This document shows positions 1 to 59,409 of a DNA stretch of 59,409 nucleotides, piece after piece (positions within the stretch are counted from its first letter, which is position 1; each line of letters starts with the position of its first letter). The DNA is from a virus. The translations under genes were made by a program, and so were the position numbers. The stretch is from positions 1 through 59,409 of IMG/VR virus record IMGVR_UViG_3300005531_000120, one strand, 5' to 3'. The notes beneath the pieces are model-generated. The model did no database searches. It saw only the letters and a list, made by a program, of their open reading frames with translations, and had not been told where the DNA came from.

Positions 1-71
1 GAACCCGGAAACGGAAAACCGCGCGAATCGGTTTTCCGTCGGCGCCCAAGGCCGCTTCCTAAGTCACTGGA
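1..71. other. Left host flank
   Basis: Chromosomal DNA outside the prophage. It holds a perfect 11-bp inverted repeat (arms 11-21 and 29-39, seven-base loop) with no T-tract, so it may be a processing hairpin or part of a host terminator. No gene is visible in this short stretch. Confidence 0.5.
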
Positions 72-120
72 AGCCTGGCTGGGGCGCCAGGATTCGAACC
101 TGGGAATGGCGGATTCAAAG
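72..120. repeat. attL: Left attachment site (displaced tRNA-Gln 3' end)
   Basis: A 49-bp sequence identical to 59290-59338. It corresponds to the 3' end of tRNA-Gln (CCA end, T arm, variable loop and part of the anticodon arm) but lacks the 5' half, so it is not a functional tRNA. This is the expected product of site-specific integration into a tRNA gene; the integrase begins 48 bp inside. Confidence 0.95.
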
Positions 121-168
121 AGCAGCCCGAGGGGAAGACAAGAGCCTGAGATCATTGTGCGGCGCCCC

Positions 169-1335
169 CTACTCCGGGCCGCCCTGTGCCGGCTTTCGTG
201 CCGGCCGGCTTCCGGACCGGCGCGACCGCTGTGCCGACCGGGCCTGCTTCGAGGCCTCGGCCTCGCGGTTTTCCGCGAGTTTCCGCTCGAGGTCCTCGAC
301 CTCCAGGAAAGCGTAGCTCCGCTGGGTCACCAGCACCGAGGAGTGGCCGAGCCACTGGCTCACCTGCTCCATCGACATGCCGTGGTCCCGCAGCAGCCGC
401 ACGCCGCAGGTGCGCCGGAGATCGTGCCAGCGCACGTCCTTGAGCCCCGCGCGCTCTGCGGCGCCCTTGAGGCCGCGGTCCATCGTCCGGTAGCGCGTCA
501 CGCGCTGGCGGCCTGGCGTCAGCAGCCGCTTGCCGGAGGCCGGATCGACGGCGCGGCGACCCGGAGGCCGCGCGTTCACGAAGACGTAGTCCGTGCCGAG
601 ATGCGCCGGCAGCTTCGCGAGGATCTCGGCCGCGCGCGGCAGCAGCGGCACGTCGCGGGGCTTGCTGTTCTTGGTGCCCTCGCGGAGCGCGATGCGCCCG
701 TGCGCGATCTGCTGGCGCTGCAGCGAGAACTGCTCCTCCTTGCGCAAGCCGGTGTCGATCGCGACGGCGATCGCCTTGGCGACGTGCGGCTGCGCCGCCT
801 TGAGGAGCGCCGCCTCCTCCTCGTGCCGCAGATACCGCCGCCGCGGCGGCGACTCCTTGAGGCCGCGCTTCTTGCGCCGGCGCAGGTAGGGCCCGACGGG
901 GTTGGCGTCGATCCACTCCCAATCGATGCAGCAGCTCATCATCGACGAGAGGCACGCGAAGTCGCGCCGGATCGTCGGCGGCTTGGCGCCCGCGCGCCGG
1001 CGGGTCGTCTCGAACTCCATGAACTCGGCCGAGCCGAGGTCATCGATGAAGCGGCCCTCGAAGGCGTTGGTGAGGTGCACGGCCGAAACGCGATAGCGCT
1101 GGGCCGCCTTGGGCTTCAAGGTCGGCAGGTGCTCGTCGATGAACTTGAGCATCGCCTCGTCGAAGGTCCGGCGGGGCTTCTCGCCCCAGCTGACCCGGTC
1201 TAGCTCCTCGAGCCACTCGCGGAGGCGCTTCTCCGCAACTCGTCGAGACGTTGTCTTAAGGGACTGTCGGAGGTCCTGACCTTGACGCTGGACACGCCCC
1301 CAGAGCATCCGGCCCCGGCGGTAGATGGACGCCAT
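169..1335 (-). CDS. int: Tyrosine site-specific integrase
   Basis: 388-aa tyrosine recombinase that integrates and excises the prophage at tRNA-Gln. The N-terminal residues 1-45 look like the usual arm-binding start of proteobacterial phage integrases, followed by a SAM-like core-binding domain (about 55-150) and a catalytic domain. The catalytic set is visible: Arg198 (TGLRKEE), Lys222/225, His304 and Arg307 (HDLRR), His331 (GHSS) and nucleophile Tyr341. It reads outward toward the left attachment site 48 bp away. Its start lies inside the 3' end of the upstream HTH gene. The C-terminal 45 residues are basic and low in complexity. Confidence 0.96.
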   Translation of the reverse strand: MASIYRRGRMLWGRVQRQGQDLRQSLKTTSRRVAEKRLREWLEELDRVSWGEKPRRTFDEAMLKFIDEHLPTLKPKAAQRYRVSAVHLTNAFEGRFIDDLGSAEFMEFETTRRRAGAKPPTIRRDFACLSSMMSCCIDWEWIDANPVGPYLRRRKKRGLKESPPRRRYLRHEEEAALLKAAQPHVAKAIAVAIDTGLRKEEQFSLQRQQIAHGRIALREGTKNSKPRDVPLLPRAAEILAKLPAHLGTDYVFVNARPPGRRAVDPASGKRLLTPGRQRVTRYRTMDRGLKGAAERAGLKDVRWHDLRRTCGVRLLRDHGMSMEQVSQWLGHSSVLVTQRSYAFLEVEDLERKLAENREAEASKQARSAQRSRRSGSRPARKPAQGGPE

Positions 1336-1532
1336 TTCTGCCTCCCCTCGCTGCCGCGCTCATCCCACCAGCGCCAGAACTGCGCCTCGTCGAACACCCA
1401 CTTGCCTTTGGCACCCCCGGGCTGGCGCGCGCCGGGGATCGTGCCATCGGCCGCCCTCGCGGTAAACCAGCGCGCCGAGAAGCCGGTGGCGGCCGCCAGC
1501 TCCGACGCGCTGAGGTGATGCGTCTCAGCCAT
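1200..1532 (-). CDS. Excisionase-like HTH protein upstream of integrase
   Basis: 110-aa protein starting at ATG 1532. Residues 5-48 form a MerR/AlpA-type winged HTH ending in a WVFDEAQFWRWW-like motif, the shape of phage excisionases and small DNA-binding adaptors. The C-terminal 45 residues look unstructured. It overlaps the integrase start by 136 nt in another frame, an unusually long overlap, and overlaps the end of the upstream gene by 8 nt. Position and fold suggest excisionase or a regulator of int; this is inference. Confidence 0.65.
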   Translation of the reverse strand: MAETHHLSASELAAATGFSARWFTARAADGTIPGARQPGGAKGKWVFDEAQFWRWWDERGSEGRQKWRPSTAGAGCSGGVSSVKVRTSDSPLRQRLDELRRSASASGSRS

Positions 1533-1764
1533 GCGCCGGCAAGGGGCCGGAGAGTGCCGCCGGCTCAAATGCCGGCGATCGCGGCAGGCCGATGCGGATT
1601 CGGATCAGCTCGAGCTTCGCCGCCTTCGCCGCGGCGAAGACCTCGAGCACCTTGTCGAGATCCTTGAGCCTCGCCCCCCGCCGGCGCGCCGCGGCCTCGA
1701 CGCGGTCGAGCGCCTCGAGCTCGCTCACGAGCCTGGCGACGTCGAGGCGCTCGGCGCGGGTCAT
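1525..1764 (-). CDS. Small hypothetical protein, helical
   Basis: 79-aa protein from ATG 1764, which overlaps the stop of the DUF6745 gene (TGATG), so the two are probably translationally coupled. The sequence is an almost continuous amphipathic helix rich in Leu, Ala, Arg and Glu. No family recognised. Confidence 0.55.
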   Translation of the reverse strand: MTRAERLDVARLVSELEALDRVEAAARRRGARLKDLDKVLEVFAAAKAAKLELIRIRIGLPRSPAFEPAALSGPLPAHG

Positions 1765-2684
1765 CAGGTCTCCACCATCGGCCGGTACTCGTCGATCGAC
1801 GCGCCGAAGGACCAGGCGACGGCCTCGTGCGCCGTGCACACGTCTGGGGGCACCCTAAGCCAGTACCGGCGCCATGAGCCGTCGGGCTCCGGCGAGCTGT
1901 TGACGACCTCGACCATGACGAGCGGCTCATCATCGACGATCTCGCGGCGCCACAGCGTTCCGAAGCGCTCATCGTGGTCGAGCCGCTTCGCCCCTGAAGC
2001 GTGCAGGAAGGCGCCCGGGCCGCCGCCGCGATCCTTGCCGCCCGCGAACTGCTCTATCATCACGCGGCGAACCTCGACGTTGCTCTCGCGGTCGATCATG
2101 CCGACCGTGATTTCCGAGGGCCGCTCGACGACGAGCCCCGGCACCTGAACGCCGCGCCAGAACCAATAGCGCGCGCCATCGGGCCAGGAGACCGCTGGGC
2201 CGGTCGCACAGTGAAGGCGATCGTCCTCGATGAGGATCGAGGGGCGCGGGACCGCGATGACCTCGCGCTCGGTCACGAAGAAAAGCCAGAGCCCCGCCTC
2301 GCTGGCATCGAGAAATGGCAGCCAAATTCCGATCCACCGAGCGACGGGCGACATCGCTTCGCTCGCCGCCCGATGCCGCCGACCCGGCGTGATGGTCGGC
2401 GGCGAAGAAAGAGTTATCGCCGCCGACCGTGCCGCCGACCATGCCGCCGACCGTGCCGCCGACCATGCCGCCGACCATGCCGCCGACTCTGCCGCCTTAA
2501 AAACGTCGAACCATCCAGCCTCGGCGTCTTTAACCCAGCGGATCGGCGGGCACGGAAGCTCGAGCCGCGCGAAGTGCTCGGCGATCGCCCGCTCCGCGCG
2601 CGCCTTGTCGAGATGCGGCCGCGCGCGATCGATCGCGGCGAGGCGATCGATGATGTTCTGGGCCCCGGCGGAGATAGCGGTCAT
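1764..2684 (-). CDS. DUF6745 family protein with Ala/Trp repeat
   Basis: 306-aa protein from ATG 2684. The C-terminal half (about 170-306) matches what I know of DUF6745: a GLVVERPSEIT block, an ERFGTLWRREI block and an SPEPDGSWRRYWLRVPPDV block. Function is unknown. Residues about 65-90 are a tandem repeat of SAAW/SAAR units encoded by a 12-bp repeat; similar alanine-rich repeats occur in relatives. The gene downstream in the genome (2692-3024) encodes the small protein that usually accompanies this family. Confidence 0.75.
   Translation of the reverse strand: MTAISAGAQNIIDRLAAIDRARPHLDKARAERAIAEHFARLELPCPPIRWVKDAEAGWFDVFKAAESAAWSAAWSAARSAAWSAARSAAITLSSPPTITPGRRHRAASEAMSPVARWIGIWLPFLDASEAGLWLFFVTEREVIAVPRPSILIEDDRLHCATGPAVSWPDGARYWFWRGVQVPGLVVERPSEITVGMIDRESNVEVRRVMIEQFAGGKDRGGGPGAFLHASGAKRLDHDERFGTLWRREIVDDEPLVMVEVVNSSPEPDGSWRRYWLRVPPDVCTAHEAVAWSFGASIDEYRPMVET
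2419..2496. repeat. 12-bp tandem repeat, 6.5 copies
   Basis: Head-to-tail units GCCGCCGACCGT / GCCGCCGACCAT, the last ending CTCT. The period is a multiple of three, so copy changes keep the DUF6745 frame and only lengthen the SAAW/SAAR stretch. Confidence 0.9.
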
Positions 2685-2691
2685 CGCGGGA

Positions 2692-3024
2692 TCAGTCCGC
2701 GACCTGGCGGATCGCTTCCGGCGAATACTCGCGCTGCCGGACGACCTCGTAATCGCCCGGGGGCACCGCGATCGTCCCGTGCTCCTCGTGCTTGAGTTCC
2801 GCGGGCGCGTCGCCGGCGACACGGATGAATGCCTTCGCAGCGACGCCGCCGGAACCGGTCTCCATGAAATAATGCACGCGTCCGCCATAGAAGGCGTGCG
2901 CATGGCCGGTCACTTCGCCATAGGCCAGCACCACGCGGCCGTCCTTGGGCTTCTCTTCCTTGGCGCTCGCGGGGATCGCGGCGATCTGCCGGACCATCAC
3001 GTCGCCCTGTCTCGCGCTGAACAT
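2692..3024 (-). CDS. Small conserved partner of DUF6745
   Basis: 110-aa protein from ATG 3024 with an AGGAG ribosome site. Conserved-looking features are QGDVMV near the start, a GEVTGHAHAF motif (about 43-52) and a C-terminal EEHGTIAVPPGDYEVVRQREY block. Proteins of this type usually sit beside DUF6745 genes in alphaproteobacteria and actinobacteria; no activity is known to me. Its stop lies 7 nt before the DUF6745 start, so the two form one unit. Confidence 0.7.
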   Translation of the reverse strand: MFSARQGDVMVRQIAAIPASAKEEKPKDGRVVLAYGEVTGHAHAFYGGRVHYFMETGSGGVAAKAFIRVAGDAPAELKHEEHGTIAVPPGDYEVVRQREYSPEAIRQVAD

Positions 3025-3074
3025 CCTGCTCTCCTGGTCGCACTTGCGGCCGATCCCCGGCCGCGGGGTTTGCT

Positions 3075-3290
3075 TCAACTCGCGCCGATCCTCTCCGCGA
3101 TGCTGGCGCGGAGCATGAGGCCGGCGCCGGCACCATAGGTGACGCAGCTCTCGGCGGGCTCTCCCGCGTCCATGGGGCGGACGACGATCGGCTCGTCCTG
3201 CAGGACGCCCATCGCGATCCGCCGGCGCGTCTTCTCGTGCGCCAGGCGCCGCTCCCGCCGATGCGCAAGCTCCTTGACCCCCGCCATCAT
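3075..3290 (-). CDS. Hypothetical protein
   Basis: 71 aa from ATG 3290 (a second ATG at 3287) behind a GGGGGA ribosome site. The N-terminal third is strongly basic. It heads a leftward run through 2692 and 1764. No family recognised. Confidence 0.5.
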   Translation of the reverse strand: MMAGVKELAHRRERRLAHEKTRRRIAMGVLQDEPIVVRPMDAGEPAESCVTYGAGAGLMLRASIAERIGAS

Positions 3291-3311
3291 TTCCCCCTTT
3301 GTTAGAAGCGC

Positions 3312-3332
3312 GTTAACCGAAAACGGGTTAAC
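3312..3332. promoter_or_regulatory. Inverted repeat between divergent genes
   Basis: GTTAACC, seven bases, GGTTAAC: a perfect 7-bp dyad between the divergent starts at 3290 and 3342. The string GCGTTAACCGA recurs once at about 14299-14309, again in a divergent intergenic region. Likely an operator for both directions; regulator unknown. Confidence 0.5.
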
Positions 3333-3341
3333 GAGCCATCC

Positions 3342-3728
3342 ATGGCCAACGCCAAAGTCAGGAAACTGCTCGCCGATCTGCCGGCCTTCCGGTCGCTGTC
3401 GCTCGAGTACTCGCCGGGCGCCGACAATGTGGCGGAGCTCGCCGATCGGCTCGGCCGCGTTGCGGCCGTGCGGGCGGAACTCGTCGCCTACGAGGACGCG
3501 CTCAAGGAAGTGATCCGCGAGCACGGTGCCGCCGCGATCGAGGGCCGGCTCTTCCGCGCGACGCTCTCGAGCTACGAGCAGACCCGGCTCGACACCAAGG
3601 GGATCCGCGAGGCGAAGCAGCCGCCGGTCGTGAAGCGCTGGCTCAACCGGTTCTGGATCACCAGCGCCGTCATCGCGGTCAAGGTGCATCCGCGGCTCGG
3701 CATAGGCCTCGAGGAAAAAGCGGCCTAG
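3342..3728 (+). CDS. Hypothetical early phage protein
   Basis: 128-aa helical protein. Residues 28-60 could be a short coiled coil, and residues 62-120 (EGRLFRATLSSYEQ...) have an alternating pattern. No known domain is obvious. It is the only rightward gene between two leftward blocks and has the dyad at 3312-3332 directly upstream. Confidence 0.6.
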   Translation: MANAKVRKLLADLPAFRSLSLEYSPGADNVAELADRLGRVAAVRAELVAYEDALKEVIREHGAAAIEGRLFRATLSSYEQTRLDTKGIREAKQPPVVKRWLNRFWITSAVIAVKVHPRLGIGLEEKAA

Positions 3729-3730
3729 CC

Positions 3731-3835
3731 TCACGGCACGCCCCAAATCGAGAGCGCGATCGCCGAGACCGCGGCCACCGCGACGACGATCCACATGACG
3801 CCCGAGAGAACCGGATGGTCGCCGCTGCCCGCCAT
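3731..3835 (-). CDS. Single-span membrane peptide
   Basis: 34 aa from ATG 3835. Residues 12-31 form one hydrophobic segment (VMWIVVAVAAVSAIALSIW). It lies just downstream of another membrane protein gene (3841-4245). Function unknown. Confidence 0.5.
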   Translation of the reverse strand: MAGSGDHPVLSGVMWIVVAVAAVSAIALSIWGVP

Positions 3836-3840
3836 GGCGA

Positions 3841-4245
3841 TCACGAGGAGGCTAGCGCCACAATGCCAACGGCCACGATCGCGAAGCTCAGGAGCCAGAG
3901 CAGCGCGCGCACCGTGACGACTCCCGCGACGATCAGGCGCTCGGCGCCGACGAGCGGGCGTCCCGCATGCAGGTCGCGCCGCAGCCGGCGCCAGCGGCGC
4001 AGGGTCTCGCGGAGCGTGAGAGGCCGCGGCTCGAGCCATTCGACCTCGGCCGTGGGCGTGAGCCACGCGGGCGCCGGCGAGTTCTCGAAGGTTCGCCTCG
4101 GCTCGAACTGCCCGACCGGCTCGATCGGGCGCCGGCCGGCGTCGCGGATCAGGCTGAGCCGCCGACGCGCATCGCCGCGCTCGACGTCGCGCGCCGCATC
4201 GGGAAGCGCCCTCAGCGGCTGAGCAAGGTACCGGGCTGGCGTCAT
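3841..4245 (-). CDS. Membrane-anchored hypothetical protein
   Basis: 134 aa from ATG 4245, overlapping the upstream stop by ATGA. The N-terminal 95 residues are Arg-rich and soluble-looking; residues about 105-132 form a transmembrane segment, giving a tail-anchored layout. No family recognised. Confidence 0.5.
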   Translation of the reverse strand: MTPARYLAQPLRALPDAARDVERGDARRRLSLIRDAGRRPIEPVGQFEPRRTFENSPAPAWLTPTAEVEWLEPRPLTLRETLRRWRRLRRDLHAGRPLVGAERLIVAGVVTVRALLWLLSFAIVAVGIVALASS

Positions 4246-4508
4246 GAGGAACTCCCTGTGGGCGGCGGTTCGGGCGGCGGCAGCGGCTCGGTCAGCAGCT
4301 TCGCCAGGTGCGTGCAGGCCTCGCTGTTGAGGCGTGCCCTGAAGAGGGCGCCTCCGCCGTCGACGAGCTCGAGAAGGCGGCCGCCTTCGGGCAGCTCGTT
4401 GAGCTGGATCGACTCCCATTTTCTGCGGGTATGGGCGATCATGCGCGGCTTGCATTGCCAGACGCCGGGGGGATCGATGGCGCTGGGGTCCGCGATCTGG
4501 TCAACCAT
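4242..4508 (-). CDS. Hypothetical protein
   Basis: 88 aa from ATG 4508. Residues 28-70 look like a small beta-rich domain (KWESIQLNELPEGG...ALFRARL); the tail is Pro/Ser-rich. Translationally coupled to 3841-4245 by a 4-nt overlap. Its first 31 nt overlap the start of the divergent gene at 4477. Confidence 0.5.
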   Translation of the reverse strand: MVDQIADPSAIDPPGVWQCKPRMIAHTRRKWESIQLNELPEGGRLLELVDGGGALFRARLNSEACTHLAKLLTEPLPPPEPPPTGSSS

Positions 4509-4791
4509 TAAACGCTCCTGGTCCTGGGTCCGCGCCGCGGGCCAGTGGGCCGCGATGCGCGCCGAGCTGGATCAGCTCCGGGGCCGTGTCGAAAGGCTTG
4601 AGGCAGAGATGGCGCGCCGGCCGGGCCCGGAGTTCTGCCCTTATTGCTCGGCGCCGCTGAAGGTCGTCGATGTCAAACCGCTGATCGGTGGCCTCGAGCA
4701 GAAGCAGTTCGGCGAGATCCGATATTTCGCCTGCACGCGCGCTCCCGAGTGCCGCTACACCCGCGAGCAGCTGATCGAATTCGACGGCTGA
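4477..4791 (+). CDS. Coiled-coil and zinc-ribbon protein
   Basis: 104 aa from ATG 4477 with a GGGGGA ribosome site. A short hydrophobic/helical start is followed by a coiled coil (about 28-46, MRAELDQLRGRVERLEAEM) and a likely zinc ribbon with CPYC near residue 53 and a second Cys pair near 86-91. A shorter start at 4555 (coiled coil onward) is possible. Function unknown. Confidence 0.55.
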   Translation: MALGSAIWSTIKRSWSWVRAAGQWAAMRAELDQLRGRVERLEAEMARRPGPEFCPYCSAPLKVVDVKPLIGGLEQKQFGEIRYFACTRAPECRYTREQLIEFDG

Positions 4792-4793
4792 CA

Positions 4794-5009
4794 TCAGGCC
4801 ACTTTCCGCGCGGCGTCTTCGACCGTCGCGGTGGGCGCCTTGATGAGCGTGACCCGCTTCTCGGCGGCGCCAATCACGCGGCTGTGATCGCGCAGCAGCC
4901 GGCCCAGCATCGCGCGCGGCACCCGAACGTCCTTGCTGCGGCCCTTGTCGTGCAGCCGGCAGAGCTCGGTCAGCTCGTCGTCGGAAAGCTCGAGATTGAG
5001 GTTCGACAT
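4794..5009 (-). CDS. Small protein under repressor-type operators
   Basis: 71 aa from ATG 5009, acidic N-terminus and helical body, no recognised family. Two copies of the same palindrome found in the repressor/Cro intergenic region (5042-5056 and 5073-5087) lie 33-78 bp upstream. I infer that its transcription is controlled by the prophage repressor or Cro. Confidence 0.6.
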   Translation of the reverse strand: MSNLNLELSDDELTELCRLHDKGRSKDVRVPRAMLGRLLRDHSRVIGAAEKRVTLIKAPTATVEDAARKVA

Positions 5010-5041
5010 GTCGCGGCCCCTGCGTCGATGGCTTGACGCTA

Positions 5042-5056
5042 TTCAAGCCGCATGAA
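5042..5056. promoter_or_regulatory. Operator copy, site 1
   Basis: TTCAAGCCGCATGAA, a near-perfect palindrome that differs by one base from TTCAAG-N3-CTTGAA. Upstream of the leftward gene starting at 5009. Confidence 0.7.
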
Positions 5057-5072
5057 CAATGCAAGGGCTTTT

Positions 5073-5087
5073 TTCAAGCCACTTGAA
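5073..5087. promoter_or_regulatory. Operator copy, site 2 (perfect palindrome)
   Basis: TTCAAGCCACTTGAA, perfect 6-bp half-sites around CCA. Centre-to-centre distance to site 1 is 31 bp, about three helical turns. Confidence 0.75.
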
Positions 5088-5189
5088 TTTGGCGGATTTA
5101 CTCAGAAAATCATTGGTTGCAGTGCGAGATGACCCTTTGCCATTTTGTGGTAGTCGGAGAAGGGAGATAACAGCCAGGGAGGACGAGCA

Positions 5190-5543
5190 ATGCGGGTATT
5201 TCGGGTAGTCGTTTTGATCGCTCTCATCGCGACCGCTTGCGCACGCGGCGGCGGCACGCGAGTCACCGACGATCAGCTGTCTGGGTTTGTCGACGGTAGA
5301 ACGACTGCCGCCGAAGTGATTGCGGCCCTCGGGCCGCCTACCAGCGACGTGCGCGACTCGACTGGACTAAGGGTGCTGGGCTACTCGTTCATCGGCTCGA
5401 GGGTGAACGGCGCAGCCTTCATCCCGGTCGTCGGGCCATTCGCGGCACGCGCGAGCGGCGAAATCCGAACCGTTACGTTCACCTTTGATGGTGCCGGTAT
5501 TCTGACGAAACACACGGTCATTGAATCGCACTTCGGGAGCTGA
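5190..5543 (+). CDS. Lipoprotein of SmpA/OmlA (BamE) type
   Basis: 117 aa with a good ribosome site (GGGAGG). Residues 1-17 are a lipoprotein signal ending in a TAC lipobox, giving Cys17. Residues 28-60 resemble the SmpA/OmlA start (FVDGRTTAAEVIAALGPPTS) and the rest is beta-rich, so the mature protein should be a small periplasm-facing lipoprotein. It sits next to the repressor but reads the other way, which suits a lysogenic-conversion gene expressed from its own promoter. Confidence 0.7.
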   Translation: MRVFRVVVLIALIATACARGGGTRVTDDQLSGFVDGRTTAAEVIAALGPPTSDVRDSTGLRVLGYSFIGSRVNGAAFIPVVGPFAARASGEIRTVTFTFDGAGILTKHTVIESHFGS

Positions 5544-5546
5544 TCG

Positions 5547-5864
5547 CTACGCGGCTGCGCCGGCGAGCGCCTGTGCCAGGCGATGCGGCAGGCCACTGGG
5601 ATCGCCGAGATAGATCCAGTCGAGGGTGACTCCGTAGGTATCGCAGAGCTGCATCGCCTCATCGATGCGCGGCCGGCCCTTGGCTGATTCCCACTGGCTA
5701 TAGGTATTCCGGGCGATCCTCGCCCGGTCTGCGAACTCGGACGGCCGCAATGCGAGAGCCTCGCGCGTGCGCCGCAATCGCGCGGCAATCGCATCGACGG
5801 TTCTAGGATCAGACCGGGCTTGCGCCATCAAGAGATTCAACGCCGCAAGCCTCGCCGCTGTCAT
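5547..5864 (-). CDS. XRE-family prophage repressor (CI-like)
   Basis: 105 aa from ATG 5864 (an internal ATG at 5828 is possible). Residues 26-85 form an XRE-type HTH: LRRTREALALRPSEFADRARIARNTYSQWESAKGRP reads as helix 2-turn-helix 3 followed by a conserved Trp. There is no C-terminal LexA-type protease domain, so induction may not depend on RecA-driven self-cleavage. It is divergent from the Cro-like gene at 5916, with two operators between them. Confidence 0.8.
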   Translation of the reverse strand: MTAARLAALNLLMAQARSDPRTVDAIAARLRRTREALALRPSEFADRARIARNTYSQWESAKGRPRIDEAMQLCDTYGVTLDWIYLGDPSGLPHRLAQALAGAAA

Positions 5865-5870
5865 TTCAGG

Positions 5871-5885
5871 TTCAAGCCGCTTGAC
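5871..5885. promoter_or_regulatory. Operator copy, site 3
   Basis: TTCAAGCCGCTTGAC, palindrome with one mismatch, between repressor and Cro-like genes and 7 bp from the repressor start. Confidence 0.75.
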
Positions 5886-5889
5886 ATAA

Positions 5890-5904
5890 TTCAAGGGGCA
5901 TGAA
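5890..5904. promoter_or_regulatory. Operator copy, site 4
   Basis: TTCAAGGGGCATGAA, 19 bp centre-to-centre from site 3 and 11 bp before the Cro-like start, well placed to block that promoter. Confidence 0.75.
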
Positions 5905-5915
5905 CAAATGCGCGC

Positions 5916-6146
5916 ATGCTCACCGAAGCCTCCGATCTCATCGACGCGCTCGGCGGTAACGCCGCCGTCGCTGAGATCTGCGATGTCGGCGTAACAGCCG
6001 TCTGCAATTGGCGCACGTGGGGTCGCTTTCCTCCACGCGTCCATAACCGGCTGCGTCAGGCCGCGAAGCGCAAGCGCCTGAGGGTCGCCGAGGATCTTTT
6101 CGCGAACGAAACTGCGGCGCCGCCCCGCCGCCGCAAGGCCGCCTGA
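5916..6146 (+). CDS. Cro-like regulator (carph-isopro/YdaS type)
   Basis: 76-aa DNA-binding protein. Residues 4-50 have the shape of the short HTH seen in YdaS and carph-isopro proteins (IDALGGNAAVAEICDVG, then TAVCNWRTWGRFPPRVHNRLRQ), with the Trp-rich recognition helix typical of phage Cro-type antirepressors. The tail is basic. It is first in the rightward early transcript and overlaps the next gene by one base. Confidence 0.8.
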   Translation: MLTEASDLIDALGGNAAVAEICDVGVTAVCNWRTWGRFPPRVHNRLRQAAKRKRLRVAEDLFANETAAPPRRRKAA

Positions 6147-6472
6147 TGAGCGCGCGTCTCTCCCGCCGAACCATCTTTGCCGCGATGATCGCGTTAGCGG
6201 CCACGCCGGTTGCCCGCGCATTCCCTAGCGCAGGCCTGTGGGGCCGGCCAATCGATCTGCGATTCGGCGAGGCGCGCGTCCCGGGCAAGCTGATCGCCGC
6301 GTTCGATTTCAGTCCTCCGCCCGCGCGGATGTACGACTTGCAGGAGGAGGATTTCCTGACGGAGGCGGAGGCCGCCGTGCCCGCCTTCACAGGCAGCCGG
6401 CAATACCGCTTCACTCTGCGCCGGTATGCGGTGAGCGAGCTTTCGCCGCTTGTGCCGGTCCGGCGGCTATAG
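6146..6472 (+). CDS. Exported hypothetical protein
   Basis: 108 aa, coupled to the Cro-like gene by TGATG. Residues 1-25 form a signal peptide with an RR-containing start and an ARA cleavage site. The mature part is small and beta-rich. A Sec or Tat exported protein of unknown role. Confidence 0.6.
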   Translation: MSARLSRRTIFAAMIALAATPVARAFPSAGLWGRPIDLRFGEARVPGKLIAAFDFSPPPARMYDLQEEDFLTEAEAAVPAFTGSRQYRFTLRRYAVSELSPLVPVRRL

Positions 6473-6478
6473 CCCCGC

Positions 6479-6775
6479 ATGAGCCGATCGGCGCACAAAC
6501 GGGATCCCTGGCTCGAGCGCTGCATCGCCGAGGTCATGCGCGCGATCGCGCGGTATCTCGACCGGCGCGATCGACGGCTTCGGCGGGCGCTCGGATACAG
6601 GCGCGGCCGACCGCCCTTCGCTACGCTGTCGGATCTGCGGGCGCGGCAGGAGGAGAGCCGCCGCCGAGAGCAAGCCGCACGTCGCGCAAAATCGCGGCCA
6701 GCTCGTCCCGCGCCTGACCCGCACAGGGCTTCGCCGCGAAATCGCCGGCCTGCTCCGGATCGAGGCGCACGATGA
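6479..6775 (+). CDS. Possible basic early protein
   Basis: 98 aa, highly basic. The first 65 residues look protein-like (a helix with WLERCIAEVMRAIARYL), while the last 35 overlap the leftward gene at 6621-6947 and look like out-of-frame coding. Either a genuine convergent overlap or a longer frame than the real gene. Low confidence. Confidence 0.35.
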   Translation: MSRSAHKRDPWLERCIAEVMRAIARYLDRRDRRLRRALGYRRGRPPFATLSDLRARQEESRRREQAARRAKSRPARPAPDPHRASPRNRRPAPDRGAR

Positions 6776-6947
6776 CCCGATCGTACAGCGCGGTCAGGTA
6801 TCGGTCCGGGTCCGGCTGCGACTTCGCCAGATCCACCACCAGCTCGCCGGCGAGCAGGCGCGCGGCGAGCCCCCAGGCCTGCGCCACGAGAATACCTTCG
6901 CCGAGGTCCTTGAAGACCCTCATCCAGTCCTTGTCGTCCTTGTCCAT
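6621..6947 (-). CDS. Hypothetical protein
   Basis: 108 aa from ATG 6947 with an AGGAG ribosome site. Acidic N-terminus (MDKDDKDWMRVFKDLGEG), then a helical body with normal amino-acid balance. No family recognised. The 222 bp between it and 7170 is a divergent promoter region without a gene. Confidence 0.6.
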   Translation of the reverse strand: MDKDDKDWMRVFKDLGEGILVAQAWGLAARLLAGELVVDLAKSQPDPDRYLTALYDRVIVRLDPEQAGDFAAKPCAGQARDELAAILRDVRLALGGGSPPAAPADPTA

Positions 6948-7169
6948 GAGTTCCGCTCCTGGGTTGTTTGACCGCTCCCAGTGTAGCGGTGCGGGGGCCG
7001 GCGCGCCGAGCGACAGCGCCGGTCCCCGTCTCGATCTGCTCCGCCCCTCTCATCTGGTTCCGCGACGCGCCGGTTCATTCGCTTGCGCCGGCGTGCCCTT
7101 CGCGGCCGCGGCGCCGGGCCTGCTCGCATCAGCCCGGCGTCGCGGCCGTGATTTTTTCAGGAGTGCACG

Positions 7170-7370
7170 ATGGCCCGATGGACCACCACCGAGATCCGCG
7201 TCCGCGCCCTCGAGCTCGCGCAGGAGGCCGAGGGCGTGGGCGCCCAAGACCACGGCGCTCCCGTCGTCAACGACGTCGACAAAGTGCTCGCCCGCGCGGG
7301 ACGCTACGCCCAGTTCCTCCTGGCGGCAGAGGGCTCGCGAGCTAAGAGCCGCGGTTCGCGGGCTGCCTAA
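7170..7370 (+). CDS. Small hypothetical protein
   Basis: 66 aa behind an AGGAG ribosome site in an AT-richer leader. A helical N-terminal half and a basic tail. Converges on and overlaps 7342-7521 by 29 nt. Confidence 0.5.
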   Translation: MARWTTTEIRVRALELAQEAEGVGAQDHGAPVVNDVDKVLARAGRYAQFLLAAEGSRAKSRGSRAA

Positions 7371-7521
7371 CCGTCTTGAGACACTCGGCGTAGGTATCGA
7401 GGATCCATTTACGGTCGGGCTTCTGCCCGGCGCCGGACAGCGTCTTGCCCTCGGCGTGTGCCGTATAGACGAGCAGCTGCAGCGCCACGCCTTCCGCGGT
7501 GTACGGCAGTTCCTGAGCCAT
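7342..7521 (-). CDS. Small conserved-type phage protein
   Basis: 59 aa from ATG 7521 with GGGAGA upstream. The pattern MAQELPYTAEGVALQLL..., with a DRKWILDTYAECLKTV block, looks like a real small helical protein of alphaproteobacterial phages. Function unknown. Confidence 0.55.
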   Translation of the reverse strand: MAQELPYTAEGVALQLLVYTAHAEGKTLSGAGQKPDRKWILDTYAECLKTVRQPANRGS

Positions 7522-7635
7522 GTGATTTCTCCCGTTGCTGGCAGGTTTACCAGAGCCCACAGCATCGGGGCCGGCGGACGGAGGCGCAAGCTTCCGTCCG
7601 ATCCGGCGATCGCATGCGATCGCATGGCGATGTTA

Positions 7636-7675
7636 CGCGGGCGGCGAGGGTTGGCGTGGCGGCTCGCCGCCCGCG
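7636..7675. repeat. Conserved-loop hairpin, copy 1
   Basis: Perfect 13-bp stem (7636-7648 with 7663-7675) around the 14-base loop GGTTGGCGTGGCGG. It begins 3 bp past the stop of the leftward gene at 7678. The same loop sits on a different stem at 10317-10348. Confidence 0.9.
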
Positions 7676-7677
7676 GA

Positions 7678-7938
7678 TCAGCGAGACCCGTCGAGGGGCG
7701 CGTAAACCGCGTCGCCGACGAGCGTGCCGCCGAAGACGGGAGGCGGCTCGGGCTGGCGGTTCGCGTGCTCCATCGGCGTGTCGTCGGGCGAGGCGATATA
7801 GGCCACGCCGTTCGCGAAGGTGCGGGTCGCGTTGAAGGCCTGGAAGCTCGGGTCCTGCTGCGCGCAGGCCGCCAGTCCGACCGCCGTCGCGATCGCGCCG
7901 GCGGTCAGCGTCTCCTGCAACAAGTCGGCGATCTTCAT
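7678..7938 (-). CDS. Putative lipoprotein or exported protein
   Basis: 86 aa from ATG 7938 (AAGGGG upstream). The hydrophobic start TAGAIATAVGLAAC looks like a weak lipobox with Cys25. The rest is Pro-rich. No family recognised. A conserved-loop hairpin follows its stop codon. Confidence 0.5.
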   Translation of the reverse strand: MKIADLLQETLTAGAIATAVGLAACAQQDPSFQAFNATRTFANGVAYIASPDDTPMEHANRQPEPPPVFGGTLVGDAVYAPLDGSR

Positions 7939-7994
7939 TTCTGTTGCCCCTTGAATGTCCGCATTGTCGCGAATGTCGGGTGCAGGGGGCGTTA

Positions 7995-8333
7995 ATGCAG
8001 GGGACCCAAGCGTGCCAGGCACTCCCGATGGCGGGAGTCCGACTCCTCTACCAGCGGCACGCCGCCAAGGCCGTCATGCGGCTCTTCCACGTGAGCCTGC
8101 GCACCGCGCGCCGGTGGCTCGCGAAGGGCTTCGTGCCCGCGCGCGTGGTCGCCTGGGCGCTGCCCATCATCGACGCCGAGATCGAGCGGCGGGCGGCGCG
8201 GCTCGAGGCGCTCCACCGTGAAATCGTCGCGGCCGAGGCTGCTCTGGCTTCGGGTCCTAACGGCGCTCGAGACGAGTGCGATCTCGAGGCTGCGCCGGCT
8301 CAAGCAATTCCTGTCCCGACACCGGAGGACTGA
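7995..8333 (+). CDS. Helix-turn-helix early protein
   Basis: 112 aa from ATG 7995. Residues 22-50 (AAKAVMRLFHVSLRTARRWLAKGFVP) form a clear HTH of the kind used in phage early regulators, followed by a helix (IIDAEIERRAARLEALHREIVAAEAAL) that may dimerise. Possibly a regulator of the early operon. Confidence 0.6.
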   Translation: MQGTQACQALPMAGVRLLYQRHAAKAVMRLFHVSLRTARRWLAKGFVPARVVAWALPIIDAEIERRAARLEALHREIVAAEAALASGPNGARDECDLEAAPAQAIPVPTPED

Positions 8334-8422
8334 GCGCTAGAGGGCTCGCCGCCCAGGAAAACGGACGTCTTACTCGAGGCGAGGGCGAGCGCGGTCAATC
8401 GCGCCGCCCGGGGGTGATAGCG

Positions 8423-8722
8423 ATGGGCTACGTGAGCGTGTGGGTCGATCCCGTGGACGTGATCGACGAGCTCAGCGACGCGGAGATCGCGTCGGAGCTG
8501 GCAAGGCGGCGGCGGCGGCTCTCCGGCATTCCGGAGGCCGAGGACCTCCCCAAGGATCCGCTGCTCGAGCTGATGGACCTTCTGGCCGAGGGCCGCACGG
8601 CCGCGGCCAGGTCTCTCCTCGAAACGATCCTCTGGCCGGAGCGCGCGGAGCTGCGCCAGGCGCGGTACGAGCGCGCGAAGATGGCGCGCGATCCCGCCAC
8701 CGGCCGGCCGGTGGCCCAGTGA
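8423..8722 (+). CDS. Hypothetical early protein
   Basis: 99 aa from ATG 8423 (GGGGGTGA upstream). An acidic helical block containing DELSDAEIASELARRRRRL at about 15-33. Overlaps the next gene by one base. No family recognised. Confidence 0.55.
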   Translation: MGYVSVWVDPVDVIDELSDAEIASELARRRRRLSGIPEAEDLPKDPLLELMDLLAEGRTAAARSLLETILWPERAELRQARYERAKMARDPATGRPVAQ

Positions 8723-9105
8723 TGATGGGGTACGACCCCGCGATCCACGAGAGGACGCCGTCGCCGGTCGCGCGCCGCTACGTCGACGACTATCTGCCGC
8801 CCAAGAAAGCCGTGCGCGTCGAGCTCGGCATCCGGCAGCGAAGGGCCGAAAGGGCGCGAGCGAAGAGGCACCGGGAGCACGCGCGCCGCGAGGCGATCGC
8901 ACAGGTCGCGCGCGACGTCGGCATCCCGCCCGACAAGCTGCTTCCCATGCTGGTCGCCACGCCCGCGGGCCGGCAGCTCCTCGAGTTGTGCGTCGACCAG
9001 CAACTCGTCATCTGGCGCTTCCAGTATCCGCGCCGCGGGGTGCCCGCGGAGGGCGATCTCGCGGCCTGTCCGAGAAGGGCCGTTCTCGGACGGGGCGCGT
9101 TATGA
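8722..9105 (+). CDS. Hypothetical basic protein
   Basis: 127 aa from ATG 8722. Residues 38-70 are a long basic helix (RQRRAERARAKRHREHARREA). The last 15 codons run through the GTCCGAGAA dyad at 9067-9091, so the original C-terminus may have been changed by arrival of that element. Function unknown. Confidence 0.5.
   Translation: MMGYDPAIHERTPSPVARRYVDDYLPPKKAVRVELGIRQRRAERARAKRHREHARREAIAQVARDVGIPPDKLLPMLVATPAGRQLLELCVDQQLVIWRFQYPRRGVPAEGDLAACPRRAVLGRGAL
9067..9091. repeat. GTCCGAGAA / TTCTCGGAC dyad, copy 1
   Basis: Perfect 9-bp arms (9068-9076 and 9083-9091) with a 6-base spacer. The same arms and spacing recur at 16409-16434 and 52849-52872. Confidence 0.85.
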
Positions 9106-9608
9106 GGTCCTCCTCGCTCGCGCGCCGCCCTGTCTCGGCCGAGCGACCCGAGCAGCCGGCCACTCCCGCCGGTCGAGCGGCAGCCTCTACCCTGGGGGCT
9201 TTGCCCAGCGCGGGCGAGGAGGCGCTGTCCACGAAGGCCGCGGTGGCGCGGCTCTGGCGCGCTGGTTGGCGCCCGCACGAGATCAGCCGCGAGCTCGGGC
9301 TCACGGCGGGCCAGGTCGCCGGAATCGCAACGCTCCTCGAGCTGCGCGGGCCACACCATCGACCCTGGTTCAAGCCGCCGCATGCGCTCACCATCAGGAC
9401 CGGCCTTTCGACGCCGTTGCGCGCCCTCCTGAAACGCATGGCCTGGACCGGCCCGGTACGCGCGACGGAGGTGCCACATCCCGGCCGTCTTGTGAGGCTG
9501 CTGGGATTCGGACTCGTGCGCGAAGACGAGCGAGGCCTCCTCACGTTGAGCGCCGCCGGTCTCGAGACCCTCGCCGCGCTCGACGCTACGCCCGATGCCG
9601 CGGCTTAA
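9102..9608 (+). CDS. GcrA-like HTH regulator
   Basis: 168 aa. After a low-complexity start, residues 43-80 (STKAAVARLWRAGWRPHEISRELGLTAGQVAGIA) match the N-terminal HTH layout of GcrA cell-cycle regulators: W-x-x-G motif, then a helix-turn-helix. The remainder resembles a small winged helix (RLVRLLGFGLVREDERGLLTLSAAGLETL). Probably binds DNA in the early region. Confidence 0.6.
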   Translation: MRSSSLARRPVSAERPEQPATPAGRAAASTLGALPSAGEEALSTKAAVARLWRAGWRPHEISRELGLTAGQVAGIATLLELRGPHHRPWFKPPHALTIRTGLSTPLRALLKRMAWTGPVRATEVPHPGRLVRLLGFGLVREDERGLLTLSAAGLETLAALDATPDAAA

Positions 9609-9870
9609 GCTCACGGCCGCGCAGGTCCGCCTTATCGCCGCGCGGATGCACGCGCGCTTCTGGCGCGCCGTGCGAATCAATCGCCGCTTACCGGTGCCGC
9701 CGTTCGACTCGCTCGACCAGGCCGAGCAGCGGCACTGGTGCGTCGCGGTGCGTGAGTATCTCGGGGAGACGATCGCCGCCGGTTTCGACATCCGGCCCGC
9801 TCCCGCGCAAGCCGCGGCGGCGCGATCGCGGGATACGCCGCGCCGGGCTCGAGCACCGCCTCGCCCCTGA
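9595..9870 (+). CDS. Hypothetical protein
   Basis: 91 aa, overlapping the previous gene by 14 nt. A helical domain with RMHARFWRAVRINRRLPVPPFDSL and a Trp at about 45; basic tail. No family recognised. Confidence 0.5.
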   Translation: MPRLKLTAAQVRLIAARMHARFWRAVRINRRLPVPPFDSLDQAEQRHWCVAVREYLGETIAAGFDIRPAPAQAAAARSRDTPRRARAPPRP

Positions 9871-9984
9871 AAAAGGTGAAGCGCCCCGGCGGGCAAACAC
9901 CGGAGCGCTTCGGACGTCATCAAGGCAGGCCGCAATCTGCCAGAACGGGGCGCGGCCGACAACCGAGAATCGGGGACACCAAGG

Positions 9985-10827
9985 ATGAGCCGTACGTTTC
10001 CACTGCGCGAGCTCGCGCGGATGAAGGCCGCGCATCTCAAGGTCATGCTCGCCCTCCTGGACCACGACACCTATCGCGACGGCGCCTGCTCGCCGGCGCT
10101 TCGGTGGATCGCGGCGCACGGGCAGCTCTCGCTCGCCGCCGTCCAACGCGCCGTCAAGGAAATGGCGGCGCTCGCCTACATCGCGGTCGAGCCGGGGCGG
10201 GGCCGATCATTCCGCTATCTGGTTGCGGAGCGGTTCAGGCGGATCCTTGAGCCCGTCGCGACGGACCTCTTGCCGGATCCTGGCGATCGCGCTCTGCGCG
10301 ACACCGGCGCTACCGGCGCGGCGAGGGTTGGCGTGGCGGCTCGCCGCGGCGGGGCGAGCGACCCGAGTCCCACCAGTGGGACTCAGAGTCCACCAGGTGG
10401 GACTCAGAGTCCCGCTGGTGGGACAGAGGAAGAAGGGAATCCCCCTGAGTATGTATTAACTACCGAGACTGTTGCTGCGCGCGCGCGAGAGACGCTACCG
10501 GCGGAAGCGATTCCAAATTTGGATTCGGGTTCCCTTTCGCGCTTCGCGCGCCCCGATCCCCGGGAAGCCGCAGTGCCGCCGCCGCGCGACGAGGCCCAGA
10601 AGCGCGCCGCCCGCGATCGCTGGCTCGAGCTGCTCTGCGTCTTCGTCAACACGCGCTACGGCAACGACGAGGCGAAACGCGACCGGTTCTTCGGCGCGCT
10701 CTACAAGCCGCCGAAGGAGGCGCGTCCAGTCCTCAACCAGTTCGATGACGAGATGCGCCAGAGCACCTGGTGGCGCGAGCGGCAGGCCTCGCTTGAGCTC
10801 CGGCGCGCGGGCGGAACGCGACGATGA
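9985..10827 (+). CDS. Winged-helix replication-type protein
   Basis: 280 aa. Residues 1-80 form a winged helix of the kind at the N-terminus of phage replication initiators (LKVMLALLDHDT, then SLAAVQRAVKEMAALAYIAVEPGRGR). Residues 105-150 are a linker that includes a conserved-loop hairpin (10317-10348) and tandem GGGACTC-type repeats encoding PTSGTQSPPGGTQSP. The C-terminal half is charged and helical, ending before the gene at 10824 with a 4-nt overlap. No helicase or polymerase is present, so it probably recruits host replication proteins; this is inference. Confidence 0.65.
   Translation: MSRTFPLRELARMKAAHLKVMLALLDHDTYRDGACSPALRWIAAHGQLSLAAVQRAVKEMAALAYIAVEPGRGRSFRYLVAERFRRILEPVATDLLPDPGDRALRDTGATGAARVGVAARRGGASDPSPTSGTQSPPGGTQSPAGGTEEEGNPPEYVLTTETVAARARETLPAEAIPNLDSGSLSRFARPDPREAAVPPPRDEAQKRAARDRWLELLCVFVNTRYGNDEAKRDRFFGALYKPPKEARPVLNQFDDEMRQSTWWRERQASLELRRAGGTRR
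10317..10348. repeat. Conserved-loop hairpin, copy 2, inside a gene
   Basis: Perfect 9-bp stem (10317-10325 with 10340-10348) with a loop identical to copy 1 (GGTTGGCGTGGCGG). It is in frame within the linker of the replication-type protein. Confidence 0.9.
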
Positions 10828-11057
10828 GCGCCCGGCTGTTCGTGCTCGCCGCCTACCTCAACGAGACCGAGCTCGGCCTGCGGAATCACCGGCTGCAGCG
10901 GATCCTCGAGGGGCGCGCGCGCCGCGACCAGGAGCGCCTCGAGGCCGAGCGCCGCGAGCGCCAGGCCCAAGCCGCGCGCGACGCGGCGGACCGATCGCGG
11001 CAGCTGACGCTGTCGCTCGGCACGGCAACAACGTCGGCGATGGAGGGCGCGGCATGA
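10824..11057 (+). CDS. Small coiled-coil protein
   Basis: 77 aa, overlapping neighbours on both sides by 4 nt (ATGA). A long basic/acidic helix (RLEAERRERQAQAARDAADR) predicts a coiled coil. Follows the replication-type gene in the early operon. Confidence 0.55.
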   Translation: MSARLFVLAAYLNETELGLRNHRLQRILEGRARRDQERLEAERRERQAQAARDAADRSRQLTLSLGTATTSAMEGAA

Positions 11058-11446
11058 GCGACGATCAGGACGTCGACGTCGCGAAGCTGCCGGGCATCAA
11101 GGAAGCCGAGCTGCTCGCCCTCGGCCGCTGTGCCATCTGCCGCAAACGCCTGCTCGAGCCCGAGAGCCCGAACCTGACGTTCTACCGCATCACGATCAGC
11201 CATGCCGTTTTGGTGCCGGGGGCGCTCGATCGGCGCGTCGGCCTCTCGCTGCTAGTCGGCAATGACGCGATCGCGCGAGTCATGAGCCCCGACGAGGATC
11301 TCGCGAAGATCACATCGGGACCGGTTAGCGTGCTCGTGCACGAGAGCTGCGCCGGCGACGTCGCGCATCTCGGCATCTTCATTGAGGTCGCCGCCGAGAA
11401 GGAGAGGGCCGGCGACGCCCAGCCAGGGAGCGCACCGCATGCCTGA
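11054..11446 (+). CDS. Hypothetical protein with N-terminal Cys pair
   Basis: 130 aa. CAICRKRL at about 26-33 could be half of a zinc site; the rest is a mixed alpha/beta domain (residues 40-115). No family recognised. Overlaps 11439-11588 by 8 nt. Confidence 0.55.
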   Translation: MSDDQDVDVAKLPGIKEAELLALGRCAICRKRLLEPESPNLTFYRITISHAVLVPGALDRRVGLSLLVGNDAIARVMSPDEDLAKITSGPVSVLVHESCAGDVAHLGIFIEVAAEKERAGDAQPGSAPHA

Positions 11447-11588
11447 CGGCGAGCTGAGACTTTGGGTGCCGCCTCCGGAGCGGGTTGAAAAGTCTAGCCG
11501 CCCGCTGCTGTGGGTGCTGCTCGTCGCGATCGCTGTCTGGACCACGATCGGAGTGCTGATCGCCCACTTTGTGCGGAGCTTTCCATGA
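11439..11588 (+). CDS. Small membrane protein
   Basis: 49 aa from ATG 11439. One transmembrane segment at about 22-43 (RPLLWVLLVAIAVWTTIGVLI). Overlaps the next gene by 4 nt. Confidence 0.55.
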   Translation: MPDGELRLWVPPPERVEKSSRPLLWVLLVAIAVWTTIGVLIAHFVRSFP

Positions 11589-11752
11589 ATGATGACGAGC
11601 TCTACGACGATCCCTACGATCACGACGACTGCCCGCTGTGCGGCGGCGCCGGCGTGCTCGAGGACGAGTGCGAATGCCAGGCCTTCGAGGACACCTGCTG
11701 CTGCCTCTATCCGCAGCCGCCGGTCTGTCCTGAATGCAAGGGAGCCGGCTGA
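11585..11752 (+). CDS. Cys-rich zinc-binding peptide
   Basis: 55 aa with two DnaJ-type half sites, CPLCGGAG (16-23) and CPECKGAG (48-55), separated by an acidic stretch with five more Cys. Likely a small zinc protein. Confidence 0.6.
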   Translation: MNDDELYDDPYDHDDCPLCGGAGVLEDECECQAFEDTCCCLYPQPPVCPECKGAG

Positions 11753-11755
11753 CCC

Positions 11756-11839
11756 ATGAGCGGCGACGAGCAGCGCGACGAAATCAGGAGCGCGCTGTTG
11801 CCGGGTCTCGCGAGCGGCGACGCGGCGCCCATCCGGTGA
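11756..11839 (+). CDS. Possible 27-aa peptide
   Basis: ATG 11756 to TGA 11839, in the 130-bp space before the DUF5131 gene and directly after 11752. Acidic start, no domain. Listed because it fills the operon; weak support. Confidence 0.3.
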   Translation: MSGDEQRDEIRSALLPGLASGDAAPIR

Positions 11840-11881
11840 TGGCGAAGCAGGAAGACGGCGTGTTGCAGGAAGAGGCGGCAA

Positions 11882-12817
11882 ATGGCTGAGCAATCCGCGA
11901 TCGAGTGGACGGACGCGACTTTCAACGCGTGGGTTGGCTGTACCGAGCTCACGCGCGCCTGCGATCATTGCTATGCGCGGAGCTGGGCGAAGCGCACCGG
12001 TCATCCGGAGCTCTGGCAGGGCAAGCGCCGGCGCACCACCGAGGACTATTGGCGCCAGCCGCTCAAGTGGAACGCGAAGGCGGCCGCGGCCGGCGTGCGG
12101 ACGCGCGTCTTCTGCAATTCGCTCGGCGACTGGGCGGACGCAGAGGTGCCGCACGACTGGCGCCGCGATCTGTTCGCGCTGATCGACGAGACGCCCTATC
12201 TCGACTGGCTCCTGCTCACCAAGCGGCATGCACTCGCCGAGCGCTACCTCCCGGCGGAGCCACGCGCGAACATCCGCGTCGGCATGACAGTCGAGGACGA
12301 GGACAACGCGCGCATGCGGCTGCCGGCGCTGGCGATGCTGGGCCTCAAGGGCTGGCAGACCTTCGTCTCCTACGAGCCCGCGCTCGGGCCGGTGAATTGG
12401 TGGCCGTGGCTCGACCCCGAGGGCATCGCCGGCGGCACCCTGCACTGGCTCATCTGCGGCGGCGAGAGCGGCCGTGAGGCGCGGCCGATGCACCCGGACT
12501 GGGCCCGCGCGGCGCGCGATGCCTGCGCGCGCGCCGGCGTGCCGTTCTTCTTCAAGCAGTGGGGCGAATGGCTGCCTGGCGAGGCCAATGACGGCTGCTT
12601 CGGCCCTCACTTTTTGAATGCCTATCGGCGGTGCGACGACCATGGCTTCGCCTGGCCCCGCTACGCGGATCGGGCGGTTGAGAATTTCGGCACGGACCCG
12701 GACAAATGGTCGGGCCAAATTACCGCGCGCCGCGTCGGCAAGAAGCGCGCGGGGCGCCTGCTCGACGGCCGCGAGCACAATGAGTTTCCGGCGCCGGCGC
12801 GCGCGATCGCCGCGTGA
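11882..12817 (+). CDS. DUF5131 family (phage Gp37/Gp68) protein
   Basis: 311 aa, full length for the family. The signature IEWTDATFNAWVGC...ACDHCYA is present with Cys20, Cys27 and Cys30, a CX6CX2C set like a metal or Fe-S site. A second block carries LICGGESG (about 196-203) and FFFKQWG (about 222-228). Widespread in phages and plasmids; structure-like features suggest a radical-SAM-type fold but no reaction is established to my knowledge. Transcribed with the early operon; GTGATG overlap with the next gene. Confidence 0.85.
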   Translation: MAEQSAIEWTDATFNAWVGCTELTRACDHCYARSWAKRTGHPELWQGKRRRTTEDYWRQPLKWNAKAAAAGVRTRVFCNSLGDWADAEVPHDWRRDLFALIDETPYLDWLLLTKRHALAERYLPAEPRANIRVGMTVEDEDNARMRLPALAMLGLKGWQTFVSYEPALGPVNWWPWLDPEGIAGGTLHWLICGGESGREARPMHPDWARAARDACARAGVPFFFKQWGEWLPGEANDGCFGPHFLNAYRRCDDHGFAWPRYADRAVENFGTDPDKWSGQITARRVGKKRAGRLLDGREHNEFPAPARAIAA

Positions 12818-13035
12818 TGGCCATGGCGCTCCCGGCCGAGGCCCCGCATCCGCGTGTGCCGCTCGGCAAGAAGGTGCGCTTGCGCGCCTGCGAGCACGGC
12901 CACCTGGTGCTGGCGATAGACGATGCGCGCGAGCGGGCGCTCGCCGAGGTCCACATCGAGCTGGAGGAGATCGAGCCGATCGTCGCCGGCATGGAGCGCA
13001 TCGGCAACTCGCTCAAGTCGGGGACGCGGCGGTGA
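12817..13035 (+). CDS. Hypothetical protein
   Basis: 72 aa from ATG 12817 (a GTG at 12814 is possible). Compact, with CEHGH at about 27-31 and an acidic helix ELEEIEPIV. Overlaps the ASCH fragment start by 4 nt. Confidence 0.5.
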   Translation: MAMALPAEAPHPRVPLGKKVRLRACEHGHLVLAIDDARERALAEVHIELEEIEPIVAGMERIGNSLKSGTRR

Positions 13036-13223
13036 AGGCCCTCACCGTCTGGCAGCCCTGGGCCACGCTGATCATCGCCGGCGCGAAGCCGTTCGAGTTC
13101 CGGCGCTGGGACTATCGGACGCGCGATCGCGGGCTCGAGGGCCAGCGGATCGTGATCCACGCGGGCGCGCGCCCGATCAAGCGCGCTGAGCGCCCTCCAG
13201 CCACCGCGAAAGGAAGTCCGCGC
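13032..13223 (+). pseudogene. Truncated ASCH-domain gene
   Basis: GTG 13032 starts KALTVWQPWATLIIAG and continues to IVIHAGARP, which is the characteristic first third of ASCH proteins (RNA- or nucleotide-binding, PUA-like). The expected remaining 100 or so residues are missing; the frame stays open and runs straight into the next gene at 13224, so a fused 144-aa product to 13466 could be made. I read it as a decayed ASCH gene created by an in-frame deletion. Confidence 0.65.
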
Positions 13224-13466
13224 ATGAAGATGACGCTCGAGAGCACCACCAAGATCGTCGAGCTCCGCAGCCGCAACGGCGCGGTCATGCAGGCGAGGAT
13301 CTGGGAAGGGGTCACCGAGAACGGCGTCCCGGTGCACGCCTTCATTACGCGAGTCGCCTGTCACAAGGAGCTCGACAACAGCGAGCTCGTGCGCGATCTC
13401 CGCGAGCACAAGCCGGCGACGCCCGAGGTCGAGCGCGCCTACGATCTGCGGCTGTTCATCGACTGA
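13224..13466 (+). CDS. Small conserved phage protein
   Basis: 80 aa from ATG 13224 with its own AAAGGAA ribosome site. The pattern MKMTLESTTKIVEL...RIWEGVT, then ACHKELDNSEL, resembles a small protein often seen in alphaproteobacterial phage early regions. Beta-rich, function unknown. It can also be read as the tail of the ASCH fragment upstream. Confidence 0.6.
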   Translation: MKMTLESTTKIVELRSRNGAVMQARIWEGVTENGVPVHAFITRVACHKELDNSELVRDLREHKPATPEVERAYDLRLFID

Positions 13467-13750
13467 TGACCGCGCGCAAGGCCTGGCACCGCAGCGATAG
13501 CAACACGTCGGCAGCCCGCGCCGAGAACCAGGCGCGCACGGTGCCGACGCAGTACGGGATCCAGCCCGGCTTCAACGGAGCGCTCGCCGGCGGCTGTCAG
13601 TTCATCGAGGGCGAGGACTTCATCGACGTGATCCGCGCCGGCGGCGACCCGCACTGCGGCGCGCCGAGGCTCGAGGGCGAGCCCTATTGCCGCGAGCACC
13701 ACCATCGTGCCTTCGCCGGCGTGCGGCCGCCACCGGGTTATTGGCGCTAG
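13466..13750 (+). CDS. GcrA C-terminal-like small protein
   Basis: 94 aa, coupled by TGATG. Residues 43-86 contain GCQFIEG, CGAPRLEGEPYCREHHHRAF: the Cys/His arrangement of the GcrA C-terminal region (CGxPxxxGxxYCxxHxxxAY). It has no N-terminal HTH, unlike GcrA itself, so it may be a stand-alone adaptor or competitor. Confidence 0.6.
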   Translation: MTARKAWHRSDSNTSAARAENQARTVPTQYGIQPGFNGALAGGCQFIEGEDFIDVIRAGGDPHCGAPRLEGEPYCREHHHRAFAGVRPPPGYWR

Positions 13751-13772
13751 GCCGGGCGAGTGGGAGCACAGG

Positions 13773-14021
13773 CTAAGCGGTGAGCTCCTTCACGATCCAC
13801 ATGATCGACTGCTCGAGCGACGTGATCGCGAGCGAGTTGTAACGGCCGGGCTTCACCTTCGTGAATAGCGCCTCGAGTTCCGTCGCCTTCGACTTGATCT
13901 CGTCGTGGAGCGCCTTCTCCTCATCGCTGAGCGCGCGGTAACGCGGGCGGAAGCGACTCACTGGGAAATCCTGCTCACTCGACTGGCGCTGATCGGTCGC
14001 GCCTTCGAACACGTGCTCCAT
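13773..14021 (-). CDS. Acb2/Tad1 hairpin-like protein (candidate signal sponge)
   Basis: 82 aa, leftward in a rightward region. Residues 26-80 (RPRYRALSDEEKALHDEIKS..., ELEALF, then YNSLAITSLEQSIMWIVKELT) follow the helical-hairpin pattern I associate with phage Acb2 and Tad1 proteins: YR-x-L near the start, an EIK...ELE helix, then a basic spot and a T-x-L-x-x-x-x-M helix. Members bind cyclic nucleotides or ADP-ribose-type signals and blunt CBASS or Thoeris defence. The match is by pattern only; the PGR segment is shorter than in the clearest members. It may form a short unit with 14050-14274. Confidence 0.55.
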   Translation of the reverse strand: MEHVFEGATDQRQSSEQDFPVSRFRPRYRALSDEEKALHDEIKSKATELEALFTKVKPGRYNSLAITSLEQSIMWIVKELTA

Positions 14022-14049
14022 CGTTGGTTCCCCTTAGGTTGCTTGGCTT

Positions 14050-14274
14050 CTAAGCCGCCCGGAGCAGCTGCTCGAGCCGGCCGCGGACTCGGAGGATCTC
14101 GCCGGCGAGCTCGAGGAGAGCGCCCCGGCGGGCATTGGGCGCGAGCTCGATCGCCTCGCCCTCGATCAGCATCTGCGCCTCCTTCAAGGCGCGCTCCGCC
14201 GGCGTCTCCGCGAGGCGGAGAGCCGGCCTTCGAAGCGCCAGTTGGGGTCGGTCGGTGGTCGGGCGGTCGTGCAT
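14050..14274 (-). CDS. Small helical protein
   Basis: 74 aa from ATG 14274 (GGCGGGA upstream). Helical throughout, with AERALKEAQMLIEGEAIEL and a Leu-rich C-terminus. First of two leftward genes, the second being the Acb2/Tad1-like gene 28 bp further on. Confidence 0.5.
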   Translation of the reverse strand: MHDRPTTDRPQLALRRPALRLAETPAERALKEAQMLIEGEAIELAPNARRGALLELAGEILRVRGRLEQLLRAA

Positions 14275-14481
14275 ATCCCGCCGAATATACAGCAAAAAGC
14301 GTTAACCGACTGTGGTAGTAGGACATTCTCGCCCTGACCCTCAAGGGCGCGGGGCAAGCCTTTCAACTTCTACGTACGATCGCGGATGGCGAACCACAAC
14401 GCATTCATGTAATTAAGGGTTCGGCAATAGCGGACGGGTTAGGAACGGCGCTCGGGCGCCGATCCGGTGCCGGGACCCTCG
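14275..14481. promoter_or_regulatory. Divergent intergenic region
   Basis: About 200 bp without a gene, more AT-rich than its surroundings. It contains GCGTTAACCGA (14299-14309; also at the 3312 dyad) and TGTGGTAGTAGGA (14311-14323; compare TGTGGTAGTCGGA at 5146-5158). Probably holds promoters for 14274 leftward and 14482 rightward. Confidence 0.45.
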
Positions 14482-14859
14482 ATGTCAAAGCCCAGGCTGG
14501 GCGTGCCCTTCCAGGTGATCTATTCCGAGCCCCTCGCGCAGGGCGAGATGCCCCAGTTTCGCGTGCATGCCCGCGCCGGGTCGCTCGACTGGCTGATGCG
14601 CAAGGGCTCGACCTACCAGGTCACCGTTTATCCACAACCACCCTCCGGGGACCTGGCGCTGGGCATCCAGGCCTGGCTCCTGCTCGAGTATCGCCGCCAC
14701 GGCGAGCGCCACCACCTGCCCGATCCCACCGGCTTCGCCATGAGCATGATCGACATGCTCGAATGCGTGCCGGCTCGGCCCGGCGACCTCGACTGGGAGG
14801 TGATCGCCGTGCCCTCGGACTGGTCCGTCGCGGTGCCGGTCGCGGCGCTCGCCACATGA
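14482..14859 (+). CDS. Hypothetical protein
   Basis: 125 aa from ATG 14482. Alpha/beta with HARAGSLDWLMRKGSTYQVTVYP and a WLLLEYRRHGERHH segment. No family recognised. First gene of the operon leading to packaging. Confidence 0.55.
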   Translation: MSKPRLGVPFQVIYSEPLAQGEMPQFRVHARAGSLDWLMRKGSTYQVTVYPQPPSGDLALGIQAWLLLEYRRHGERHHLPDPTGFAMSMIDMLECVPARPGDLDWEVIAVPSDWSVAVPVAALAT

Positions 14860-15203
14860 TCGACGTCGACGACCTCGCCCGCCGCGCCGCCGCGCCGCTC
14901 AAGGGCCGCGTGAAGCGCCGCGAGGTGCAGGAGGCGATCGCCGCCGCGCTCACGGTGGCCGTCAACGAGGCCGTCGACAAGGCCGCCGTCCTGCTCCGGC
15001 CCGAGCGGGTGATCGCGGCGCTCTCCATCCGCCGGCACCTCGGCACCACCACCGTGGCGCGGCTCCGGCGCGAGCTCGAGGAGATCCGCACCGAGCTCCA
15101 TGCCCTTCGGGTGATGACGCCATGCCCAGACCCTTCGACCAGCGCCGCCGGCGGCCGAGCGCGCGCGCTCTCGCCGCCGCAGCCACACTCCACCGTCCCC
15201 TGA
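14856..15203 (+). CDS. Hypothetical helical protein
   Basis: 115 aa, 4-nt overlap with its upstream neighbour. Residues 1-85 are helical, ending in a coiled-coil-like segment (VARLRRELEEIRTELHAL); the last 30 residues are Pro/Ser-rich and overlap another open frame from 15122, so the real end is uncertain. Confidence 0.5.
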   Translation: MIDVDDLARRAAAPLKGRVKRREVQEAIAAALTVAVNEAVDKAAVLLRPERVIAALSIRRHLGTTTVARLRRELEEIRTELHALRVMTPCPDPSTSAAGGRARALSPPQPHSTVP

Positions 15204-15266
15204 CCTGGCCAACGGGCGGCCCGCCAGCGGGCCCCGCGAGCCTGTTCTCGAGCGAGGCACCCCCGC

Positions 15267-16019
15267 GTGGGCAAGCGATCCCGAAACCGAGCCGGCCGCC
15301 CACCCAAGGCTGACGCCAAGCGCCGGCAGACCACGCGCGCCGGCCGGGCCGGCGAGCCGCAGCGGTGCGGGGAATGCGGGACCCGGCTCGACGCCCCGCC
15401 CGAGCTGCTCTGGCGGCGGCTCGCCCTTACCGGCACCGCGACGGGCATCGACATGGAGTTCCCGCCCCACGTCCTGCATGCCCAGAAGCTAATTACCCAG
15501 GAGATGCGCGACGAGGCGGAGCGCTTCGCCATGCTGGCCTGGTGGCTTTATGGCACGCCCAGCGCGTCGTGCGCCGCGATCTACGAGCGGATGGTGGCGG
15601 GCGGCATCGGCGGCGACGACTTCACGCCGCGGCGCGAGGGCGAGCTCGACGAGCGCGCCCAGGCCCGGATCAGCGCCCAGAAGGCCCGCTTCGCCCGCAT
15701 GCTCGAGGCGCTGGGCGCGATCCGGGCGGCGGCGATCGAGACGGCGGCCGTCGGCGGCACCCCCGTGATCTACCGGCCGCGCCGCTTCACGCCGATCAAG
15801 GGGACGGTCTTCGAGGCCGTGCGCAACGCCTGCCAGTTCCTGGAGATGCCGGCGATCGTGCCGAAGCTCGCCGCGGCCGAGCCGCCCTCGGTTGAGGACT
15901 GGGACGCCTTCAGGCGGCTCCTCGAGGGCCTGCGCCGCCTGGTCGCCGCCCGCGACGCCGGCGCACGCTACTGGCGGCGGCGCCGGGCGGAGATGGTGCG
16001 GCAGCTCAAGGAGGGCTGA
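15267..16019 (+). CDS. Hypothetical phage protein with Cys pair
   Basis: 250 aa from GTG 15267. A basic N-terminus, CGECGTRLD at about 34-42, then a long helical body with FAMLAWWLYGTPSASCAAIYERMV and a coiled-coil-like stretch. It lies before the recombinase/terminase block. No domain recognised. A downstream start at the EFPPHVLHAQKLI region is possible. Confidence 0.55.
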   Translation: MGKRSRNRAGRPPKADAKRRQTTRAGRAGEPQRCGECGTRLDAPPELLWRRLALTGTATGIDMEFPPHVLHAQKLITQEMRDEAERFAMLAWWLYGTPSASCAAIYERMVAGGIGGDDFTPRREGELDERAQARISAQKARFARMLEALGAIRAAAIETAAVGGTPVIYRPRRFTPIKGTVFEAVRNACQFLEMPAIVPKLAAAEPPSVEDWDAFRRLLEGLRRLVAARDAGARYWRRRRAEMVRQLKEG

Positions 16020-16153
16020 TGCTCAATCCGCGCTATGACACGCGGCGCGGGGGCCAGGGCCGGAATCCCTGGCTCCCACCTTTTTAGACGCGGCCTTCCG
16101 GGCTGGAGCGCGAGGTACCCGACAACATGATCGGCGAACAGCGTCCAGTACCG

Positions 16154-16381
16154 ATGATCACCCGGCGCGGGCTGCTGCGCGGACTCGGCGGCTTCATCGC
16201 GAGCGCGCCGGCGATCGTGCGCGTGAGATTAAGAGCGCAGAAACTTCTCCGCGCTACGGTGCACGTAATTTATCTCCCGGACTGCGTCCGGACCCTCGAA
16301 ATCCTCCCGAGACACGGACCATCGGTTTCTCCGACTGAGACAAGAGCGGTCCTGGAGATGAACGTTCTCGGACACAAATAG
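16154..16381 (+). pseudogene. Remnant of a small exported phage protein
   Basis: The first 25 residues (ITRRGLLRGLGGFIASAPAIVR) are the twin-arginine-like start of a small protein common in alphaproteobacterial prophages. The sequence then departs abruptly at about 16225 into a stretch with repeated TTCTCGGACA half sites. I read it as an original gene whose 3' part was replaced or interrupted by that element. Confidence 0.45.
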
Positions 16382-16469
16382 GGCGCGCGCCGTTCGACGC
16401 GGCGCCGCTGTCCGAGAAGAGACCTTCTCCGACACGCGCCAGTGTCAGCCTCACCAACATTCTCGGACA
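16327..16469. repeat. Cluster of GTCCGAGAA/TTCTCGGAC sites
   Basis: Five half sites in 143 bp: TTCTCCGAC 16327-16335, TTCTCGGACA 16365-16374, TGTCCGAGAA 16409-16418, TTCTCCGACA 16425-16434 and TTCTCGGACA 16460-16469. The middle two make a dyad with the same 6-base spacer as at 9067 and 52849. Confidence 0.8.
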
Positions 16470-16664
16470 CACGCTCGATGCCCGACTTTGCCGGCACGCT
16501 TGAGGCCGCAAGGGCGATCGCTGAGCAGAAGCCGTCAATATCGTACCCGTCGGGCGTAGCTGCCGAGCATGTCCGATCGGTCGTCCGTCGGCTTATCGCC
16601 TGCCTCGAGCAGGCGCGCCCCACGAAGACCGCTTCCGCGCGTCGGCCTCCTCTGGCGAGAAGGG

Positions 16665-16916
16665 ATGATCCTTGGGGAGCGCTGGGCGCTCGAGTTCATC
16701 CCGAAGTTCGCTGGCGCCGCGCGCGCCTTCGGATACGGCGTGTTTCACGGCGGGACGCTGGTCCGAGACATCGACCTCGTGGCCGTGCCCTGGATCCAGC
16801 CGCTCCCGCACGAGACGACCGACGCCTTCGTGCGCGAGCTCCTCCATGTGCTCCCGCTGCAGCTCGGCAATCACGGTGAGACGCTCTACGGCGCTGGTAT
16901 GCGCTATGGGACCTGA
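16665..16916 (+). CDS. Hypothetical protein
   Basis: 83 aa from ATG 16665 (AGAAGGG upstream). Reads as a compact alpha/beta domain with YGVFHGGTLVRDIDLVAVPW and HETTDAFVRELLHVL. Resembles small nucleotidyltransferase- or sensor-like folds by pattern only. The 195 bp upstream has no other gene. Confidence 0.5.
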   Translation: MILGERWALEFIPKFAGAARAFGYGVFHGGTLVRDIDLVAVPWIQPLPHETTDAFVRELLHVLPLQLGNHGETLYGAGMRYGT

Positions 16917-16956
16917 ACCACCGCGATCATCAGATCGATCTCAAGGTGATACGCCC

Positions 16957-17301
16957 GTGCGCCTGATTGATCTGGCGCCACGCTGGATCACCTTCCCGAA
17001 CGTCGCCGATGGCGTCCGCTTCTACTACGGGCTCTCATTTCTTTGCCCGCACTGCGACCACTCCGCGTGCCCGACCTGCGGCAGCGCGCGAGGCCGAAGG
17101 CTAGGAATCAACTTTTGGCCGCCGATCGATCCGGACGAGATCAACGAGCGGATGGTTCCGCTGCCGCACGACGGATTCGCGGATCGCCTGAGCGGCGACA
17201 CCTTCGAGACACTGACGATCAAACAGCGCATCACCGTTGAAGGCCACTGGCGCGGCCATATCGTTTCGGGAGCGCTGGTCGATGCGCCTGATCGAACTTG
17301 A
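16957..17301 (+). CDS. Zinc-type protein, tandem paralogue A
   Basis: 114 aa from GTG 16957 (AAGGTGA upstream). RLIDLAPRW start, CPHCDHSACPTCG zinc cluster at about 30-42, then TLTIKQRITVEGHWRGHIVSGAL. The same frame as the next gene in overall layout, differing in the middle, so the pair arose by duplication. Relatives are often mislabelled ammonia monooxygenase; true function unknown. Confidence 0.6.
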   Translation: MRLIDLAPRWITFPNVADGVRFYYGLSFLCPHCDHSACPTCGSARGRRLGINFWPPIDPDEINERMVPLPHDGFADRLSGDTFETLTIKQRITVEGHWRGHIVSGALVDAPDRT

Positions 17302-17635
17302 ACCGCGCTGGCTCGACATCGACGGCAGGCGCGTCGGCATCATGCTGCTGTGCCCGCATTGCCGGAAGACTCCGCTCTCGTGCTTCTTCATCCCGACCAA
17401 GCACATCGCCGGCGGCGACTATCACGATAGCCAGTACGCCCTGTTCGCGAAGCTGATGCCGACGTTCGGCGATCCCTACGTCGACATCCCCGTCAACGAC
17501 GTCGTGCCGTGCCGCCGCGGCTTTGCGTGGCAGCGCACCGGCGATGATTTCGCATCGATGAGCATTACTCCCTCGCTCGACGCCAGCGCCGCGGGGCACT
17601 GGCACGGCTTCATCACGAGCGGAGAAATCCGCTAG
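17282..17635 (+). CDS. Zinc-type protein, tandem paralogue B
   Basis: 117 aa, overlapping paralogue A by 20 nt. RLIELEPRW start, CPHCRKTPLSCFF, then FASMSITPSLDASAAGHWHGFITSGEI. It keeps only the first Cys pair and has a longer middle section. The GHWHGFITSGEI end is the shared signature. Confidence 0.6.
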   Translation: MRLIELEPRWLDIDGRRVGIMLLCPHCRKTPLSCFFIPTKHIAGGDYHDSQYALFAKLMPTFGDPYVDIPVNDVVPCRRGFAWQRTGDDFASMSITPSLDASAAGHWHGFITSGEIR

Positions 17636-17651
17636 GCGCGCGGGGCGGTCG

Positions 17652-18500
17652 GTGATCGACGACGACGGCCTGGTCGCGCTCTGGCTGCATGGTCGGCCGG
17701 CGTCGACGACGCGCGTCTATCGGCGCGAGCTCGAGAGCCTGCGGCACCAGTTGGTACAATCTGGTACCAACCTGACCACCGCCACGCTCGAGCAGCTGCA
17801 GCGGCACCTCGCGGCGATCGCCGCCAAGGCGCCGCGCACGCGGGCGAAGGCGATCGCGGCGATCCGCTCGTTCTACCGGTTCCATCAGAAAGTCGGCACG
17901 ATCGCGACGGATCCGTCGCTGGCGCTCGTCGCACCCAAGGTGCCGCGGGATCTCGCCGAGCGGATCCTCGACCAGGCCGATATCGCAAAATTGATATGCG
18001 CGCCGGCGACGCCGGCGGAGCGCGCGATCCTGCGGCTGCTCTATGTGGCAGGCCTGCGCGCCTCCGAGCTCGCCGGGCTCTACTGGCGCCAGGTGGCGCC
18101 ACGGGCCAACCGCGAGGGCCAGGTCACCGTCACCGGAAAAGGCGACAAGACGCGCTCGGTGCTGATCCCCGCGGATCTCTACCGCGCGCTCGTTGACTTA
18201 AAAGTCAACGCTCAGCCCTCTGATCCCGTCTTTCCGTCCGCCAGGGATCCTGCAAAGCCGATCGGCACGCGATCGCTGCTCCGCGTGATCAAGCGCGCGG
18301 CCGCGGCCGCCGGACTCGCCGACAAGGTCTCGACGCATTGGCTGAGGCATAGCCACGCGAGCCACGCGCTCGACAACGGTGCGCCCCTTCATCTGGTCAG
18401 AGATACGCTAGGCCACGCCAGCATCTCGACGACCGATCGATATCTCCACGCGCGCCCCAACGACGGCAGCGCGCGCTACCTCAAAGGCAAAAGCCGATGA
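17652..18500 (+). CDS. Second tyrosine recombinase (XerC/D-like)
   Basis: 282 aa from GTG 17652. Short integrase with an N-terminal SAM-like domain (about 15-95) and a complete catalytic domain: Arg136 (AGLRASE), Lys163 (TGKGDKTR), His229 and Arg232 (HWLRHS), His255 (LGHAS) and Tyr264. It is closer in layout to XerC/XerD than to the phage integrase at 169. Located just before the packaging genes, so it could resolve multimers, act at an internal site or be a captured recombinase. No paired inverted core sites were found next to it. Confidence 0.88.
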   Translation: MIDDDGLVALWLHGRPASTTRVYRRELESLRHQLVQSGTNLTTATLEQLQRHLAAIAAKAPRTRAKAIAAIRSFYRFHQKVGTIATDPSLALVAPKVPRDLAERILDQADIAKLICAPATPAERAILRLLYVAGLRASELAGLYWRQVAPRANREGQVTVTGKGDKTRSVLIPADLYRALVDLKVNAQPSDPVFPSARDPAKPIGTRSLLRVIKRAAAAAGLADKVSTHWLRHSHASHALDNGAPLHLVRDTLGHASISTTDRYLHARPNDGSARYLKGKSR

Positions 18501-18952
18501 GTCGCCGCTACACGGACATCACCGGACAGCGCTTCGGCATGCTCGTCGCGCTCGCGCCGGCGCTGCATCGTCGGCGGAGCCACCAGGGCGCGATCATGTG
18601 GCACTGCCGCTGCGACTGCGGCCGCTCGTCGATCGTCAGCGGCCACGATCTGCGCAAGGGTCACAAGCAAAGCTGCGGCTGCGCTCGAGGCGGCGCCCGT
18701 TTCGCGGCCGAGCGCCGCGCGATGAACGCCGCGCTCGCGCCTGTGATCGCGGACGAGGCGCGCCGGCGCCAGCTCGGCGAACAGTTCGGAAGGGGCGAGA
18801 TCAGCTTCGCTGTGCTGCGCCAGCGCATCCGCGCGATCCGCGCACGGCCGCCGCGCATCAACGTCGACCGCAATGCCGCGCCTTCCGACACTCACGAGCT
18901 CGCTGCCGACGCTCAACCCGTCGATCGCGCCGGCGCCGCCCAAGACTGCTGA
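18497..18952 (+). CDS. Zinc-finger protein of the homing-endonuclease neighbourhood type
   Basis: 151 aa, 4-nt overlap with the recombinase. ITGQRFGMLVAL, then CRCDCG (35-40), and GHKQSCGC (56-63): the pattern DxTGQRFGxLxxL...WxCxCDCG...SCGC is common in phage proteins beside or within homing nucleases. The last 80 residues are Arg-rich and partly overlap the HNH gene. Confidence 0.6.
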   Translation: MSRRYTDITGQRFGMLVALAPALHRRRSHQGAIMWHCRCDCGRSSIVSGHDLRKGHKQSCGCARGGARFAAERRAMNAALAPVIADEARRRQLGEQFGRGEISFAVLRQRIRAIRARPPRINVDRNAAPSDTHELAADAQPVDRAGAAQDC

Positions 18953-19208
18953 TCCGCACTACCTCACACCCGAGCACCGCGCCTGGCGCGACGAGGTGAT
19001 CAGGCGCGCAGGCGGTCGCTGCCAGGACCCTGACTGCAAGACGCCCGAGCGCAGCGGCATCCGCATTTTCGCCGACCACGTCCGCGAGCTGCGCGACGGC
19101 GGCGACCCCTACGACCCAGCCAATGGCCTCGGCCGCTGCGGCAGCTGTCACACCCGAAAGACAGCTGCAGCGCGCGCCGCTAGACAGCGTCAGCGAGCGG
19201 ATGGGTAG
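18873..19208 (+). CDS. HNH endonuclease next to terminase
   Basis: 111 aa. HNH core with CQDPDC (50-55), FADHVRELRDGGDPYDPANGLGRC and CHTRK (about 92-96), including the catalytic ADH histidine. HNH nucleases directly upstream of terminase are typical of HK97-type phages with cohesive ends, where they take part in cos cleavage with the terminase. Overlaps the previous gene by 80 nt, so a later start than ATG 18873 is possible. Confidence 0.8.
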   Translation: MPRLPTLTSSLPTLNPSIAPAPPKTADPHYLTPEHRAWRDEVIRRAGGRCQDPDCKTPERSGIRIFADHVRELRDGGDPYDPANGLGRCGSCHTRKTAAARAARQRQRADG

Positions 19209-19295
19209 GGGGTCTCGAGTTGCGGAGGGCTGCTCTGCGCCGAACCGCCTTGGTGCTCACGCGCGAAAAATTTTTCCTGGCGATTTTGTGAAAAA
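19209..19295. promoter_or_regulatory. AT-rich gap before terminase; possible cos/promoter
   Basis: 87 bp between HNH and small terminase genes. The last 35 bp are strikingly A/T-rich for this genome (AAAAATTTTT at about 19265, then GATTTTGTGAAAAAATG). Location suits a late promoter or the packaging cos site; the sequence alone does not decide. Confidence 0.45.
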
Positions 19296-19898
19296 ATGTT
19301 GATCGCGCTCACAAAAAGGCAGCGGCGGTTCGTAAACGCTTATCTAGCTGATCCCAATGCTAAAAAGGCCGCCGCCGCCGCCGGATACTCCGTTAAGACC
19401 GCCGCTCAGCAGGGCTCGCGGCTGTTAAAGCACCCCGCGGTCGCCGCGGCCATCGCCGAGGGCCAGAACCGGGTCAGCGAGCGCACCGGGGTCACCGCCG
19501 AGATGGTGGTGGCGGAGCTGGCGCGGATCGGGTTCGCGCGGATCACCGACCTGGTCACATGGCGCAGCAACGTCCGCGAGTGGCGCCTCGAGGAGACCGA
19601 AGAGGGCGAGGACGAAGTCGCCTTCACCATCACGAACCAGGTCCAGCTCGTCGACAGCGACAATCTGCCGCCGAAGCTCGCGGCGGCGATCGCCGAGGTG
19701 ACGCGATCGGCGAACGGCACGATCAAGATCAAGATGCACGACAAGGTCGGCGCGCTCACCAAGCTCGGCCTCCACCTCGGCGTCTTCGGTCGCATCGACA
19801 AGCCCGAGGCGCCCGGCAAGAAGCAGGCCGCGCAGGCCAAAGCCGACGAGGTCCGCGGCCGCTTCGCGCCGCCGGAGGCTCCCAAGACCCTGCAGTAG
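19296..19898 (+). CDS. terS: Small terminase subunit
   Basis: 200 aa. N-terminal HTH of the terminase_2 type: LTKRQRRFVNAYLADPNAKKAAAAAGYS, then a helix with LLKHPAVAAAI. The rest is the oligomerisation/ATPase-activating part. It recognises phage DNA and presents it to the large subunit encoded 6 bp downstream. Confidence 0.92.
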   Translation: MLIALTKRQRRFVNAYLADPNAKKAAAAAGYSVKTAAQQGSRLLKHPAVAAAIAEGQNRVSERTGVTAEMVVAELARIGFARITDLVTWRSNVREWRLEETEEGEDEVAFTITNQVQLVDSDNLPPKLAAAIAEVTRSANGTIKIKMHDKVGALTKLGLHLGVFGRIDKPEAPGKKQAAQAKADEVRGRFAPPEAPKTLQ

Positions 19899-19904
19899 GA
19901 CGCG

Positions 19905-21596
19905 ATGGACTGGACGACCGCCTGCCCCGACTGGGAACAGCGGATCGTGCAGCGCCAGTCGCTGATCCCGTTCGCGCCGCTCTTTCCCGAGGAGGCGGCC
20001 GCCGCGCTCGACGTCTTCCGCGCGCTCAAGGCGGTCGACGTCGCGGGCTCGCCCACGCTCGGCGAGATCGCGCGGCCCTGGATCATCGATTTCGTCGCCG
20101 CGATCTTCGGCGCCTACGACCACAGTTCGGGCCGCCGGCTGATCCGCGAGTTTCTCGTCCTCATCAGCAAAAAAAACGCGAAGTCGACCGCCGCCGCCGG
20201 CATCATGATGACGGCGCTGATCCGCAACTGGCGCCGCTCCGGCGAGTTCGTGATCCTGGCGCCCACCAAGGAGATCGCGAGCAACAGCTTCATTCCCGCG
20301 CGCGACATGGTGCGCGAGGATCCCGAGCTCCGCGAGCTCATGCACGTCCAGGAGCACTTCCGGTCGATCACCAATCGGGCGACCAAGGCGACGCTTCGCG
20401 TCGTCGCGGCCGATAACGAGACCGTCGGCGGCAAGAAGACCATCGGCCTTCTGGTCGAGGAGCTCTGGCTCTTCGGCAAGCGCGCCAACGCCGAGAACAT
20501 GCTGCGCGAGGCCATGGGCGGCCTCGCCTCGCGGCCCGAAGGGTTCGTCATCTACCTCACGACGCAGTCGGACGAGCCGCCGGCGGGCGTCTTCAGGCAG
20601 AAGCTCGACTACGCCCGCGGCGTGCGCGACGGCCGGATCTCCGACAAGCGCTTCCTGCCGGTGCTCTACGAATTCCCGCAGGCGATGCTCGACAAGGGCC
20701 TGCACAAGGACCCCGCGAACCTCTACGTCACGAACCCCAATCTCGGCGCCTCGGTCGACGAGGAATTCCTGCTCCGCGAGCTCGCGAAGGCGACCAACGC
20801 CGGCGCGGAATCGCTCTGCGGCTTCCTCGCGAAGCACCTCAATGTCGAGATCGGCCTCGCGCTGCGCAGCGACCGGTGGGCCGGCGCCGACTTCTGGCAA
20901 GCCCGCGCGGACCGCACTCTCACCCTCGAGGCGCTCCTCGAGCGCTCCGAGGTGGTGGTGATCGGAATCGATGGCGGAGGCCTGGACGATCTCCTGGGCC
21001 TGGCGGTTATCGGCCGCGAGCGAGAAACCCGCCGCTGGCTGCTCTGGAACAAGGCCTGGTGCCACCGCTCGGTGCTCGAGCGACGGAAGAGCGAGGCGCC
21101 GCGGCTGCAGGACTTCGCCGCCACCGGCGAGCTGGTGATCGTCGACGAGCCCGGTGCGGACGTCGAGGAAGTCGCCGACCTCTGCAAGCGCGTGTCCGAC
21201 GCAGGCGTGCTGCCGGAGAAGAACGCGATCGGTGTCGACCCCGTCGGCATCGGCGCCGTGGTGGACGCTCTCGCGGAGCGTGACCTCGGCGGGACCGATC
21301 GTCCCGACCTGGTCGTGGGCGTGCCCCAGGGCTGGAAGATCTCCGGCGCGATCAAGACGCTCGAGCGGAAGCTCGCCGACGAGAGCCTGATCCACGCCGG
21401 CCTCGAGCTCATGGCGTGGTGCGTCGGCAACGCGAAGGTCGAGCCGCGCGGCAACGCCATCACCATCACGAAGCAGGCCGCCGGCGTCGCGAAGATCGAT
21501 CCGCTGGCTGCGAGCTTCGACGCCGCCGCGCTCATGTCGATGAACCCAGAGGCCGCCGGCTCGGTCTACGAGGAGCGCGGGATCCTGGTCGTCTGA
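19905..21596 (+). CDS. terL: Large terminase subunit
   Basis: 563 aa, full length for HK97-type terminases. ATPase part: P-loop-like LISKKNAKST at 86-95, an APTKEIA segment at 119-125 and Walker B LLVEE at 182-186. Nuclease part: GIDGGGLDDLLG with Asp356 as likely metal ligand and further acidic residues near 400-440. Motor that packages the genome into proheads and cuts it. Followed by a pair of conserved-loop hairpins. Confidence 0.95.
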   Translation: MDWTTACPDWEQRIVQRQSLIPFAPLFPEEAAAALDVFRALKAVDVAGSPTLGEIARPWIIDFVAAIFGAYDHSSGRRLIREFLVLISKKNAKSTAAAGIMMTALIRNWRRSGEFVILAPTKEIASNSFIPARDMVREDPELRELMHVQEHFRSITNRATKATLRVVAADNETVGGKKTIGLLVEELWLFGKRANAENMLREAMGGLASRPEGFVIYLTTQSDEPPAGVFRQKLDYARGVRDGRISDKRFLPVLYEFPQAMLDKGLHKDPANLYVTNPNLGASVDEEFLLRELAKATNAGAESLCGFLAKHLNVEIGLALRSDRWAGADFWQARADRTLTLEALLERSEVVVIGIDGGGLDDLLGLAVIGRERETRRWLLWNKAWCHRSVLERRKSEAPRLQDFAATGELVIVDEPGADVEEVADLCKRVSDAGVLPEKNAIGVDPVGIGAVVDALAERDLGGTDRPDLVVGVPQGWKISGAIKTLERKLADESLIHAGLELMAWCVGNAKVEPRGNAITITKQAAGVAKIDPLAASFDAAALMSMNPEAAGSVYEERGILVV

Positions 21597-21600
21597 TCCG

Positions 21601-21634
21601 CGCGCACCGCCGACGGCCAACCCGGCGGCGCGCG
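21601..21634. repeat. Conserved-loop hairpin, copy 3 (reverse)
   Basis: 12-bp stem with one mismatch (21601-21612 with 21623-21634); loop ACGGCCAACC carries the reverse complement GCCAACC. Starts 4 bp after the large terminase stop. Confidence 0.8.
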
Positions 21635-21643
21635 TAACGCCCC

Positions 21644-21681
21644 GCTACTCGCGCGACCGGGGTTGGCGGGGCGGCCCGAGG
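21644..21681. repeat. Conserved-loop hairpin, copy 4 (partly decayed)
   Basis: Left arm and loop start GCTACTCGCGCGACCGGGGT match copy 8 (36675 onward), but the right arm has diverged so only CTCG/CGAG and a few inner pairs remain. The ribosome site GAGGA of the portal gene lies in the right arm. Confidence 0.7.
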
Positions 21682-21688
21682 AAAACGA

Positions 21689-23014
21689 ATGTCCATCTGG
21701 TCGCGCATCGCCGGGCTCCTCGCGCGGCGCGAGAAGATGACGCCGGAGGAATGGTTCGAGAGCTTCTACGGCGGCTCCGCCAAAAGCGCGACCGGCGAGG
21801 TCATCAACCAGATGGCGGCCCTCAGGGTCGCGGCGGTCTGGGCCTGCGTCACGATCCTCGCCGAGGACGTCGCGAAGCTTCCCTGGCACGTCTACCGGCG
21901 CCGGGCCGACGGCGGCAAGGCGATCGCGCAGGACCATCCGCTCGAGGCGCTGCTGCAGCGGCCCAACGATTATCAGAGCAGCTTCGAGTGGAAAGAGCAG
22001 ATGATGGCGGCGCTGGTGCTGCGCCGCAACGCCTACGCGCCGATCCGCCGCGACTGGCGAGGCGCGCCGACGGCGCTCATTCCCGTCAATCCCGACTGGG
22101 CGTCGATCTATCAGGCCCCTGACGGCCAGATTTTCTACAGGGTCGCGGTCCAGAACCAGCACCTGGCCGCGATGCTGCGCTCCTTCCCGGAGATGATCCC
22201 CGCCGAGGACATGCTGCACATCCGCGGCATGAGCCTGAACAGCCTCTGGGGCCAGTCGGCGATCGGGTCCGGCCGCGACGCGATCGGTCTGGCGCTGGCG
22301 CAGCAGGCGCTGGCCGCCGTGTTCGCCAGCAACGGAACGCAGCTCTCGGGCGTGCTCGAGGTGCCCCAGAAGCTCAGCCCCGACGCGTATGCGCGGCTCA
22401 AGGCGAGCTGGAAGAAGGCTCGCTCCGGCATCAACAATGCCGGCGAGACGGCGATCCTGGAGCAAGGCGCCAAGTTCAGCCGCTTGGGCATGACCTCCGT
22501 CGATGCCGAGTTCATCGCGGCCCGCAATTTCCAGGTCGCCGAAGCCGCGCGGATGTTCCGCATTCCGCTGCACAAGCTCGGCATCTCCGAGCGCTCGACC
22601 AACACCACGATGGCCCAGGCCGAGCAGGAGTATGCCAACAACACCGTGCTTTCCTGGGTCACCCGGATCGAGCAGAAAATGAACCAGGCGTTCGGGCTCT
22701 ACGACGACGGCGCGTTCGTCGAGTTCGACATGTCGCACTTCCTGCGCGCCGACATCGTGAGCCGTTACAGCGCCTATCGCACCGGCATCGTCGGCATGTT
22801 CCTGACGCCCAACGAGGCGCGGCGTGCGGAGGGCCTGCCCGAGGTCGACGAGGGCGACACGCTCTATCAGCCGACGAATGTGGCGCCGATCGGCTTCGAG
22901 CCCGCGGGCAAGGAGACCGGTCCCGGCAGCGACGTCACCGGCACCGCCGCGCCGGGCGGCGCCGGCGATCCAGCGGCCGCTCCGGACGAGGACCCCACGG
23001 CGCCCCAAGGCTGA
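21689..23014 (+). CDS. Portal protein
   Basis: 441 aa, HK97-family portal. Typical features: GEVINQMAALRVAAVWACVTILAEDVAKLPWHVYRR (start of the crown/clip fold), PLEALLQRPNDYQS, a GQSAIGSGRDAIGLALAQQ block and TMAQAEQEYANNT, DMSHFLRAD near the end. Forms the dodecameric DNA entry ring. The last 40 residues are Pro/Gly/Ala-rich. Confidence 0.93.
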   Translation: MSIWSRIAGLLARREKMTPEEWFESFYGGSAKSATGEVINQMAALRVAAVWACVTILAEDVAKLPWHVYRRRADGGKAIAQDHPLEALLQRPNDYQSSFEWKEQMMAALVLRRNAYAPIRRDWRGAPTALIPVNPDWASIYQAPDGQIFYRVAVQNQHLAAMLRSFPEMIPAEDMLHIRGMSLNSLWGQSAIGSGRDAIGLALAQQALAAVFASNGTQLSGVLEVPQKLSPDAYARLKASWKKARSGINNAGETAILEQGAKFSRLGMTSVDAEFIAARNFQVAEAARMFRIPLHKLGISERSTNTTMAQAEQEYANNTVLSWVTRIEQKMNQAFGLYDDGAFVEFDMSHFLRADIVSRYSAYRTGIVGMFLTPNEARRAEGLPEVDEGDTLYQPTNVAPIGFEPAGKETGPGSDVTGTAAPGGAGDPAAAPDEDPTAPQG

Positions 23015-23035
23015 TTTTCGCGCGAGGAGATTTTC

Positions 23036-24097
23036 ATGCGCCATCGCGCCTTTCCCGGGCCGCGCCTAGAGACGCGCGCTCTCTACGAGCGGGCGGGCAA
23101 ATTCCTGCTGGCCACCATCTTCCGCGACGATGACGCGCGCGCGTGGTGCAAGGCCAATGGCATCGCGATCACGCGCGCCGCGGACGAGACGATGGACTCG
23201 ACCGGCGGCTTCCTGGTCCCCCACGAGCTCGCCGCGGCGATCCTGGACCTCCGCGACATGTTCGGCGCCTTCCGGCGCCGGGCTCGGATCATGCCGATGA
23301 AGCACGACTCCATGGGCGTTCCGCGGCATGCCGGCGGCACGAGCGCGTTTTTTACCGCGCAGAACGCGGCTGTCAGCGGCACCAACGCCAATCCCGACAG
23401 CATGTCGCTCACGGCCAAGAAGATCGGCGCGCTCGTGCAGATCTCGAGCGAGCTCGAGGAGGACGCGATCGACAGCATGGTCGATTACGTCGCCAACGAA
23501 ATCGCCTTCGCGTTCGCGGCCCAGGAGGACGACTGCGCCTTCAACGGCGATGGCACCTCGAAATACGGCGGGATGCTCGGCGTCTCGGCGATCGTTCTCG
23601 ACGGTAACCACAACAAGGCGAAGGTCACCGCGGCCTCCGGCCACAACACCTTCGCCGGCCTCGACACCACGGATCTCGGCAACGTGATGGCCGCGGTCCA
23701 GGCTTCCGCGATCCCGAACGCCGCCTGGTTCTGCTCTCAGACCGCCTTCGCGCTCACGTTCTGCCGTCTCGCCGGATCGGGCGGCGGCGGCTATCTCGAC
23801 ACGCGCCTGGTCGATGGGATTCCGACCCCCTGTTATCTCGGTTTTCCGGTCGTCCTGACCCAGAAGCTGCCGCTGGTCACGAGCTCGCTCTCGGGAAAGG
23901 TGATGCTCGCGTTCGGCGACATGTACGGGGCGGGCGTGCTCGGCGAGCGGCGCGGCATCACGATCGCGCGCTCTTCCCACCGGTATTTCGATCAGGACCA
24001 GATCGGGGTGCTCGGCACGGAGCGCTTCGACGCCGTGCTGCATCAGATGGGGGACAACGCGAATTTCGGGCAACTCGCCGCGCTGGTGGGGAACTGA
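23036..24097 (+). CDS. HK97-type major capsid protein 1 (no delta domain)
   Basis: 353 aa. HK97-fold signatures are clear: STGGFLVPHELAAAILDLRDMFGAFRRRARIMPM, a GTSAFFTAQNAAV E-loop region, AFNGDGTSKYGGMLG, GFPVVLTQKLP and a C-terminal QIGVLGTERFDAVLH. Only about 37 residues precede the conserved ATIFRDDDARAWCK block, so the scaffolding delta domain is absent. It lies between portal and protease, an unusual place, and is a paralogue of the protein at 25666. It could be a minor capsid subunit or a second shell protein. Ribosome site GAGGAG. Confidence 0.9.
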   Translation: MRHRAFPGPRLETRALYERAGKFLLATIFRDDDARAWCKANGIAITRAADETMDSTGGFLVPHELAAAILDLRDMFGAFRRRARIMPMKHDSMGVPRHAGGTSAFFTAQNAAVSGTNANPDSMSLTAKKIGALVQISSELEEDAIDSMVDYVANEIAFAFAAQEDDCAFNGDGTSKYGGMLGVSAIVLDGNHNKAKVTAASGHNTFAGLDTTDLGNVMAAVQASAIPNAAWFCSQTAFALTFCRLAGSGGGGYLDTRLVDGIPTPCYLGFPVVLTQKLPLVTSSLSGKVMLAFGDMYGAGVLGERRGITIARSSHRYFDQDQIGVLGTERFDAVLHQMGDNANFGQLAALVGN

Positions 24098-24098
24098 C

Positions 24099-25502
24099 AT
24101 GCTCAAGCGATTGACCATCGACGAGTTCCGCGCGGCCGCTCGCGAGAAGCGCGCGCTCGAGGGCACGGTCTCGCGCCTGGCGCTCTCCGACGGACAGGCG
24201 GTGGACGGGCAGGCCCGCACCATCCGCTTCGTCTTCAGCGACGGCACGGTCGACCGCGCCGGCGACCGCATCGATCCCGAGGGCTGGGACACCGAGGATT
24301 TCCTCAAGAACCCGGTCGCCCTCTGGGCGCACGACAGCTACTCGCCCCCGATCGGCCGCGCCTCGAACATCGGGCCCGTGGCCGGCAAGCTCATGGGCGA
24401 TATCGAGTTCATGCCCGCTGACATCAGCGCGTTCGCGGACAGCGTCTTCCGCATGGTGCAGGGCGGCTACGTGAAGGCGGTCTCCGTCGGCTTCCGGCCG
24501 ATCGAATGGACCTTCACCAACGACAAAGACCGGCCCTACGGCATCGACTTCACGAAGCAGGAGCTGCTCGAGATCTCGGTCTGCCCCGTGCCCTGCAACC
24601 CCAATGCGCTCCTCGAGGCGCGCGCCAAGGGTATCAACACCGCGCCGCTTCTCGAGTGGGCCGAGCGCCTGCTCGACACCGGCGAGAGCGTGCTGGTGCC
24701 GCGCGCCCTGCTCGAGGAGACCTTCAAGGCCGCAAAGACGCCGAAGACCACCCGGCAGAAATATCTGGCTCCTCGCGCGAAGACCGCCGACTGGAAGGTC
24801 GGCGCGGCGCGCGATCTGCCGCTCGACCAGTCCGACTCCTGGGACGGCGCCGCGGCCGCGGCCTCGATCTTCGAGCACGCCGGCGGCGACGATTTCAATC
24901 CGGAGGTCGCGAGGAAGGGCTTCCTGGTCTACGACGCGAGCGCGCCCAAGCTGCGCGGCTCCTACAAGGAGCCTTTCGCACACGTCGTCGACGGCACGCT
25001 GAAGGCCGTCAAGGGCGGGATCCGCGCGGCGGCCTCGCGCCTGCCGCAGGCCGACATCTCCGACGGCGCCCGCGCCGAGGCGAAGGGCGTCATCGAGCAT
25101 TACGAGAAGGCCTTCGGCATCGGCGAGGGCGACAAATCGGTCTCCGGGGAGGACGTCCCGACCGGTACGTGCGGCCGCTCGAAGGACGAAGAGTGCCTCA
25201 TGAAGGATCCGCAGAACTGCGCGGTCCATTACGTCCCGCCGGCGCCTCCAAAGTCGAAGGCGGGACGCCGCATCTCCGCCGCGACGAAAGCGCTTCTCGA
25301 AGCCGCAGCCTCTCATCATGCCGAGGGCATGGCCTGCCATGCCAAGGCGCTCGATTGCATCAAGACGGTGCTCGAGAGCAACGATCCCGCCGGCGACGGC
25401 GACGACGACGCCAACCAGCCGACCGATGACGAGGATACGAAGCGCCATCGCCGGCAAGAGGCGGCCCGGAAGCTCCGCGAGGAGCTCGGTATCGAGAACT
25501 AG
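24099..25502 (+). CDS. HK97-family prohead protease with C-terminal extension
   Basis: 467 aa. Residues 30-185 are the protease: GTVDRAGDRIDPEGWDTEDFLKNP, catalytic-type LWAHD (His about 71), VKAVSVGFRP with the probable catalytic Ser, and LLEISVCPVPCNPNAL. Residues about 225-345 form a second conserved unit (RDLPLDQSDSWDG, FLVYDAS, SYKEPFAHVVDGTLKAVKGGIRAAASRL) seen fused to proteases in some phages. The C-terminus has a Cys-bearing region and an Asp-rich tail. Cleaves scaffold/delta domains during capsid maturation. Its neighbours are the two capsid proteins. Confidence 0.92.
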   Translation: MLKRLTIDEFRAAAREKRALEGTVSRLALSDGQAVDGQARTIRFVFSDGTVDRAGDRIDPEGWDTEDFLKNPVALWAHDSYSPPIGRASNIGPVAGKLMGDIEFMPADISAFADSVFRMVQGGYVKAVSVGFRPIEWTFTNDKDRPYGIDFTKQELLEISVCPVPCNPNALLEARAKGINTAPLLEWAERLLDTGESVLVPRALLEETFKAAKTPKTTRQKYLAPRAKTADWKVGAARDLPLDQSDSWDGAAAAASIFEHAGGDDFNPEVARKGFLVYDASAPKLRGSYKEPFAHVVDGTLKAVKGGIRAAASRLPQADISDGARAEAKGVIEHYEKAFGIGEGDKSVSGEDVPTGTCGRSKDEECLMKDPQNCAVHYVPPAPPKSKAGRRISAATKALLEAAASHHAEGMACHAKALDCIKTVLESNDPAGDGDDDANQPTDDEDTKRHRRQEAARKLREELGIEN

Positions 25503-25665
25503 AGCCGTCCGACCGGCTCTTCGCCCAGACGGCCCTTGGGCAAGGCAATCCCGCGGCGCCGAGAGTGCGCCGCATCCCACCAACGCCACGCAGATACCTT
25601 CCCGCGAGCAGGAGCCGACGGTTCGGCCCGCGTGAGGGAGTGGCATTTGACGGAGCCCACCAGCA

Positions 25666-26979
25666 ATGGCGAAGAAGCATGAGCTCCGCCAGGCCCTCAC
25701 TAAGGCCGTGGCGGAGTTGGAAACCATGGCCGGCAAGTCCGAGGCCGAAGGTTTCAAGCAGGACGTCTACGACGCCCTGAACGAGAAGATCCTCGACCTC
25801 AAGAAGCAGCTCGAGCGCGTCGAGCAGGCGGAAAAGGTCGCGGCCGCGCTCGCGAGCCCGGTGCCGGACGCGGACCGCTTGACGCCGCTGGCGCCGCCCT
25901 CCGCGCACAAGCTCTACGGCACGCTCAAGCATTTCCGCGATCGCGAGGTGAACGGCCGCACGATCCGCGCGGTCGATCAGGCCTATGCCGCCGGAATGTG
26001 GTTCAAGGCCACGATCTTCGATCACGCCGGCGCGAAAGACTGGTGCAAGTCGCACGGCATCTCCATCGCGAAGGCGCAGGGCGAGGGCATCGACAGCGCC
26101 GGCGGCTTCCTGGTCCCCGAGGAGCTGCTCGCCAACATCATCGTGCTCCGCGAGCAGTTCGGCGTCTTCCGGCGCGAATGCCAGGTGGTGCCGATGGGCA
26201 GCGACACGCTCAACTGGCCCCGCCGCACCGGCGGCCTGACCGCGTTCTTCACCGGCGAGAACAGCGCGGTGACGGAATCCCAGGCCTCGTGGGACAACGT
26301 CAACCTGACCGCCAAGAAGCTCGCGGTCCTCACGCGCATGTCGAACGAGATCGCCGAGGACGCGGTGATCTCGGTCGCCGACTGGCTCGTGGGCGAGATC
26401 GCCTATGCCTTCGCGCTCAAGGAGGACGACACCGGCTGGAACGGCGACGGGACCTCGAGCTACGGCGGCATCCGCGGCGTGCTGACCGTCTTCGCCGACG
26501 GCAATCACACCGCGGGCCAGTACCAGGTCTCGAGCGCGACGCTCACGTCGCTGGTCCTCAAGGACCTGACCGGCACCATGGGCGTGCTGCCGCAATACGC
26601 GATCGGGTCGGCCAAGTGGTACATGTCGCAGCAGATGTTCTACTCGGTGGTCGCGACGATCACGGCAGGGGCGGGCGGCAACCGCCTCGACGTGTTGACC
26701 GACCCGGTCAACCCGCGGCTCCTCGGCTTCCCGGTGGTCTTCTCGCAGAAGCTGCCGGTCGCCACGCCCGGCTCCGGCAAGGCGATGTTCCTGTTCGGCG
26801 ACCTCGCCAAGGCCGCCGCGATGGGCGAGCGCCGCGGCGTCACGATCAAGCGGTCCGATCATCGCTACTTCGAGAACGATCAGATCGGCCTGCTCGGCAC
26901 CGAGCGCTTCGACATCAACGCGCACGACCTCGGCGACACGTCGAACGCCGGCCCGCTCGTCGCCGCGAAGTCGCCGTAA
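25666..26979 (+). CDS. HK97-type major capsid protein 2 (with delta domain)
   Basis: 437 aa. Residues 1-65 are a charged coiled coil (TKAVAELETMAGKSEAEGFKQ..., EKILDLKKQLERVEQAEKV) that fits the removable delta scaffolding domain. The rest aligns along its length with the protein at 23036: ATIFDHAGAKDWCKSHGI, SAGGFLVPEELL, AFFTGENSAV, GDGTSSYGGIRG, GFPVVFSQKLP, QIGLLGTERFDI. This one has the standard architecture and is the likely main shell protein. Hairpin copies 5 and 6 follow its stop codon. Confidence 0.93.
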   Translation: MAKKHELRQALTKAVAELETMAGKSEAEGFKQDVYDALNEKILDLKKQLERVEQAEKVAAALASPVPDADRLTPLAPPSAHKLYGTLKHFRDREVNGRTIRAVDQAYAAGMWFKATIFDHAGAKDWCKSHGISIAKAQGEGIDSAGGFLVPEELLANIIVLREQFGVFRRECQVVPMGSDTLNWPRRTGGLTAFFTGENSAVTESQASWDNVNLTAKKLAVLTRMSNEIAEDAVISVADWLVGEIAYAFALKEDDTGWNGDGTSSYGGIRGVLTVFADGNHTAGQYQVSSATLTSLVLKDLTGTMGVLPQYAIGSAKWYMSQQMFYSVVATITAGAGGNRLDVLTDPVNPRLLGFPVVFSQKLPVATPGSGKAMFLFGDLAKAAAMGERRGVTIKRSDHRYFENDQIGLLGTERFDINAHDLGDTSNAGPLVAAKSP

Positions 26980-26984
26980 TGGTC

Positions 26985-27029
26985 CCGGCGCGACGAGCCG
27001 CCACGCCACACCAACCCTCGTCGCGCCGG
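26985..27029. repeat. Conserved-loop hairpin, copy 5 (reverse)
   Basis: Perfect 13-bp stem (26985-26997 with 27017-27029); 19-base loop is the reverse complement of the copy 1 loop with five extra bases. Starts 5 bp after the capsid gene stop. Strong enough to stall or protect transcript ends, but no T-tract follows. Confidence 0.9.
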
Positions 27030-27053
27030 TAACGCCAGGTCTCCCGCGCTACG

Positions 27054-27086
27054 CGCGCCGCCGGGTTGGCCGGCGGCGGAGGCGCG
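27054..27086. repeat. Conserved-loop hairpin, copy 6
   Basis: 8-bp inner stem (27056-27063 with 27071-27078) with loop GGTTGGC. The 33 bp are identical to 36982-37014. Confidence 0.9.
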
Positions 27087-27130
27087 CGGGAAAAGACCCC
27101 CAACCGCTCTTCCTGAAAAGGACCTCTCCC

Positions 27131-27574
27131 ATGCTCCCGCAACTCAAGCAGATGCCCCTCCTGAACGGCTCGTCGGTGGCGACCAACGCCACCGTGACCG
27201 CGAACTTCGACACCCTCGGCTACGATTGGGCCACCGTCGACGTCTTCGGCGCCACGGCGGCCACCAACAACCAGCCGACCGTGCTCAAGCTCAGCGAGGG
27301 GGATACCACCTCCTCCTTCACGGACATCACCGGCTTCGTCGGCGGCACGGCCGTTGACGCGACCCACGGCTTCGTCATCCCGGCGCAGGTGACGACCGGC
27401 TTCTACAACACGAAGTTCAACATCGACCTTCGTGCCCGTAAGCGTTACCTGCAGATCAGCATCGGGTCGCCCGGCGCCGCGACGGCTTTCTCGGCCGTGG
27501 CGAACCTCGGCCGCGGCGAGCAAGCCCCGGTCACGGCTTCCAAGGCGAACGTCCAGGCGCTGGTGGAGGGCTAA
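27131..27574 (+). CDS. Probable head-associated protein
   Basis: 147 aa with a GAAAAGGA ribosome site. Beta-rich (NATVTANFDTLGYDWATVDVFG..., RKRYLQISIGSP), which suits a decoration or head-completion protein. Position directly after the main capsid gene supports this; no family recognised. Confidence 0.55.
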   Translation: MLPQLKQMPLLNGSSVATNATVTANFDTLGYDWATVDVFGATAATNNQPTVLKLSEGDTTSSFTDITGFVGGTAVDATHGFVIPAQVTTGFYNTKFNIDLRARKRYLQISIGSPGAATAFSAVANLGRGEQAPVTASKANVQALVEG

Positions 27575-27673
27575 CCGCATTCCCGGCCCGACAGCCGGGA
27601 GCGAGGTCAGCGCTGATAGGCGGGCGGAGTGTCGGCTCCGCCCGCTGCTTCTCCCCGACAGGAGAGTTCCGAC

Positions 27674-28876
27674 ATGGACAACGACACACGCGAGCATCGT
27701 GAGCTCGCGGAAGCCTGCGCCCGACCGATCAAGCTCGACCTCGGCGCCGGCCCGGTCTCGCCCGCAGGCTTCACGCCGATGGGCGCGGATCATGGCTCCG
27801 CGATCTTTCCGCTCGACTATCCCGACGACTCCGTCGACGAGATCCGCGCGAGCCACGTGCTCGAGCATTTCCCGCACCGCCAGGTGATCGACGTCCTGCG
27901 CGAGTGGGTACGCGTGCTGAGGCCCGGCGGGCGCATGCGCATCGCGGTGCCGGACCTGCTGGTGATCTCGCAGAAATACATCGCCGGCGAGCCGATCAAC
28001 GTCCAGGGCTACCTGATGGGCGGCCAGATCGACGCGAACGATTTCCACAAATGCGCCTTCGACGAGGAGGCGCTCGGCGAGGTGATGGCCGCGGCGGGCC
28101 TGCTGCTGATCCGCCGCTGGACCTCCGAGCTCGAGGACGCGGCCGCGCTGCCGATCTCGCTCAACCTCGAGGGCCGGAAGTCGATCGGGCCCAAGCCGAA
28201 GATCCACGCGGTCATGTCCGCGCCGCGGCTTGGCTTCATGGATAATTTCGTGTCGGTGATCGAGGGCCTGGTCCCTCTCGGCATCCCCTTCAACCGGGTC
28301 ACCGGATCCAACTGGGGCCAATGCCTCACGCGCGGCATGGAGTCCGCGCTCGAGGATCCAAACCTCGACCTTGTGCTGACCCTCGACTACGACACCGTCT
28401 TCAAGTCGGTCGACCTGGTCAATCTGATCCAGACCATCATGGTCTACCCCGAGGTCGACGCCTTGGCGCCGGTGCAGTCGAGCCGCGGCAACTCACGGCC
28501 GCTCCTCGGCATGACGCTCGAGGGCGAGGCCACCACCCGCGTCCCTTATTCGACTTTCGCCGGCGACGTAACCGAGATCGCCACGGCGCACTTCGGCCTG
28601 ACGCTGCTGCGCGCGCGCAAGCTGCGCGAGCTGCCGCGCCCATGGCTACACCACGTTCCGGATCCGGACGGCGGCTGGAACGACGGGCGCGTCGACGACG
28701 ACATCGCCTTCTGGCACAAGTGGAAGCAGGCCGGGAACCGGCTCTTCCTGGCGAACCGCATACCGGTCGGCCATGCCGAGCTCGTGGTGCTGTGGCCCGG
28801 CAAGGACCTCTCGGCGATCTACCAGCCGATGCGCGACTATCACCGGGTCGGCAAGCCGCCCGAGGCCTGGTCGTGA
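27674..28876 (+). CDS. Methyltransferase-glycosyltransferase fusion
   Basis: 400 aa from ATG 27674 (GGAGAG upstream). Residues 12-150 are a type 11 SAM methyltransferase: LDLGAGPVSPAGF, DSVDEIRASHVLEHFPH, LREWVRVLRPGGRMRIAVPD. Residues 185-395 resemble a GT-A glycosyltransferase: LVLTLDYDTVF with the DxD-like metal motif (DYD) and ALAPVQSSRGNSRPL. Sugar transfer plus methylation in one chain, inside the head operon, suggests modification of a virion glycan or of the host surface. Overlaps the next gene by 4 nt (GTGA). Confidence 0.8.
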   Translation: MDNDTREHRELAEACARPIKLDLGAGPVSPAGFTPMGADHGSAIFPLDYPDDSVDEIRASHVLEHFPHRQVIDVLREWVRVLRPGGRMRIAVPDLLVISQKYIAGEPINVQGYLMGGQIDANDFHKCAFDEEALGEVMAAAGLLLIRRWTSELEDAAALPISLNLEGRKSIGPKPKIHAVMSAPRLGFMDNFVSVIEGLVPLGIPFNRVTGSNWGQCLTRGMESALEDPNLDLVLTLDYDTVFKSVDLVNLIQTIMVYPEVDALAPVQSSRGNSRPLLGMTLEGEATTRVPYSTFAGDVTEIATAHFGLTLLRARKLRELPRPWLHHVPDPDGGWNDGRVDDDIAFWHKWKQAGNRLFLANRIPVGHAELVVLWPGKDLSAIYQPMRDYHRVGKPPEAWS

Positions 28877-29478
28877 GCTTCCGCTGGCTCAACGGGCGCG
28901 CGGCGAACGTCTATTCGCAGTTCGGCGAGGATGGCGTCGTTGCCGCGGTCCTCGAGGTGATCCGTCCGGCGAACCGCTGGTGCTTCGAGTGCGGCGCGGC
29001 CGACGGCCTGTTCTTCAGCAACACCCGGCGCCTGGTGCGCGAGGGCTGGGACGCGGTGCTGGTCGAGCAGGACGCGGCGGCGTTCCAACGGCTCTGCGAC
29101 AATACGCGGGACGATCGCGAGCACGTGCACCTCGTGTGCGAGAGGCTCGACACGATCGATCCGGTGCTCCGGCACGCCGGTGCGCCCGAGGACATCGACC
29201 TGGTCGCGATCGACGTCGACGGCCAGGACTATCACCTCTTCAACTCGATGCTGCGCTACCGGCCGCGCATCGTGATCGTCGAGTACGATCCGAACGCGCC
29301 GGCCGATTTCATCCCCGACGTCGGCGGCGAAGGGCAAGCCGGCCTCGAGGCGATGCGTCGTCTCGCCGCCGGCCGCTTTTACACCGAGGTCTACCGCAGC
29401 TGGTGCAACCTGGTGCTGGTCCGGCAGCCGCTCGACCGGCTCCTCAAGCTGAGCCCAGAGGGCAAGCTGCACGTCTGA
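28873..29478 (+). CDS. FkbM-like methyltransferase
   Basis: 201 aa from GTG 28873. SAM-binding signatures WCFECGAADGLFFSNT (FxxDxGxxxG-like, here ECGAADG), VLVEQD and IDLVAIDVDGQDYHLF. FkbM-family enzymes O-methylate sugars. Translationally coupled to the fusion enzyme upstream, so the two probably act on one glycan. Confidence 0.75.
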   Translation: MSFRWLNGRAANVYSQFGEDGVVAAVLEVIRPANRWCFECGAADGLFFSNTRRLVREGWDAVLVEQDAAAFQRLCDNTRDDREHVHLVCERLDTIDPVLRHAGAPEDIDLVAIDVDGQDYHLFNSMLRYRPRIVIVEYDPNAPADFIPDVGGEGQAGLEAMRRLAAGRFYTEVYRSWCNLVLVRQPLDRLLKLSPEGKLHV

Positions 29479-29496
29479 CGCGAAAGGCTCCTGGCC

Positions 29497-30414
29497 ATGC
29501 TCGAGGCGTCCATCTCGACGGTGGTCGCGCCGGCCTCTAGCCACGACTTGACCACGCTCGCGGCCGTCAAGGCCGAGCTCGCCATTCCCTCCACCGACAC
29601 ATCGAACGATAGCTTCCTCTCGCCCGCCATCACCCAGTCCTCGGCGGTAATCGCCAGCTATTGCGGCCGGATCTTCCAGGTCGAGGCGCTGCAGGACCTC
29701 TTCTACGTTCGCCGCGGTGCCTTTCCCTGGCGCCCCGCGCCGCAGCCGGATCCGCTGCAGCTCGCGCGCTGGCCAGTGACGGTCGTGACTTCCGCGGTGC
29801 AGACGCTGAGCGACGGAACCACGACCACCCTGGTCCAGGGCACGGACTTCACGCTCGATGCCGCCCGCGGCTGGCTCTACCGGCTCGATTCCCAGGGCCG
29901 CATCAGCTGGAGCTGGGAGCCGCAGGTCCTCACGGTCCAGTACTCCGCCGGTTACACGAAGCAGATCGCCGGCGAGGCAGCGACGGTCCCGTCGAACCCC
30001 GGGCCCTACACGGCCACGGTCGCGAACGCCTCGAGCTTCGCCGTCGATCTCGGCGTGACCTATGCCTCGAGCGGCGCGGCTCTCACGAAGGTCTCGAGCG
30101 CCCCCGCCGCCGGCCAGTACAGCGTCAACACCGTAACGGGTGTCTACACCTTCGCCGCGGCTGATGCCGGCGCGGCCGTGAAGATCGGCTATAGCTACGC
30201 CGCGATCCCCGACGACGTCGCCAGCGCCGCGCTGCGCCTGGTCACCTCCCGCTACCGGTCGAAAGGCCGCGATCCCGCATTGAGGAGCGAGATGCTGCCG
30301 CAGGAGGGCTCGCGCCAATGGTGGGTCGGCCCGATGCCGGGCCAGGGCGGCTCGCCGTTCCCGCCGGATATCGAGGCGATTCTCGACCCCTATCGGGTCC
30401 CGGGGGTTGCATGA
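29497..30414 (+). CDS. Head-tail connector (gp6-like) with inserted beta domain
   Basis: 305 aa. The N-terminal 65 residues (TLAAVKAELAIPSTDTSNDSFLSPAITQSSAVIASYCGRIF) and C-terminal part (DDVASAALRLVTSRYRSKGRD) are the connector adaptor fold. Between them, about residues 170-235, is a beta module (ALTKVSSAPAAGQYSV, GVYTFAAADAG) also found in the tail tube protein at 31883, with near-identical DNA at 30098-30126 and 32276-32305. Binds the portal ring. Confidence 0.8.
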   Translation: MLEASISTVVAPASSHDLTTLAAVKAELAIPSTDTSNDSFLSPAITQSSAVIASYCGRIFQVEALQDLFYVRRGAFPWRPAPQPDPLQLARWPVTVVTSAVQTLSDGTTTTLVQGTDFTLDAARGWLYRLDSQGRISWSWEPQVLTVQYSAGYTKQIAGEAATVPSNPGPYTATVANASSFAVDLGVTYASSGAALTKVSSAPAAGQYSVNTVTGVYTFAAADAGAAVKIGYSYAAIPDDVASAALRLVTSRYRSKGRDPALRSEMLPQEGSRQWWVGPMPGQGGSPFPPDIEAILDPYRVPGVA

Positions 30415-30884
30415 CCGCGATCCATTTCGCCGTCACGGGCGATCGCGAGGTGGCGCTCAAGTTCGAGGAATTCCCGCGCCAGGTCCATGACCGGCTGCTG
30501 GAGCGGATCCGGGATCTGACCGCCGAGCTCGAGACGAACGTGCGGGCGGCCGAGCCCGAGCGCACCGGACGGCTGCGGAGCGAGACCTCGAGCCGGATCT
30601 TCGACCAGCCGACCCGGATCCATGGTCAGGTCTCGATCGCGGCGGAGTTCGGCAAAGCCGGCGCGCTCGAGTACGGATCCCACCGCAAGATCGAGGTGCG
30701 CGCCCACCAGGCCCGCCTCGACCATGTCTTCTCGCGGCTCGCGGACCTCGAGGTCGAGGTTGGTGCACATGCGCGTCTCACGGACGTCGCCGAGCACCGC
30801 TTCCTGCGCGGCCCGCTGGAGTCCATGACGCCGGAGATTCTCGCGTCGCTCGAGGAGGCCTTGAGCGCGGCCGCCCAGGCGTAG
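30411..30884 (+). CDS. HK97 gp10-like neck protein
   Basis: 157 aa from ATG 30411, 4-nt overlap with the connector. FEEFPRQVHDRLLERIRDLTAELETNVRAAEPERTGRLRSE fits the gp10/neck family start, and GALEYGSHR the usual YGxxx turn. Head-tail closure component. Confidence 0.75.
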   Translation: MTAIHFAVTGDREVALKFEEFPRQVHDRLLERIRDLTAELETNVRAAEPERTGRLRSETSSRIFDQPTRIHGQVSIAAEFGKAGALEYGSHRKIEVRAHQARLDHVFSRLADLEVEVGAHARLTDVAEHRFLRGPLESMTPEILASLEEALSAAAQA

Positions 30885-30927
30885 CGAGCCATCATCGAGC
30901 GATTGCGGGCGGGAAGGAGCTTGAGCG

Positions 30928-31578
30928 GTGGGTCAGACCAGAGAACCCATCATGCAGGCCCTCCAGGCCCGCATTACCGGCGCGATCGCGTCCTCCTTCA
31001 CGGGCAATATCGCCAACACCGGCCCCGGCGGCGTCGCGCAGATCTCCGCGATCGCCGACACCTCGAAGCTCTTCGCGGGCCTGCCCGCCGTCGGCGGCAC
31101 GGTGCCGCCGGGTACGCTCATCCAGTCGATCGACAGCGGCTCACAGATCACGCTCACCCAGCCGGTCGGCACGCCGGCGGACGGCGTCACGTTCCTGTCT
31201 GGCTTCCAGACGGTGAGCCGGAGGGTCAAGTCCTGGAACCAGGACCTGGCGCAGCCGGCGCTGTTCCTCACCAACGTCGACGACGAGCGGCAGGTGCGCG
31301 AGGGCTTCCCTCCCAAGCGCACCATGATCGTCGAGCTGCGGATCTATACCGACGTCGCCAAGAACCCCGACCAGGCCGCGGGACCGGTGCTCAACAATTT
31401 CCTCGACGCGATCGAGGCCGCGCTCCAGCCGCAGCCCGGCCAGGAGCAGATGCTGAACCGCGTCACGCTCGGCGGCCTCTGCCAGCACTGCTGGATCTCC
31501 GGCAAGAGCGAGTTCTACCCGGGCGACCTCGGGACGCAGGCGAAGCTGCTGATCCCCGTGTCGATTCTCATTCCCTGA
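30928..31578 (+). CDS. Probable tail terminator with inserted domain
   Basis: 216 aa. The first 18 residues and residues 90-216 fit a tail-terminator fold (MQALQARITGAI, PKRTMIVELRIYTDV, LNNFLDAIEAAL, VSILIP). Residues about 28-90 look like a small inserted beta unit (ADTSKLFAGLPAVGGTVPPGTLIQSIDSGSQITLTQP) widely seen in phage structural proteins. Role assigned from position between neck and tube. Confidence 0.65.
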   Translation: MGQTREPIMQALQARITGAIASSFTGNIANTGPGGVAQISAIADTSKLFAGLPAVGGTVPPGTLIQSIDSGSQITLTQPVGTPADGVTFLSGFQTVSRRVKSWNQDLAQPALFLTNVDDERQVREGFPPKRTMIVELRIYTDVAKNPDQAAGPVLNNFLDAIEAALQPQPGQEQMLNRVTLGGLCQHCWISGKSEFYPGDLGTQAKLLIPVSILIP

Positions 31579-31586
31579 GGCGCCAC

Positions 31587-31784
31587 ATGGCGAAACGAGA
31601 CGAAACGCTCGCGACGGACGCCGCGCCGGCGCCCGCCGAGCCCGCGCCGCCGACGGAGCCCCCGCCATCCCCTGCGCCCGCGCGCACGGACGAGATCGTC
31701 GATCGCTGGCTCGGCGACTACGCGATCCCCAACCACTTCCGCACCGCCGTCGACGAGCTCAAGCGCCGCCTGCGCGCCGGCTGA
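31587..31784 (+). CDS. Small tail-region protein
   Basis: 65 aa from ATG 31587. A Pro/Ala-rich disordered first half, then a short helical end (TDEIVDRWLGDYAIPNHFRTAVDELKRRL). Between terminator and tube genes; function unknown. Confidence 0.55.
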   Translation: MAKRDETLATDAAPAPAEPAPPTEPPPSPAPARTDEIVDRWLGDYAIPNHFRTAVDELKRRLRAG

Positions 31785-31801
31785 GCCGGAGCCGCTCCCT
31801 G

Positions 31802-31882
31802 CCTCTGTGCCGCCTTCCGCGGTCGCGCTGACGCGCGACGCCGGCGGCGGCCTTTGACGATCTAAAAAGGAGATCGCAAATC
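31802..31882 (+). promoter_or_regulatory. Late-gene leader L1 with SD hairpin
   Basis: Leader of the tail tube gene. It contains CTCTGTGC, CTTCCGCG, a 7-bp hairpin GTCGCGC-TGAC-GCGCGAC, then GGCCTTTGA. A second small hairpin GATCT (31859-31863) / AGATC (31871-31875) puts the Shine-Dalgarno bases AAAAAGG in its loop. Confidence 0.7.
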
Positions 31883-32632
31883 ATGTTCTTCTTCGGCTCC
31901 GGCGTGCTGCTCGTCCAGCGCCAGGACATCGCCAATGCCACGCCGGTCAACATCGGCCTGCTGCAGGACGTCGCCTTCGATCTCAGCTTCGACCTGAAGC
32001 AGCTCTACGGCCAGTATCAGTTCCCCGTGGCGCTCGGCCGCGGCAAGGCGAAGCTCGCAGCCAAGGCCAAGGTGGCGCGGCTCTCGGGCCGCGCGATCGG
32101 CGACATCTTCTTCGGCATTTCGCCGGCCGTGGGCGAGCTCCTGACGTCCTTCGGCGAGGGTCCGACCCCGATTCCCGCGACGCCGTTCCAGATCACCGTC
32201 ACGCACGGCGCCACCTTCGTCGACGACTACGGGGTGGTGAACGCGGCGACCGGCCTGCCGTTCGCGCGCGTCGCGAGCGCCCCCGCCGCGGGCCAGTACA
32301 GCGTCTCGAACGCCGGCGTCTACACCTTCGCTTCCGCCGACAACGTCAGCGGCATCAGCGTCCTCATCAGCTACACCTACACGGTCAGCACCGCCGGCAC
32401 GCAGCAGATCGCGATCGCGAACCAGCTGATGGGCACGACGCCCACCTTCCAGGGCCAGTTCTACGGCACGTTCCAGGGCGTGCCACTCAATTTCAAGGCC
32501 TATCAGTGCGTCTGCTCTAAGCTCAATCTGTCGAGCAAGCTCGACGATTTCATGATCCCGGAGTTCGATTTCGAGATATTCGCGAACGCCGCTGGGGCCG
32601 TCGGCAACATGTCCTTCGGCGAGGCGAGCTAG
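31883..32632 (+). CDS. Major tail tube protein
   Basis: 249 aa. LLVQRQDIANATPVNIGLLQDVAFDLSFDLKQLYGQYQFPVALGRGKAKLAAKAKVARLSG is typical of tube subunits of GTA-like siphophages. Residues about 130-175 are the shared beta module (ARVASAPAAGQYSV, GVYTFASADN). The C-terminus (FQGVPLNFKAYQCVCSKLNLSSKLDDFMIPEFDFEIFANAAG) completes the tube fold. Expected to be made in high amounts, consistent with its dedicated leader. Confidence 0.82.
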   Translation: MFFFGSGVLLVQRQDIANATPVNIGLLQDVAFDLSFDLKQLYGQYQFPVALGRGKAKLAAKAKVARLSGRAIGDIFFGISPAVGELLTSFGEGPTPIPATPFQITVTHGATFVDDYGVVNAATGLPFARVASAPAAGQYSVSNAGVYTFASADNVSGISVLISYTYTVSTAGTQQIAIANQLMGTTPTFQGQFYGTFQGVPLNFKAYQCVCSKLNLSSKLDDFMIPEFDFEIFANAAGAVGNMSFGEAS

Positions 32633-32648
32633 TTTAGAAAGGGCTCCG

Positions 32649-32957
32649 ATGGACATCACTCTCGCCGGCCAGGTTTTCACGATCCAACCGCTCAACCTCG
32701 GCCAGATCGAGGAGATCGCCGACGCGCTCGGCGGTGGCGCGGGGGCGCCTCTCTCTCCCGGCGCCCCCCCGCGCGCCTTCGACCGCACGCTCGCGATCGT
32801 CTCGGCCGCGCTCAAGGCCTCCGGCAAGCCCGAGCTCACGCCCGACGCGCTCCGGCAGCTCATGATCACGCCGGACGAGATGAAGGCGGCGCAGGACGCG
32901 ATCCTCCGCCATTCGGGCCTGATCCCCGCGGGGGAAGCCAAGGCCCCGGCCGCCTAG
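32649..32957 (+). CDS. Tail assembly chaperone (G-like)
   Basis: 102 aa. Short helical protein between tube and tape measure genes, the fixed place of siphophage tail chaperones (FTIQPLNLGQIEEIADALGG, TLAIVSAALKASGKPELTPDALRQLM). The -1 frame stays open across its stop and carries on into 32958-33343, pointing to a programmed frameshift that makes a G-T fusion. Confidence 0.75.
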   Translation: MDITLAGQVFTIQPLNLGQIEEIADALGGGAGAPLSPGAPPRAFDRTLAIVSAALKASGKPELTPDALRQLMITPDEMKAAQDAILRHSGLIPAGEAKAPAA

Positions 32958-33343
32958 CGCACGGCGGGCGGGGCGGCCTGGATTTCGGCTACATCATCGG
33001 CCGCATCGGCACGGCGCTGAAGAAGCTGCCGTCGGAGGTCCGGCAGATGACGCTGCCGGATGTCCAGCGCCTGTTCGACTATTGGCGCGAGCACCCTCCG
33101 GAGCATGAGCTCGTCGCCATGATGGCGCGCGTCTATACGACCTGGCGCCCCGAGGCCGCGGGCCCGCAGCCCTGCACCAAGATCAGCCCGTCGATCGGCG
33201 ACTTCCCCCCGGTGGCCGTGAAGCGGCCCTCCGGCGCGGGCGCCGGGGCGCCGGAAGCCCGCAAGCGTGCCCTCATGGACGCGCTCAAGGCCAAAGGCGG
33301 CGCCGTCTCGCTCGAGGATCTCAAGATCCTCGGCAACGCATGA
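32958..33343 (+). CDS. Tail chaperone T part, reached by -1 frameshift
   Basis: In the -1 frame relative to the gene before it, coding continues without any start codon as LDFGYIIGRIGTALKKLPSE, then MTLPDVQRLFDYWREHPPEHELVA. This segment looks conserved and begins right after the upstream stop. The best slip candidate is the G-run GGGGGAA at 32930-32936 (GGG GAA in frame), though it is not a canonical heptamer. An internal ATG at 33047 with a GGAGG site could also make a shorter protein of 98 aa. Expected fusion is about 230 aa. Confidence 0.6.
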
Positions 33344-33351
33344 GGCTCCCG

Positions 33352-33390
33352 CGCTACTCGCGCGGCGAGGGTCGGCGTCGGCTCGTGGAG
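33352..33390. repeat. Conserved-loop hairpin, copy 7 (degenerate)
   Basis: GCTACTCGCGCGGCGAG start as in copies 4 and 8; 4-bp stem CGAG/CTCG around GGTCGGCGTCGG, a loop variant. The ribosome site of the tape measure gene (GGAG) follows at once. Confidence 0.6.
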
Positions 33391-33395
33391 AATAG

Positions 33396-36026
33396 ATGTC
33401 CTCCCTTTCCGTCTCCGTCACCGCCGAGACCCAAGACCTAGAGGCGAAGCTCGCCGTCGCCCAGGCGCAGCTCCGCGCCTTCCAGGCCGAGCTGCGCAAC
33501 ACCGCGAACGCCGCGGTGCAGTCCGGCACCGCGCTCGACGACATGAGCCGCGCGAAGCTCGGCCAGCTCGCGAGCCAGGTCGACCAGGCGCAGGGCCGGG
33601 TCAGCTATTTCAAGGCGAGCCTCTCGGAGCTTGGCCCCGCCGCCAACCAGGCCTCGCTCCACGCGAGCACGCTCACCCGCGAGACCCGCGCCCTCATCGC
33701 CGAGCTTAGCCGCGGCGAATTCTTGCGCGCCGGCGGCACGATCGCGCTGCTCGGCGAGCATCTGGCCGAGCTGGGACCCGCGGCGCTCGCCGGCATCGCC
33801 GGTGTCGCCGCGATGGGCGCCGGCCTCGCGTACATGATCGTCCAGGGCCAGTCCGCGCAGAAGGCGCTCGACGATATCCAGGGCCAGATGATCCTGGTTG
33901 GCCGCGGCGCGAGCTTCTCCGCCGAGGCCGCCCAGGGCGCCATGGACCAGCTGGAGAAGAGCTTCGGGCTCTCCGCCAGCAGCGCCGCCGTGGTCGAGAA
34001 AGAGATCGCGAAGATCCCGATTGCCACGGACGCGACGCGCCAGGCGGTCAGTCTGCTCGCCGTGGCCTATGCACACCTCAACAGCGAGACGCCGGAGAAG
34101 GCGGCCCAGACGGTCGCCAAGGCGTTCGCCGGCGGCGGCGAGGCCGCGCTCCAGTTCGCCCAGCAGCTGCGCGCCCTCACTCCCGCGCAGCAGCTCGCGC
34201 TGCGGGAGGCCCAGCGCCACAGCGATGTGCTGGGCGCCCAGGCCATCCTGACGGATGCGCTGAGCTCGCGCCTCGGCCACTTCGTGGATTACCTGAAGCA
34301 GCTGACCGAGTGGTGGGACAAGGCGCGGATCGCGGCGCTCACCGCCGACACGGCCATGGGCCAGACCGTCGAGGATATCATCGGTCCTAAGCCCACGATG
34401 CCTACCGGCTCCGGCCCGGGCACCGGAGCCGCGGACCAGCAGGCGCTCGATATCACCCTGCGATACCGCGACGTCGTCGACCAGATCCGCGATCGCGAGA
34501 AGGACATCAAGATCCTCAAGGAGGGGATCAAGACCGCCTCCGGCGACGTCCTCGCCACCGAGACTCACGCGCTCCAGGTCGCCGAGAAGCAGCTGCAGGA
34601 TCTCAAGACCCAGGGCCAGGGCTCGGCGCTCGAGCAGGATCGCGCGCAGCTCGTGCAAGAGCTCGCGCTCTCCCAGGGCGGCCATCAGCAGCAGCTTCAG
34701 GAGACCGTCACGTTCTGGCAGAACGTCCTCAACACCCAGAAGCTCTCCGCCAAGGAGCGGCTGCAGGTCGAGACCGAGCTCGCGAACGCGCAGAAGCAGC
34801 TAAATCAAGCGAAGCACGCCGACGATCTCGCAGAGGCCCAGAGCCACCAGCAGGTCGTGATCGCGGGCTATCAGTTCGAGGAAGAGCAGGCGCGGACGGC
34901 GCTCGCCACCGGACAGATCACCCTCGAGCAGGAATACCAGCGGCTCAAGGACGTCGAGAACCGCAAGATCGCGGCCGTCATCGAATACCTGCAGCGCAAG
35001 ATGGAGCTCGAGGGTGCGAGCGCGGCCGCAATCCAGCAGCTCAAGGACCAGGAGACCATCGCCGAGTATGAGCATGACCAGAAGATGCTGCGGATCGACC
35101 AGGACTATTACCAGCAGAAAAAGCAACTGGCTGAGCAGGATCTCCAGTCCGAGAAGGGCATCCTCGGCGAGCTCACCCGGCTCGAGTCCGGCCTGGTCAG
35201 CAGCATCCTGTCGAGCCGGCAGCGCCTCTCGGTCAGTCTGATCCAGCTCGCCGAGCAGACCGTCGCCCGCGAGATCGAGGCGGACCTCAAGGCTCTCACG
35301 ATCTCGCTGTTTTCCGACAACGCGAAGAAGGCCTCCGAGCAGGGCGGCGTACTCTGGCACGCGATCGCCGAGGCGACCAAGACCAAGGAGACGATCGCCG
35401 GCGTCGCGCAGCGGACCGGCGCGGAGAACGCCGGCCAGACAACCTTCCTCGGCCGGATCGTGCAGGGCATCGCACGCTGGCTCGGCTTCGAGACCACCAA
35501 GACCGCGACGACGGAGACCGAATCCGCCGCCCGCACTGCGGCCGAGGCCGCGGCCGCCACCGCCTCCAAGGCGGTCGAGGTCGCGACCGGCTTCGGCGAG
35601 ATCCAGATTGACGCTTCCGTCGGCGCCGCCGCCGCCTTCGCGGACATGGCGCAGCTCGGGCCCGAGGGCCTGGCAGCGGCACCCGGCGTCGCCGCCGCGA
35701 CCTACGCCACGATCCTCGGCTACGCCAGCGGCCTCGGCGCCGCCATGTTCGACCAGGGCGCCTGGGAGCTGCCGTCGGACATGCACGGCGTCACCGTGCA
35801 CCGCGGCGAGACCATCATGCCCGCGAGCTTCGCCCAGGGCTGGCGCGACGCCGTCTCCGGGGGCGGCGGTCTTGGTGGCGGAGGGCCGATCAACATCAAC
35901 GTGAGCGCGGTCGACGCCCGGAGCTTCATGTCGATGCTCCGCGATCCGACCTCGCCGCTCACCCGCGCGCTCGCTCATGCGGCGCGCAATAACGACAGTC
36001 ACCTCCGCGGGATACTGAAACGGTAG
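33396..36026 (+). CDS. Tape measure protein
   Basis: 876 aa. N-terminal coiled coil (LEAKLAVAQAQLRAFQAELRN), a hydrophobic stretch at about 125-150 (LAGIAGVAAMGAGLAYMIVQG), long helical repeats with Gln/Glu-rich segments (450-600), a second hydrophobic/Ala-rich region at about 710-790 and a Gly-rich end. Sets tail length; with 0.15 nm per residue this predicts a tail of roughly 130 nm. This identifies the phage as a siphovirus of medium tail length. Confidence 0.92.
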   Translation: MSSLSVSVTAETQDLEAKLAVAQAQLRAFQAELRNTANAAVQSGTALDDMSRAKLGQLASQVDQAQGRVSYFKASLSELGPAANQASLHASTLTRETRALIAELSRGEFLRAGGTIALLGEHLAELGPAALAGIAGVAAMGAGLAYMIVQGQSAQKALDDIQGQMILVGRGASFSAEAAQGAMDQLEKSFGLSASSAAVVEKEIAKIPIATDATRQAVSLLAVAYAHLNSETPEKAAQTVAKAFAGGGEAALQFAQQLRALTPAQQLALREAQRHSDVLGAQAILTDALSSRLGHFVDYLKQLTEWWDKARIAALTADTAMGQTVEDIIGPKPTMPTGSGPGTGAADQQALDITLRYRDVVDQIRDREKDIKILKEGIKTASGDVLATETHALQVAEKQLQDLKTQGQGSALEQDRAQLVQELALSQGGHQQQLQETVTFWQNVLNTQKLSAKERLQVETELANAQKQLNQAKHADDLAEAQSHQQVVIAGYQFEEEQARTALATGQITLEQEYQRLKDVENRKIAAVIEYLQRKMELEGASAAAIQQLKDQETIAEYEHDQKMLRIDQDYYQQKKQLAEQDLQSEKGILGELTRLESGLVSSILSSRQRLSVSLIQLAEQTVAREIEADLKALTISLFSDNAKKASEQGGVLWHAIAEATKTKETIAGVAQRTGAENAGQTTFLGRIVQGIARWLGFETTKTATTETESAARTAAEAAAATASKAVEVATGFGEIQIDASVGAAAAFADMAQLGPEGLAAAPGVAAATYATILGYASGLGAAMFDQGAWELPSDMHGVTVHRGETIMPASFAQGWRDAVSGGGGLGGGGPININVSAVDARSFMSMLRDPTSPLTRALAHAARNNDSHLRGILKR

Positions 36027-36046
36027 CGACCTTCGGAATTCACCTC

Positions 36047-36664
36047 ATGTCGCTCGCCGTCTTCCCCACGCTCATCGGCCTCGGCTGGAACGTCAAGCAC
36101 GGCAAGCTCTGGAAAACGCGGTCGCAGGAGGCAATCTCCGGCAAGAGCGCGCGGATCAGCGACTGGGTCTTCCCGAGGCACCAGTGGGAGCTCAGCTTCG
36201 AGTTCCTGGGCCAGGGGACGATCAGCGGCCAGGTCTATAGCGACCTCGCGAACCTCATGGGGTTCTTCGACCTGCGCCAGGGCATGTTCGACAGCTGGCT
36301 CTACCAGGACGCCGAGTTCAATTCGGTCACCGATCAGTCGCTGGGCGCGGGCGACGGCACGACCACGGTCTTCCAGCTGCTGGCCACGACGAGCGCGGGT
36401 TTCATCGAGCCGGTGCTGGCGCCGAACGTCGTCACCGCCGTCAAGATCAATGGCGTCACCCAGGCGGCGAACACCTACTCCGTCAACGCCAGCACCGGCC
36501 AGATCACCTTCAACAGCGCGCCCGGCAACGGCCTCCTCGTCACCTGGAGCGGCACCTATTACTGGCTCTGCCAGTTCGCCGAGGATCACATGGACTTCGA
36601 GAAGTTCATGCAGGGCTTTTGGCAAGCGAAGAGCGTGAAGTTCCTGTCGCTGAAGAGCGCGTAG
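36047..36664 (+). CDS. DUF2460 distal tail protein with inserted module
   Basis: 205 aa. FPTLIGLGWNVKHGKLWKTRSQEAISGKSARISDW and WLCQFAEDHMDFEKFMQGFWQAKSVKFLSLKSA are the DUF2460 ends (distal tail protein of GTA-like tails). Residues about 100-170 (LGAGDGTTTVFQLL..., VKINGVTQAANTYSVNASTGQITFNSAPGNG) are an added beta module. Confidence 0.85.
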   Translation: MSLAVFPTLIGLGWNVKHGKLWKTRSQEAISGKSARISDWVFPRHQWELSFEFLGQGTISGQVYSDLANLMGFFDLRQGMFDSWLYQDAEFNSVTDQSLGAGDGTTTVFQLLATTSAGFIEPVLAPNVVTAVKINGVTQAANTYSVNASTGQITFNSAPGNGLLVTWSGTYYWLCQFAEDHMDFEKFMQGFWQAKSVKFLSLKSA

Positions 36665-36678
36665 ATATTGCCGCGCTA

Positions 36679-36718
36679 CTCGCGCGACCGGGGTTGGGCA
36701 GGCGGTCGGTCGCGCGAG
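36679..36718. repeat. Conserved-loop hairpin, copy 8, covering an RBS
   Basis: Perfect 11-bp stem (36679-36689 with 36708-36718), 18-base loop starting GGGGTTGGGC. The right arm overlaps GAGGA, the ribosome site of the gene starting at 36725, so folding would hide it. Confidence 0.9.
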
Positions 36719-36724
36719 GATCAA

Positions 36725-36952
36725 ATGAGACTCTGGCTCCTGCAATTCCCGCCGGAGTCCGATGTCCCCTTCGCATCGATCCGCGTCGCCGCGCGCACGA
36801 AGCTCGAGGCCTGCACGATCGTCGCGGGGCAGCTCGAGCTGCCGATCGACGCCGAGAGCCCGCACCCTCTGGGCCGCGGCACGGTGGCTATCAACCACGT
36901 CGGGCAGAGTGCCGCGCTGGAGCCGGGGATCCTGGGAGCCGCGGCGAGGTGA
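36725..36952 (+). CDS. Small tail-region protein
   Basis: 75 aa from ATG 36725. Short alpha/beta protein (RLWLLQFPPESDVPF, KLEACTIVAGQLELP). No family recognised. Its ribosome site is inside hairpin copy 8. Confidence 0.55.
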   Translation: MRLWLLQFPPESDVPFASIRVAARTKLEACTIVAGQLELPIDAESPHPLGRGTVAINHVGQSAALEPGILGAAAR

Positions 36953-36961
36953 TCCTCGCGT

Positions 36962-37014
36962 GGCGAGCCGCCACGCCAACCCGCGCCGCCGGGTTGGCCG
37001 GCGGCGGAGGCGCG
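36962..37014. repeat. Fused conserved-loop hairpins, copies 9 and 10
   Basis: Copy 9 keeps the left arm GGCGAG and the exact reversed loop CCGCCACGCCAACC (36968-36981) but lacks its own right arm; copy 10 follows at once with an 8-bp stem (36984-36991 with 36999-37006) and loop GGTTGGC, identical to copy 6. Confidence 0.85.
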
Positions 37015-37026
37015 GGGACAACAATC

Positions 37027-37929
37027 ATGAAGCCGGCCAGCGTTTTGTTTCAGACGATCCTCGGCCAATCCGAGTGGCTGGCGCCCGACCTCTACACCTT
37101 CACGCTCGCCGACGGCACGGTGCTCCGCTACACCAATCTCGACGTCGACGTCCTATGCCTCGGCAACACCTTCTCGAGCGGCGGGCTCACCGGGCCGTTC
37201 TTCGATCGCCAGGACAACAAGGCGAAGTGCCACTGGAAGATCGGCGTCGACGTCGACACGCTCATCTTCGACGTCATCCCGGGATCCTCGACGATCGAGG
37301 GCAAGCCGTTCCTCCAGGCCGCGCGGCTCGGGATCTTCGACGGCGCGGAGCTGCAGCTCGAGCGCGCGGCGATCGCGCCGCCCACCGGCGCCTTCCAGCC
37401 GCCGCTTCCGGCGCCCGCCGGCACGGTGATCCTGTTCGTCGGCCGCGTGGGCGAGATCGATTTCGGCCGCTCGCTCGCGACCTTCAACGTCAACAGCCAT
37501 CTCGAGCTGCTGAACCTCAACCTGCCGCGGAACCTGTACCAGAGCGCCTGCGTGAACTCGCTCTACGACGCCGCATGCGGCGTCAATCGCGCGGCGTACC
37601 AGGTGAACGGCGCCGCCGCCGCGGGCTCGAGCACCTCCGCCGTGACCGCCACGCTGGCGAGCCCGACCGGCTGGTTCGACCAGGGCTCGCTCATCTTCAC
37701 GAGCGGCCAGAACCAGGGCTTCGCGCGCACGGTCAAGAGCTACGTCGCGGGATCTCCGGGCACGCTCTCGCTGATCGAGCCGCTCCCCTTCGCGCCGGCG
37801 CCGGGCGACACGTTCCAGGCGTTTCCCGGCTGCGATAAGACGAACGGCGCGGGCGGCTGCGCGAAGTTCAACAACACGGCGCGCTTCAAGGGATTCCCGT
37901 TCGTGCCCATCCCCGAAACGGCGGCCTAG
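37027..37929 (+). CDS. DUF2163 tail tip protein
   Basis: 300 aa from ATG 37027. TILGQSEWLAPDLYTFTLADGTVLRYTNLDVDV start and C-terminal FPGCDKTNGAGGCAKFNNTARFKGFPFVP with paired Cys, both typical of DUF2163 (GTA gp13-like hub-proximal protein). Order after DUF2460 and before NlpC/P60 matches the GTA tail tip. Confidence 0.88.
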   Translation: MKPASVLFQTILGQSEWLAPDLYTFTLADGTVLRYTNLDVDVLCLGNTFSSGGLTGPFFDRQDNKAKCHWKIGVDVDTLIFDVIPGSSTIEGKPFLQAARLGIFDGAELQLERAAIAPPTGAFQPPLPAPAGTVILFVGRVGEIDFGRSLATFNVNSHLELLNLNLPRNLYQSACVNSLYDAACGVNRAAYQVNGAAAAGSSTSAVTATLASPTGWFDQGSLIFTSGQNQGFARTVKSYVAGSPGTLSLIEPLPFAPAPGDTFQAFPGCDKTNGAGGCAKFNNTARFKGFPFVPIPETAA

Positions 37930-37945
37930 CGGTTCGGAGGCTGCG

Positions 37946-38419
37946 ATGCCGACCGAGCTCGAGCAGCGCGCCGCCGTGGTCGCCGAGGCTCGCTCCTGGC
38001 TTGGCACGCCCTATCACCACATGGGGCGCATCAAGGGCGTGGGCGCGGACTGCCTCACCGCACCGCTCTGCTGCTATCAGGCGGTCGGGCTGGTGCCGCG
38101 CAGCTTCGCGGTGCCCTTCTATCCGCTCGATTGGAACCTCCATCGGACCGAGGAGCGCTACCTCGAGGGCGTCTTGCAATTCGCCCGCGAGATCCCGGGG
38201 CCGCCGCAGCCGGGCGATCTCGCCCTGTGGAAATTCGGCCGCTGCTTCGCGCACGGCGCCGTCGTCGTCGATTGGCCGAGGGTCATTCACGCCCAGATCG
38301 GCCACGGGGTCCGCCTCGAGGACGTCGAACGCGCGGTCTGGCTGAATTTTGTCGGCGAGCCCGGCCCTGATCGCGGGAAGCCGCGACCGCGGAGGTTTTT
38401 CAGCCCATGGGCGGCCTGA
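37946..38419 (+). CDS. NlpC/P60 peptidase of the tail tip
   Basis: 157 aa. Catalytic Cys36 in GVGADCLT and His103 in FAHGAVVV are visible; WLGTPYHH start is typical. Cleaves peptide crosslinks in murein so the tail can cross the cell wall. GTA gp14 counterpart. Overlaps the hub gene by 13 nt. Confidence 0.88.
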   Translation: MPTELEQRAAVVAEARSWLGTPYHHMGRIKGVGADCLTAPLCCYQAVGLVPRSFAVPFYPLDWNLHRTEERYLEGVLQFAREIPGPPQPGDLALWKFGRCFAHGAVVVDWPRVIHAQIGHGVRLEDVERAVWLNFVGEPGPDRGKPRPRRFFSPWAA

Positions 38420-40767
38420 CCGGCAAAGGCGGAGCATCTCAAGCCGCCACCAACACCCGCGCCGCCGGCCTGCAGATCCAGACCAGCGTGCTCGGCGCCG
38501 CGGTCGCGTTGATCTACGGCGCGACCCGCGTTGCGGGGAACGTGATTTGGGCCGGCGACTTCAAGGCGATCGCGCATCAGAGCTCCGCCGGCGGCGGCGG
38601 CAAGGGCGGCGTGGTCGGCGGCGGCGGCAAGGGCGGCGGCGGAGGCGTGACCTACACCTACCAGACCGGGCTCGCCATTGCGCTCGGCGAGGGGCCGATC
38701 GCCGGCGTCAACACCGTCTATGTCAACAAGAACGTCGACACGCCCGCGCAGCTCGGCTTCACCGTCTTCGACGGGACCTACCCCCAGGCGCCCTGGGGCG
38801 TGCTCGCGACCAATCACCCCGATCAGGCGCTGCCCTATACCGGCATCGCCTACGTCGCGGCGGACCCCTACAACCTCGGCAGCACGCCGACGCTTCCGAA
38901 CCACAATTACGAGGTCTACGGGCGCCTCTATGCGACGGCCGCCAACGGCGTCGACGCGGAGCCCTCGCAGGTCATCACGGACCTGCTGACGAACCCGGAT
39001 TACGGCGCGGGCTTCCCCCCGGCGCGCCTCGGCGACCTGTCGCTCTATCGGACCTATTGCCAGGCAGTCGGGCTCTGGGTCTCGCCGGCCTATGCCTCGC
39101 AGACGTCGGCATCGCAGATGCTCGACGAGCTCGCCAAGAACACGAACAGCGCCTTCGTCTGGTCCTCGGGCGTGCTGACGCTGGTGCCGTTCGGCGACAC
39201 GGCGGTCACCGGCAACGGCGCCACCTATCAGCCCGCGGCGGCGCCGCAGTACGACCTGACCGACGACGACTTCTTGCCGAACGCCAACGCCGCAGGCTCC
39301 AGCGGCACCAACAGCGACCCCGTCCTGGTGACGCGCAAGCGGCCCGCCGACGCGCTCAACAACATCAAGATCGAATTCCTCAACCGGTCGAACCAGTACA
39401 ATCCGGAAGTGGTGGAGGCGATCGACCAGGCCGCGGTCGACCGCTACGGCCGGCGCACCGACGGCTCGCGCAGCAGCCACATGTTCGCGGATCCCGCCGC
39501 CGCGAAGCTCAGCGTCCAGCTGCAGCTGCAGCGCGAGACGATCAAGAACGTCTACCAGTTCACCCTGGGGCAGCGGTTCATCCGCCTCGATCCCATGGAC
39601 ATCGTGACGCTCACCGACAACGCGCTGGGCTTGAACAAGCAGTGGGTCCGCATCACCGAGATCACCGAGCAGGACGACGGCACGCTGCTCGTTACGGCCG
39701 AGGAGTACCAGCAGGGCACCGGCCACGCCGCGCTCTATAATTTCGGCACCAGCCAGGGCTACAAGGCGAACGCGGACGCGGCGCCGCCCTCGACCAACGC
39801 CCCCGTGATGTTCGCGGCGCCGGTGCAGCTCGCGCAATCGGCCTCGGGCCTCGAGCTCTGGGTGGCGCTCTCCGGCCCCGCGGCCACCGGCGCCCAGGCG
39901 CAATGGGGCGGCTGCGACGTCTGGGTGAGCTCGGACGGCGGCAACTCCTATCCGAAGCAGCTGCCGCGCGTGCTCGGCGGCTCGCGCCAGGGTGTCATCT
40001 CGCAGGCCCTGCCGAGCGGCTCGGATCCCGATCTCGCCCACGCGCTCATGGTGGACCTCACCATGACCAACGGCGGGGCGCAGCTCCTCTCGGGCACGCA
40101 GGCCGACGCGGACGCGTTCCACACGCTCTGCTACGTCGACGGCGAGCTGATCTCCTACGAGACGGCGACGCTGATCGCGACCGGAAAGTATGCGCTGACC
40201 TATCTGCGCCGCGGCGCCTACGGCACGGCGGTGAAGCCGCACCTCGCGGGGAAGCAATTCGCGCGGCTCGACGAGTCGATCCTGATCATCCCCTACACGG
40301 CCGACCAGATCGGCAAGACGCTCAACATCAAGTTTCCGGCCTTCAACATCTTCGGCGGCGGCCTTCAGAGCCTTTCGCAGGTGCCGGCCTATTCGATCGT
40401 GCTGCCGGCGCCGCCGGTGCCGCCCGACGTCACCAACTTCGCGGTCGCCAACTCCGGCGAGGTGGTGGCGCTCACCTGGACCCAGGTCGCCGATAACGCG
40501 ATCCTCGGCTACGACATCCGCTACGGCGCCTTCGGCGTCACCGACTGGAACCAGATGATGCCTCTGACCGAGGCGAAGAAGGGCACCGAGATGACCAACG
40601 CCGCGGTGCCCCCGGGCCTCTGGACCTTCGCGATCCGCGCGCTCTCGATCGACGGCAAGACCTGGTCGACGCACATGGCGACCCAGACGCTCCAGGTGGT
40701 GACGACGAATCCGGTGCTGGCGACCCAGCCGCAGGCGCCGGTGTGGGGGAATTTGGGCGTGGTGTAA
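38407..40767 (+). CDS. Tail tip hub / host-specificity protein
   Basis: 786 aa. Gly-rich N-terminus with GGGKGG repeats (about 60-78), ALGEGPIAGVNTVYVNK and GQRFIRLDPMDIVTLTD blocks of the phage hub family, then a C-terminal fibronectin-type domain (about 665-760, PPVPPDVTNFAVANSGEVVALTWTQVADNAILGYDIRY). Comparable to lambda J/GTA gp15: central tip protein that contacts the receptor or holds fibres. Confidence 0.88.
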   Translation: MGGLTGKGGASQAATNTRAAGLQIQTSVLGAAVALIYGATRVAGNVIWAGDFKAIAHQSSAGGGGKGGVVGGGGKGGGGGVTYTYQTGLAIALGEGPIAGVNTVYVNKNVDTPAQLGFTVFDGTYPQAPWGVLATNHPDQALPYTGIAYVAADPYNLGSTPTLPNHNYEVYGRLYATAANGVDAEPSQVITDLLTNPDYGAGFPPARLGDLSLYRTYCQAVGLWVSPAYASQTSASQMLDELAKNTNSAFVWSSGVLTLVPFGDTAVTGNGATYQPAAAPQYDLTDDDFLPNANAAGSSGTNSDPVLVTRKRPADALNNIKIEFLNRSNQYNPEVVEAIDQAAVDRYGRRTDGSRSSHMFADPAAAKLSVQLQLQRETIKNVYQFTLGQRFIRLDPMDIVTLTDNALGLNKQWVRITEITEQDDGTLLVTAEEYQQGTGHAALYNFGTSQGYKANADAAPPSTNAPVMFAAPVQLAQSASGLELWVALSGPAATGAQAQWGGCDVWVSSDGGNSYPKQLPRVLGGSRQGVISQALPSGSDPDLAHALMVDLTMTNGGAQLLSGTQADADAFHTLCYVDGELISYETATLIATGKYALTYLRRGAYGTAVKPHLAGKQFARLDESILIIPYTADQIGKTLNIKFPAFNIFGGGLQSLSQVPAYSIVLPAPPVPPDVTNFAVANSGEVVALTWTQVADNAILGYDIRYGAFGVTDWNQMMPLTEAKKGTEMTNAAVPPGLWTFAIRALSIDGKTWSTHMATQTLQVVTTNPVLATQPQAPVWGNLGVV

Positions 40768-41490
40768 TCAGCGCCGTCTCTGCACGGTGGAACCCGCAGC
40801 GTCGTTTGGCGAGAGCGCGAGAGGTGGGATAGCAACGAAGGCCTTCAGCTTCGGATAGTGCGCATTCATGGCGACATCGAGCCCATAATTGTCGAGCTCC
40901 TTTTCGAGCATCTGAAAATGCACCCTTACGGGCCGGAGCGGCAGGCACAGCGCCATGAGGGCCGCCGCGCCCTTCGGTGAAATCGAGTAGCAGACCAGGC
41001 CGAGCATCTGTTCGAGCCGGTCTAGTCGAACGCGCGCGCGGGCGCTTTGAAAATCCGTGAACGCCGTTTCAAGCCGCACAACGTCGAACCCGATCGAGCC
41101 CCCGATGGGGCCGTGCGCGATGTGCGCGCCGACGTTGCACCCCCAGAACGCGATGTCCCAGTCCTCGGGAAGTCGTTCGATGCCAGCGGCGGCCTTGCCC
41201 TCGAAGTCGCGCCGCAGGATTGCATCATCCTCGGCGATCGTGGCAGCGCTCCGCCCGGCAATGGCCTCCTGCCAGAGCGTGACATGTGAGAGGGCGCACC
41301 CCAATGCGCCCCGCGTGTAGAACGGCAACGCCGCCGGGGTGATCAGTCCTGCGCGAACGAACTGTTCATTGACGATCTGCGCGCCGTCGGCGGCAGCAAC
41401 TCGGCGGATCTCCGTTAGGTGACGATTAGCGGCAAGAAACGCCGCGAGGCGGTCAGCGCTCCTGTCGAGATTGATCACGTGAATCCGCAT
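40768..41490 (-). CDS. Glycosyltransferase family 25 (moron)
   Basis: 240 aa. RIHVINLDRSADRL start, then GCALSHVTLWQEAIAG and the metal-type motif IAEDDAI at about 88-94: hallmarks of family 25 lipooligosaccharide glycosyltransferases. Leftward among rightward tail genes and separated by only 1 bp from the hub stop, so it is an independently transcribed moron, probably altering host surface sugars in the lysogen. Confidence 0.88.
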   Translation of the reverse strand: MRIHVINLDRSADRLAAFLAANRHLTEIRRVAAADGAQIVNEQFVRAGLITPAALPFYTRGALGCALSHVTLWQEAIAGRSAATIAEDDAILRRDFEGKAAAGIERLPEDWDIAFWGCNVGAHIAHGPIGGSIGFDVVRLETAFTDFQSARARVRLDRLEQMLGLVCYSISPKGAAALMALCLPLRPVRVHFQMLEKELDNYGLDVAMNAHYPKLKAFVAIPPLALSPNDAAGSTVQRRR

Positions 41491-41543
41491 TTTGGGAAGC
41501 AGAGGCCGCCGCCGGCGCCTCTGTCAAGCGCGAGGTCCTGTCC

Positions 41544-42440
41544 ATGATGGAGGTCGAGCTCGCGGCTTCCGCGGGGATCTCGCTGTCGCTGAACGCGCCG
41601 ATCGAGGGCACCCTGACATGCAGACTGGGTGACTGGATCGAGCCGGTCCTGGCGCTATCGCCGGAGGCCCCGCCGGCGGCCGAGCTCGAGCTCCCGGTTC
41701 CGGTTACCGGACCGGCCATCGAGGGCGACGAGCTCACGCTCCATCTGCCGTGGCTGGACCGATACCCCTTCACGGTCCCGCTGACGCGCTATGCGGGCAT
41801 CGGCACGCCGGTCAATCTCGGCAACGTCCACGGCAGCCTGATCGTCACCACCGCGGCGGCTAACGCCGGCGACGCGATCATCGTGGCGCTCTCCTCGAAG
41901 AATGCGACCGCGCTCACCGTAACCGACAGCGGCGGAAATTCTTACGTCCAGGACGTTCAGGTCGCCAACGGCAGTTCCATCCAGTGCGCGATATTCCGCA
42001 GCAACAATGCCAACGGGCTCGCGAGCGGCGGCACGATCACCCTCGGCGGAGGCGTCTCCGGCGGCGGCGCGGCCATCGTCGTCTCGGGCCTGGATGCCTC
42101 GCCGGTCGATGGCACCGGGACCGAGACTGACTCCGCCACTACCGGGACCGTTTCCCTCACGACCGGCGCGGCGAACGACATCCTGATCGGCGCCGTCGCC
42201 AGCAACGGGCCGAATACCGTCAGCAGCGAGAGCCCCGGCTTCACCTCGCTCACGGGCAATGCGACCTCGGCCTCGATCGAGTGGGCTTACAACAACGGAG
42301 TCGGCGCCGGTGCGCAGACCTATGCGCCGACCATGAGTGGCTCCAACGGTCACGCCCGCGTCTGCGTCGCCTATAAGGCGGCCCAGACTTTCGTCCCTTA
42401 CACGCCCTGGCCTCAGCTCGGCCCCATCCTCGCGCAGTGA
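41544..42440 (+). CDS. Tail-associated beta-rich protein
   Basis: 298 aa. N-terminal 90 residues are acidic and beta-rich; residues 95-290 resemble a collar/adhesin-like repeat domain (VNLGNVHGSLIVTTAAANAGDAIIVALSSKN..., VTDSGGNSYVQDV, CAIFRSNNANG). Probably a fibre or tip adhesin. No exact family. Confidence 0.6.
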   Translation: MMEVELAASAGISLSLNAPIEGTLTCRLGDWIEPVLALSPEAPPAAELELPVPVTGPAIEGDELTLHLPWLDRYPFTVPLTRYAGIGTPVNLGNVHGSLIVTTAAANAGDAIIVALSSKNATALTVTDSGGNSYVQDVQVANGSSIQCAIFRSNNANGLASGGTITLGGGVSGGGAAIVVSGLDASPVDGTGTETDSATTGTVSLTTGAANDILIGAVASNGPNTVSSESPGFTSLTGNATSASIEWAYNNGVGAGAQTYAPTMSGSNGHARVCVAYKAAQTFVPYTPWPQLGPILAQ

Positions 42441-42449
42441 GGCTCGCGC

Positions 42450-42764
42450 ATGATCCGAGATTCCGTGCTGCTCACGGGCCGCGCCAACGGCGAGACGTAT
42501 GTCCGGGAGAACCGCACCGAGCGCTATGTCTGCATCCCGCCGGCCTACATCATCACCGACGAGACCGGCGCGACCTGGACGTTCGGCCACAGCTACGTGC
42601 GGCACGGCGACGGTTTTCTTTTCTCCGTGATGCGCAACGACGTCGATACCGGCGAGCTCGCGGAGAAGATCGAATTCAGGGCCACGCGCATGAATCCGCG
42701 CGGCTCGGTCACGATCTATGGGCCGGGCGGCTGCAAGGTCTGGAACGGCCGGGCGTTCATCTGA
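42450..42764 (+). CDS. Hypothetical small tail protein
   Basis: 104 aa. Small beta-rich domain (RENRTERYVCIPPAYIITDETGATWTFGHSYV). In the fibre region; no family recognised. Confidence 0.55.
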   Translation: MIRDSVLLTGRANGETYVRENRTERYVCIPPAYIITDETGATWTFGHSYVRHGDGFLFSVMRNDVDTGELAEKIEFRATRMNPRGSVTIYGPGGCKVWNGRAFI

Positions 42765-42773
42765 GCTTCACCC

Positions 42774-42846
42774 GTCTCCGCGCGGGGCTTCCGCGACGAT
42801 CGCTCATGCGATCGCGTCTGGCGCCCGCCTTTGAAAGGAATTGCAA
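42774..42846 (+). promoter_or_regulatory. Late-gene leader L2
   Basis: Related to L1, L3 and L4: GGCTTCCGCG, hairpin GATCGC-TCAT-GCGATC, then GGCGCCCGCCTTTGA. A weak TTTG (42830-42833) / CAAA (42844-42847) pair places AAAGGA in a loop before ATG 42847. Confidence 0.55.
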
Positions 42847-43338
42847 ATGACGCGCGAATTTTCGATCTCCGCCGCCGGCGTCACCGTCGCCGGCGCCACC
42901 ACGCTCATCTTCGTGAACCCGGCGGCGGCGCCGAACTTCAATCTGGAGTTCCTCCGCTTCTGGATCGGGCAGAGCGCCAACGCCACGTCTGCGCAGCAGC
43001 GCGCGCAGCTCGAGACCCAGGTCTCGGCCTTCCCGACCTTGACCGCGGCGACACCGGCAAAGCTCAAGCCTGCGGACCCGAACGCCTCCATCATCACCGG
43101 CGGCACCGCCGGCGCCGCCGGCACCGCCGGCACCAACGCCTCGGCCGAGGGCGCCGGCGCCAAGACCGCCGTCTACGACGACGTCTTCAACGTGCTCAAC
43201 GGCTGGCTCCATGTGCCGACACCCCCGGAGACGCGCATCATGCCGGCGGGCTTCGCCTCCGGGCTAGGTCTGTTCTTCCCGGTCGCGCCCGCGACCCTCA
43301 CCAACTGGGCCTTCGGCCTGATCTTCAGGGAAGTCTAG
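42847..43338 (+). CDS. Hypothetical tail protein
   Basis: 163 aa from ATG 42847. Beta-rich start (FSISAAGVTVAGATTLIFVNPAAAPNF) and a Gly/Ala-rich linker with GTAGAAGTAGTNA (about 83-95). Followed by a 7-bp hairpin (43339-43355). Confidence 0.55.
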   Translation: MTREFSISAAGVTVAGATTLIFVNPAAAPNFNLEFLRFWIGQSANATSAQQRAQLETQVSAFPTLTAATPAKLKPADPNASIITGGTAGAAGTAGTNASAEGAGAKTAVYDDVFNVLNGWLHVPTPPETRIMPAGFASGLGLFFPVAPATLTNWAFGLIFREV

Positions 43339-43355
43339 CCGTCGCGTAGCGACGG
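43339..43355. other. Short perfect hairpin after 43338
   Basis: CCGTCGC / GCGACGG, loop GTA, immediately after the stop codon. No T-tract, so a processing or attenuation site rather than a classical terminator. Confidence 0.5.
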
Positions 43356-43389
43356 TCTCGCGCCGCGGCAGCACCACGTTTCAACCTGT

Positions 43390-43467
43390 CTCTGTGCCTG
43401 GCTTCGGCGACGATGCTTCGCATCGCGCCGGCGCCGGCCTTTGACAATCCAAGAGGATTGCAAACAC
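43390..43467 (+). promoter_or_regulatory. Late-gene leader L3 with SD hairpin
   Basis: CTCTGTGC, GGCTTCGGCG, hairpin GATGC-TTC-GCATC, CGCCGGCGCCGGCCTTTGA, then a second hairpin CAATCC (43445-43450) / GGATTG (43455-43460) whose loop AAGA starts the ribosome site AAGAGG. Best formed of the four leaders. Confidence 0.7.
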
Positions 43468-43680
43468 ATGCCCACCATCGCCCACAAGACCGTCACTCGC
43501 GACGCCGACAAGAAGGTGTTCACTTCCGGGCACGGCCAGGTTCACCACGGGAAGACCTGCACGGTCGTGCGCGCGGTCACCGAGGAGGACAAGGAGTGGG
43601 ACCGGGAAATCGGCAAAACCTGGGTCCGCCTCGAGGACGGAACCGAGGTCGCGGTGCTGAACGACGAGGTCGTTCACTGA
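43468..43680 (+). CDS. Small hypothetical protein
   Basis: 70 aa from ATG 43468. Charged, beta-rich (HKTVTRDADKKVFTSGHGQVHHGKTCTVVRAV). Preceded by leader L3, so probably well expressed during the late phase; function unknown. Confidence 0.55.
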   Translation: MPTIAHKTVTRDADKKVFTSGHGQVHHGKTCTVVRAVTEEDKEWDREIGKTWVRLEDGTEVAVLNDEVVH

Positions 43681-43736
43681 TCCTTCCGACACGCCGCTGC
43701 GCGGCGCGCTCAGGATGAGGGGAGCGCTGGCTGAAA

Positions 43737-43771
43737 GCTGACGGCTGACGGCTGAGGGCTGACAGCTGATG
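43737..43771. repeat. 7-bp tandem repeat ending in a start codon
   Basis: Five units GCTGACG, GCTGACG, GCTGAGG, GCTGACA, GCTGATG; the ATG of the last is the start of the next gene. Copy number would change the distance from any upstream ribosome site. Confidence 0.85.
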
Positions 43772-45184
43772 GCCATCTTTTACCCGCCGCCGCCGCCGTT
43801 CGTCGGAGGCCAGCAGCCCCACGCGCCGAAGCCGCTGCCGGCCTCGATCGAGGCGGTGCCGGTCGACGAGCCGCCCCACCAGCACCCTGCGCGATCGCCG
43901 GCGCTCTCGGCGATCGTGCGGGCGTGGGACCCGCCGCCGCCGAACGCCTTCCTCGGCGGGCGGCAGCCGCTCCAGCCGCTGCTCCCGAGCGAGCTGTTCC
44001 CGCCTGGCCCCAGCAATCCTCCGTTCAGCCACCCCGCGCGCACGGCGGCGCTGCAGTCGCTCCTCCGAGCCTGGGACCCGCCCCCGCCCGACCCGCGCTT
44101 CGACGGCCGCCAGGCGCTGAGCCCACGCCGGCTCGCGCCGGCGATCATCGCCGTCCCCGTCAGCGACCCGCCCTTCCGCCATCCCGCGCGCACGGCGGCG
44201 CTGCAGGCGATCATGCGGGCCTGGGACCCGCCGCCGCCGAACGCCTTCCTCGGCGGGCGGCAGCCGCTCAATCCGCCCTGGCTCAATCCGTCGATTACGA
44301 ATTACGTCCCAGACAATCCGCCCTTCGGGCACTTCGCGCGCACGCCCACCTTCGCGCAGATCCTGCGCATGTGGGATCCGCCGCCGCCCGAGGCGTACCA
44401 GGGGCGGCAGCGCGGCGATCGCCGGGATCTCGCGGCGATCCTCGAGTCGCTGCCGATCCCGGTCAACGCGTCGGGCTGGGTCTACCACTACTCGGGCGTG
44501 CTGGTGCCCGACAGCTACCTGGTCGCCGCGAACGACGGCGGCTTCGCGGTCTTCGACAATTACGTCTGGTCGCCCGTCGCCCAGGGCATCTACGAGGCGC
44601 CGGGGATCTCGCTGGCGAAGACGTCGCTGATCCGCGCCTGGGCGACGCTGGTGCAGGTGCTGGGCCCGGGCGCCGCCGGCAAGATCGCGCCGCAGCTGCA
44701 GCTCCGCTATTCCACCAGCGCGACCTCCGACCCCGCCATGTGGGGCTCGAGCTCGTCGCTCATGTGGAACGTCGATCCCTCGACGCTCATGTGGGCGGGC
44801 CTCTCGGATTGGGTGGGCCTGCCGGCGAAGGCGACGCTCCGGACCGATTACGTCCAGATCCGCGTCGTCAACGACTTCACCCAGGGCCTGCCGATCTTCC
44901 AGGCCTTCACGCCCGTGATCGACCAGCCGGTGATCTCGGACTCGAGCCTCTACTCGCCGAACGGGCCGAACGTCGCGGTGGCGCGCGGCGGGACGCGGGT
45001 CAATTTCAACACGGCGGATTTCCTGAACCCGCCGCACGTGGACGCGGTCTTCGTCTCCGCGACCGGCGACACCAGCGGCACCGCGACCGCGACGGCGATC
45101 GACAACACCGGCTTCACGCTGCACGTCTTCGACACGATCGGAAACGACGTCGGCGGCGTCGCCGGCTGGCGCGCGTCGACGTAG
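43769..45184 (+). CDS. Proline-rich repeat tail protein
   Basis: 471 aa. Residues 1-215 contain four clear repeats of about 50 aa centred on AWDPPPPNAFLGGRQPL and HPARTAALQAIMR, plus a partial first unit. Residues 225-471 are a beta-rich C-terminal domain (GWVYHYSGVLVPDSYLVAANDGGF..., SLMWNVDPSTLMWAGLSDWVG). A fibre-like or linker function is likely. The start codon is the last unit of a 7-bp repeat and has no strong ribosome site. Confidence 0.65.
   Translation: MAIFYPPPPPFVGGQQPHAPKPLPASIEAVPVDEPPHQHPARSPALSAIVRAWDPPPPNAFLGGRQPLQPLLPSELFPPGPSNPPFSHPARTAALQSLLRAWDPPPPDPRFDGRQALSPRRLAPAIIAVPVSDPPFRHPARTAALQAIMRAWDPPPPNAFLGGRQPLNPPWLNPSITNYVPDNPPFGHFARTPTFAQILRMWDPPPPEAYQGRQRGDRRDLAAILESLPIPVNASGWVYHYSGVLVPDSYLVAANDGGFAVFDNYVWSPVAQGIYEAPGISLAKTSLIRAWATLVQVLGPGAAGKIAPQLQLRYSTSATSDPAMWGSSSSLMWNVDPSTLMWAGLSDWVGLPAKATLRTDYVQIRVVNDFTQGLPIFQAFTPVIDQPVISDSSLYSPNGPNVAVARGGTRVNFNTADFLNPPHVDAVFVSATGDTSGTATATAIDNTGFTLHVFDTIGNDVGGVAGWRAST
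43925..43972. repeat. 48-bp exact repeat, first copy
   Basis: Identical to 44222-44269, 297 bp apart (two repeat units), inside the WDPPPP repeat gene. The DNA identity is far higher than for the other units and suggests recent duplication or gene conversion. Confidence 0.85.
44222..44269. repeat. 48-bp exact repeat, second copy
   Basis: Second copy of the repeat at 43925-43972. Confidence 0.85.
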
Positions 45185-45221
45185 TCGATCGCTGGCGCCC
45201 GCGCAGAGCAGAAAGAGACGC

Positions 45222-46769
45222 ATGACCTTCCGGCGCCCCATCAGCATCGCCTGCGCCGGGCTGATCGCCGGCCTCTGCGGCTACGCGGGCTCGGCGATCC
45301 ATGACGGCGATATCCCGCGCCTCGTCGCGCAGGCCCAGGCGCAGGTGGCGTGCCCGTCCGTGCTGCCGCCTGCGGCGAACTTCACCGGCGGCGGCGTGAC
45401 GCAAGGCGGCTTCAAGACCGCGATCACCAGCCTGATCAACAACCTTACCTGTCTCTTCGGCACGGACGGCACCGCGGCGACCGCGAAGAGCACGCTCGGC
45501 CTCGCCACCGTCGCGAGCTCGGGGCTCTATTCGGACCTCTCGGGATCCCCGACCGCGCTCCCGCCCAACGGCGCCGCCGGCGGCGATCTAACGGGCAGCT
45601 ATCCCAACCCGACCGTCGCCAACATTCGCGGCGTTCCCGTCTCCAGCACGCCGCCCACGAACGGCCAGCAGCTGCAGTTCAACGGCAGCCAGTACGTCCC
45701 GGTCACGCCCTCGAGCAACCCCGTCGGGCCCGAGGCCCCGCTCGCGGCGGCGGCAACGACGGATCTCGGCTCGACCGGGGTGCTGGCGGTCAAGATCACC
45801 GGCAGCGGCGTCAACATCACGAGCCTGGGCTCGAGCGCCTCGACCGCCTACCCGATATACTGGGTGCGCTTCGCCGGCGCGAACACCGTCAAATACAACG
45901 CCACGACCCTGCAGACGCCCGGCGGCGTCGACATTCCGGCAGCGGCCGGCGACGAGATGGTGGCGCTCTACCTGGGCGCCGGCAATTGGCGCGTGATCAT
46001 GTACAAGCCGGCGCTGGCGGCTTACGTGGGCGGCGCCACCGGGACCTGGGGCGCCACCAACGGCACCCAGGCGATCGGCCAGCTCGTGGTCGGCGCCGAC
46101 GGCCGCGTGACCGGCCTCACGGTCATCAATCTGCCGACCTCCGGCTCCCCCTCCGGCGGCGGCAGCTGCGGCAGCTCGTGCGGCGCGAGTTGCTTCCTGC
46201 TCTCGGCGCTGGTCACCATGGCGGATGGCGCGACGAAGCCGCTCGGCCTCGTCCGGATCGGCGATCGCGTGGCCGACGGCCGCGGCGGCGTCAACACCGT
46301 CGTTGCGCTCGATCGCACCGAGCTCGGCGAGCGGCTGATGTACCGCCTCAACACCGAGCACTACTTCTCGGGCGAGCATCCGCACATGTTGGCCGCCGGC
46401 GGTTTCGTCGCCGCGGAGCCGATGGCGATCTATGCGGAGTGGGGCGACGCGCATCCGCTCATCGTGAAGGGCGGCGGGATCGAGCGCCGGCTCAACGTCG
46501 GGCTGCCCATCGGCATGGTCCAGCAGATGCGCGCCGGCCAGGTGCTCCGGAAGCACGGCCGTCCGGTGCCGCTGATCACGCTCGAGATCTGCGATCCCAC
46601 GCAGTTCCCGCCCGAGACGCCGCTCGCCAACCTAGCCGTCGACGGCAGCGGCACCTGGGAGTGCGACGGTTACGCCGTGACCGGCTGGCCCGATCACACG
46701 AAATTCGACCACGCGGCGTGGAGGCCGAAGACGGCCACGTCCGAGGCGGGCATCGGCGCCGCGGCGTAG
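45222..46769 (+). CDS. Tail fibre with C-terminal Hint (intein-like) domain
   Basis: 515 aa. N-terminal signal-like helix (about 5-25), the fibre motif GGDLTGSYPNPTVAN (120-134) and beta repeats to about 310. After a Cys-rich hinge (SCGSSCGASC, 315-324) comes a Hint-type domain: Cys324 then FLLSALVTMADGATKPLGLVRIGDRV (block A-like), GEHPHML at 384-390 (block B-like His), and a closing beta block at 470-488 (LAVDGSGTWECDGYAV). The usual C-terminal His-Asn is missing. Hint domains self-cleave or splice; here it might crosslink, cleave or anchor the fibre. Confidence 0.72.
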   Translation: MTFRRPISIACAGLIAGLCGYAGSAIHDGDIPRLVAQAQAQVACPSVLPPAANFTGGGVTQGGFKTAITSLINNLTCLFGTDGTAATAKSTLGLATVASSGLYSDLSGSPTALPPNGAAGGDLTGSYPNPTVANIRGVPVSSTPPTNGQQLQFNGSQYVPVTPSSNPVGPEAPLAAAATTDLGSTGVLAVKITGSGVNITSLGSSASTAYPIYWVRFAGANTVKYNATTLQTPGGVDIPAAAGDEMVALYLGAGNWRVIMYKPALAAYVGGATGTWGATNGTQAIGQLVVGADGRVTGLTVINLPTSGSPSGGGSCGSSCGASCFLLSALVTMADGATKPLGLVRIGDRVADGRGGVNTVVALDRTELGERLMYRLNTEHYFSGEHPHMLAAGGFVAAEPMAIYAEWGDAHPLIVKGGGIERRLNVGLPIGMVQQMRAGQVLRKHGRPVPLITLEICDPTQFPPETPLANLAVDGSGTWECDGYAVTGWPDHTKFDHAAWRPKTATSEAGIGAAA

Positions 46770-46835
46770 CCGCGATCGCGAGAGCCCGCGCCCATGAAGG
46801 ACAGAACCCGCTGCACCCGTCCGCTCAGGCTAGTC

Positions 46836-46917
46836 GGCTCTGTGCGGGCTTCCGCGATCGCGCTGCGCGCGACGCCGGCGCCCGCGCTCAGCGGCATCTG
46901 AGCGCAGGAGCGCTCTG
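46836..46917 (+). promoter_or_regulatory. Late-gene leader L4 with switchable SD hairpin
   Basis: CTCTGTGC, GGGCTTCCGCG, GCGACGCCGGCGCC, then GAGCGC (46900-46905) / GCGCTC (46910-46915) with AGGA as tetraloop. The left arm can instead pair with GCGCTCA at 46884-46890, giving two exclusive folds that expose or present the ribosome site of 46918. Confidence 0.65.
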
Positions 46918-48015
46918 ATGCCGTTTACTCGCACCGACATGACGAACCAGACCGGGTCTGGCTACAAGGCGAACATCGACGCTGCGACGGCCGCGCTCGC
47001 CGGGATCTACGGGAAGCGCCGCAATGTCAACGGCGACGGCCAGGTGAACCAGCTGGTCTCGGCGGTCGCGATCTCGAATTCCTGGCAGTACATCCTCGAC
47101 ATGTGGGAGCTGCAGTCCTCGACGGCGAACGCGTCGGGGAATTTCGGGCAGATCTCCGACAGCAACTTCCCCGCAGGCGTGGCGATCGGCACCTCGAGCT
47201 TCTCGACCTCGGCCGCGCTCAACGTCTCGTTCCGCACCAAGATCGAGAGCAAGAACATCCGCGACATCGCCTCCGCCGCGGCCTTCCAGTATCCCGTCAC
47301 CAACCCCACGCATTACTTCGTCTCGCTGAGCCTGCTCGCCTACCAGGACACCGGCGCGGCGATGAACGTGACGCCGTCGCTGCGGTCGGCCGATGCCGCC
47401 GACAATTTCTCGGCCATGACCAACTCGGTGGCGGGGAACGCGCTTTCGCTGCCCTCGGGCGCGGTGACGCTGCTCACCTGGGAGGGTGCGGCGAACGCGC
47501 TCCAGGTCGATACGCTCACCAACTTCGCGAACGGCGTCTGCTTGCAGCTCGACGTCGCCTGCCCCAACGGCATCGCCAACAAGAATCTGCGCATCGGCGA
47601 CGTCCAGCTCGAGGGCGGCCAGGTCGCCTCGCTCTTCGGCCGCGCGAGCTTCGCGGACGAGCTCGAGCGGTGCGAGCGCTACTACGCCAAGACCTTCGCA
47701 CTGGGGACGGCGCCGGCGCAGAACGCGGGACTGGTCGGCTCGCTCTTTGCCCAGGCGACCGGCAGCGCCGCGGGCCAGCTGTCGACCCAATGGCGCTTCC
47801 CGGCGAAGATGATCAAGGCGCCCGCCATCACGACCTATAACCCGGGCGCGGCGAACGCCAACTGGCGCGATGTCTCCGGCTCGAGCGACGTCGTCGTCTC
47901 GGTCGACCCCGACACCGCGATCGGCGCAGACGCGGTGGTGATCGGGTCGCAGACGACCGCGCTCACCGCCGGCCACCGCTGCTACATCCACGCGGTGGCC
48001 GACGCCCGCCTTTGA
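46918..48015 (+). CDS. Tail fibre / receptor-binding protein
   Basis: 365 aa. GKRRNVNGDGQVNQ start, two jelly-roll-like regions (100-210) and the motif FADELERCERYYAKTF at about 243-258, which recurs in phage fibre domains that bind carbohydrate. C-terminal GHRCYIHAVADARL. Likely receptor-binding. Confidence 0.7.
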   Translation: MPFTRTDMTNQTGSGYKANIDAATAALAGIYGKRRNVNGDGQVNQLVSAVAISNSWQYILDMWELQSSTANASGNFGQISDSNFPAGVAIGTSSFSTSAALNVSFRTKIESKNIRDIASAAAFQYPVTNPTHYFVSLSLLAYQDTGAAMNVTPSLRSADAADNFSAMTNSVAGNALSLPSGAVTLLTWEGAANALQVDTLTNFANGVCLQLDVACPNGIANKNLRIGDVQLEGGQVASLFGRASFADELERCERYYAKTFALGTAPAQNAGLVGSLFAQATGSAAGQLSTQWRFPAKMIKAPAITTYNPGAANANWRDVSGSSDVVVSVDPDTAIGADAVVIGSQTTALTAGHRCYIHAVADARL

Positions 48016-48021
48016 TTTTTC

Positions 48022-48050
48022 CGCGCGGCGCCGGCGCCAACGGCCGCGCG
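48022..48050. repeat. Conserved-loop hairpin, copy 11 (reverse)
   Basis: Perfect 8-bp stem (48022-48029 with 48043-48050); the loop contains GCCAACG. Between fibre and next gene. Confidence 0.75.
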
Positions 48051-48071
48051 TAGCGCTCCGGAGGTCTCGAC

Positions 48072-48450
48072 ATGCACGATCGCCTGATGACGGCCCTGGC
48101 CGTGCTGCTCTCGCTCGCCCCGGGCCTTGTGATCCTGCCCGACGCGCCCCGGGCCGAGGAGAATCAAGCCTGCCAATCGAGCTGGGCGCATGAGCTCGCG
48201 ATCGCCCATGGGGGGGGGCTGGGCGATCCGGGAGCTCAAGGCCGATCAGCGCGAGAGCTTCATGGCCGGTTATAACGCCCACGAGCCGAAGACCGATTTT
48301 CGCGCCGACCACGTCTACGTCGGGACGCATCCGGACGCGACGCGTTTCGTGGTGGTCGCGATGGTCGAGGGCCTGGATTGCGTGGTTCAGATCGACGAGA
48401 TCCCGATTACAGAGATGCAGAAGCTGCTGGGTGGCGGCGATGGGCTCTGA
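48072..48450 (+). pseudogene. Exported protein split by a nine-G tract
   Basis: Signal peptide and first 47 residues are in the frame of ATG 48072 (MTALAVLLSLAPGLVIL..., then ENQACQSSWAHELAIAHGG); the remaining 75 residues (AIRELKADQRESFMAGYNAHEPKTDF..., VVQIDEIPITEMQKLL) are in the +1 frame. The switch falls on G9 at 48210-48218. With eight G the gene would be intact at about 125 aa. Could be sequence error, slippage-based phase variation or a pseudogene. Function unknown. Confidence 0.65.
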
Positions 48451-48490
48451 GGTCCTCTCGCGCGGAGCAGCTTGGCGCCGGAGCCCGATC

Positions 48491-48661
48491 ATGGATCAGC
48501 TCTCGAAGCATGCGCTCGACGGCGCCGTCGGCGCCGCCGCCGTGACCGCGCCGCTCTGGCTTCAGCTCGTCCAGAGCGGCAGCCAGGCCCTGGTCGCCCT
48601 CGGCGGCGTCGTGCTGGTGGCGCTCCGCATCGCCATTGCCGTGCGGGACCTGCGGAAATGA
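48491..48661 (+). CDS. Holin-like small membrane protein
   Basis: 56 aa from ATG 48491 (CGGAG upstream). Two hydrophobic stretches (about 12-27 and 31-50) around QSGSQ. Directly upstream of the lysozyme with ATGA overlap, the position of a holin. An upstream start at 48437 would add a charged N-terminus. Confidence 0.6.
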   Translation: MDQLSKHALDGAVGAAAVTAPLWLQLVQSGSQALVALGGVVLVALRIAIAVRDLRK

Positions 48662-49101
48662 CCTATGACCGAGCGGCGCTGGCGGCGCAGCTCCGGATCG
48701 ACGAGGGCGTGCGCGACCGGCCCTACCGCGACAGCCGCGGGATTTGGACCGCCGGCGTCGGCCACAACCTCGAGGCCCACGCGATCGACCCCGCGTGCCT
48801 CCCGGTGCCGATTCCGAGCGCCACGATCGACGCTTGGCTCGCCCAGGATATCGATGCCGCCGAGGCCGCGCTCGACGCCGGCCTTTCGCCGTGGCGCGCG
48901 CTCTCGGACGGCCGCCAGCGGGCGCTCCTCAACCTTTGCTTCAACCTGGGCTGGGCGAAGCTCGCGACATTCGGGACCTTCCTGGGCTACGTGCTCGCCG
49001 AGAACTTCGACGCCGCGGCCGAGGATCTCCTGGGGACGCTCTACGCCCGCGAGGTCGGCGCCCGCGCGCAGCGCGTCGCCGCGCTGCTGCGCCAGGGCTG
49101 A
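48658..49101 (+). CDS. T4-type lysozyme endolysin (GH24)
   Basis: 147 aa from ATG 48658. LRIDEGVRDRPYRDSRGIWTAGVGHNL matches the T4 lysozyme active-site block, with Glu16, Asp25 and Thr31 in the expected places. LINMVF-type helix is present as LLNLCFNLGWAKLATF. Muramidase that degrades peptidoglycan at lysis. No signal peptide, so it depends on the holin. Confidence 0.95.
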   Translation: MTYDRAALAAQLRIDEGVRDRPYRDSRGIWTAGVGHNLEAHAIDPACLPVPIPSATIDAWLAQDIDAAEAALDAGLSPWRALSDGRQRALLNLCFNLGWAKLATFGTFLGYVLAENFDAAAEDLLGTLYAREVGARAQRVAALLRQG

Positions 49102-49112
49102 CGGAGGGGCCG

Positions 49113-49322
49113 ATGATCGAGCGGCTGGGCTCCGAGGCCTGGCTCGAACGCGTCGACGCAGTCATCAGGCTCTACCGATCCGGCGGGGGCAGCTATAACG
49201 GCCGCGACTATTTCGGGCCGATGCCGCTCGAGGACGCGCTCGAGGCGCTCCGGCGGCTCGGCCTCGGGGAGGGCGTCGCGCTCCGCTGGCTCGGCAAGCG
49301 GACGCCGCCGCTTCCGGCATGA
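49113..49322 (+). CDS. Small hypothetical lysis-region protein
   Basis: 69 aa from ATG 49113. Helical with SYNGRDYFGPMPLEDALEALRRLGLGEG. Overlaps the next peptide gene by 4 nt. Confidence 0.5.
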   Translation: MIERLGSEAWLERVDAVIRLYRSGGGSYNGRDYFGPMPLEDALEALRRLGLGEGVALRWLGKRTPPLPA

Positions 49323-49408
49323 GCCTCGACGGCGTCACCCAGCTCCTCGCGTTCCTCTGCCTCGTGGTCGCACTGGTCGGGCTGCTCTATGACGATTTCA
49401 GACCGTGA
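49319..49408 (+). CDS. 29-aa membrane peptide
   Basis: ATG 49319 to TGA 49408. Nearly the whole peptide is one hydrophobic span (VTQLLAFLCLVVALVGLLY). Overlaps both neighbours, including 20 nt of the lipase gene. May be a holin or pinholin accessory. Confidence 0.5.
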   Translation: MSLDGVTQLLAFLCLVVALVGLLYDDFRP

Positions 49409-50030
49409 TCTCGCGGCGCTCGCCGAGGCCGCCTACCGAGGCGTGCCAACCTGGCGCGGACCGAGCGGCGCGTGCGCCGACGCCGCCGCCACGCTGACGG
49501 TTCTTCCGCGAGCCGCCGCGGCCGACGAGGTCTGCGTCGTCGCGTGCCGCGGCACCGGGCACGACGAGCTGCTGGTGCTGCTCGACCTGCTGCACGACCT
49601 CGACTTCCGGCGCGCACAGGACCCGGACCTCGGCTGGTGCGACGAGGGCTTCCTGAGCCTGATCCTCGCCCTGATCGATCCGATCGCCGCCGAGCTCGAG
49701 GGCAAGATGGTTCAGACGGTCGGCCATAGCCTGGGCGGCGTCATCGCGCTGGGGCTGGCGGCCAAGCTCGCCGCGCGCGGGTTCCGCGTACTGACGCCCG
49801 TCACCTTCGGCGCGCCGCGGCTCGGCATGGGCGACAGGTTCCTGCAGGCCTTCGCGGCGATCGGCGCGCGCCAATATCGCTGCGGCAACGACCCCGTCCC
49901 GGACCTGCCGCCGGCGGGTCTCGGCTGGCTCCACGTGCGCGACCCCGTCTCGATCGGCGCGCCTTGCAGCATCGCGCTCGAGGCGCACCTGATGGCCCGG
50001 TACCGGGCCGCGCTCGGAGACAAGTCATGA
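49389..50030 (+). CDS. Class 3 lipase in the lysis cassette
   Basis: 213 aa. Lipase class 3 fold with VACRGT (oxyanion region), nucleophile Ser114 in GHSLGG, then VTFGAPRLG, Asp168 in GNDPVP and His200 near EAHLM. No signal peptide. Between lysozyme and small membrane proteins, so it probably acts on membrane lipids at lysis. Mycobacteriophages use an esterase at this step for another lipid; a lipase in an alphaproteobacterial phage is less common. Confidence 0.85.
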   Translation: MTISDRDLAALAEAAYRGVPTWRGPSGACADAAATLTVLPRAAAADEVCVVACRGTGHDELLVLLDLLHDLDFRRAQDPDLGWCDEGFLSLILALIDPIAAELEGKMVQTVGHSLGGVIALGLAAKLAARGFRVLTPVTFGAPRLGMGDRFLQAFAAIGARQYRCGNDPVPDLPPAGLGWLHVRDPVSIGAPCSIALEAHLMARYRAALGDKS

Positions 50031-50404
50031 TGAATTCCGTCTCGCGGCTCGATCGCGTCGCCATCCGGATCGCGCTCGCGCTCTGCGCCGCGCTCGTCGT
50101 GGCGGCCGCCGTGTCGCTCGTCGAGGTGGCGCTGGCGCAGAGCACGGTGGACGCCGTCGCGGCTGACCTCTGCTCCAACGATGGGGCGCTCATCCATTGG
50201 GCCTGGGCCGCGGTCGGCAGCGCGCCCGCCGTGGCCTCCGCCCTCGCGGCGGTCGCCGTCGTCCTGCGGCGCTGGATGCCGGCGCCGATCGCCAAGCTCC
50301 TCTATGCGCTATCGCTGAACTGGCTCAAGGACCTCGCGGACCGCGCGGCCGCGAAACCGGCCCCGTCTTCCGCGGACCCCGCGCCAGGCTCCGGCGCCGA
50401 CTAG
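50027..50404 (+). CDS. Two-span membrane protein (holin candidate)
   Basis: 125 aa from ATG 50027 (second ATG at 50030), overlapping the lipase stop. Transmembrane segments at about 14-36 and 58-82; short positively charged tail with Pro/Ala. Holin or antiholin candidate. Confidence 0.6.
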   Translation: MMNSVSRLDRVAIRIALALCAALVVAAAVSLVEVALAQSTVDAVAADLCSNDGALIHWAWAAVGSAPAVASALAAVAVVLRRWMPAPIAKLLYALSLNWLKDLADRAAAKPAPSSADPAPGSGAD

Positions 50405-50444
50405 GCGCCCCTCACGCGCCGCTAGAAGCGAAGAGGACCGCGTC

Positions 50445-50567
50445 ATGCCCCGCCGATTTCTCGCCCTGGCGCTGCTGCTGGCGCTCTGCGCGTGTGCGAG
50501 GCCGTCCGACTGCGCCGCTCCCATTCCGCTCGATCCCCGCTGCCTTCTAACCCAGGAGTTCCCATGA
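50445..50567 (+). CDS. 40-aa lipoprotein
   Basis: ATG 50445. Signal with two possible lipobox Cys (LALCAC, Cys15 or Cys17), then a short Pro/Cys-containing tail. ATGA overlap with the next lipoprotein gene. Size suits a small outer-membrane spanin-like peptide. Confidence 0.55.
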   Translation: MPRRFLALALLLALCACARPSDCAAPIPLDPRCLLTQEFP

Positions 50568-51055
50568 TCCGAAAGATCGGCGCATTCGCCCCCGCCATCG
50601 GCGTCGCCAGCATGCTCGCGGTCGCGGCGTGCGCGCCGGGCACCGTGCAGTCCGAGATCGCGGCCTTCAATTCCAAGGTCAAGACGCTGGTCGACGACTT
50701 CAACGGCGACGTCGCCGGCATCCAGCAGGGGCTCTCCGACGTCGCGAGCACGCTGCAATCGGGCGCGGTCGTCACGCTGCAGACCGCCCAGAAGGCCTGC
50801 GGCGCGGCCTCGATCCTGAACGGCTTCTACCAGGTCGCCGCGGCGATCTCGCCCACGGTCGCCGCGACCAAGGGCGACGAGGCGAAGGCTATGGGCGACG
50901 CCGAGGTGTTCTGCAGCAATCAGGTCACCGACCCCGCGTCCGCGGCCAAGGCCGCGATGTCGACGGTCGACGCGGTCAAGGCCAGCGTGAAGCAGGACCC
51001 CGCGATCGCGATCGCGTTGCAGGCCGCGAGCCTGCCGCCCACGGCGGTGAAATAG
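50564..51055 (+). CDS. Lipoprotein with coiled-coil body
   Basis: 163 aa from ATG 50564. Lipobox LAVAAC gives Cys23; the mature part is a continuous helix (EIAAFNSKVKTLVDDFNGDVAGIQQGLSDVASTLQ). Possibly bridges outer membrane and murein during lysis. Confidence 0.6.
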   Translation: MIRKIGAFAPAIGVASMLAVAACAPGTVQSEIAAFNSKVKTLVDDFNGDVAGIQQGLSDVASTLQSGAVVTLQTAQKACGAASILNGFYQVAAAISPTVAATKGDEAKAMGDAEVFCSNQVTDPASAAKAAMSTVDAVKASVKQDPAIAIALQAASLPPTAVK

Positions 51056-51064
51056 GCGCCGCTC

Positions 51065-51304
51065 GTGGGGCTCTCGCGACGATCGCTGGCGCGGTCGCGC
51101 TGGCGCGTGCTCGCAATGCTGTGCATTGCGCCTGCGCTCTCCGGGTGCTGGGCCACGTTGGGCGCGGCGGTGCTGACCACGACGCTGCAGATCGGCGCCA
51201 ATGCGCTCAAGCTCGACACCGCCGTGCACGAGTGGGCCCACGAGCGCCAGCTCGAGAAGGCCGGGAATCCGGCGCCGGCGCCGGCGCGCGAGGGCGCGAA
51301 ATGA
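51065..51304 (+). CDS. Small lipoprotein
   Basis: 79 aa from GTG 51065. An Arg-rich start, hydrophobic core and lipobox ALSGC (Cys28), then GAAVLTTTLQIGANALKLDTAVHEW. ATGA overlap with the next gene. Confidence 0.55.
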   Translation: MGLSRRSLARSRWRVLAMLCIAPALSGCWATLGAAVLTTTLQIGANALKLDTAVHEWAHERQLEKAGNPAPAPAREGAK

Positions 51305-51462
51305 TCGGCCGGCTCCTCGCCTGGCTGCTCAGGATCCTCGGCGGCGGGCAGCAGCGCGCGGCTGACGCGGCGGCCGACGCGCGCGTGATCGCGGCCGAGC
51401 GCGATGCGCCGCAGGACAGCGTCGCTCAGGCCGAGCGCGACGCCGCGCGGGGGAAATTCTGA
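51301..51462 (+). CDS. i-spanin-like peptide
   Basis: 53 aa. N-terminal membrane anchor (about 2-14), Gly-Gln turn, then a helical segment (RAADAAADARVIAAERDAPQDSVAQAERDA). Overlaps the o-spanin-like gene by one base, the usual spanin arrangement, though it is shorter than typical i-spanins. Confidence 0.55.
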   Translation: MIGRLLAWLLRILGGGQQRAADAAADARVIAAERDAPQDSVAQAERDAARGKF

Positions 51463-51731
51463 TGGTGGCTCGTGATCCGCGCGGCCAACCCGCCGGCGCG
51501 CGCCTCATCCTGGTCGCCCTCTGCATGAGCCTCGCCGCGTGCGCAGGCCGCGCGCCGGCCTCTCCGATCGTCTGCCCCGAGCCCGTGCGCTATACGACGG
51601 AGCAGGAGGCGCATATCGGCTTCGCGATCGCCCAGCTCGAGCGCACCAACCCGGACGGGGCGCAGGCGCTCGCCGACTACCACAACGAGCGCATGAGGCT
51701 CTGGCGCTGCCGCGGAGAGACGCCGCCCTAG
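51462..51731 (+). CDS. o-spanin-like lipoprotein (Rz1-type)
   Basis: 89 aa. The start includes hairpin copy 12 in frame (ARDPRGQPAGAR), then a lipoprotein signal with LAAC (Cys26-27), and CPEPVRYTTEQEAHIGFAIAQLE with a C-terminal LWRCRGE: the pattern of alphaproteobacterial Rz1-like partners. Last gene before the terminator. Confidence 0.6.
   Translation: MVARDPRGQPAGARLILVALCMSLAACAGRAPASPIVCPEPVRYTTEQEAHIGFAIAQLERTNPDGAQALADYHNERMRLWRCRGETPP
51478..51500. repeat. Conserved-loop hairpin, copy 12, inside a gene
   Basis: CGCGCGG / CCGGCGCGCG-type imperfect stem around CCAACCCG, at the start of the o-spanin-like gene. Confidence 0.55.
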
Positions 51732-51759
51732 GAACCGCAGTTCACGGTCATTCACTTTC

Positions 51760-51780
51760 ATCCGCGTCCTGAGCGCGGAT
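51760..51780. other. Hairpin upstream of late terminator
   Basis: Perfect 7-bp stem ATCCGCG / CGCGGAT, loop TCCTGAG, 8 bp before the terminator below. Confidence 0.55.
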
Positions 51781-51787
51781 GGACGAC

Positions 51788-51830
51788 GCGCCGCCGAGGC
51801 CTCCTTCGGGAGAGCCTCGGCGGCGCTTTT
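51788..51830 (+). terminator. Intrinsic terminator of the late operon
   Basis: Perfect 13-bp stem (51788-51800 with 51814-51826) capped by TCC-TTCG-GGA (a UUCG tetraloop), followed by TTTT and a further TTT. Ends the lysis transcript. The strongest terminator visible in the window. Confidence 0.95.
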
Positions 51831-52005
51831 CGCGTTTCTGCGGGACGGCCGGCGACCGCGGGATCGCCGCATCGCCGGCATCGAGCCGGCCGGGCGGGGG
51901 TCTTATAATCCCGATCTGGTGGCTCGAGCCCGCCATGCGCACTCGCCGCCGATAGGTCAGAGCGACGTCGCGCGCGATTGCGGCGTCGCCGGCATCGAGC
52001 CGAGC

Positions 52006-52305
52006 CTATGCGGCAGCGGCCTCCAGCGCGCGAATCACGGCCTTGGGCTCGTGCGCGATCACGGTCAGGAATGCGCGCACCGCGCCATCAGGCACGCGGC
52101 GGCCCTGTTCCCAGCCTCGGACCGTCCCGATGGGAAAGCCGAAGCGCATGGCGAACTGTTGCTGGCTCATTCCCAGCTTCTGTCTGATCTCCTTCACGTT
52201 GACGGTCCGGACGCTGACCGTGGTGGCCTTTACGCCCGACCGCTCGCCCTTCGCGTGAGCGAGCGCGTCACGCAAACCGGCGATGATCTTGGCCCCGTTG
52301 GACAT
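52006..52305 (-). CDS. HTH antitoxin (type II)
   Basis: 99 aa. XRE-type HTH at 38-90: IRQKLGMSQQQFAMRFGFPIGTVRGWEQGRRVPDGAVRAFLTVI, as in HigA/NadS-like antitoxins. Downstream of the toxin gene by 36 bp, the toxin-first order seen in higBA. Confidence 0.82.
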   Translation of the reverse strand: MSNGAKIIAGLRDALAHAKGERSGVKATTVSVRTVNVKEIRQKLGMSQQQFAMRFGFPIGTVRGWEQGRRVPDGAVRAFLTVIAHEPKAVIRALEAAAA

Positions 52306-52341
52306 AACTGTTCCCTTCGCCTCTATCGGTTATCAGAGTGG

Positions 52342-52713
52342 TCAGCCGGCTTGTCGGTGCCGTTTGAATGACCTAACTATCCGCTTCACCAAATCCTTCA
52401 TTTCCGCCTTCTCGTCGGCAGACAAATCCACCTTCTCGTTCTTGGCGTAGATCGCCAGCAAATAAAGCGGGATTGTCTCGTCGTGGTAGAAGTAGATCAC
52501 GCGACCGCCGCCTCTCTTGCCGCGACCGCCCAGGCCCACGCGGGTCTTTCTGACGCCGCCGGTGCCGGGGATCACGACGCCTTCCTCTGGGTTACGGGCC
52601 AGCCGGTCGATCAGGCTGGTCAGCTCGTCTTCCGTCAGCAGCCGCCGCGCATCCTTCATGAACGGCTCGGTCTCGCCGACCACTACCCCAACGACCAAAA
52701 CGTAGCGTTCCAT
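52342..52713 (-). CDS. RelE/HigB-type toxin
   Basis: 123 aa from ATG 52713. RelE-family toxin pattern: ETEPFMKDARRLLTEDELTSLIDRLARNPEEGVVIPGTGGVRKTRVG, then GRVIYFYHDETIPLYLLAIYAKNEKVDLSADEKAEMKDLV. Predicted ribosome-dependent mRNase, neutralised by 52006-52305. Typical prophage stabilisation or defence pair. Confidence 0.85.
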   Translation of the reverse strand: MERYVLVVGVVVGETEPFMKDARRLLTEDELTSLIDRLARNPEEGVVIPGTGGVRKTRVGLGGRGKRGGGRVIYFYHDETIPLYLLAIYAKNEKVDLSADEKAEMKDLVKRIVRSFKRHRQAG

Positions 52714-52848
52714 AGTCGTCTCCAAAGTCCCTCTTGGTTTTGCCCTCCCGGCTACCCGTATATAGGTCATTGACGCAGTACGTCAAGAGCGTAGCGAGGG
52801 ATTTTTGCCGCCAGAGCAAACGTCAATAGATCAATGGTTTATGCTGCC

Positions 52849-52872
52849 GTCCGAGAAGCGACGTTCTCAGCC
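52849..52872. repeat. GTCCGAGAA dyad, copy 3
   Basis: GTCCGAGAA (52849-52857), six bases, TTCTCAGCC (right arm with two changes). Located upstream of the toxin gene and between gene blocks. Confidence 0.7.
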
Positions 52873-52880
52873 AGGGTTCC

Positions 52881-53105
52881 CTATAGCCCCTGGTGCGACC
52901 GCGACGGGTCGATCATCTCGTCCGGTATCTCGGGCTCCCAATTGAGGCCCCGCCACCGAACCTTGCCGCACTTCTCGCACCGGAATCGAGCTGTCGCGCC
53001 AACGGCGCTCCACCAGTCAAAGCCGACCTTTTCGTCGAGCTCCCAGCGATGCCAGCACCAAAAGCGACCCCGCTCGCGGCCCGGCTCGAAACGCGGGTTT
53101 TTCAT
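52881..53105 (-). CDS. Zinc-finger-like hypothetical protein
   Basis: 74 aa from ATG 53105. CWHRWELDEKVG and FRCEKCGKVRW look like a small metal site (Cys17/His19 with Cys43, Cys46). Function unknown. Confidence 0.5.
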   Translation of the reverse strand: MKNPRFEPGRERGRFWCWHRWELDEKVGFDWWSAVGATARFRCEKCGKVRWRGLNWEPEIPDEMIDPSRSHQGL

Positions 53106-53171
53106 CGTTCAGCGGTCGGCCGGAGGTTCTCCGGCTGGGCGTCCCGCGCGACGCGCTGCCACGCTGAACCG

Positions 53172-53336
53172 ATGCCGAAGCAAAAGACCAAACTGAGCGA
53201 CGAAGAACGCGGACGCCGCCTCCGTGCGACGGCGCGCGAGGTGGGCGCCGATGCCTCTGGGAAGGAATTTGAGCGCGTCTTCACAAAGATAGTCCGCCCG
53301 AAGGCCAGCCCGCGAATGGGCAAGAAAGGCCGCTAG
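53172..53336 (+). CDS. Small basic hypothetical protein
   Basis: 54 aa from ATG 53172. KLSDEERGRRLRATAREVGADASGKEFERVFTKIV resembles a small uncharacterised bacterial family with the same start. The 120 bp after it hold nothing recognisable apart from a leftward frame (rejected below). Confidence 0.5.
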   Translation: MPKQKTKLSDEERGRRLRATAREVGADASGKEFERVFTKIVRPKASPRMGKKGR

Positions 53337-53459
53337 AACTCGCATATAGGCACCTTCATCTCCCCAGGCTTCCAGGCTCATCGCGGCCCTCTGGCGAGGC
53401 GCTCGATCCGCTCGATGAGGGATTTCAGGGGGCTTATATACTTGACTCCCCATGATGGG

Positions 53460-54233
53460 TTAGGCCGCCACGATCTTCCGCTCAGCGATGTAGCAGAGCA
53501 GCGAGCATTCGGCGGCCGGTCCTTCATCGCCATCGTCAAGGGTCGGGTCCAACTCATCCAGAAATATCCGCTCCCGGTCGCCGCTGGTCATCTTCACAAG
53601 CCGCACGCCCAAGGCGCGGCTGAGCCGCGCTCGCTTCTCGAAATCAACCGGGAAATGACGCCGGGTCCGGTTCCAATAGCGAGGCGATTGAGCGTTAACG
53701 CATCCTATGCAATTCGCGTTTGGAAAGCCCAGCCGATACATGATCGGCAGGAGGATGCCCGCACGGATCACAATGGCATGGCAGTCATCCTTGGTGAGAC
53801 CGGCATCAATCAGGGGCGTGACGAGCCGGACATCTGGGTTCTGATCCCGGAACCGTTCGGCCCGCGCGCGCTCATCAAAGGTAAAACCAAAAGCCTGCAA
53901 ATCCGGGTGCCACTCCCTCTCGAAAGTCCAGCAAACGGCCTTCTTCATTTCCTGTGTGCAGGAAGCCCCTTCGACGCCGCTCATATATCGGCGTCGGGTC
54001 CACACGTCCTCGCAACTCGAATACTCCGCGCTCTTCAGATTCAAGATTGGGCGCCCGAACCATCGCTCACAGTCGGCGGCAAAACGATCATTGTCCTCGT
54101 GTTCCTCGGGCACCAGACAGCGGGCAATCTCCACGTCATGCGTGTCCGAATACTCGGCGAGTACAAGCCGACTTGTGACAGCGCTGGCCGTCCCCGCAGA
54201 AAACCACGAAACAATGCGAGGCCGATCAGCCAT
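53460..54233 (-). CDS. PAPS reductase-like PP-loop protein
   Basis: 257 aa from ATG 54233. The PP-loop is SWFSAGTASAV (residues 9-19), in place of the canonical SGGKDS. Further family features: ERWFGRPILNL, VWTRRRYMSGVEGASCTQEMKK, a GLTKDDCHAIV helix, MYRLGFPNANCIGCVN and a closing ECSLLC. This phage-borne subgroup is common in temperate phages; substrate unknown (adenylation or sulfur chemistry is suspected for relatives). Confidence 0.82.
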   Translation of the reverse strand: MADRPRIVSWFSAGTASAVTSRLVLAEYSDTHDVEIARCLVPEEHEDNDRFAADCERWFGRPILNLKSAEYSSCEDVWTRRRYMSGVEGASCTQEMKKAVCWTFEREWHPDLQAFGFTFDERARAERFRDQNPDVRLVTPLIDAGLTKDDCHAIVIRAGILLPIMYRLGFPNANCIGCVNAQSPRYWNRTRRHFPVDFEKRARLSRALGVRLVKMTSGDRERIFLDELDPTLDDGDEGPAAECSLLCYIAERKIVAA

Positions 54234-54261
54234 CGCGTACGATCTCCGCCGCGCGCCGACC

Positions 54262-54492
54262 CTAGCGACCAAAGAGGAATTCGAGCGTCTTCCGCACCCG
54301 GCGGTGCCCGAAGGCAACACGCAAACCACGACGATATGCCTGGGCGAGCACCTCCTCGTTCGCGTCATGAGTTCGGAAATCGGCCACGATATCATTCGCC
54401 GATGGAAGAATCTTAGGGGCAGAACCATGTTCAGCCAAAGTGATTACTCCCGATTTCAGCCGCTCGCCGGCGGCGCCGCCGTGGTCCGCCAT
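54262..54492 (-). CDS. Hypothetical protein
   Basis: 76 aa. SGVITLAEHGSAPKILPSANDIVADFRTHDANEEVLAQAYRRGLRVAFG reads as a compact domain. One base separates it from the next upstream gene, so it belongs to the same leftward transcript. Confidence 0.5.
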   Translation of the reverse strand: MADHGGAAGERLKSGVITLAEHGSAPKILPSANDIVADFRTHDANEEVLAQAYRRGLRVAFGHRRVRKTLEFLFGR

Positions 54493-54493
54493 T

Positions 54494-54784
54494 TCATGCT
54501 CCTCCGAGTGGACCCGCGCACTTGCTGCAGAGGTCGCTGTCGTTGACCCAGTGACAGCGGCCGCCGCTCCGGATATCGACGCAGGCGCGGTCCTCGGTGC
54601 AGCCGCAGAGCCGGCAGGCGATCATCGGGGTCGTCTGCACGCCCGCGACCTCGCCGAGCCCGAAGCGATGGGCGGTCGAGGCCAGCTGCTGGACCTGGAA
54701 CTCGTCCGGCTGCTCGAGCGAGACCGCCTCGAGCAAGACGCGCCGGTACCGGTCGACCACCTGGTTGCGGAAGATCTCGGGCAT
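54494..54784 (-). CDS. Zinc-binding protein of the right operon
   Basis: 96 aa from ATG 54784 (GTG 54787 also possible). CRLCGCTEDRACV, CHWV, DLCSKC: six or more Cys arranged as a zinc domain at about 58-90. Overlaps the upstream gene's stop. Confidence 0.6.
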   Translation of the reverse strand: MPEIFRNQVVDRYRRVLLEAVSLEQPDEFQVQQLASTAHRFGLGEVAGVQTTPMIACRLCGCTEDRACVDIRSGGRCHWVNDSDLCSKCAGPLGGA

Positions 54785-54906
54785 CACTCGGGCGCCTTCC
54801 CTTGCTCTCGCCGCCGCTTGATCCGACGGCGGATCAGCCAGGCGAGCGGCGCCAGCGCATAGGCGACGATCGCCGGCAGCTGCGCAGTTCCGAGGGCCCC
54901 GCTCAC
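54784..54906 (-). CDS. 40-aa membrane peptide
   Basis: GTG 54906 overlapping the previous stop (GTGA). A hydrophobic segment (about 8-24, AQLPAIVAYALAPLAWLI) and a very basic tail (RRRIKRRREQGK). Confidence 0.5.
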   Translation of the reverse strand: MSGALGTAQLPAIVAYALAPLAWLIRRRIKRRREQGKAPE

Positions 54907-55115
54907 AGCGCGAGCTCCAGTTGCGCCTGGAACCAGATTCGCAACGGCCGCCGCTGCGGAAGCGGACGCCGGCACGCCGAGCACATCTCTCGGTGACCCC
55001 GATCGGCGGGATCCGGCAGGGGCGCGCTGCCGAGCTTCACGCCAACGAGCGACATTTCGGCGCCCGGCCGGGTCCGCCGGAGGAAGGCCGGGATCTCCCA
55101 GGGGTCGGCACTCAT
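54903..55115 (-). CDS. Hypothetical protein
   Basis: 70 aa from ATG 55115, overlapping the ATPase stop by 4 nt. One CSACRR pair near 45-50. Function unknown. Confidence 0.5.
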   Translation of the reverse strand: MSADPWEIPAFLRRTRPGAEMSLVGVKLGSAPLPDPADRGHREMCSACRRPLPQRRPLRIWFQAQLELAL

Positions 55116-56974
55116 GCGCGGCCTCGCATGAGCTCGGCGTCGAAGAGCTGCTCGGCCGCGCGGATCGTGCCGTCGCGCTCGGTGACGACGAGCTCGCGGG
55201 CGCCGAGGCGCTGAAGGTAGGTGTCACGGCTCGAGCGCTTGTAGCCGGTCGCCTCGGTGAGCGCCTCGCGGCTCACCGGCTCCGGATAGGCCGGCAGCAG
55301 CCGCTCGAGGATGACGCGCTCGCCCTGGGGCAGGCGCTCGAGCCAGTACCGCTGCAGCTCCTCCCCAGTGGGCAATGGCGCGAAATCGGCGCCCAGGGCC
55401 GCGATGCCGGCATCGGTCGCGAGGATCCGCTCGCCCGTCTCGACGTAGCCCGCGGCGCCGAGCCGCTGCACGTAGGTGTCCCGGCTCGAGCGCTTGTAGC
55501 CCGTGAGGACGGTCAGCTGCTCGCGCGTGACGCCCTCGGGATGCTGCGCGATCGCGACCAGGCACGCGCGCTCGCCGCGCGCCAGCGGCTCGCCGGCGCC
55601 GTTGGAAGATGGAGCGGGGTCCCGGCGTCGCACCGGGCTCATGCTGGTCGGGCCAGCCCGTCGAACCGACACCCCGCCGGGCGCCGGAGTCGTTCCGACT
55701 CCGGATTTCGTCAGCGCGTCGTTGAAGAGCTTGAGCGAGGCGAAGGCCTCGGTATTCCCGCCGAGCTTCTCGAGCTTCGGGTCCTTGAGCTCGTCAATGA
55801 AGGCGCGCAGCCCGGTCACGCTCTCCGCGAGGCGGCCGAGGTTCGCCATCAGCGGCGCGATGTGCTTCGCCGCACGGCGTAGACCATCGGTGACGCCTTC
55901 GGCGTGACCCTCTTCGCGGGCCCGCTTCAAATCGTCCTTCACCGCCTCGAGCGCGGTCTTCAGAGATGACCTGAGGTTGGCAACCTGCTCGTGTGCCTTC
56001 GCATCCGGCGTCGTGGCCGCGGCCTTCAGCTGCCGCTGCAGCTCCGCGATCGTCGCCTTGAGCCGGCGCGGGTCATTGTCGGCGGTCTCCTTCTCGACCG
56101 TCGCGAGCTTGCCGCGCAGCGCCTCGACATTGAGCGGCTTCAGGTCGGCGGCGTGCTTGCGCTCGCCGCGCTTCGGCGTCGCCGAGCTGTCGAAGGTTGT
56201 CTTCGCCGGGAAGTCCGCGTCCTTGATGATCCCGCGGCCGGGGATCCACACCAGGCCGTGGCCGCGCGGAAAGGCCGCGAGCTCGCCGTAGAGCTCCTTC
56301 CACCGCGCCTTGTCGGCCTGACCCTCGACCCAGTCGCCGATCGCGTCGCGGTCCTGGGTCGAGGTGAGCTTGAACGCGACGAGCCCGTCGATCTGGGAGA
56401 GCACGTTCTTCGAGAGCACCGCCGGCCGCTGGGTGATGAGCCAGGGGATGAAGCCGAGGCGCCGGCCGCGGCGGACGATCGTCTCCATCTGGCCCAGCAG
56501 CTTCGCGGCCTCGCCCTCCTTGTCGAGGAGCCGCTGCGGCGCCCAGAGATCCGCCTCGTCGAAGATCAGGTGCACGGGCTCGCGCGAGGCCTTGCGGTAG
56601 ATCGCGGTCAGCAGGCCCAGCATGAAGCGGCGCTCGGCCGCGTTGGTGCCGAGGCTCGAGAGCGAGACGATGCAGCTCTCCGCCATGCCGGCGACGGTCT
56701 CGCCGATGAGCGCGCCGGCGTGCTCGTTCAGCGGCAGGTCGCCGTGCTCGCCGCCGAAGATCACCACCTTGAACGGCGATTCCGTCTTGCCGTCCGCCAG
56801 CAGCCGCAGGCCAAACCACACATCCAAGGGGTCCAGAATGATGCACCGCGCCCCCCGACGGAGAAGCTGCTCAACGCAGCCGGAAGCGTTGTAGGTCTTG
56901 CCGGAGCCCGCCGTGCCAACGAACCCCAGGCGATCGTCGAGGGCGGCAGCGGGTATGGGGTGCTGCGCGCTCAT
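55112..56974 (-). CDS. HerA-type ATPase with two C-terminal winged helices
   Basis: 620 aa from ATG 56974. HerA/FtsK-class ATPase: Walker A GTAGSGKT (20-27), Walker B HLIFDEAD (135-142), a TQRPAVLSK sensor-like motif (181-189) and an arginine-rich RRGRRLGF. Residues 270-400 are helical. The C-terminal 150 residues hold two copies of a winged helix sharing TGYKRSSRDTY. HerA rings pump or pull DNA, often with a nuclease. Coupled to the HNH gene by ATGA, which suggests a joint role. Confidence 0.85.
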   Translation of the reverse strand: MSAQHPIPAAALDDRLGFVGTAGSGKTYNASGCVEQLLRRGARCIILDPLDVWFGLRLLADGKTESPFKVVIFGGEHGDLPLNEHAGALIGETVAGMAESCIVSLSSLGTNAAERRFMLGLLTAIYRKASREPVHLIFDEADLWAPQRLLDKEGEAAKLLGQMETIVRRGRRLGFIPWLITQRPAVLSKNVLSQIDGLVAFKLTSTQDRDAIGDWVEGQADKARWKELYGELAAFPRGHGLVWIPGRGIIKDADFPAKTTFDSSATPKRGERKHAADLKPLNVEALRGKLATVEKETADNDPRRLKATIAELQRQLKAAATTPDAKAHEQVANLRSSLKTALEAVKDDLKRAREEGHAEGVTDGLRRAAKHIAPLMANLGRLAESVTGLRAFIDELKDPKLEKLGGNTEAFASLKLFNDALTKSGVGTTPAPGGVSVRRAGPTSMSPVRRRDPAPSSNGAGEPLARGERACLVAIAQHPEGVTREQLTVLTGYKRSSRDTYVQRLGAAGYVETGERILATDAGIAALGADFAPLPTGEELQRYWLERLPQGERVILERLLPAYPEPVSREALTEATGYKRSSRDTYLQRLGARELVVTERDGTIRAAEQLFDAELMRGRA

Positions 56975-57519
56975 AAAGCTTCCGCGCGGACGGCGCCGTG
57001 CTTCAGCCGCCAGACAGTCGATTGGCTTACGCCGAATTCGGCCGCGACGGCTCGCTGGCTGATCCCGGGCGTGTTCGCCCGGCGCCGAAGCGCCGCTACC
57101 TGGTCGTCGGTCAGGTCGGCATTCCAGTTGTTCTCGCCGCGCGGCCCGACTTTGCGCGCCCGACCCTTGGCCTCCATATCTTCGACGTTCTCGGCTTGCG
57201 TGCCTTCGAACAGATGGCGCGGCCGGACGCAATTGGGCACGTCGCACTCATGCAGCACGTGGATGCCGTCGGGGATCGGACCGTTCGCGCAGGCATAGGC
57301 GAGCCGGTGAACGTAGACCTGTTGTTCCTTGTACTCGATCCGGCCATGTAGTCCGCTCGGTCGATAGCCCTCGAAGAGCCAGCAATCGCCAGCAGGGCGC
57401 ACGAGCGCCAGCGTCGCCATGATGCGTTCGATCGAAACAACGGCGTTGCGGTCGACGATCACCGGCGCGCTGCGACCAACCAGCCGCATCTCGGCGAGCA
57501 TCCGATGAATGAAACTCAC
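56971..57519 (-). CDS. HNH endonuclease with C-terminal HTH
   Basis: 182 aa from GTG 57519. HNH_3-type core at about 60-115: VHRLAYACANGPIPDGIHVLHECDVPNCVRPRHLFEGT, with the H-E-C and N-C-V-x-P-x-H residues. The C-terminus (residues 140-178, LTDDQVAALRRR..., SQRAVAAEFGVSQSTVWRLKHG) is an HTH of the NUMOD kind. Homing nuclease by architecture, but its fixed place in the operon beside the HerA ATPase leaves open a nuclease-partner role. Confidence 0.82.
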   Translation of the reverse strand: MSFIHRMLAEMRLVGRSAPVIVDRNAVVSIERIMATLALVRPAGDCWLFEGYRPSGLHGRIEYKEQQVYVHRLAYACANGPIPDGIHVLHECDVPNCVRPRHLFEGTQAENVEDMEAKGRARKVGPRGENNWNADLTDDQVAALRRRANTPGISQRAVAAEFGVSQSTVWRLKHGAVRAEAL

Positions 57520-57851
57520 GGCGACCAACCCCGCCAGCGCGCGAGCGAGAGCCCGCCGTTAAGAGCCAGCGCGGCGACCGCGAGCCAGAAGAACCATTTC
57601 GCCCGGCGGAGCGCATGGCCCGCGCGGTCCAGATGGCTCTTCGCCGTCTCCGCGCTCTGCTTCGCGGCCTCGGCGAGTCTCACCGTCGCTGCCACGCCCT
57701 GCTCGGTCGCGCGCCGCAGTGCCGTCATGACCTCGAGCGTGTTCCGCTGCGCGAGCAGCCACGGCAGCGGCCAGGACGGGAAGTCGGCGACCCGCGCGAG
57801 CGGCCCCGTGGGCTCGTCGACGAACTCCTCCTCGTGAGCGCGCGGGCTCAT
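57516..57851 (-). CDS. Membrane-anchored coiled-coil protein
   Basis: 111 aa from ATG 57851. A coiled coil at about 45-85 (TEQGVAATVRLAEAAKQSAETAKSHLDR) then a transmembrane segment (KWFFWLAVAALALNGGLSL). Coupled to neighbours on both sides by 4-nt overlaps. Confidence 0.6.
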   Translation of the reverse strand: MSPRAHEEEFVDEPTGPLARVADFPSWPLPWLLAQRNTLEVMTALRRATEQGVAATVRLAEAAKQSAETAKSHLDRAGHALRRAKWFFWLAVAALALNGGLSLARWRGWSP

Positions 57852-58105
57852 GGCGCGACCCTTCCTCGACGATCGAGCCATGCGCGATAGGCTGACTGAT
57901 GGTCCGGGCAGAGGTGCTTATCGGCAGCGACCTCCTTCGCGCAGCGATGGCAGATCGGCCGATCGCAGGTGCCCGACTTCCGGTCGCTCACCTTCCAATC
58001 GCAGAGCAGCTCGGCGCGGCCGCCACAGCCGCAGCGCCGCGCCCGCTGGTGCGGCGTGCAGACGATCGCCACCGTGTCGCCGATCTTGACGGGCGTGCAG
58101 ACCAT
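57848..58105 (-). CDS. Zinc-ribbon protein
   Basis: 85 aa from ATG 58105. About ten Cys/His in CGCGG, LLCDWK, GTCDRPICHRC, DKHLCPDH. Looks like a B-box/zinc-ribbon domain. Function unknown. Confidence 0.6.
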   Translation of the reverse strand: MVCTPVKIGDTVAIVCTPHQRARRCGCGGRAELLCDWKVSDRKSGTCDRPICHRCAKEVAADKHLCPDHQSAYRAWLDRRGRVAP

Positions 58106-58317
58106 CAGGCCCGTGCCTTCCCTGTCTCGAAACGCTTGAGCCACCGTTCCACAGTCGCTCGGCGCCACCACTTGCGTGCAACCTTGCCGTCACTCCGACG
58201 AGCGACTTTGTCCGGCGCAGGAAAACCAAGTTCGCGCGTCCAGCGCCACAGCGTCATCTCGCTGACAGCGTCGCCGAAGAACGCGCGAACCTGCTTAGTG
58301 CTGAGAAGCTCGCCCAT
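58105..58317 (-). CDS. AlpA-like HTH (excisionase/regulator)
   Basis: 70 aa. LLSTKQVRAFFGDAVSEMTLWRWTRELGFPAPDKV is the AlpA/excisionase winged-helix pattern with the TLWRW recognition helix. Either excisionase or regulator of the right operon. Confidence 0.7.
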   Translation of the reverse strand: MGELLSTKQVRAFFGDAVSEMTLWRWTRELGFPAPDKVARRSDGKVARKWWRRATVERWLKRFETGKARA

Positions 58318-58505
58318 TAGCGGACCCCGCGCCGGAGCAGGACCTCGCTTATCGATGCGCGCGCCTTCTTGAGGCGCTCGACCTCGTCATCCCCGAGGGC
58401 GATGCCCTCCTCGACCGCCTTGCGCACCATCTCGGCCTGCGCCGCGAGCGAGACGATGACGTCCCGCGTGCGCAGCTCCCGCGTGCCGCCGCGCGCTTGG
58501 GCCAT
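58317..58505 (-). CDS. Small helical protein
   Basis: 62 aa from ATG 58505. Two helices (VIVSLAAQAEMVRKAVEEGIAL and VERLKKARASISEVLL). Second gene of the right operon; no family recognised. Confidence 0.5.
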   Translation of the reverse strand: MAQARGGTRELRTRDVIVSLAAQAEMVRKAVEEGIALGDDEVERLKKARASISEVLLRRGVR

Positions 58506-59005
58506 CAACACACCTCCCGCCCGAAACGCTCGCGGCTCTGATATTGGCCTCTTTCGCGACGGGCCGCTCTCATGGCGCTGATAGCCGCTCGGCGGTTCGG
58601 GAAGCGTCCGAGGAAGATGCGCCTACCGTTGTCCGAAATCCGCGCAAACCAGAGGCCGGTCTGCCTGCAGAGGAAAACGCCTCGCGAGGCTGCGGCCGTG
58701 CTGTTCAGCAGATTGGCAGACCGAGTGCATCGCCGGAGATTCCGGCGAACGTTCAAGAGCGTGTCGCCGTTCTTGTGGTCGACATCCTCGCCAGGGCGCG
58801 CCCGGGCGATCACGCGGTGCATGAAAATGGTGGTGCGCTTTCGGACGCCACCGATTGTCCTAGTCACACGGCGAGCGGCGTAGAACCGACCAGGAACGGA
58901 TGCGTGGGCGAACCAGCGATGCTGGCGCAGCACTTCAAAGTCGCGGGGTTCGACGACGGCGAAGAGGCCGCGCGTGAGAGGGATTCGGCAGATGCCCGGC
59001 GTCAT
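58505..59005 (-). CDS. HNH homing endonuclease with AP2-like domain
   Basis: 166 aa from ATG 59005 (GTG 59017 possible). HNH core FMHRVIARA, VDHKNGDTLLNVRRNLR, and C-terminal RGVFLCRQTGLWFARISDNGRRIFLGRFPNRRAAISAM, an AP2-type DNA-binding unit usual in phage homing nucleases. First gene of the ten-gene operon. Confidence 0.88.
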   Translation of the reverse strand: MTPGICRIPLTRGLFAVVEPRDFEVLRQHRWFAHASVPGRFYAARRVTRTIGGVRKRTTIFMHRVIARARPGEDVDHKNGDTLLNVRRNLRRCTRSANLLNSTAAASRGVFLCRQTGLWFARISDNGRRIFLGRFPNRRAAISAMRAARRERGQYQSRERFGREVC

Positions 59006-59017
59006 GCCGCCCACCAC

Positions 59018-59289
59018 CGCTGTGCCGGGAATCGTGCCGGCTTGTTTTCCGATTTTTCCGATCCTGCGAGCGCGATCGCGCTGGCGCGCGCTAGATGTCG
59101 GGAGTCGCGGTCGCGGGTAACACCACCGGTTCTCTTAAGCGCCGCATGGGGTTGCGGACTAGTCCTCCGCGGCGCCGCCGGGCCGGCATCGCGCGATCGA
59201 CTGTGCCGACTCTTGTGCGGTCGACAGTTCCGGGATTTCCGGGATTTCCGATCCGACGCGATCGCAGAAACGCCGATTCCATCGGCATT
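59018..59289. promoter_or_regulatory. Right-end intergenic region
   Basis: About 270 bp without a convincing gene. Contains TTTTCCGAT twice near 59044-59062 and the tandem CCGGGATTTCCGGGATTTCC near 59230-59249. Should hold the leftward promoter of the right operon and arm-type sites for the integrase; both are inferred from position. Confidence 0.5.
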
Positions 59290-59338
59290 AGCCTGGCTGG
59301 GGCGCCAGGATTCGAACCTGGGAATGGCGGATTCAAAG
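59290..59338. repeat. attR: Right attachment site
   Basis: 49-bp copy of 72-120, overlapping the 3' end of the intact tRNA-Gln gene. Confidence 0.95.
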
Positions 59339-59368
59339 TCCGCTGCCTTACCGCTTGGCGACGCCCCA
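59294..59368 (-). tRNA. tRNA-Gln (TTG)
   Basis: 75 nt including CCA. Acceptor TGGGGCG pairs with CGCCCCA, discriminator G, anticodon loop CTTTGAA with TTG, and the T arm GGTTCGAATCC. The 5' half is chromosomal and the 3' end is supplied by the prophage, so the gene stays functional after integration. Confidence 0.97.
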
Positions 59369-59409
59369 CCGAGGCGGGCCGGGACCTTACCGACAAAGCC
59401 TAGGGCTCG
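59369..59409. other. Right host flank
   Basis: 41 bp of chromosomal DNA upstream of tRNA-Gln; no gene is visible. Confidence 0.5.

Follow-up and report, generated by a model that had tools for sequence, protein, structure and literature searches.

A delta-less HK97-type capsid paralogue, and candidate penton protein, encoded beside a delta-bearing major capsid protein in a clade of phages

Introduction

In bacteriophage HK97, the portal is wrapped by trimeric coiled-coil towers that are built from the delta domains of the surrounding hexons, two towers to each hexon (PMC10275583). The gene transfer agent RcGTA uses one capsid protein for pentamers and hexamers, with the N-arm and E-loop bent differently in pentamers (PMC7296036). 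Two related proteins share the shell in other systems. In T4, 65 residues are removed from the hexon protein gp23 but only 10 from the vertex protein gp24 (PMC9958956). In the SaPIbov5/phi12 system, Ccm makes pentamers and CP makes hexamers, the two differing mainly in the N-arm and E-loop (PMC8569155). Family 2B encapsulins contain two HK97-fold shell proteins that co-assemble with irregular tiling (PMC12407261); these are bacterial compartments and not phage heads. A phage in which one of a pair of capsid proteins naturally lacks the delta would allow direct tests of how HK97-type proteins choose between penton and hexon positions and of the part that the delta domain plays in each.

Here, we describe such a pair in a virus record from IMG/VR (59,409 bases, referred to as the window). 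Its head genes lie in tandem on the plus strand in the order portal, MCP1, S78 protease and MCP2, where MCP1 is a delta-less HK97-type capsid paralogue and MCP2 the delta-bearing and probably principal major capsid protein. T4 and SaPIbov5 already provide examples of capsid paralogues that occupy different positions, and the arrangement seen here would be a variant of these. A literature search, covering mostly papers available without subscription, returned no report of the portal-MCP1-protease-MCP2 arrangement.

Results and discussion

Two HK97-type capsid genes flank one protease gene

The portal protein (21689..23014, plus strand, 441 residues) was identified by matches to PF04860 (4e-97), PHROG 12 (portal, 1.8e-112) and TIGR01537. 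It is followed on the same strand by MCP1 (23036..24097, 353 residues; PF05065, 1.4e-29), whose AGGAG ribosome-binding site can be read at 23025..23029 upstream of the ATG at 23036. The prohead protease (24099..25502, plus strand, 467 residues) matches Peptidase_S78 (PF04586, 4.2e-07) over residues 51-179 as well as PHROG 80 (3e-28), and MCP2 (25666..26979, plus strand, 437 residues; PF05065, 1.3e-46) lies downstream of it. A sigma-70-type promoter was looked for at MCP2 and none was found. The gene order given in the original prediction, with two HK97-type capsid proteins flanking a single protease, is thus borne out by Pfam, PHROG and NCBIfam profiles.

Both proteins belong to the HK97-fold phage major capsid proteins. 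MCP1 and MCP2 score 103.8 and 159.7 bits against PF05065 (Phage_capsid; curated cut-off 24.2) and 146.4 and 210.9 bits against the NCBIfam model TIGR01554 (major_cap_HK97; cut-off 27.5). The pairwise alignment proposed in the original prediction gave 48% identity across 330 amino acids (E=3e-106). The closest solved relative of both proteins by sequence is the RcGTA capsid protein Rcc01687 (6TB9, 6TBA). Among solved structures, a profile search retrieved HK97-type capsids, that of RcGTA included; gp24 was not found. Comparison of the MCP1 model with the PDB likewise ranked HK97-fold capsids first, led by 6TB9. In RcGTA, a single capsid protein suffices for pentamers and hexamers alike. The locus resembles the HK97 gp5 module in its portal, S78 protease and delta-bearing capsid protein, with MCP2 matching TIGR01554 over its length. 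It differs in that HK97 has one capsid gene, whereas the window adds a second, delta-less one.

The delta domain is confined to MCP2

The match to TIGR01554 begins at profile position 2 in MCP2 but spans only positions 100-373 in MCP1, which therefore lacks the delta region. Structure prediction places two helices at the N-terminus of MCP2 (residues 4-22 and 32-62, block pLDDT 66-86) and no equivalent of them in MCP1. Based on this prediction and on comparison with the N-termini of delta-less MCP1 proteins, the delta scaffold domain and linker of MCP2 cover about residues 1-85 (25666..25920, plus strand). It should be noted that the monomer models are of low overall confidence (pLDDT 61 for MCP1 and 59 for MCP2) and too weak for interface work. 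The claim that only one of the two copies carries a delta domain is in agreement with these results.

The MCP1 reading frame opens at 23015, immediately after the portal stop, and ATG 23036 is its sole start codon. Because an in-frame stop codon, that of the portal gene, precedes this start by eight codons, there is no room for a delta domain on MCP1. Readthrough of this stop codon to give a portal-MCP1 fusion was considered and rejected, as the frame shared in the window is not conserved: in several relatives MCP1 is in another frame than the portal gene, with spacing ranging from overlap to more than 300 nt. The N-terminus is conserved across 25 aligned relatives, with a start motif of the form M(R/K)x(R/K)AFPG, and in the MCP1 sequences of relatives the start lies 53-57 residues ahead of the GGFLVP block. 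Many single-MCP relatives carry a (K/R)AF.G motif, which the first residues of MCP1 match, where the delta linker meets the mature domain. Judging by this shared motif, MCP1 resembles a capsid protein whose translation starts at the predicted mature N-terminus.

The delta-less paralogue accompanies MCP2 throughout its clade

IMG/VR was scanned with each protein and with alignments, which yielded dozens of contigs. Once near-copies had been removed, the set comprised 34 MCP1 and 31 MCP2 sequences together with 46 capsid proteins from related phages that have a single MCP, with the second copy of contig L036 counted apart. A delta-less paralogue was found in all 28 distinct MCP2-clade contigs with readable flanks, the other three of the 31 (L038, L042 and L046) being cut by contig ends and left out. 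Since the unusual gene order recurs in dozens of distinct relatives, neither chance nor misassembly accounts for it. Related phages examined outside the MCP2 clade encode the delta-bearing copy only, in line with the original view that HK97-type phages normally have one capsid gene; a second capsid copy was sought in 12 whole records of such phages, each of which gave a single match.

The delta-less gene lies between portal and protease in 26 of the 28 contigs. The remaining two, L036 and L037, show a second architecture in which it is located 3' of MCP2 and a small protein (L036:6870-7934 and the last ~150 bases of L037). A candidate absence of the gene from L037 was rejected when its start was identified beyond the small protein, where the contig ends.

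Gene position bears on the possibility that MCP1 works in or close to the portal vertex, or has a part in starting assembly there, which would explain why its gene sits beside that of the portal. MCP1 follows the portal gene in nearly all relatives, and its start overlaps the portal stop in several (L005, L006 and L007), suggesting translational coupling. However, the delta-less genes of L036 and L037 lie after MCP2, away from the portal, and the HK97 portal is held by the delta towers of the surrounding hexons, whereas MCP1 has no delta to contribute. We consider a portal-vertex role quite unlikely.

Close relatives were sought in genome contigs in two scans aimed at the host, and none was found; the same held for 385 genomes from the class of one alphaproteobacterial MAG. 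A collection of 50,697 phage records contained nothing close to MCP1 or MCP2, the best match reaching ~27% identity. The two-gene arrangement is a recognizable marker of a phage clade without a close cultured relative in the collections searched.

Ancestry and purifying selection

In phylogenetic analysis, MCP1 and MCP2 each form a clade with 100% support. Delta-less copies cluster together, and the L036 copy joins MCP1 (support 99/97) despite its other gene position. As to the age of the duplication, which the original prediction proposed to date from a tree, neither a single clade of MCP1 plus MCP2 (AU p=0.34) nor an older split is rejected. By descent, MCP1 falls outside the T4 gp24 family, being 48% identical to MCP2 and grouping beside MCP2 and the single-MCP relatives.

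MCP1 is under purifying selection. All 34 distinct sequences are intact and conserve the start and the sequence blocks, and dN/dS is ~0.05-0.2 in close pairs, to which the estimate was restricted because distant pairs are unreliable, with synonymous changes near saturation at high GC3. A decaying duplicate might be suspected from the shorter length of MCP1 relative to MCP2 and its missing delta domain. Such decay is refuted by an intact, conserved gene under purifying selection across relatives, and a delta-less copy is present in every readable member of the MCP2 clade; we assign this explanation a negligible probability. The argument against decay in the original prediction therefore holds.

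MCP1 nevertheless evolves faster than MCP2, with a mean identity of 62% versus 76% and amino-acid distances ~1.7x larger in the same genomes. Faster evolution could be taken to indicate a function other than shell building, such as that of a regulator or decoy. Against this, 79 positions hold the same residue, at least 90% conserved, in both the MCP1 and MCP2 groups, many of them in the spine and P-domain. Further, the MCP1 gene remains in the head operon and its match to PF05065 is still strong, leaving only a slim chance for a non-shell function.

Codon bias suggests that MCP2 is the probable abundant shell protein

MCP2 has the strongest codon bias among the head genes measured. Its effective codon number (ENC) averages 4.7 less than that of MCP1 and is the lower of the two in 23 of 26 genomes (p=5e-6; the genomes are related), while the ENC of MCP1 does not differ from that of the portal gene in the same 26 genomes (p=0.42). 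Among single-MCP relatives, the capsid gene has an ENC below that of the portal gene in 29 of 35 cases, indicating that the measure behaves as expected. Codon bias is a proxy for expression only, and the 26 genomes share ancestry; read in this way, the ENC pattern suggests that MCP2 is probably the abundant shell protein and MCP1 the low-copy one. This adds support to the minor-subunit reading raised in the original prediction, which is sharpened here to a likely penton protein.

A possible division of penton and hexon positions

The two paralogues differ in where they are constrained. Among pairs with 60-70% overall identity, subtracting the identity of the A-domain from that of the E-loop gives -0.10 for MCP1, +0.29 for MCP2 and +0.14 for single-MCP relatives, values that derive from non-independent pairwise comparisons with domain borders drawn by eye. 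The E-loop is thus less conserved than the A-domain in MCP1, the reverse is true of MCP2, and single-MCP proteins lie in between. Pentamer and hexamer subunits of Ccm/CP and of RcGTA differ in the N-arm and E-loop, among other regions. The reciprocal pattern in MCP1 and MCP2 suggests that duties of an ancestral capsid protein have been divided between the two. It shows specialization; pentons are not singled out by that shift alone.

We lean, with caution, towards MCP1 being a conserved low-copy subunit that would form the pentons, and thus the vertices, with delta-bearing MCP2 forming the hexons. As HK97 deltas do, those of MCP2 would build trimeric coiled-coil towers in the procapsid, both beneath the hexons and around the portal. 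The five subunits of a penton could not form delta trimers, and the vertices would therefore be where a delta is least useful and where a delta-free subunit can be accommodated. MCP1 would be born in its mature, delta-free form and placed at these vertices, while the protease would remove the delta from MCP2 only. A fuller version of the proposal, about which we are slightly more doubtful than convinced, holds that phages of this clade have one dedicated paralogue for each position, the hexon protein with a delta and the penton protein without, such that scaffolding is naturally restricted to hexons and MCP2 alone no longer closes the vertices.

As in T4 gp23/gp24, two HK97-fold capsid paralogues are present in one phage, with MCP1 being, like gp24, the paralogue of what would be the hexon protein, and the gp24 propeptide is much shorter than that of gp23 (10 versus 65 residues). 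T4 differs in having a separate scaffold core and capsid proteins that are only ~20% identical, whereas MCP1 and MCP2 are 48% identical and come from a phage of the delta-scaffold type, with the vertex role of MCP1 being putative. Ccm and phi12 CP are similar in that a capsid homologue occurs beside a delta-bearing CP, with co-assembly presumed in the case of MCP1. However, Ccm is satellite-encoded, has a delta that it retains and that is cleaved, and redirects the size of the head, whereas MCP1 is encoded in the phage's own head operon and lacks a delta. Two observations speak against MCP1 as a penton protein: retention of a cleaved delta by Ccm implies that the domain is not forbidden at pentons, and HK97 itself fills both positions with one delta-bearing protein.

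MCP1 might instead be a minor subunit mixed into hexons or placed irregularly in the shell, where it would dilute the deltas and so act as an intrinsic size determinant, tuning the dimensions or curvature of the shell. Membership of the same family and the conserved positions common to both proteins make co-assembly plausible, two-component encapsulin shells do mix irregularly (PMC12407261), and head shape is altered by Ccm (PMC8569155). On the other hand, loss of deltas from a hexon would be expected to upset the trimeric towers (as deduced from PMC10275583), and the reciprocal regional constraint suggests distinct rather than interchangeable positions. Record sizes also overlap between the two groups (several two-MCP records of ~54-63 kb, one single-MCP record of 57.7 kb; records possibly incomplete). 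Mixing of this kind seems to us unlikely, though deserving of some weight. If MCP1 does occupy the pentons, the division of labor among capsid paralogues seen in T4 and satellite Ccm would extend to delta-scaffolded phages.

Neighboring genes and insertions

A small conserved protein of 147 residues is encoded after MCP2 (27131..27574, plus strand) and belongs to PHROG 5707 (unknown). It is found 3' of the capsid gene in most relatives, both single- and two-MCP, and is possibly a decoration protein. The protease carries a long C-terminal extension (window 24699-25502) that gave no Pfam or PHROG match. Complete proteases have 364-595 residues in two-MCP relatives and mostly 239-379 among those detected in single-MCP relatives. 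The extension could be a co-evolved feature.

Between the capsid and head-tail genes, a methyltransferase ORF (27629-28876), the second half of which is weakly glycosyltransferase-like, lies beside an FkbM-type methyltransferase, the two together spanning window positions 27629-29478. Similar ORFs are found in L036, L047 and L179. Modification of the virion is a possible function.

In L007 and L030, MCP1 and protease are separated by 1-kb gaps. A third capsid gene at these sites was considered and rejected, since the ORFs there resemble homing endonucleases. By eye, HNH or GIY-YIG homing-endonuclease-like ORFs are located just before the protease at L007:7178-8101, L030:3496-4548, L047:3185-4510 and L091:5254-7482, the gap in L091 also containing an ATPase-like ORF. 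The gap directly before the protease seems to be an insertion hot spot.
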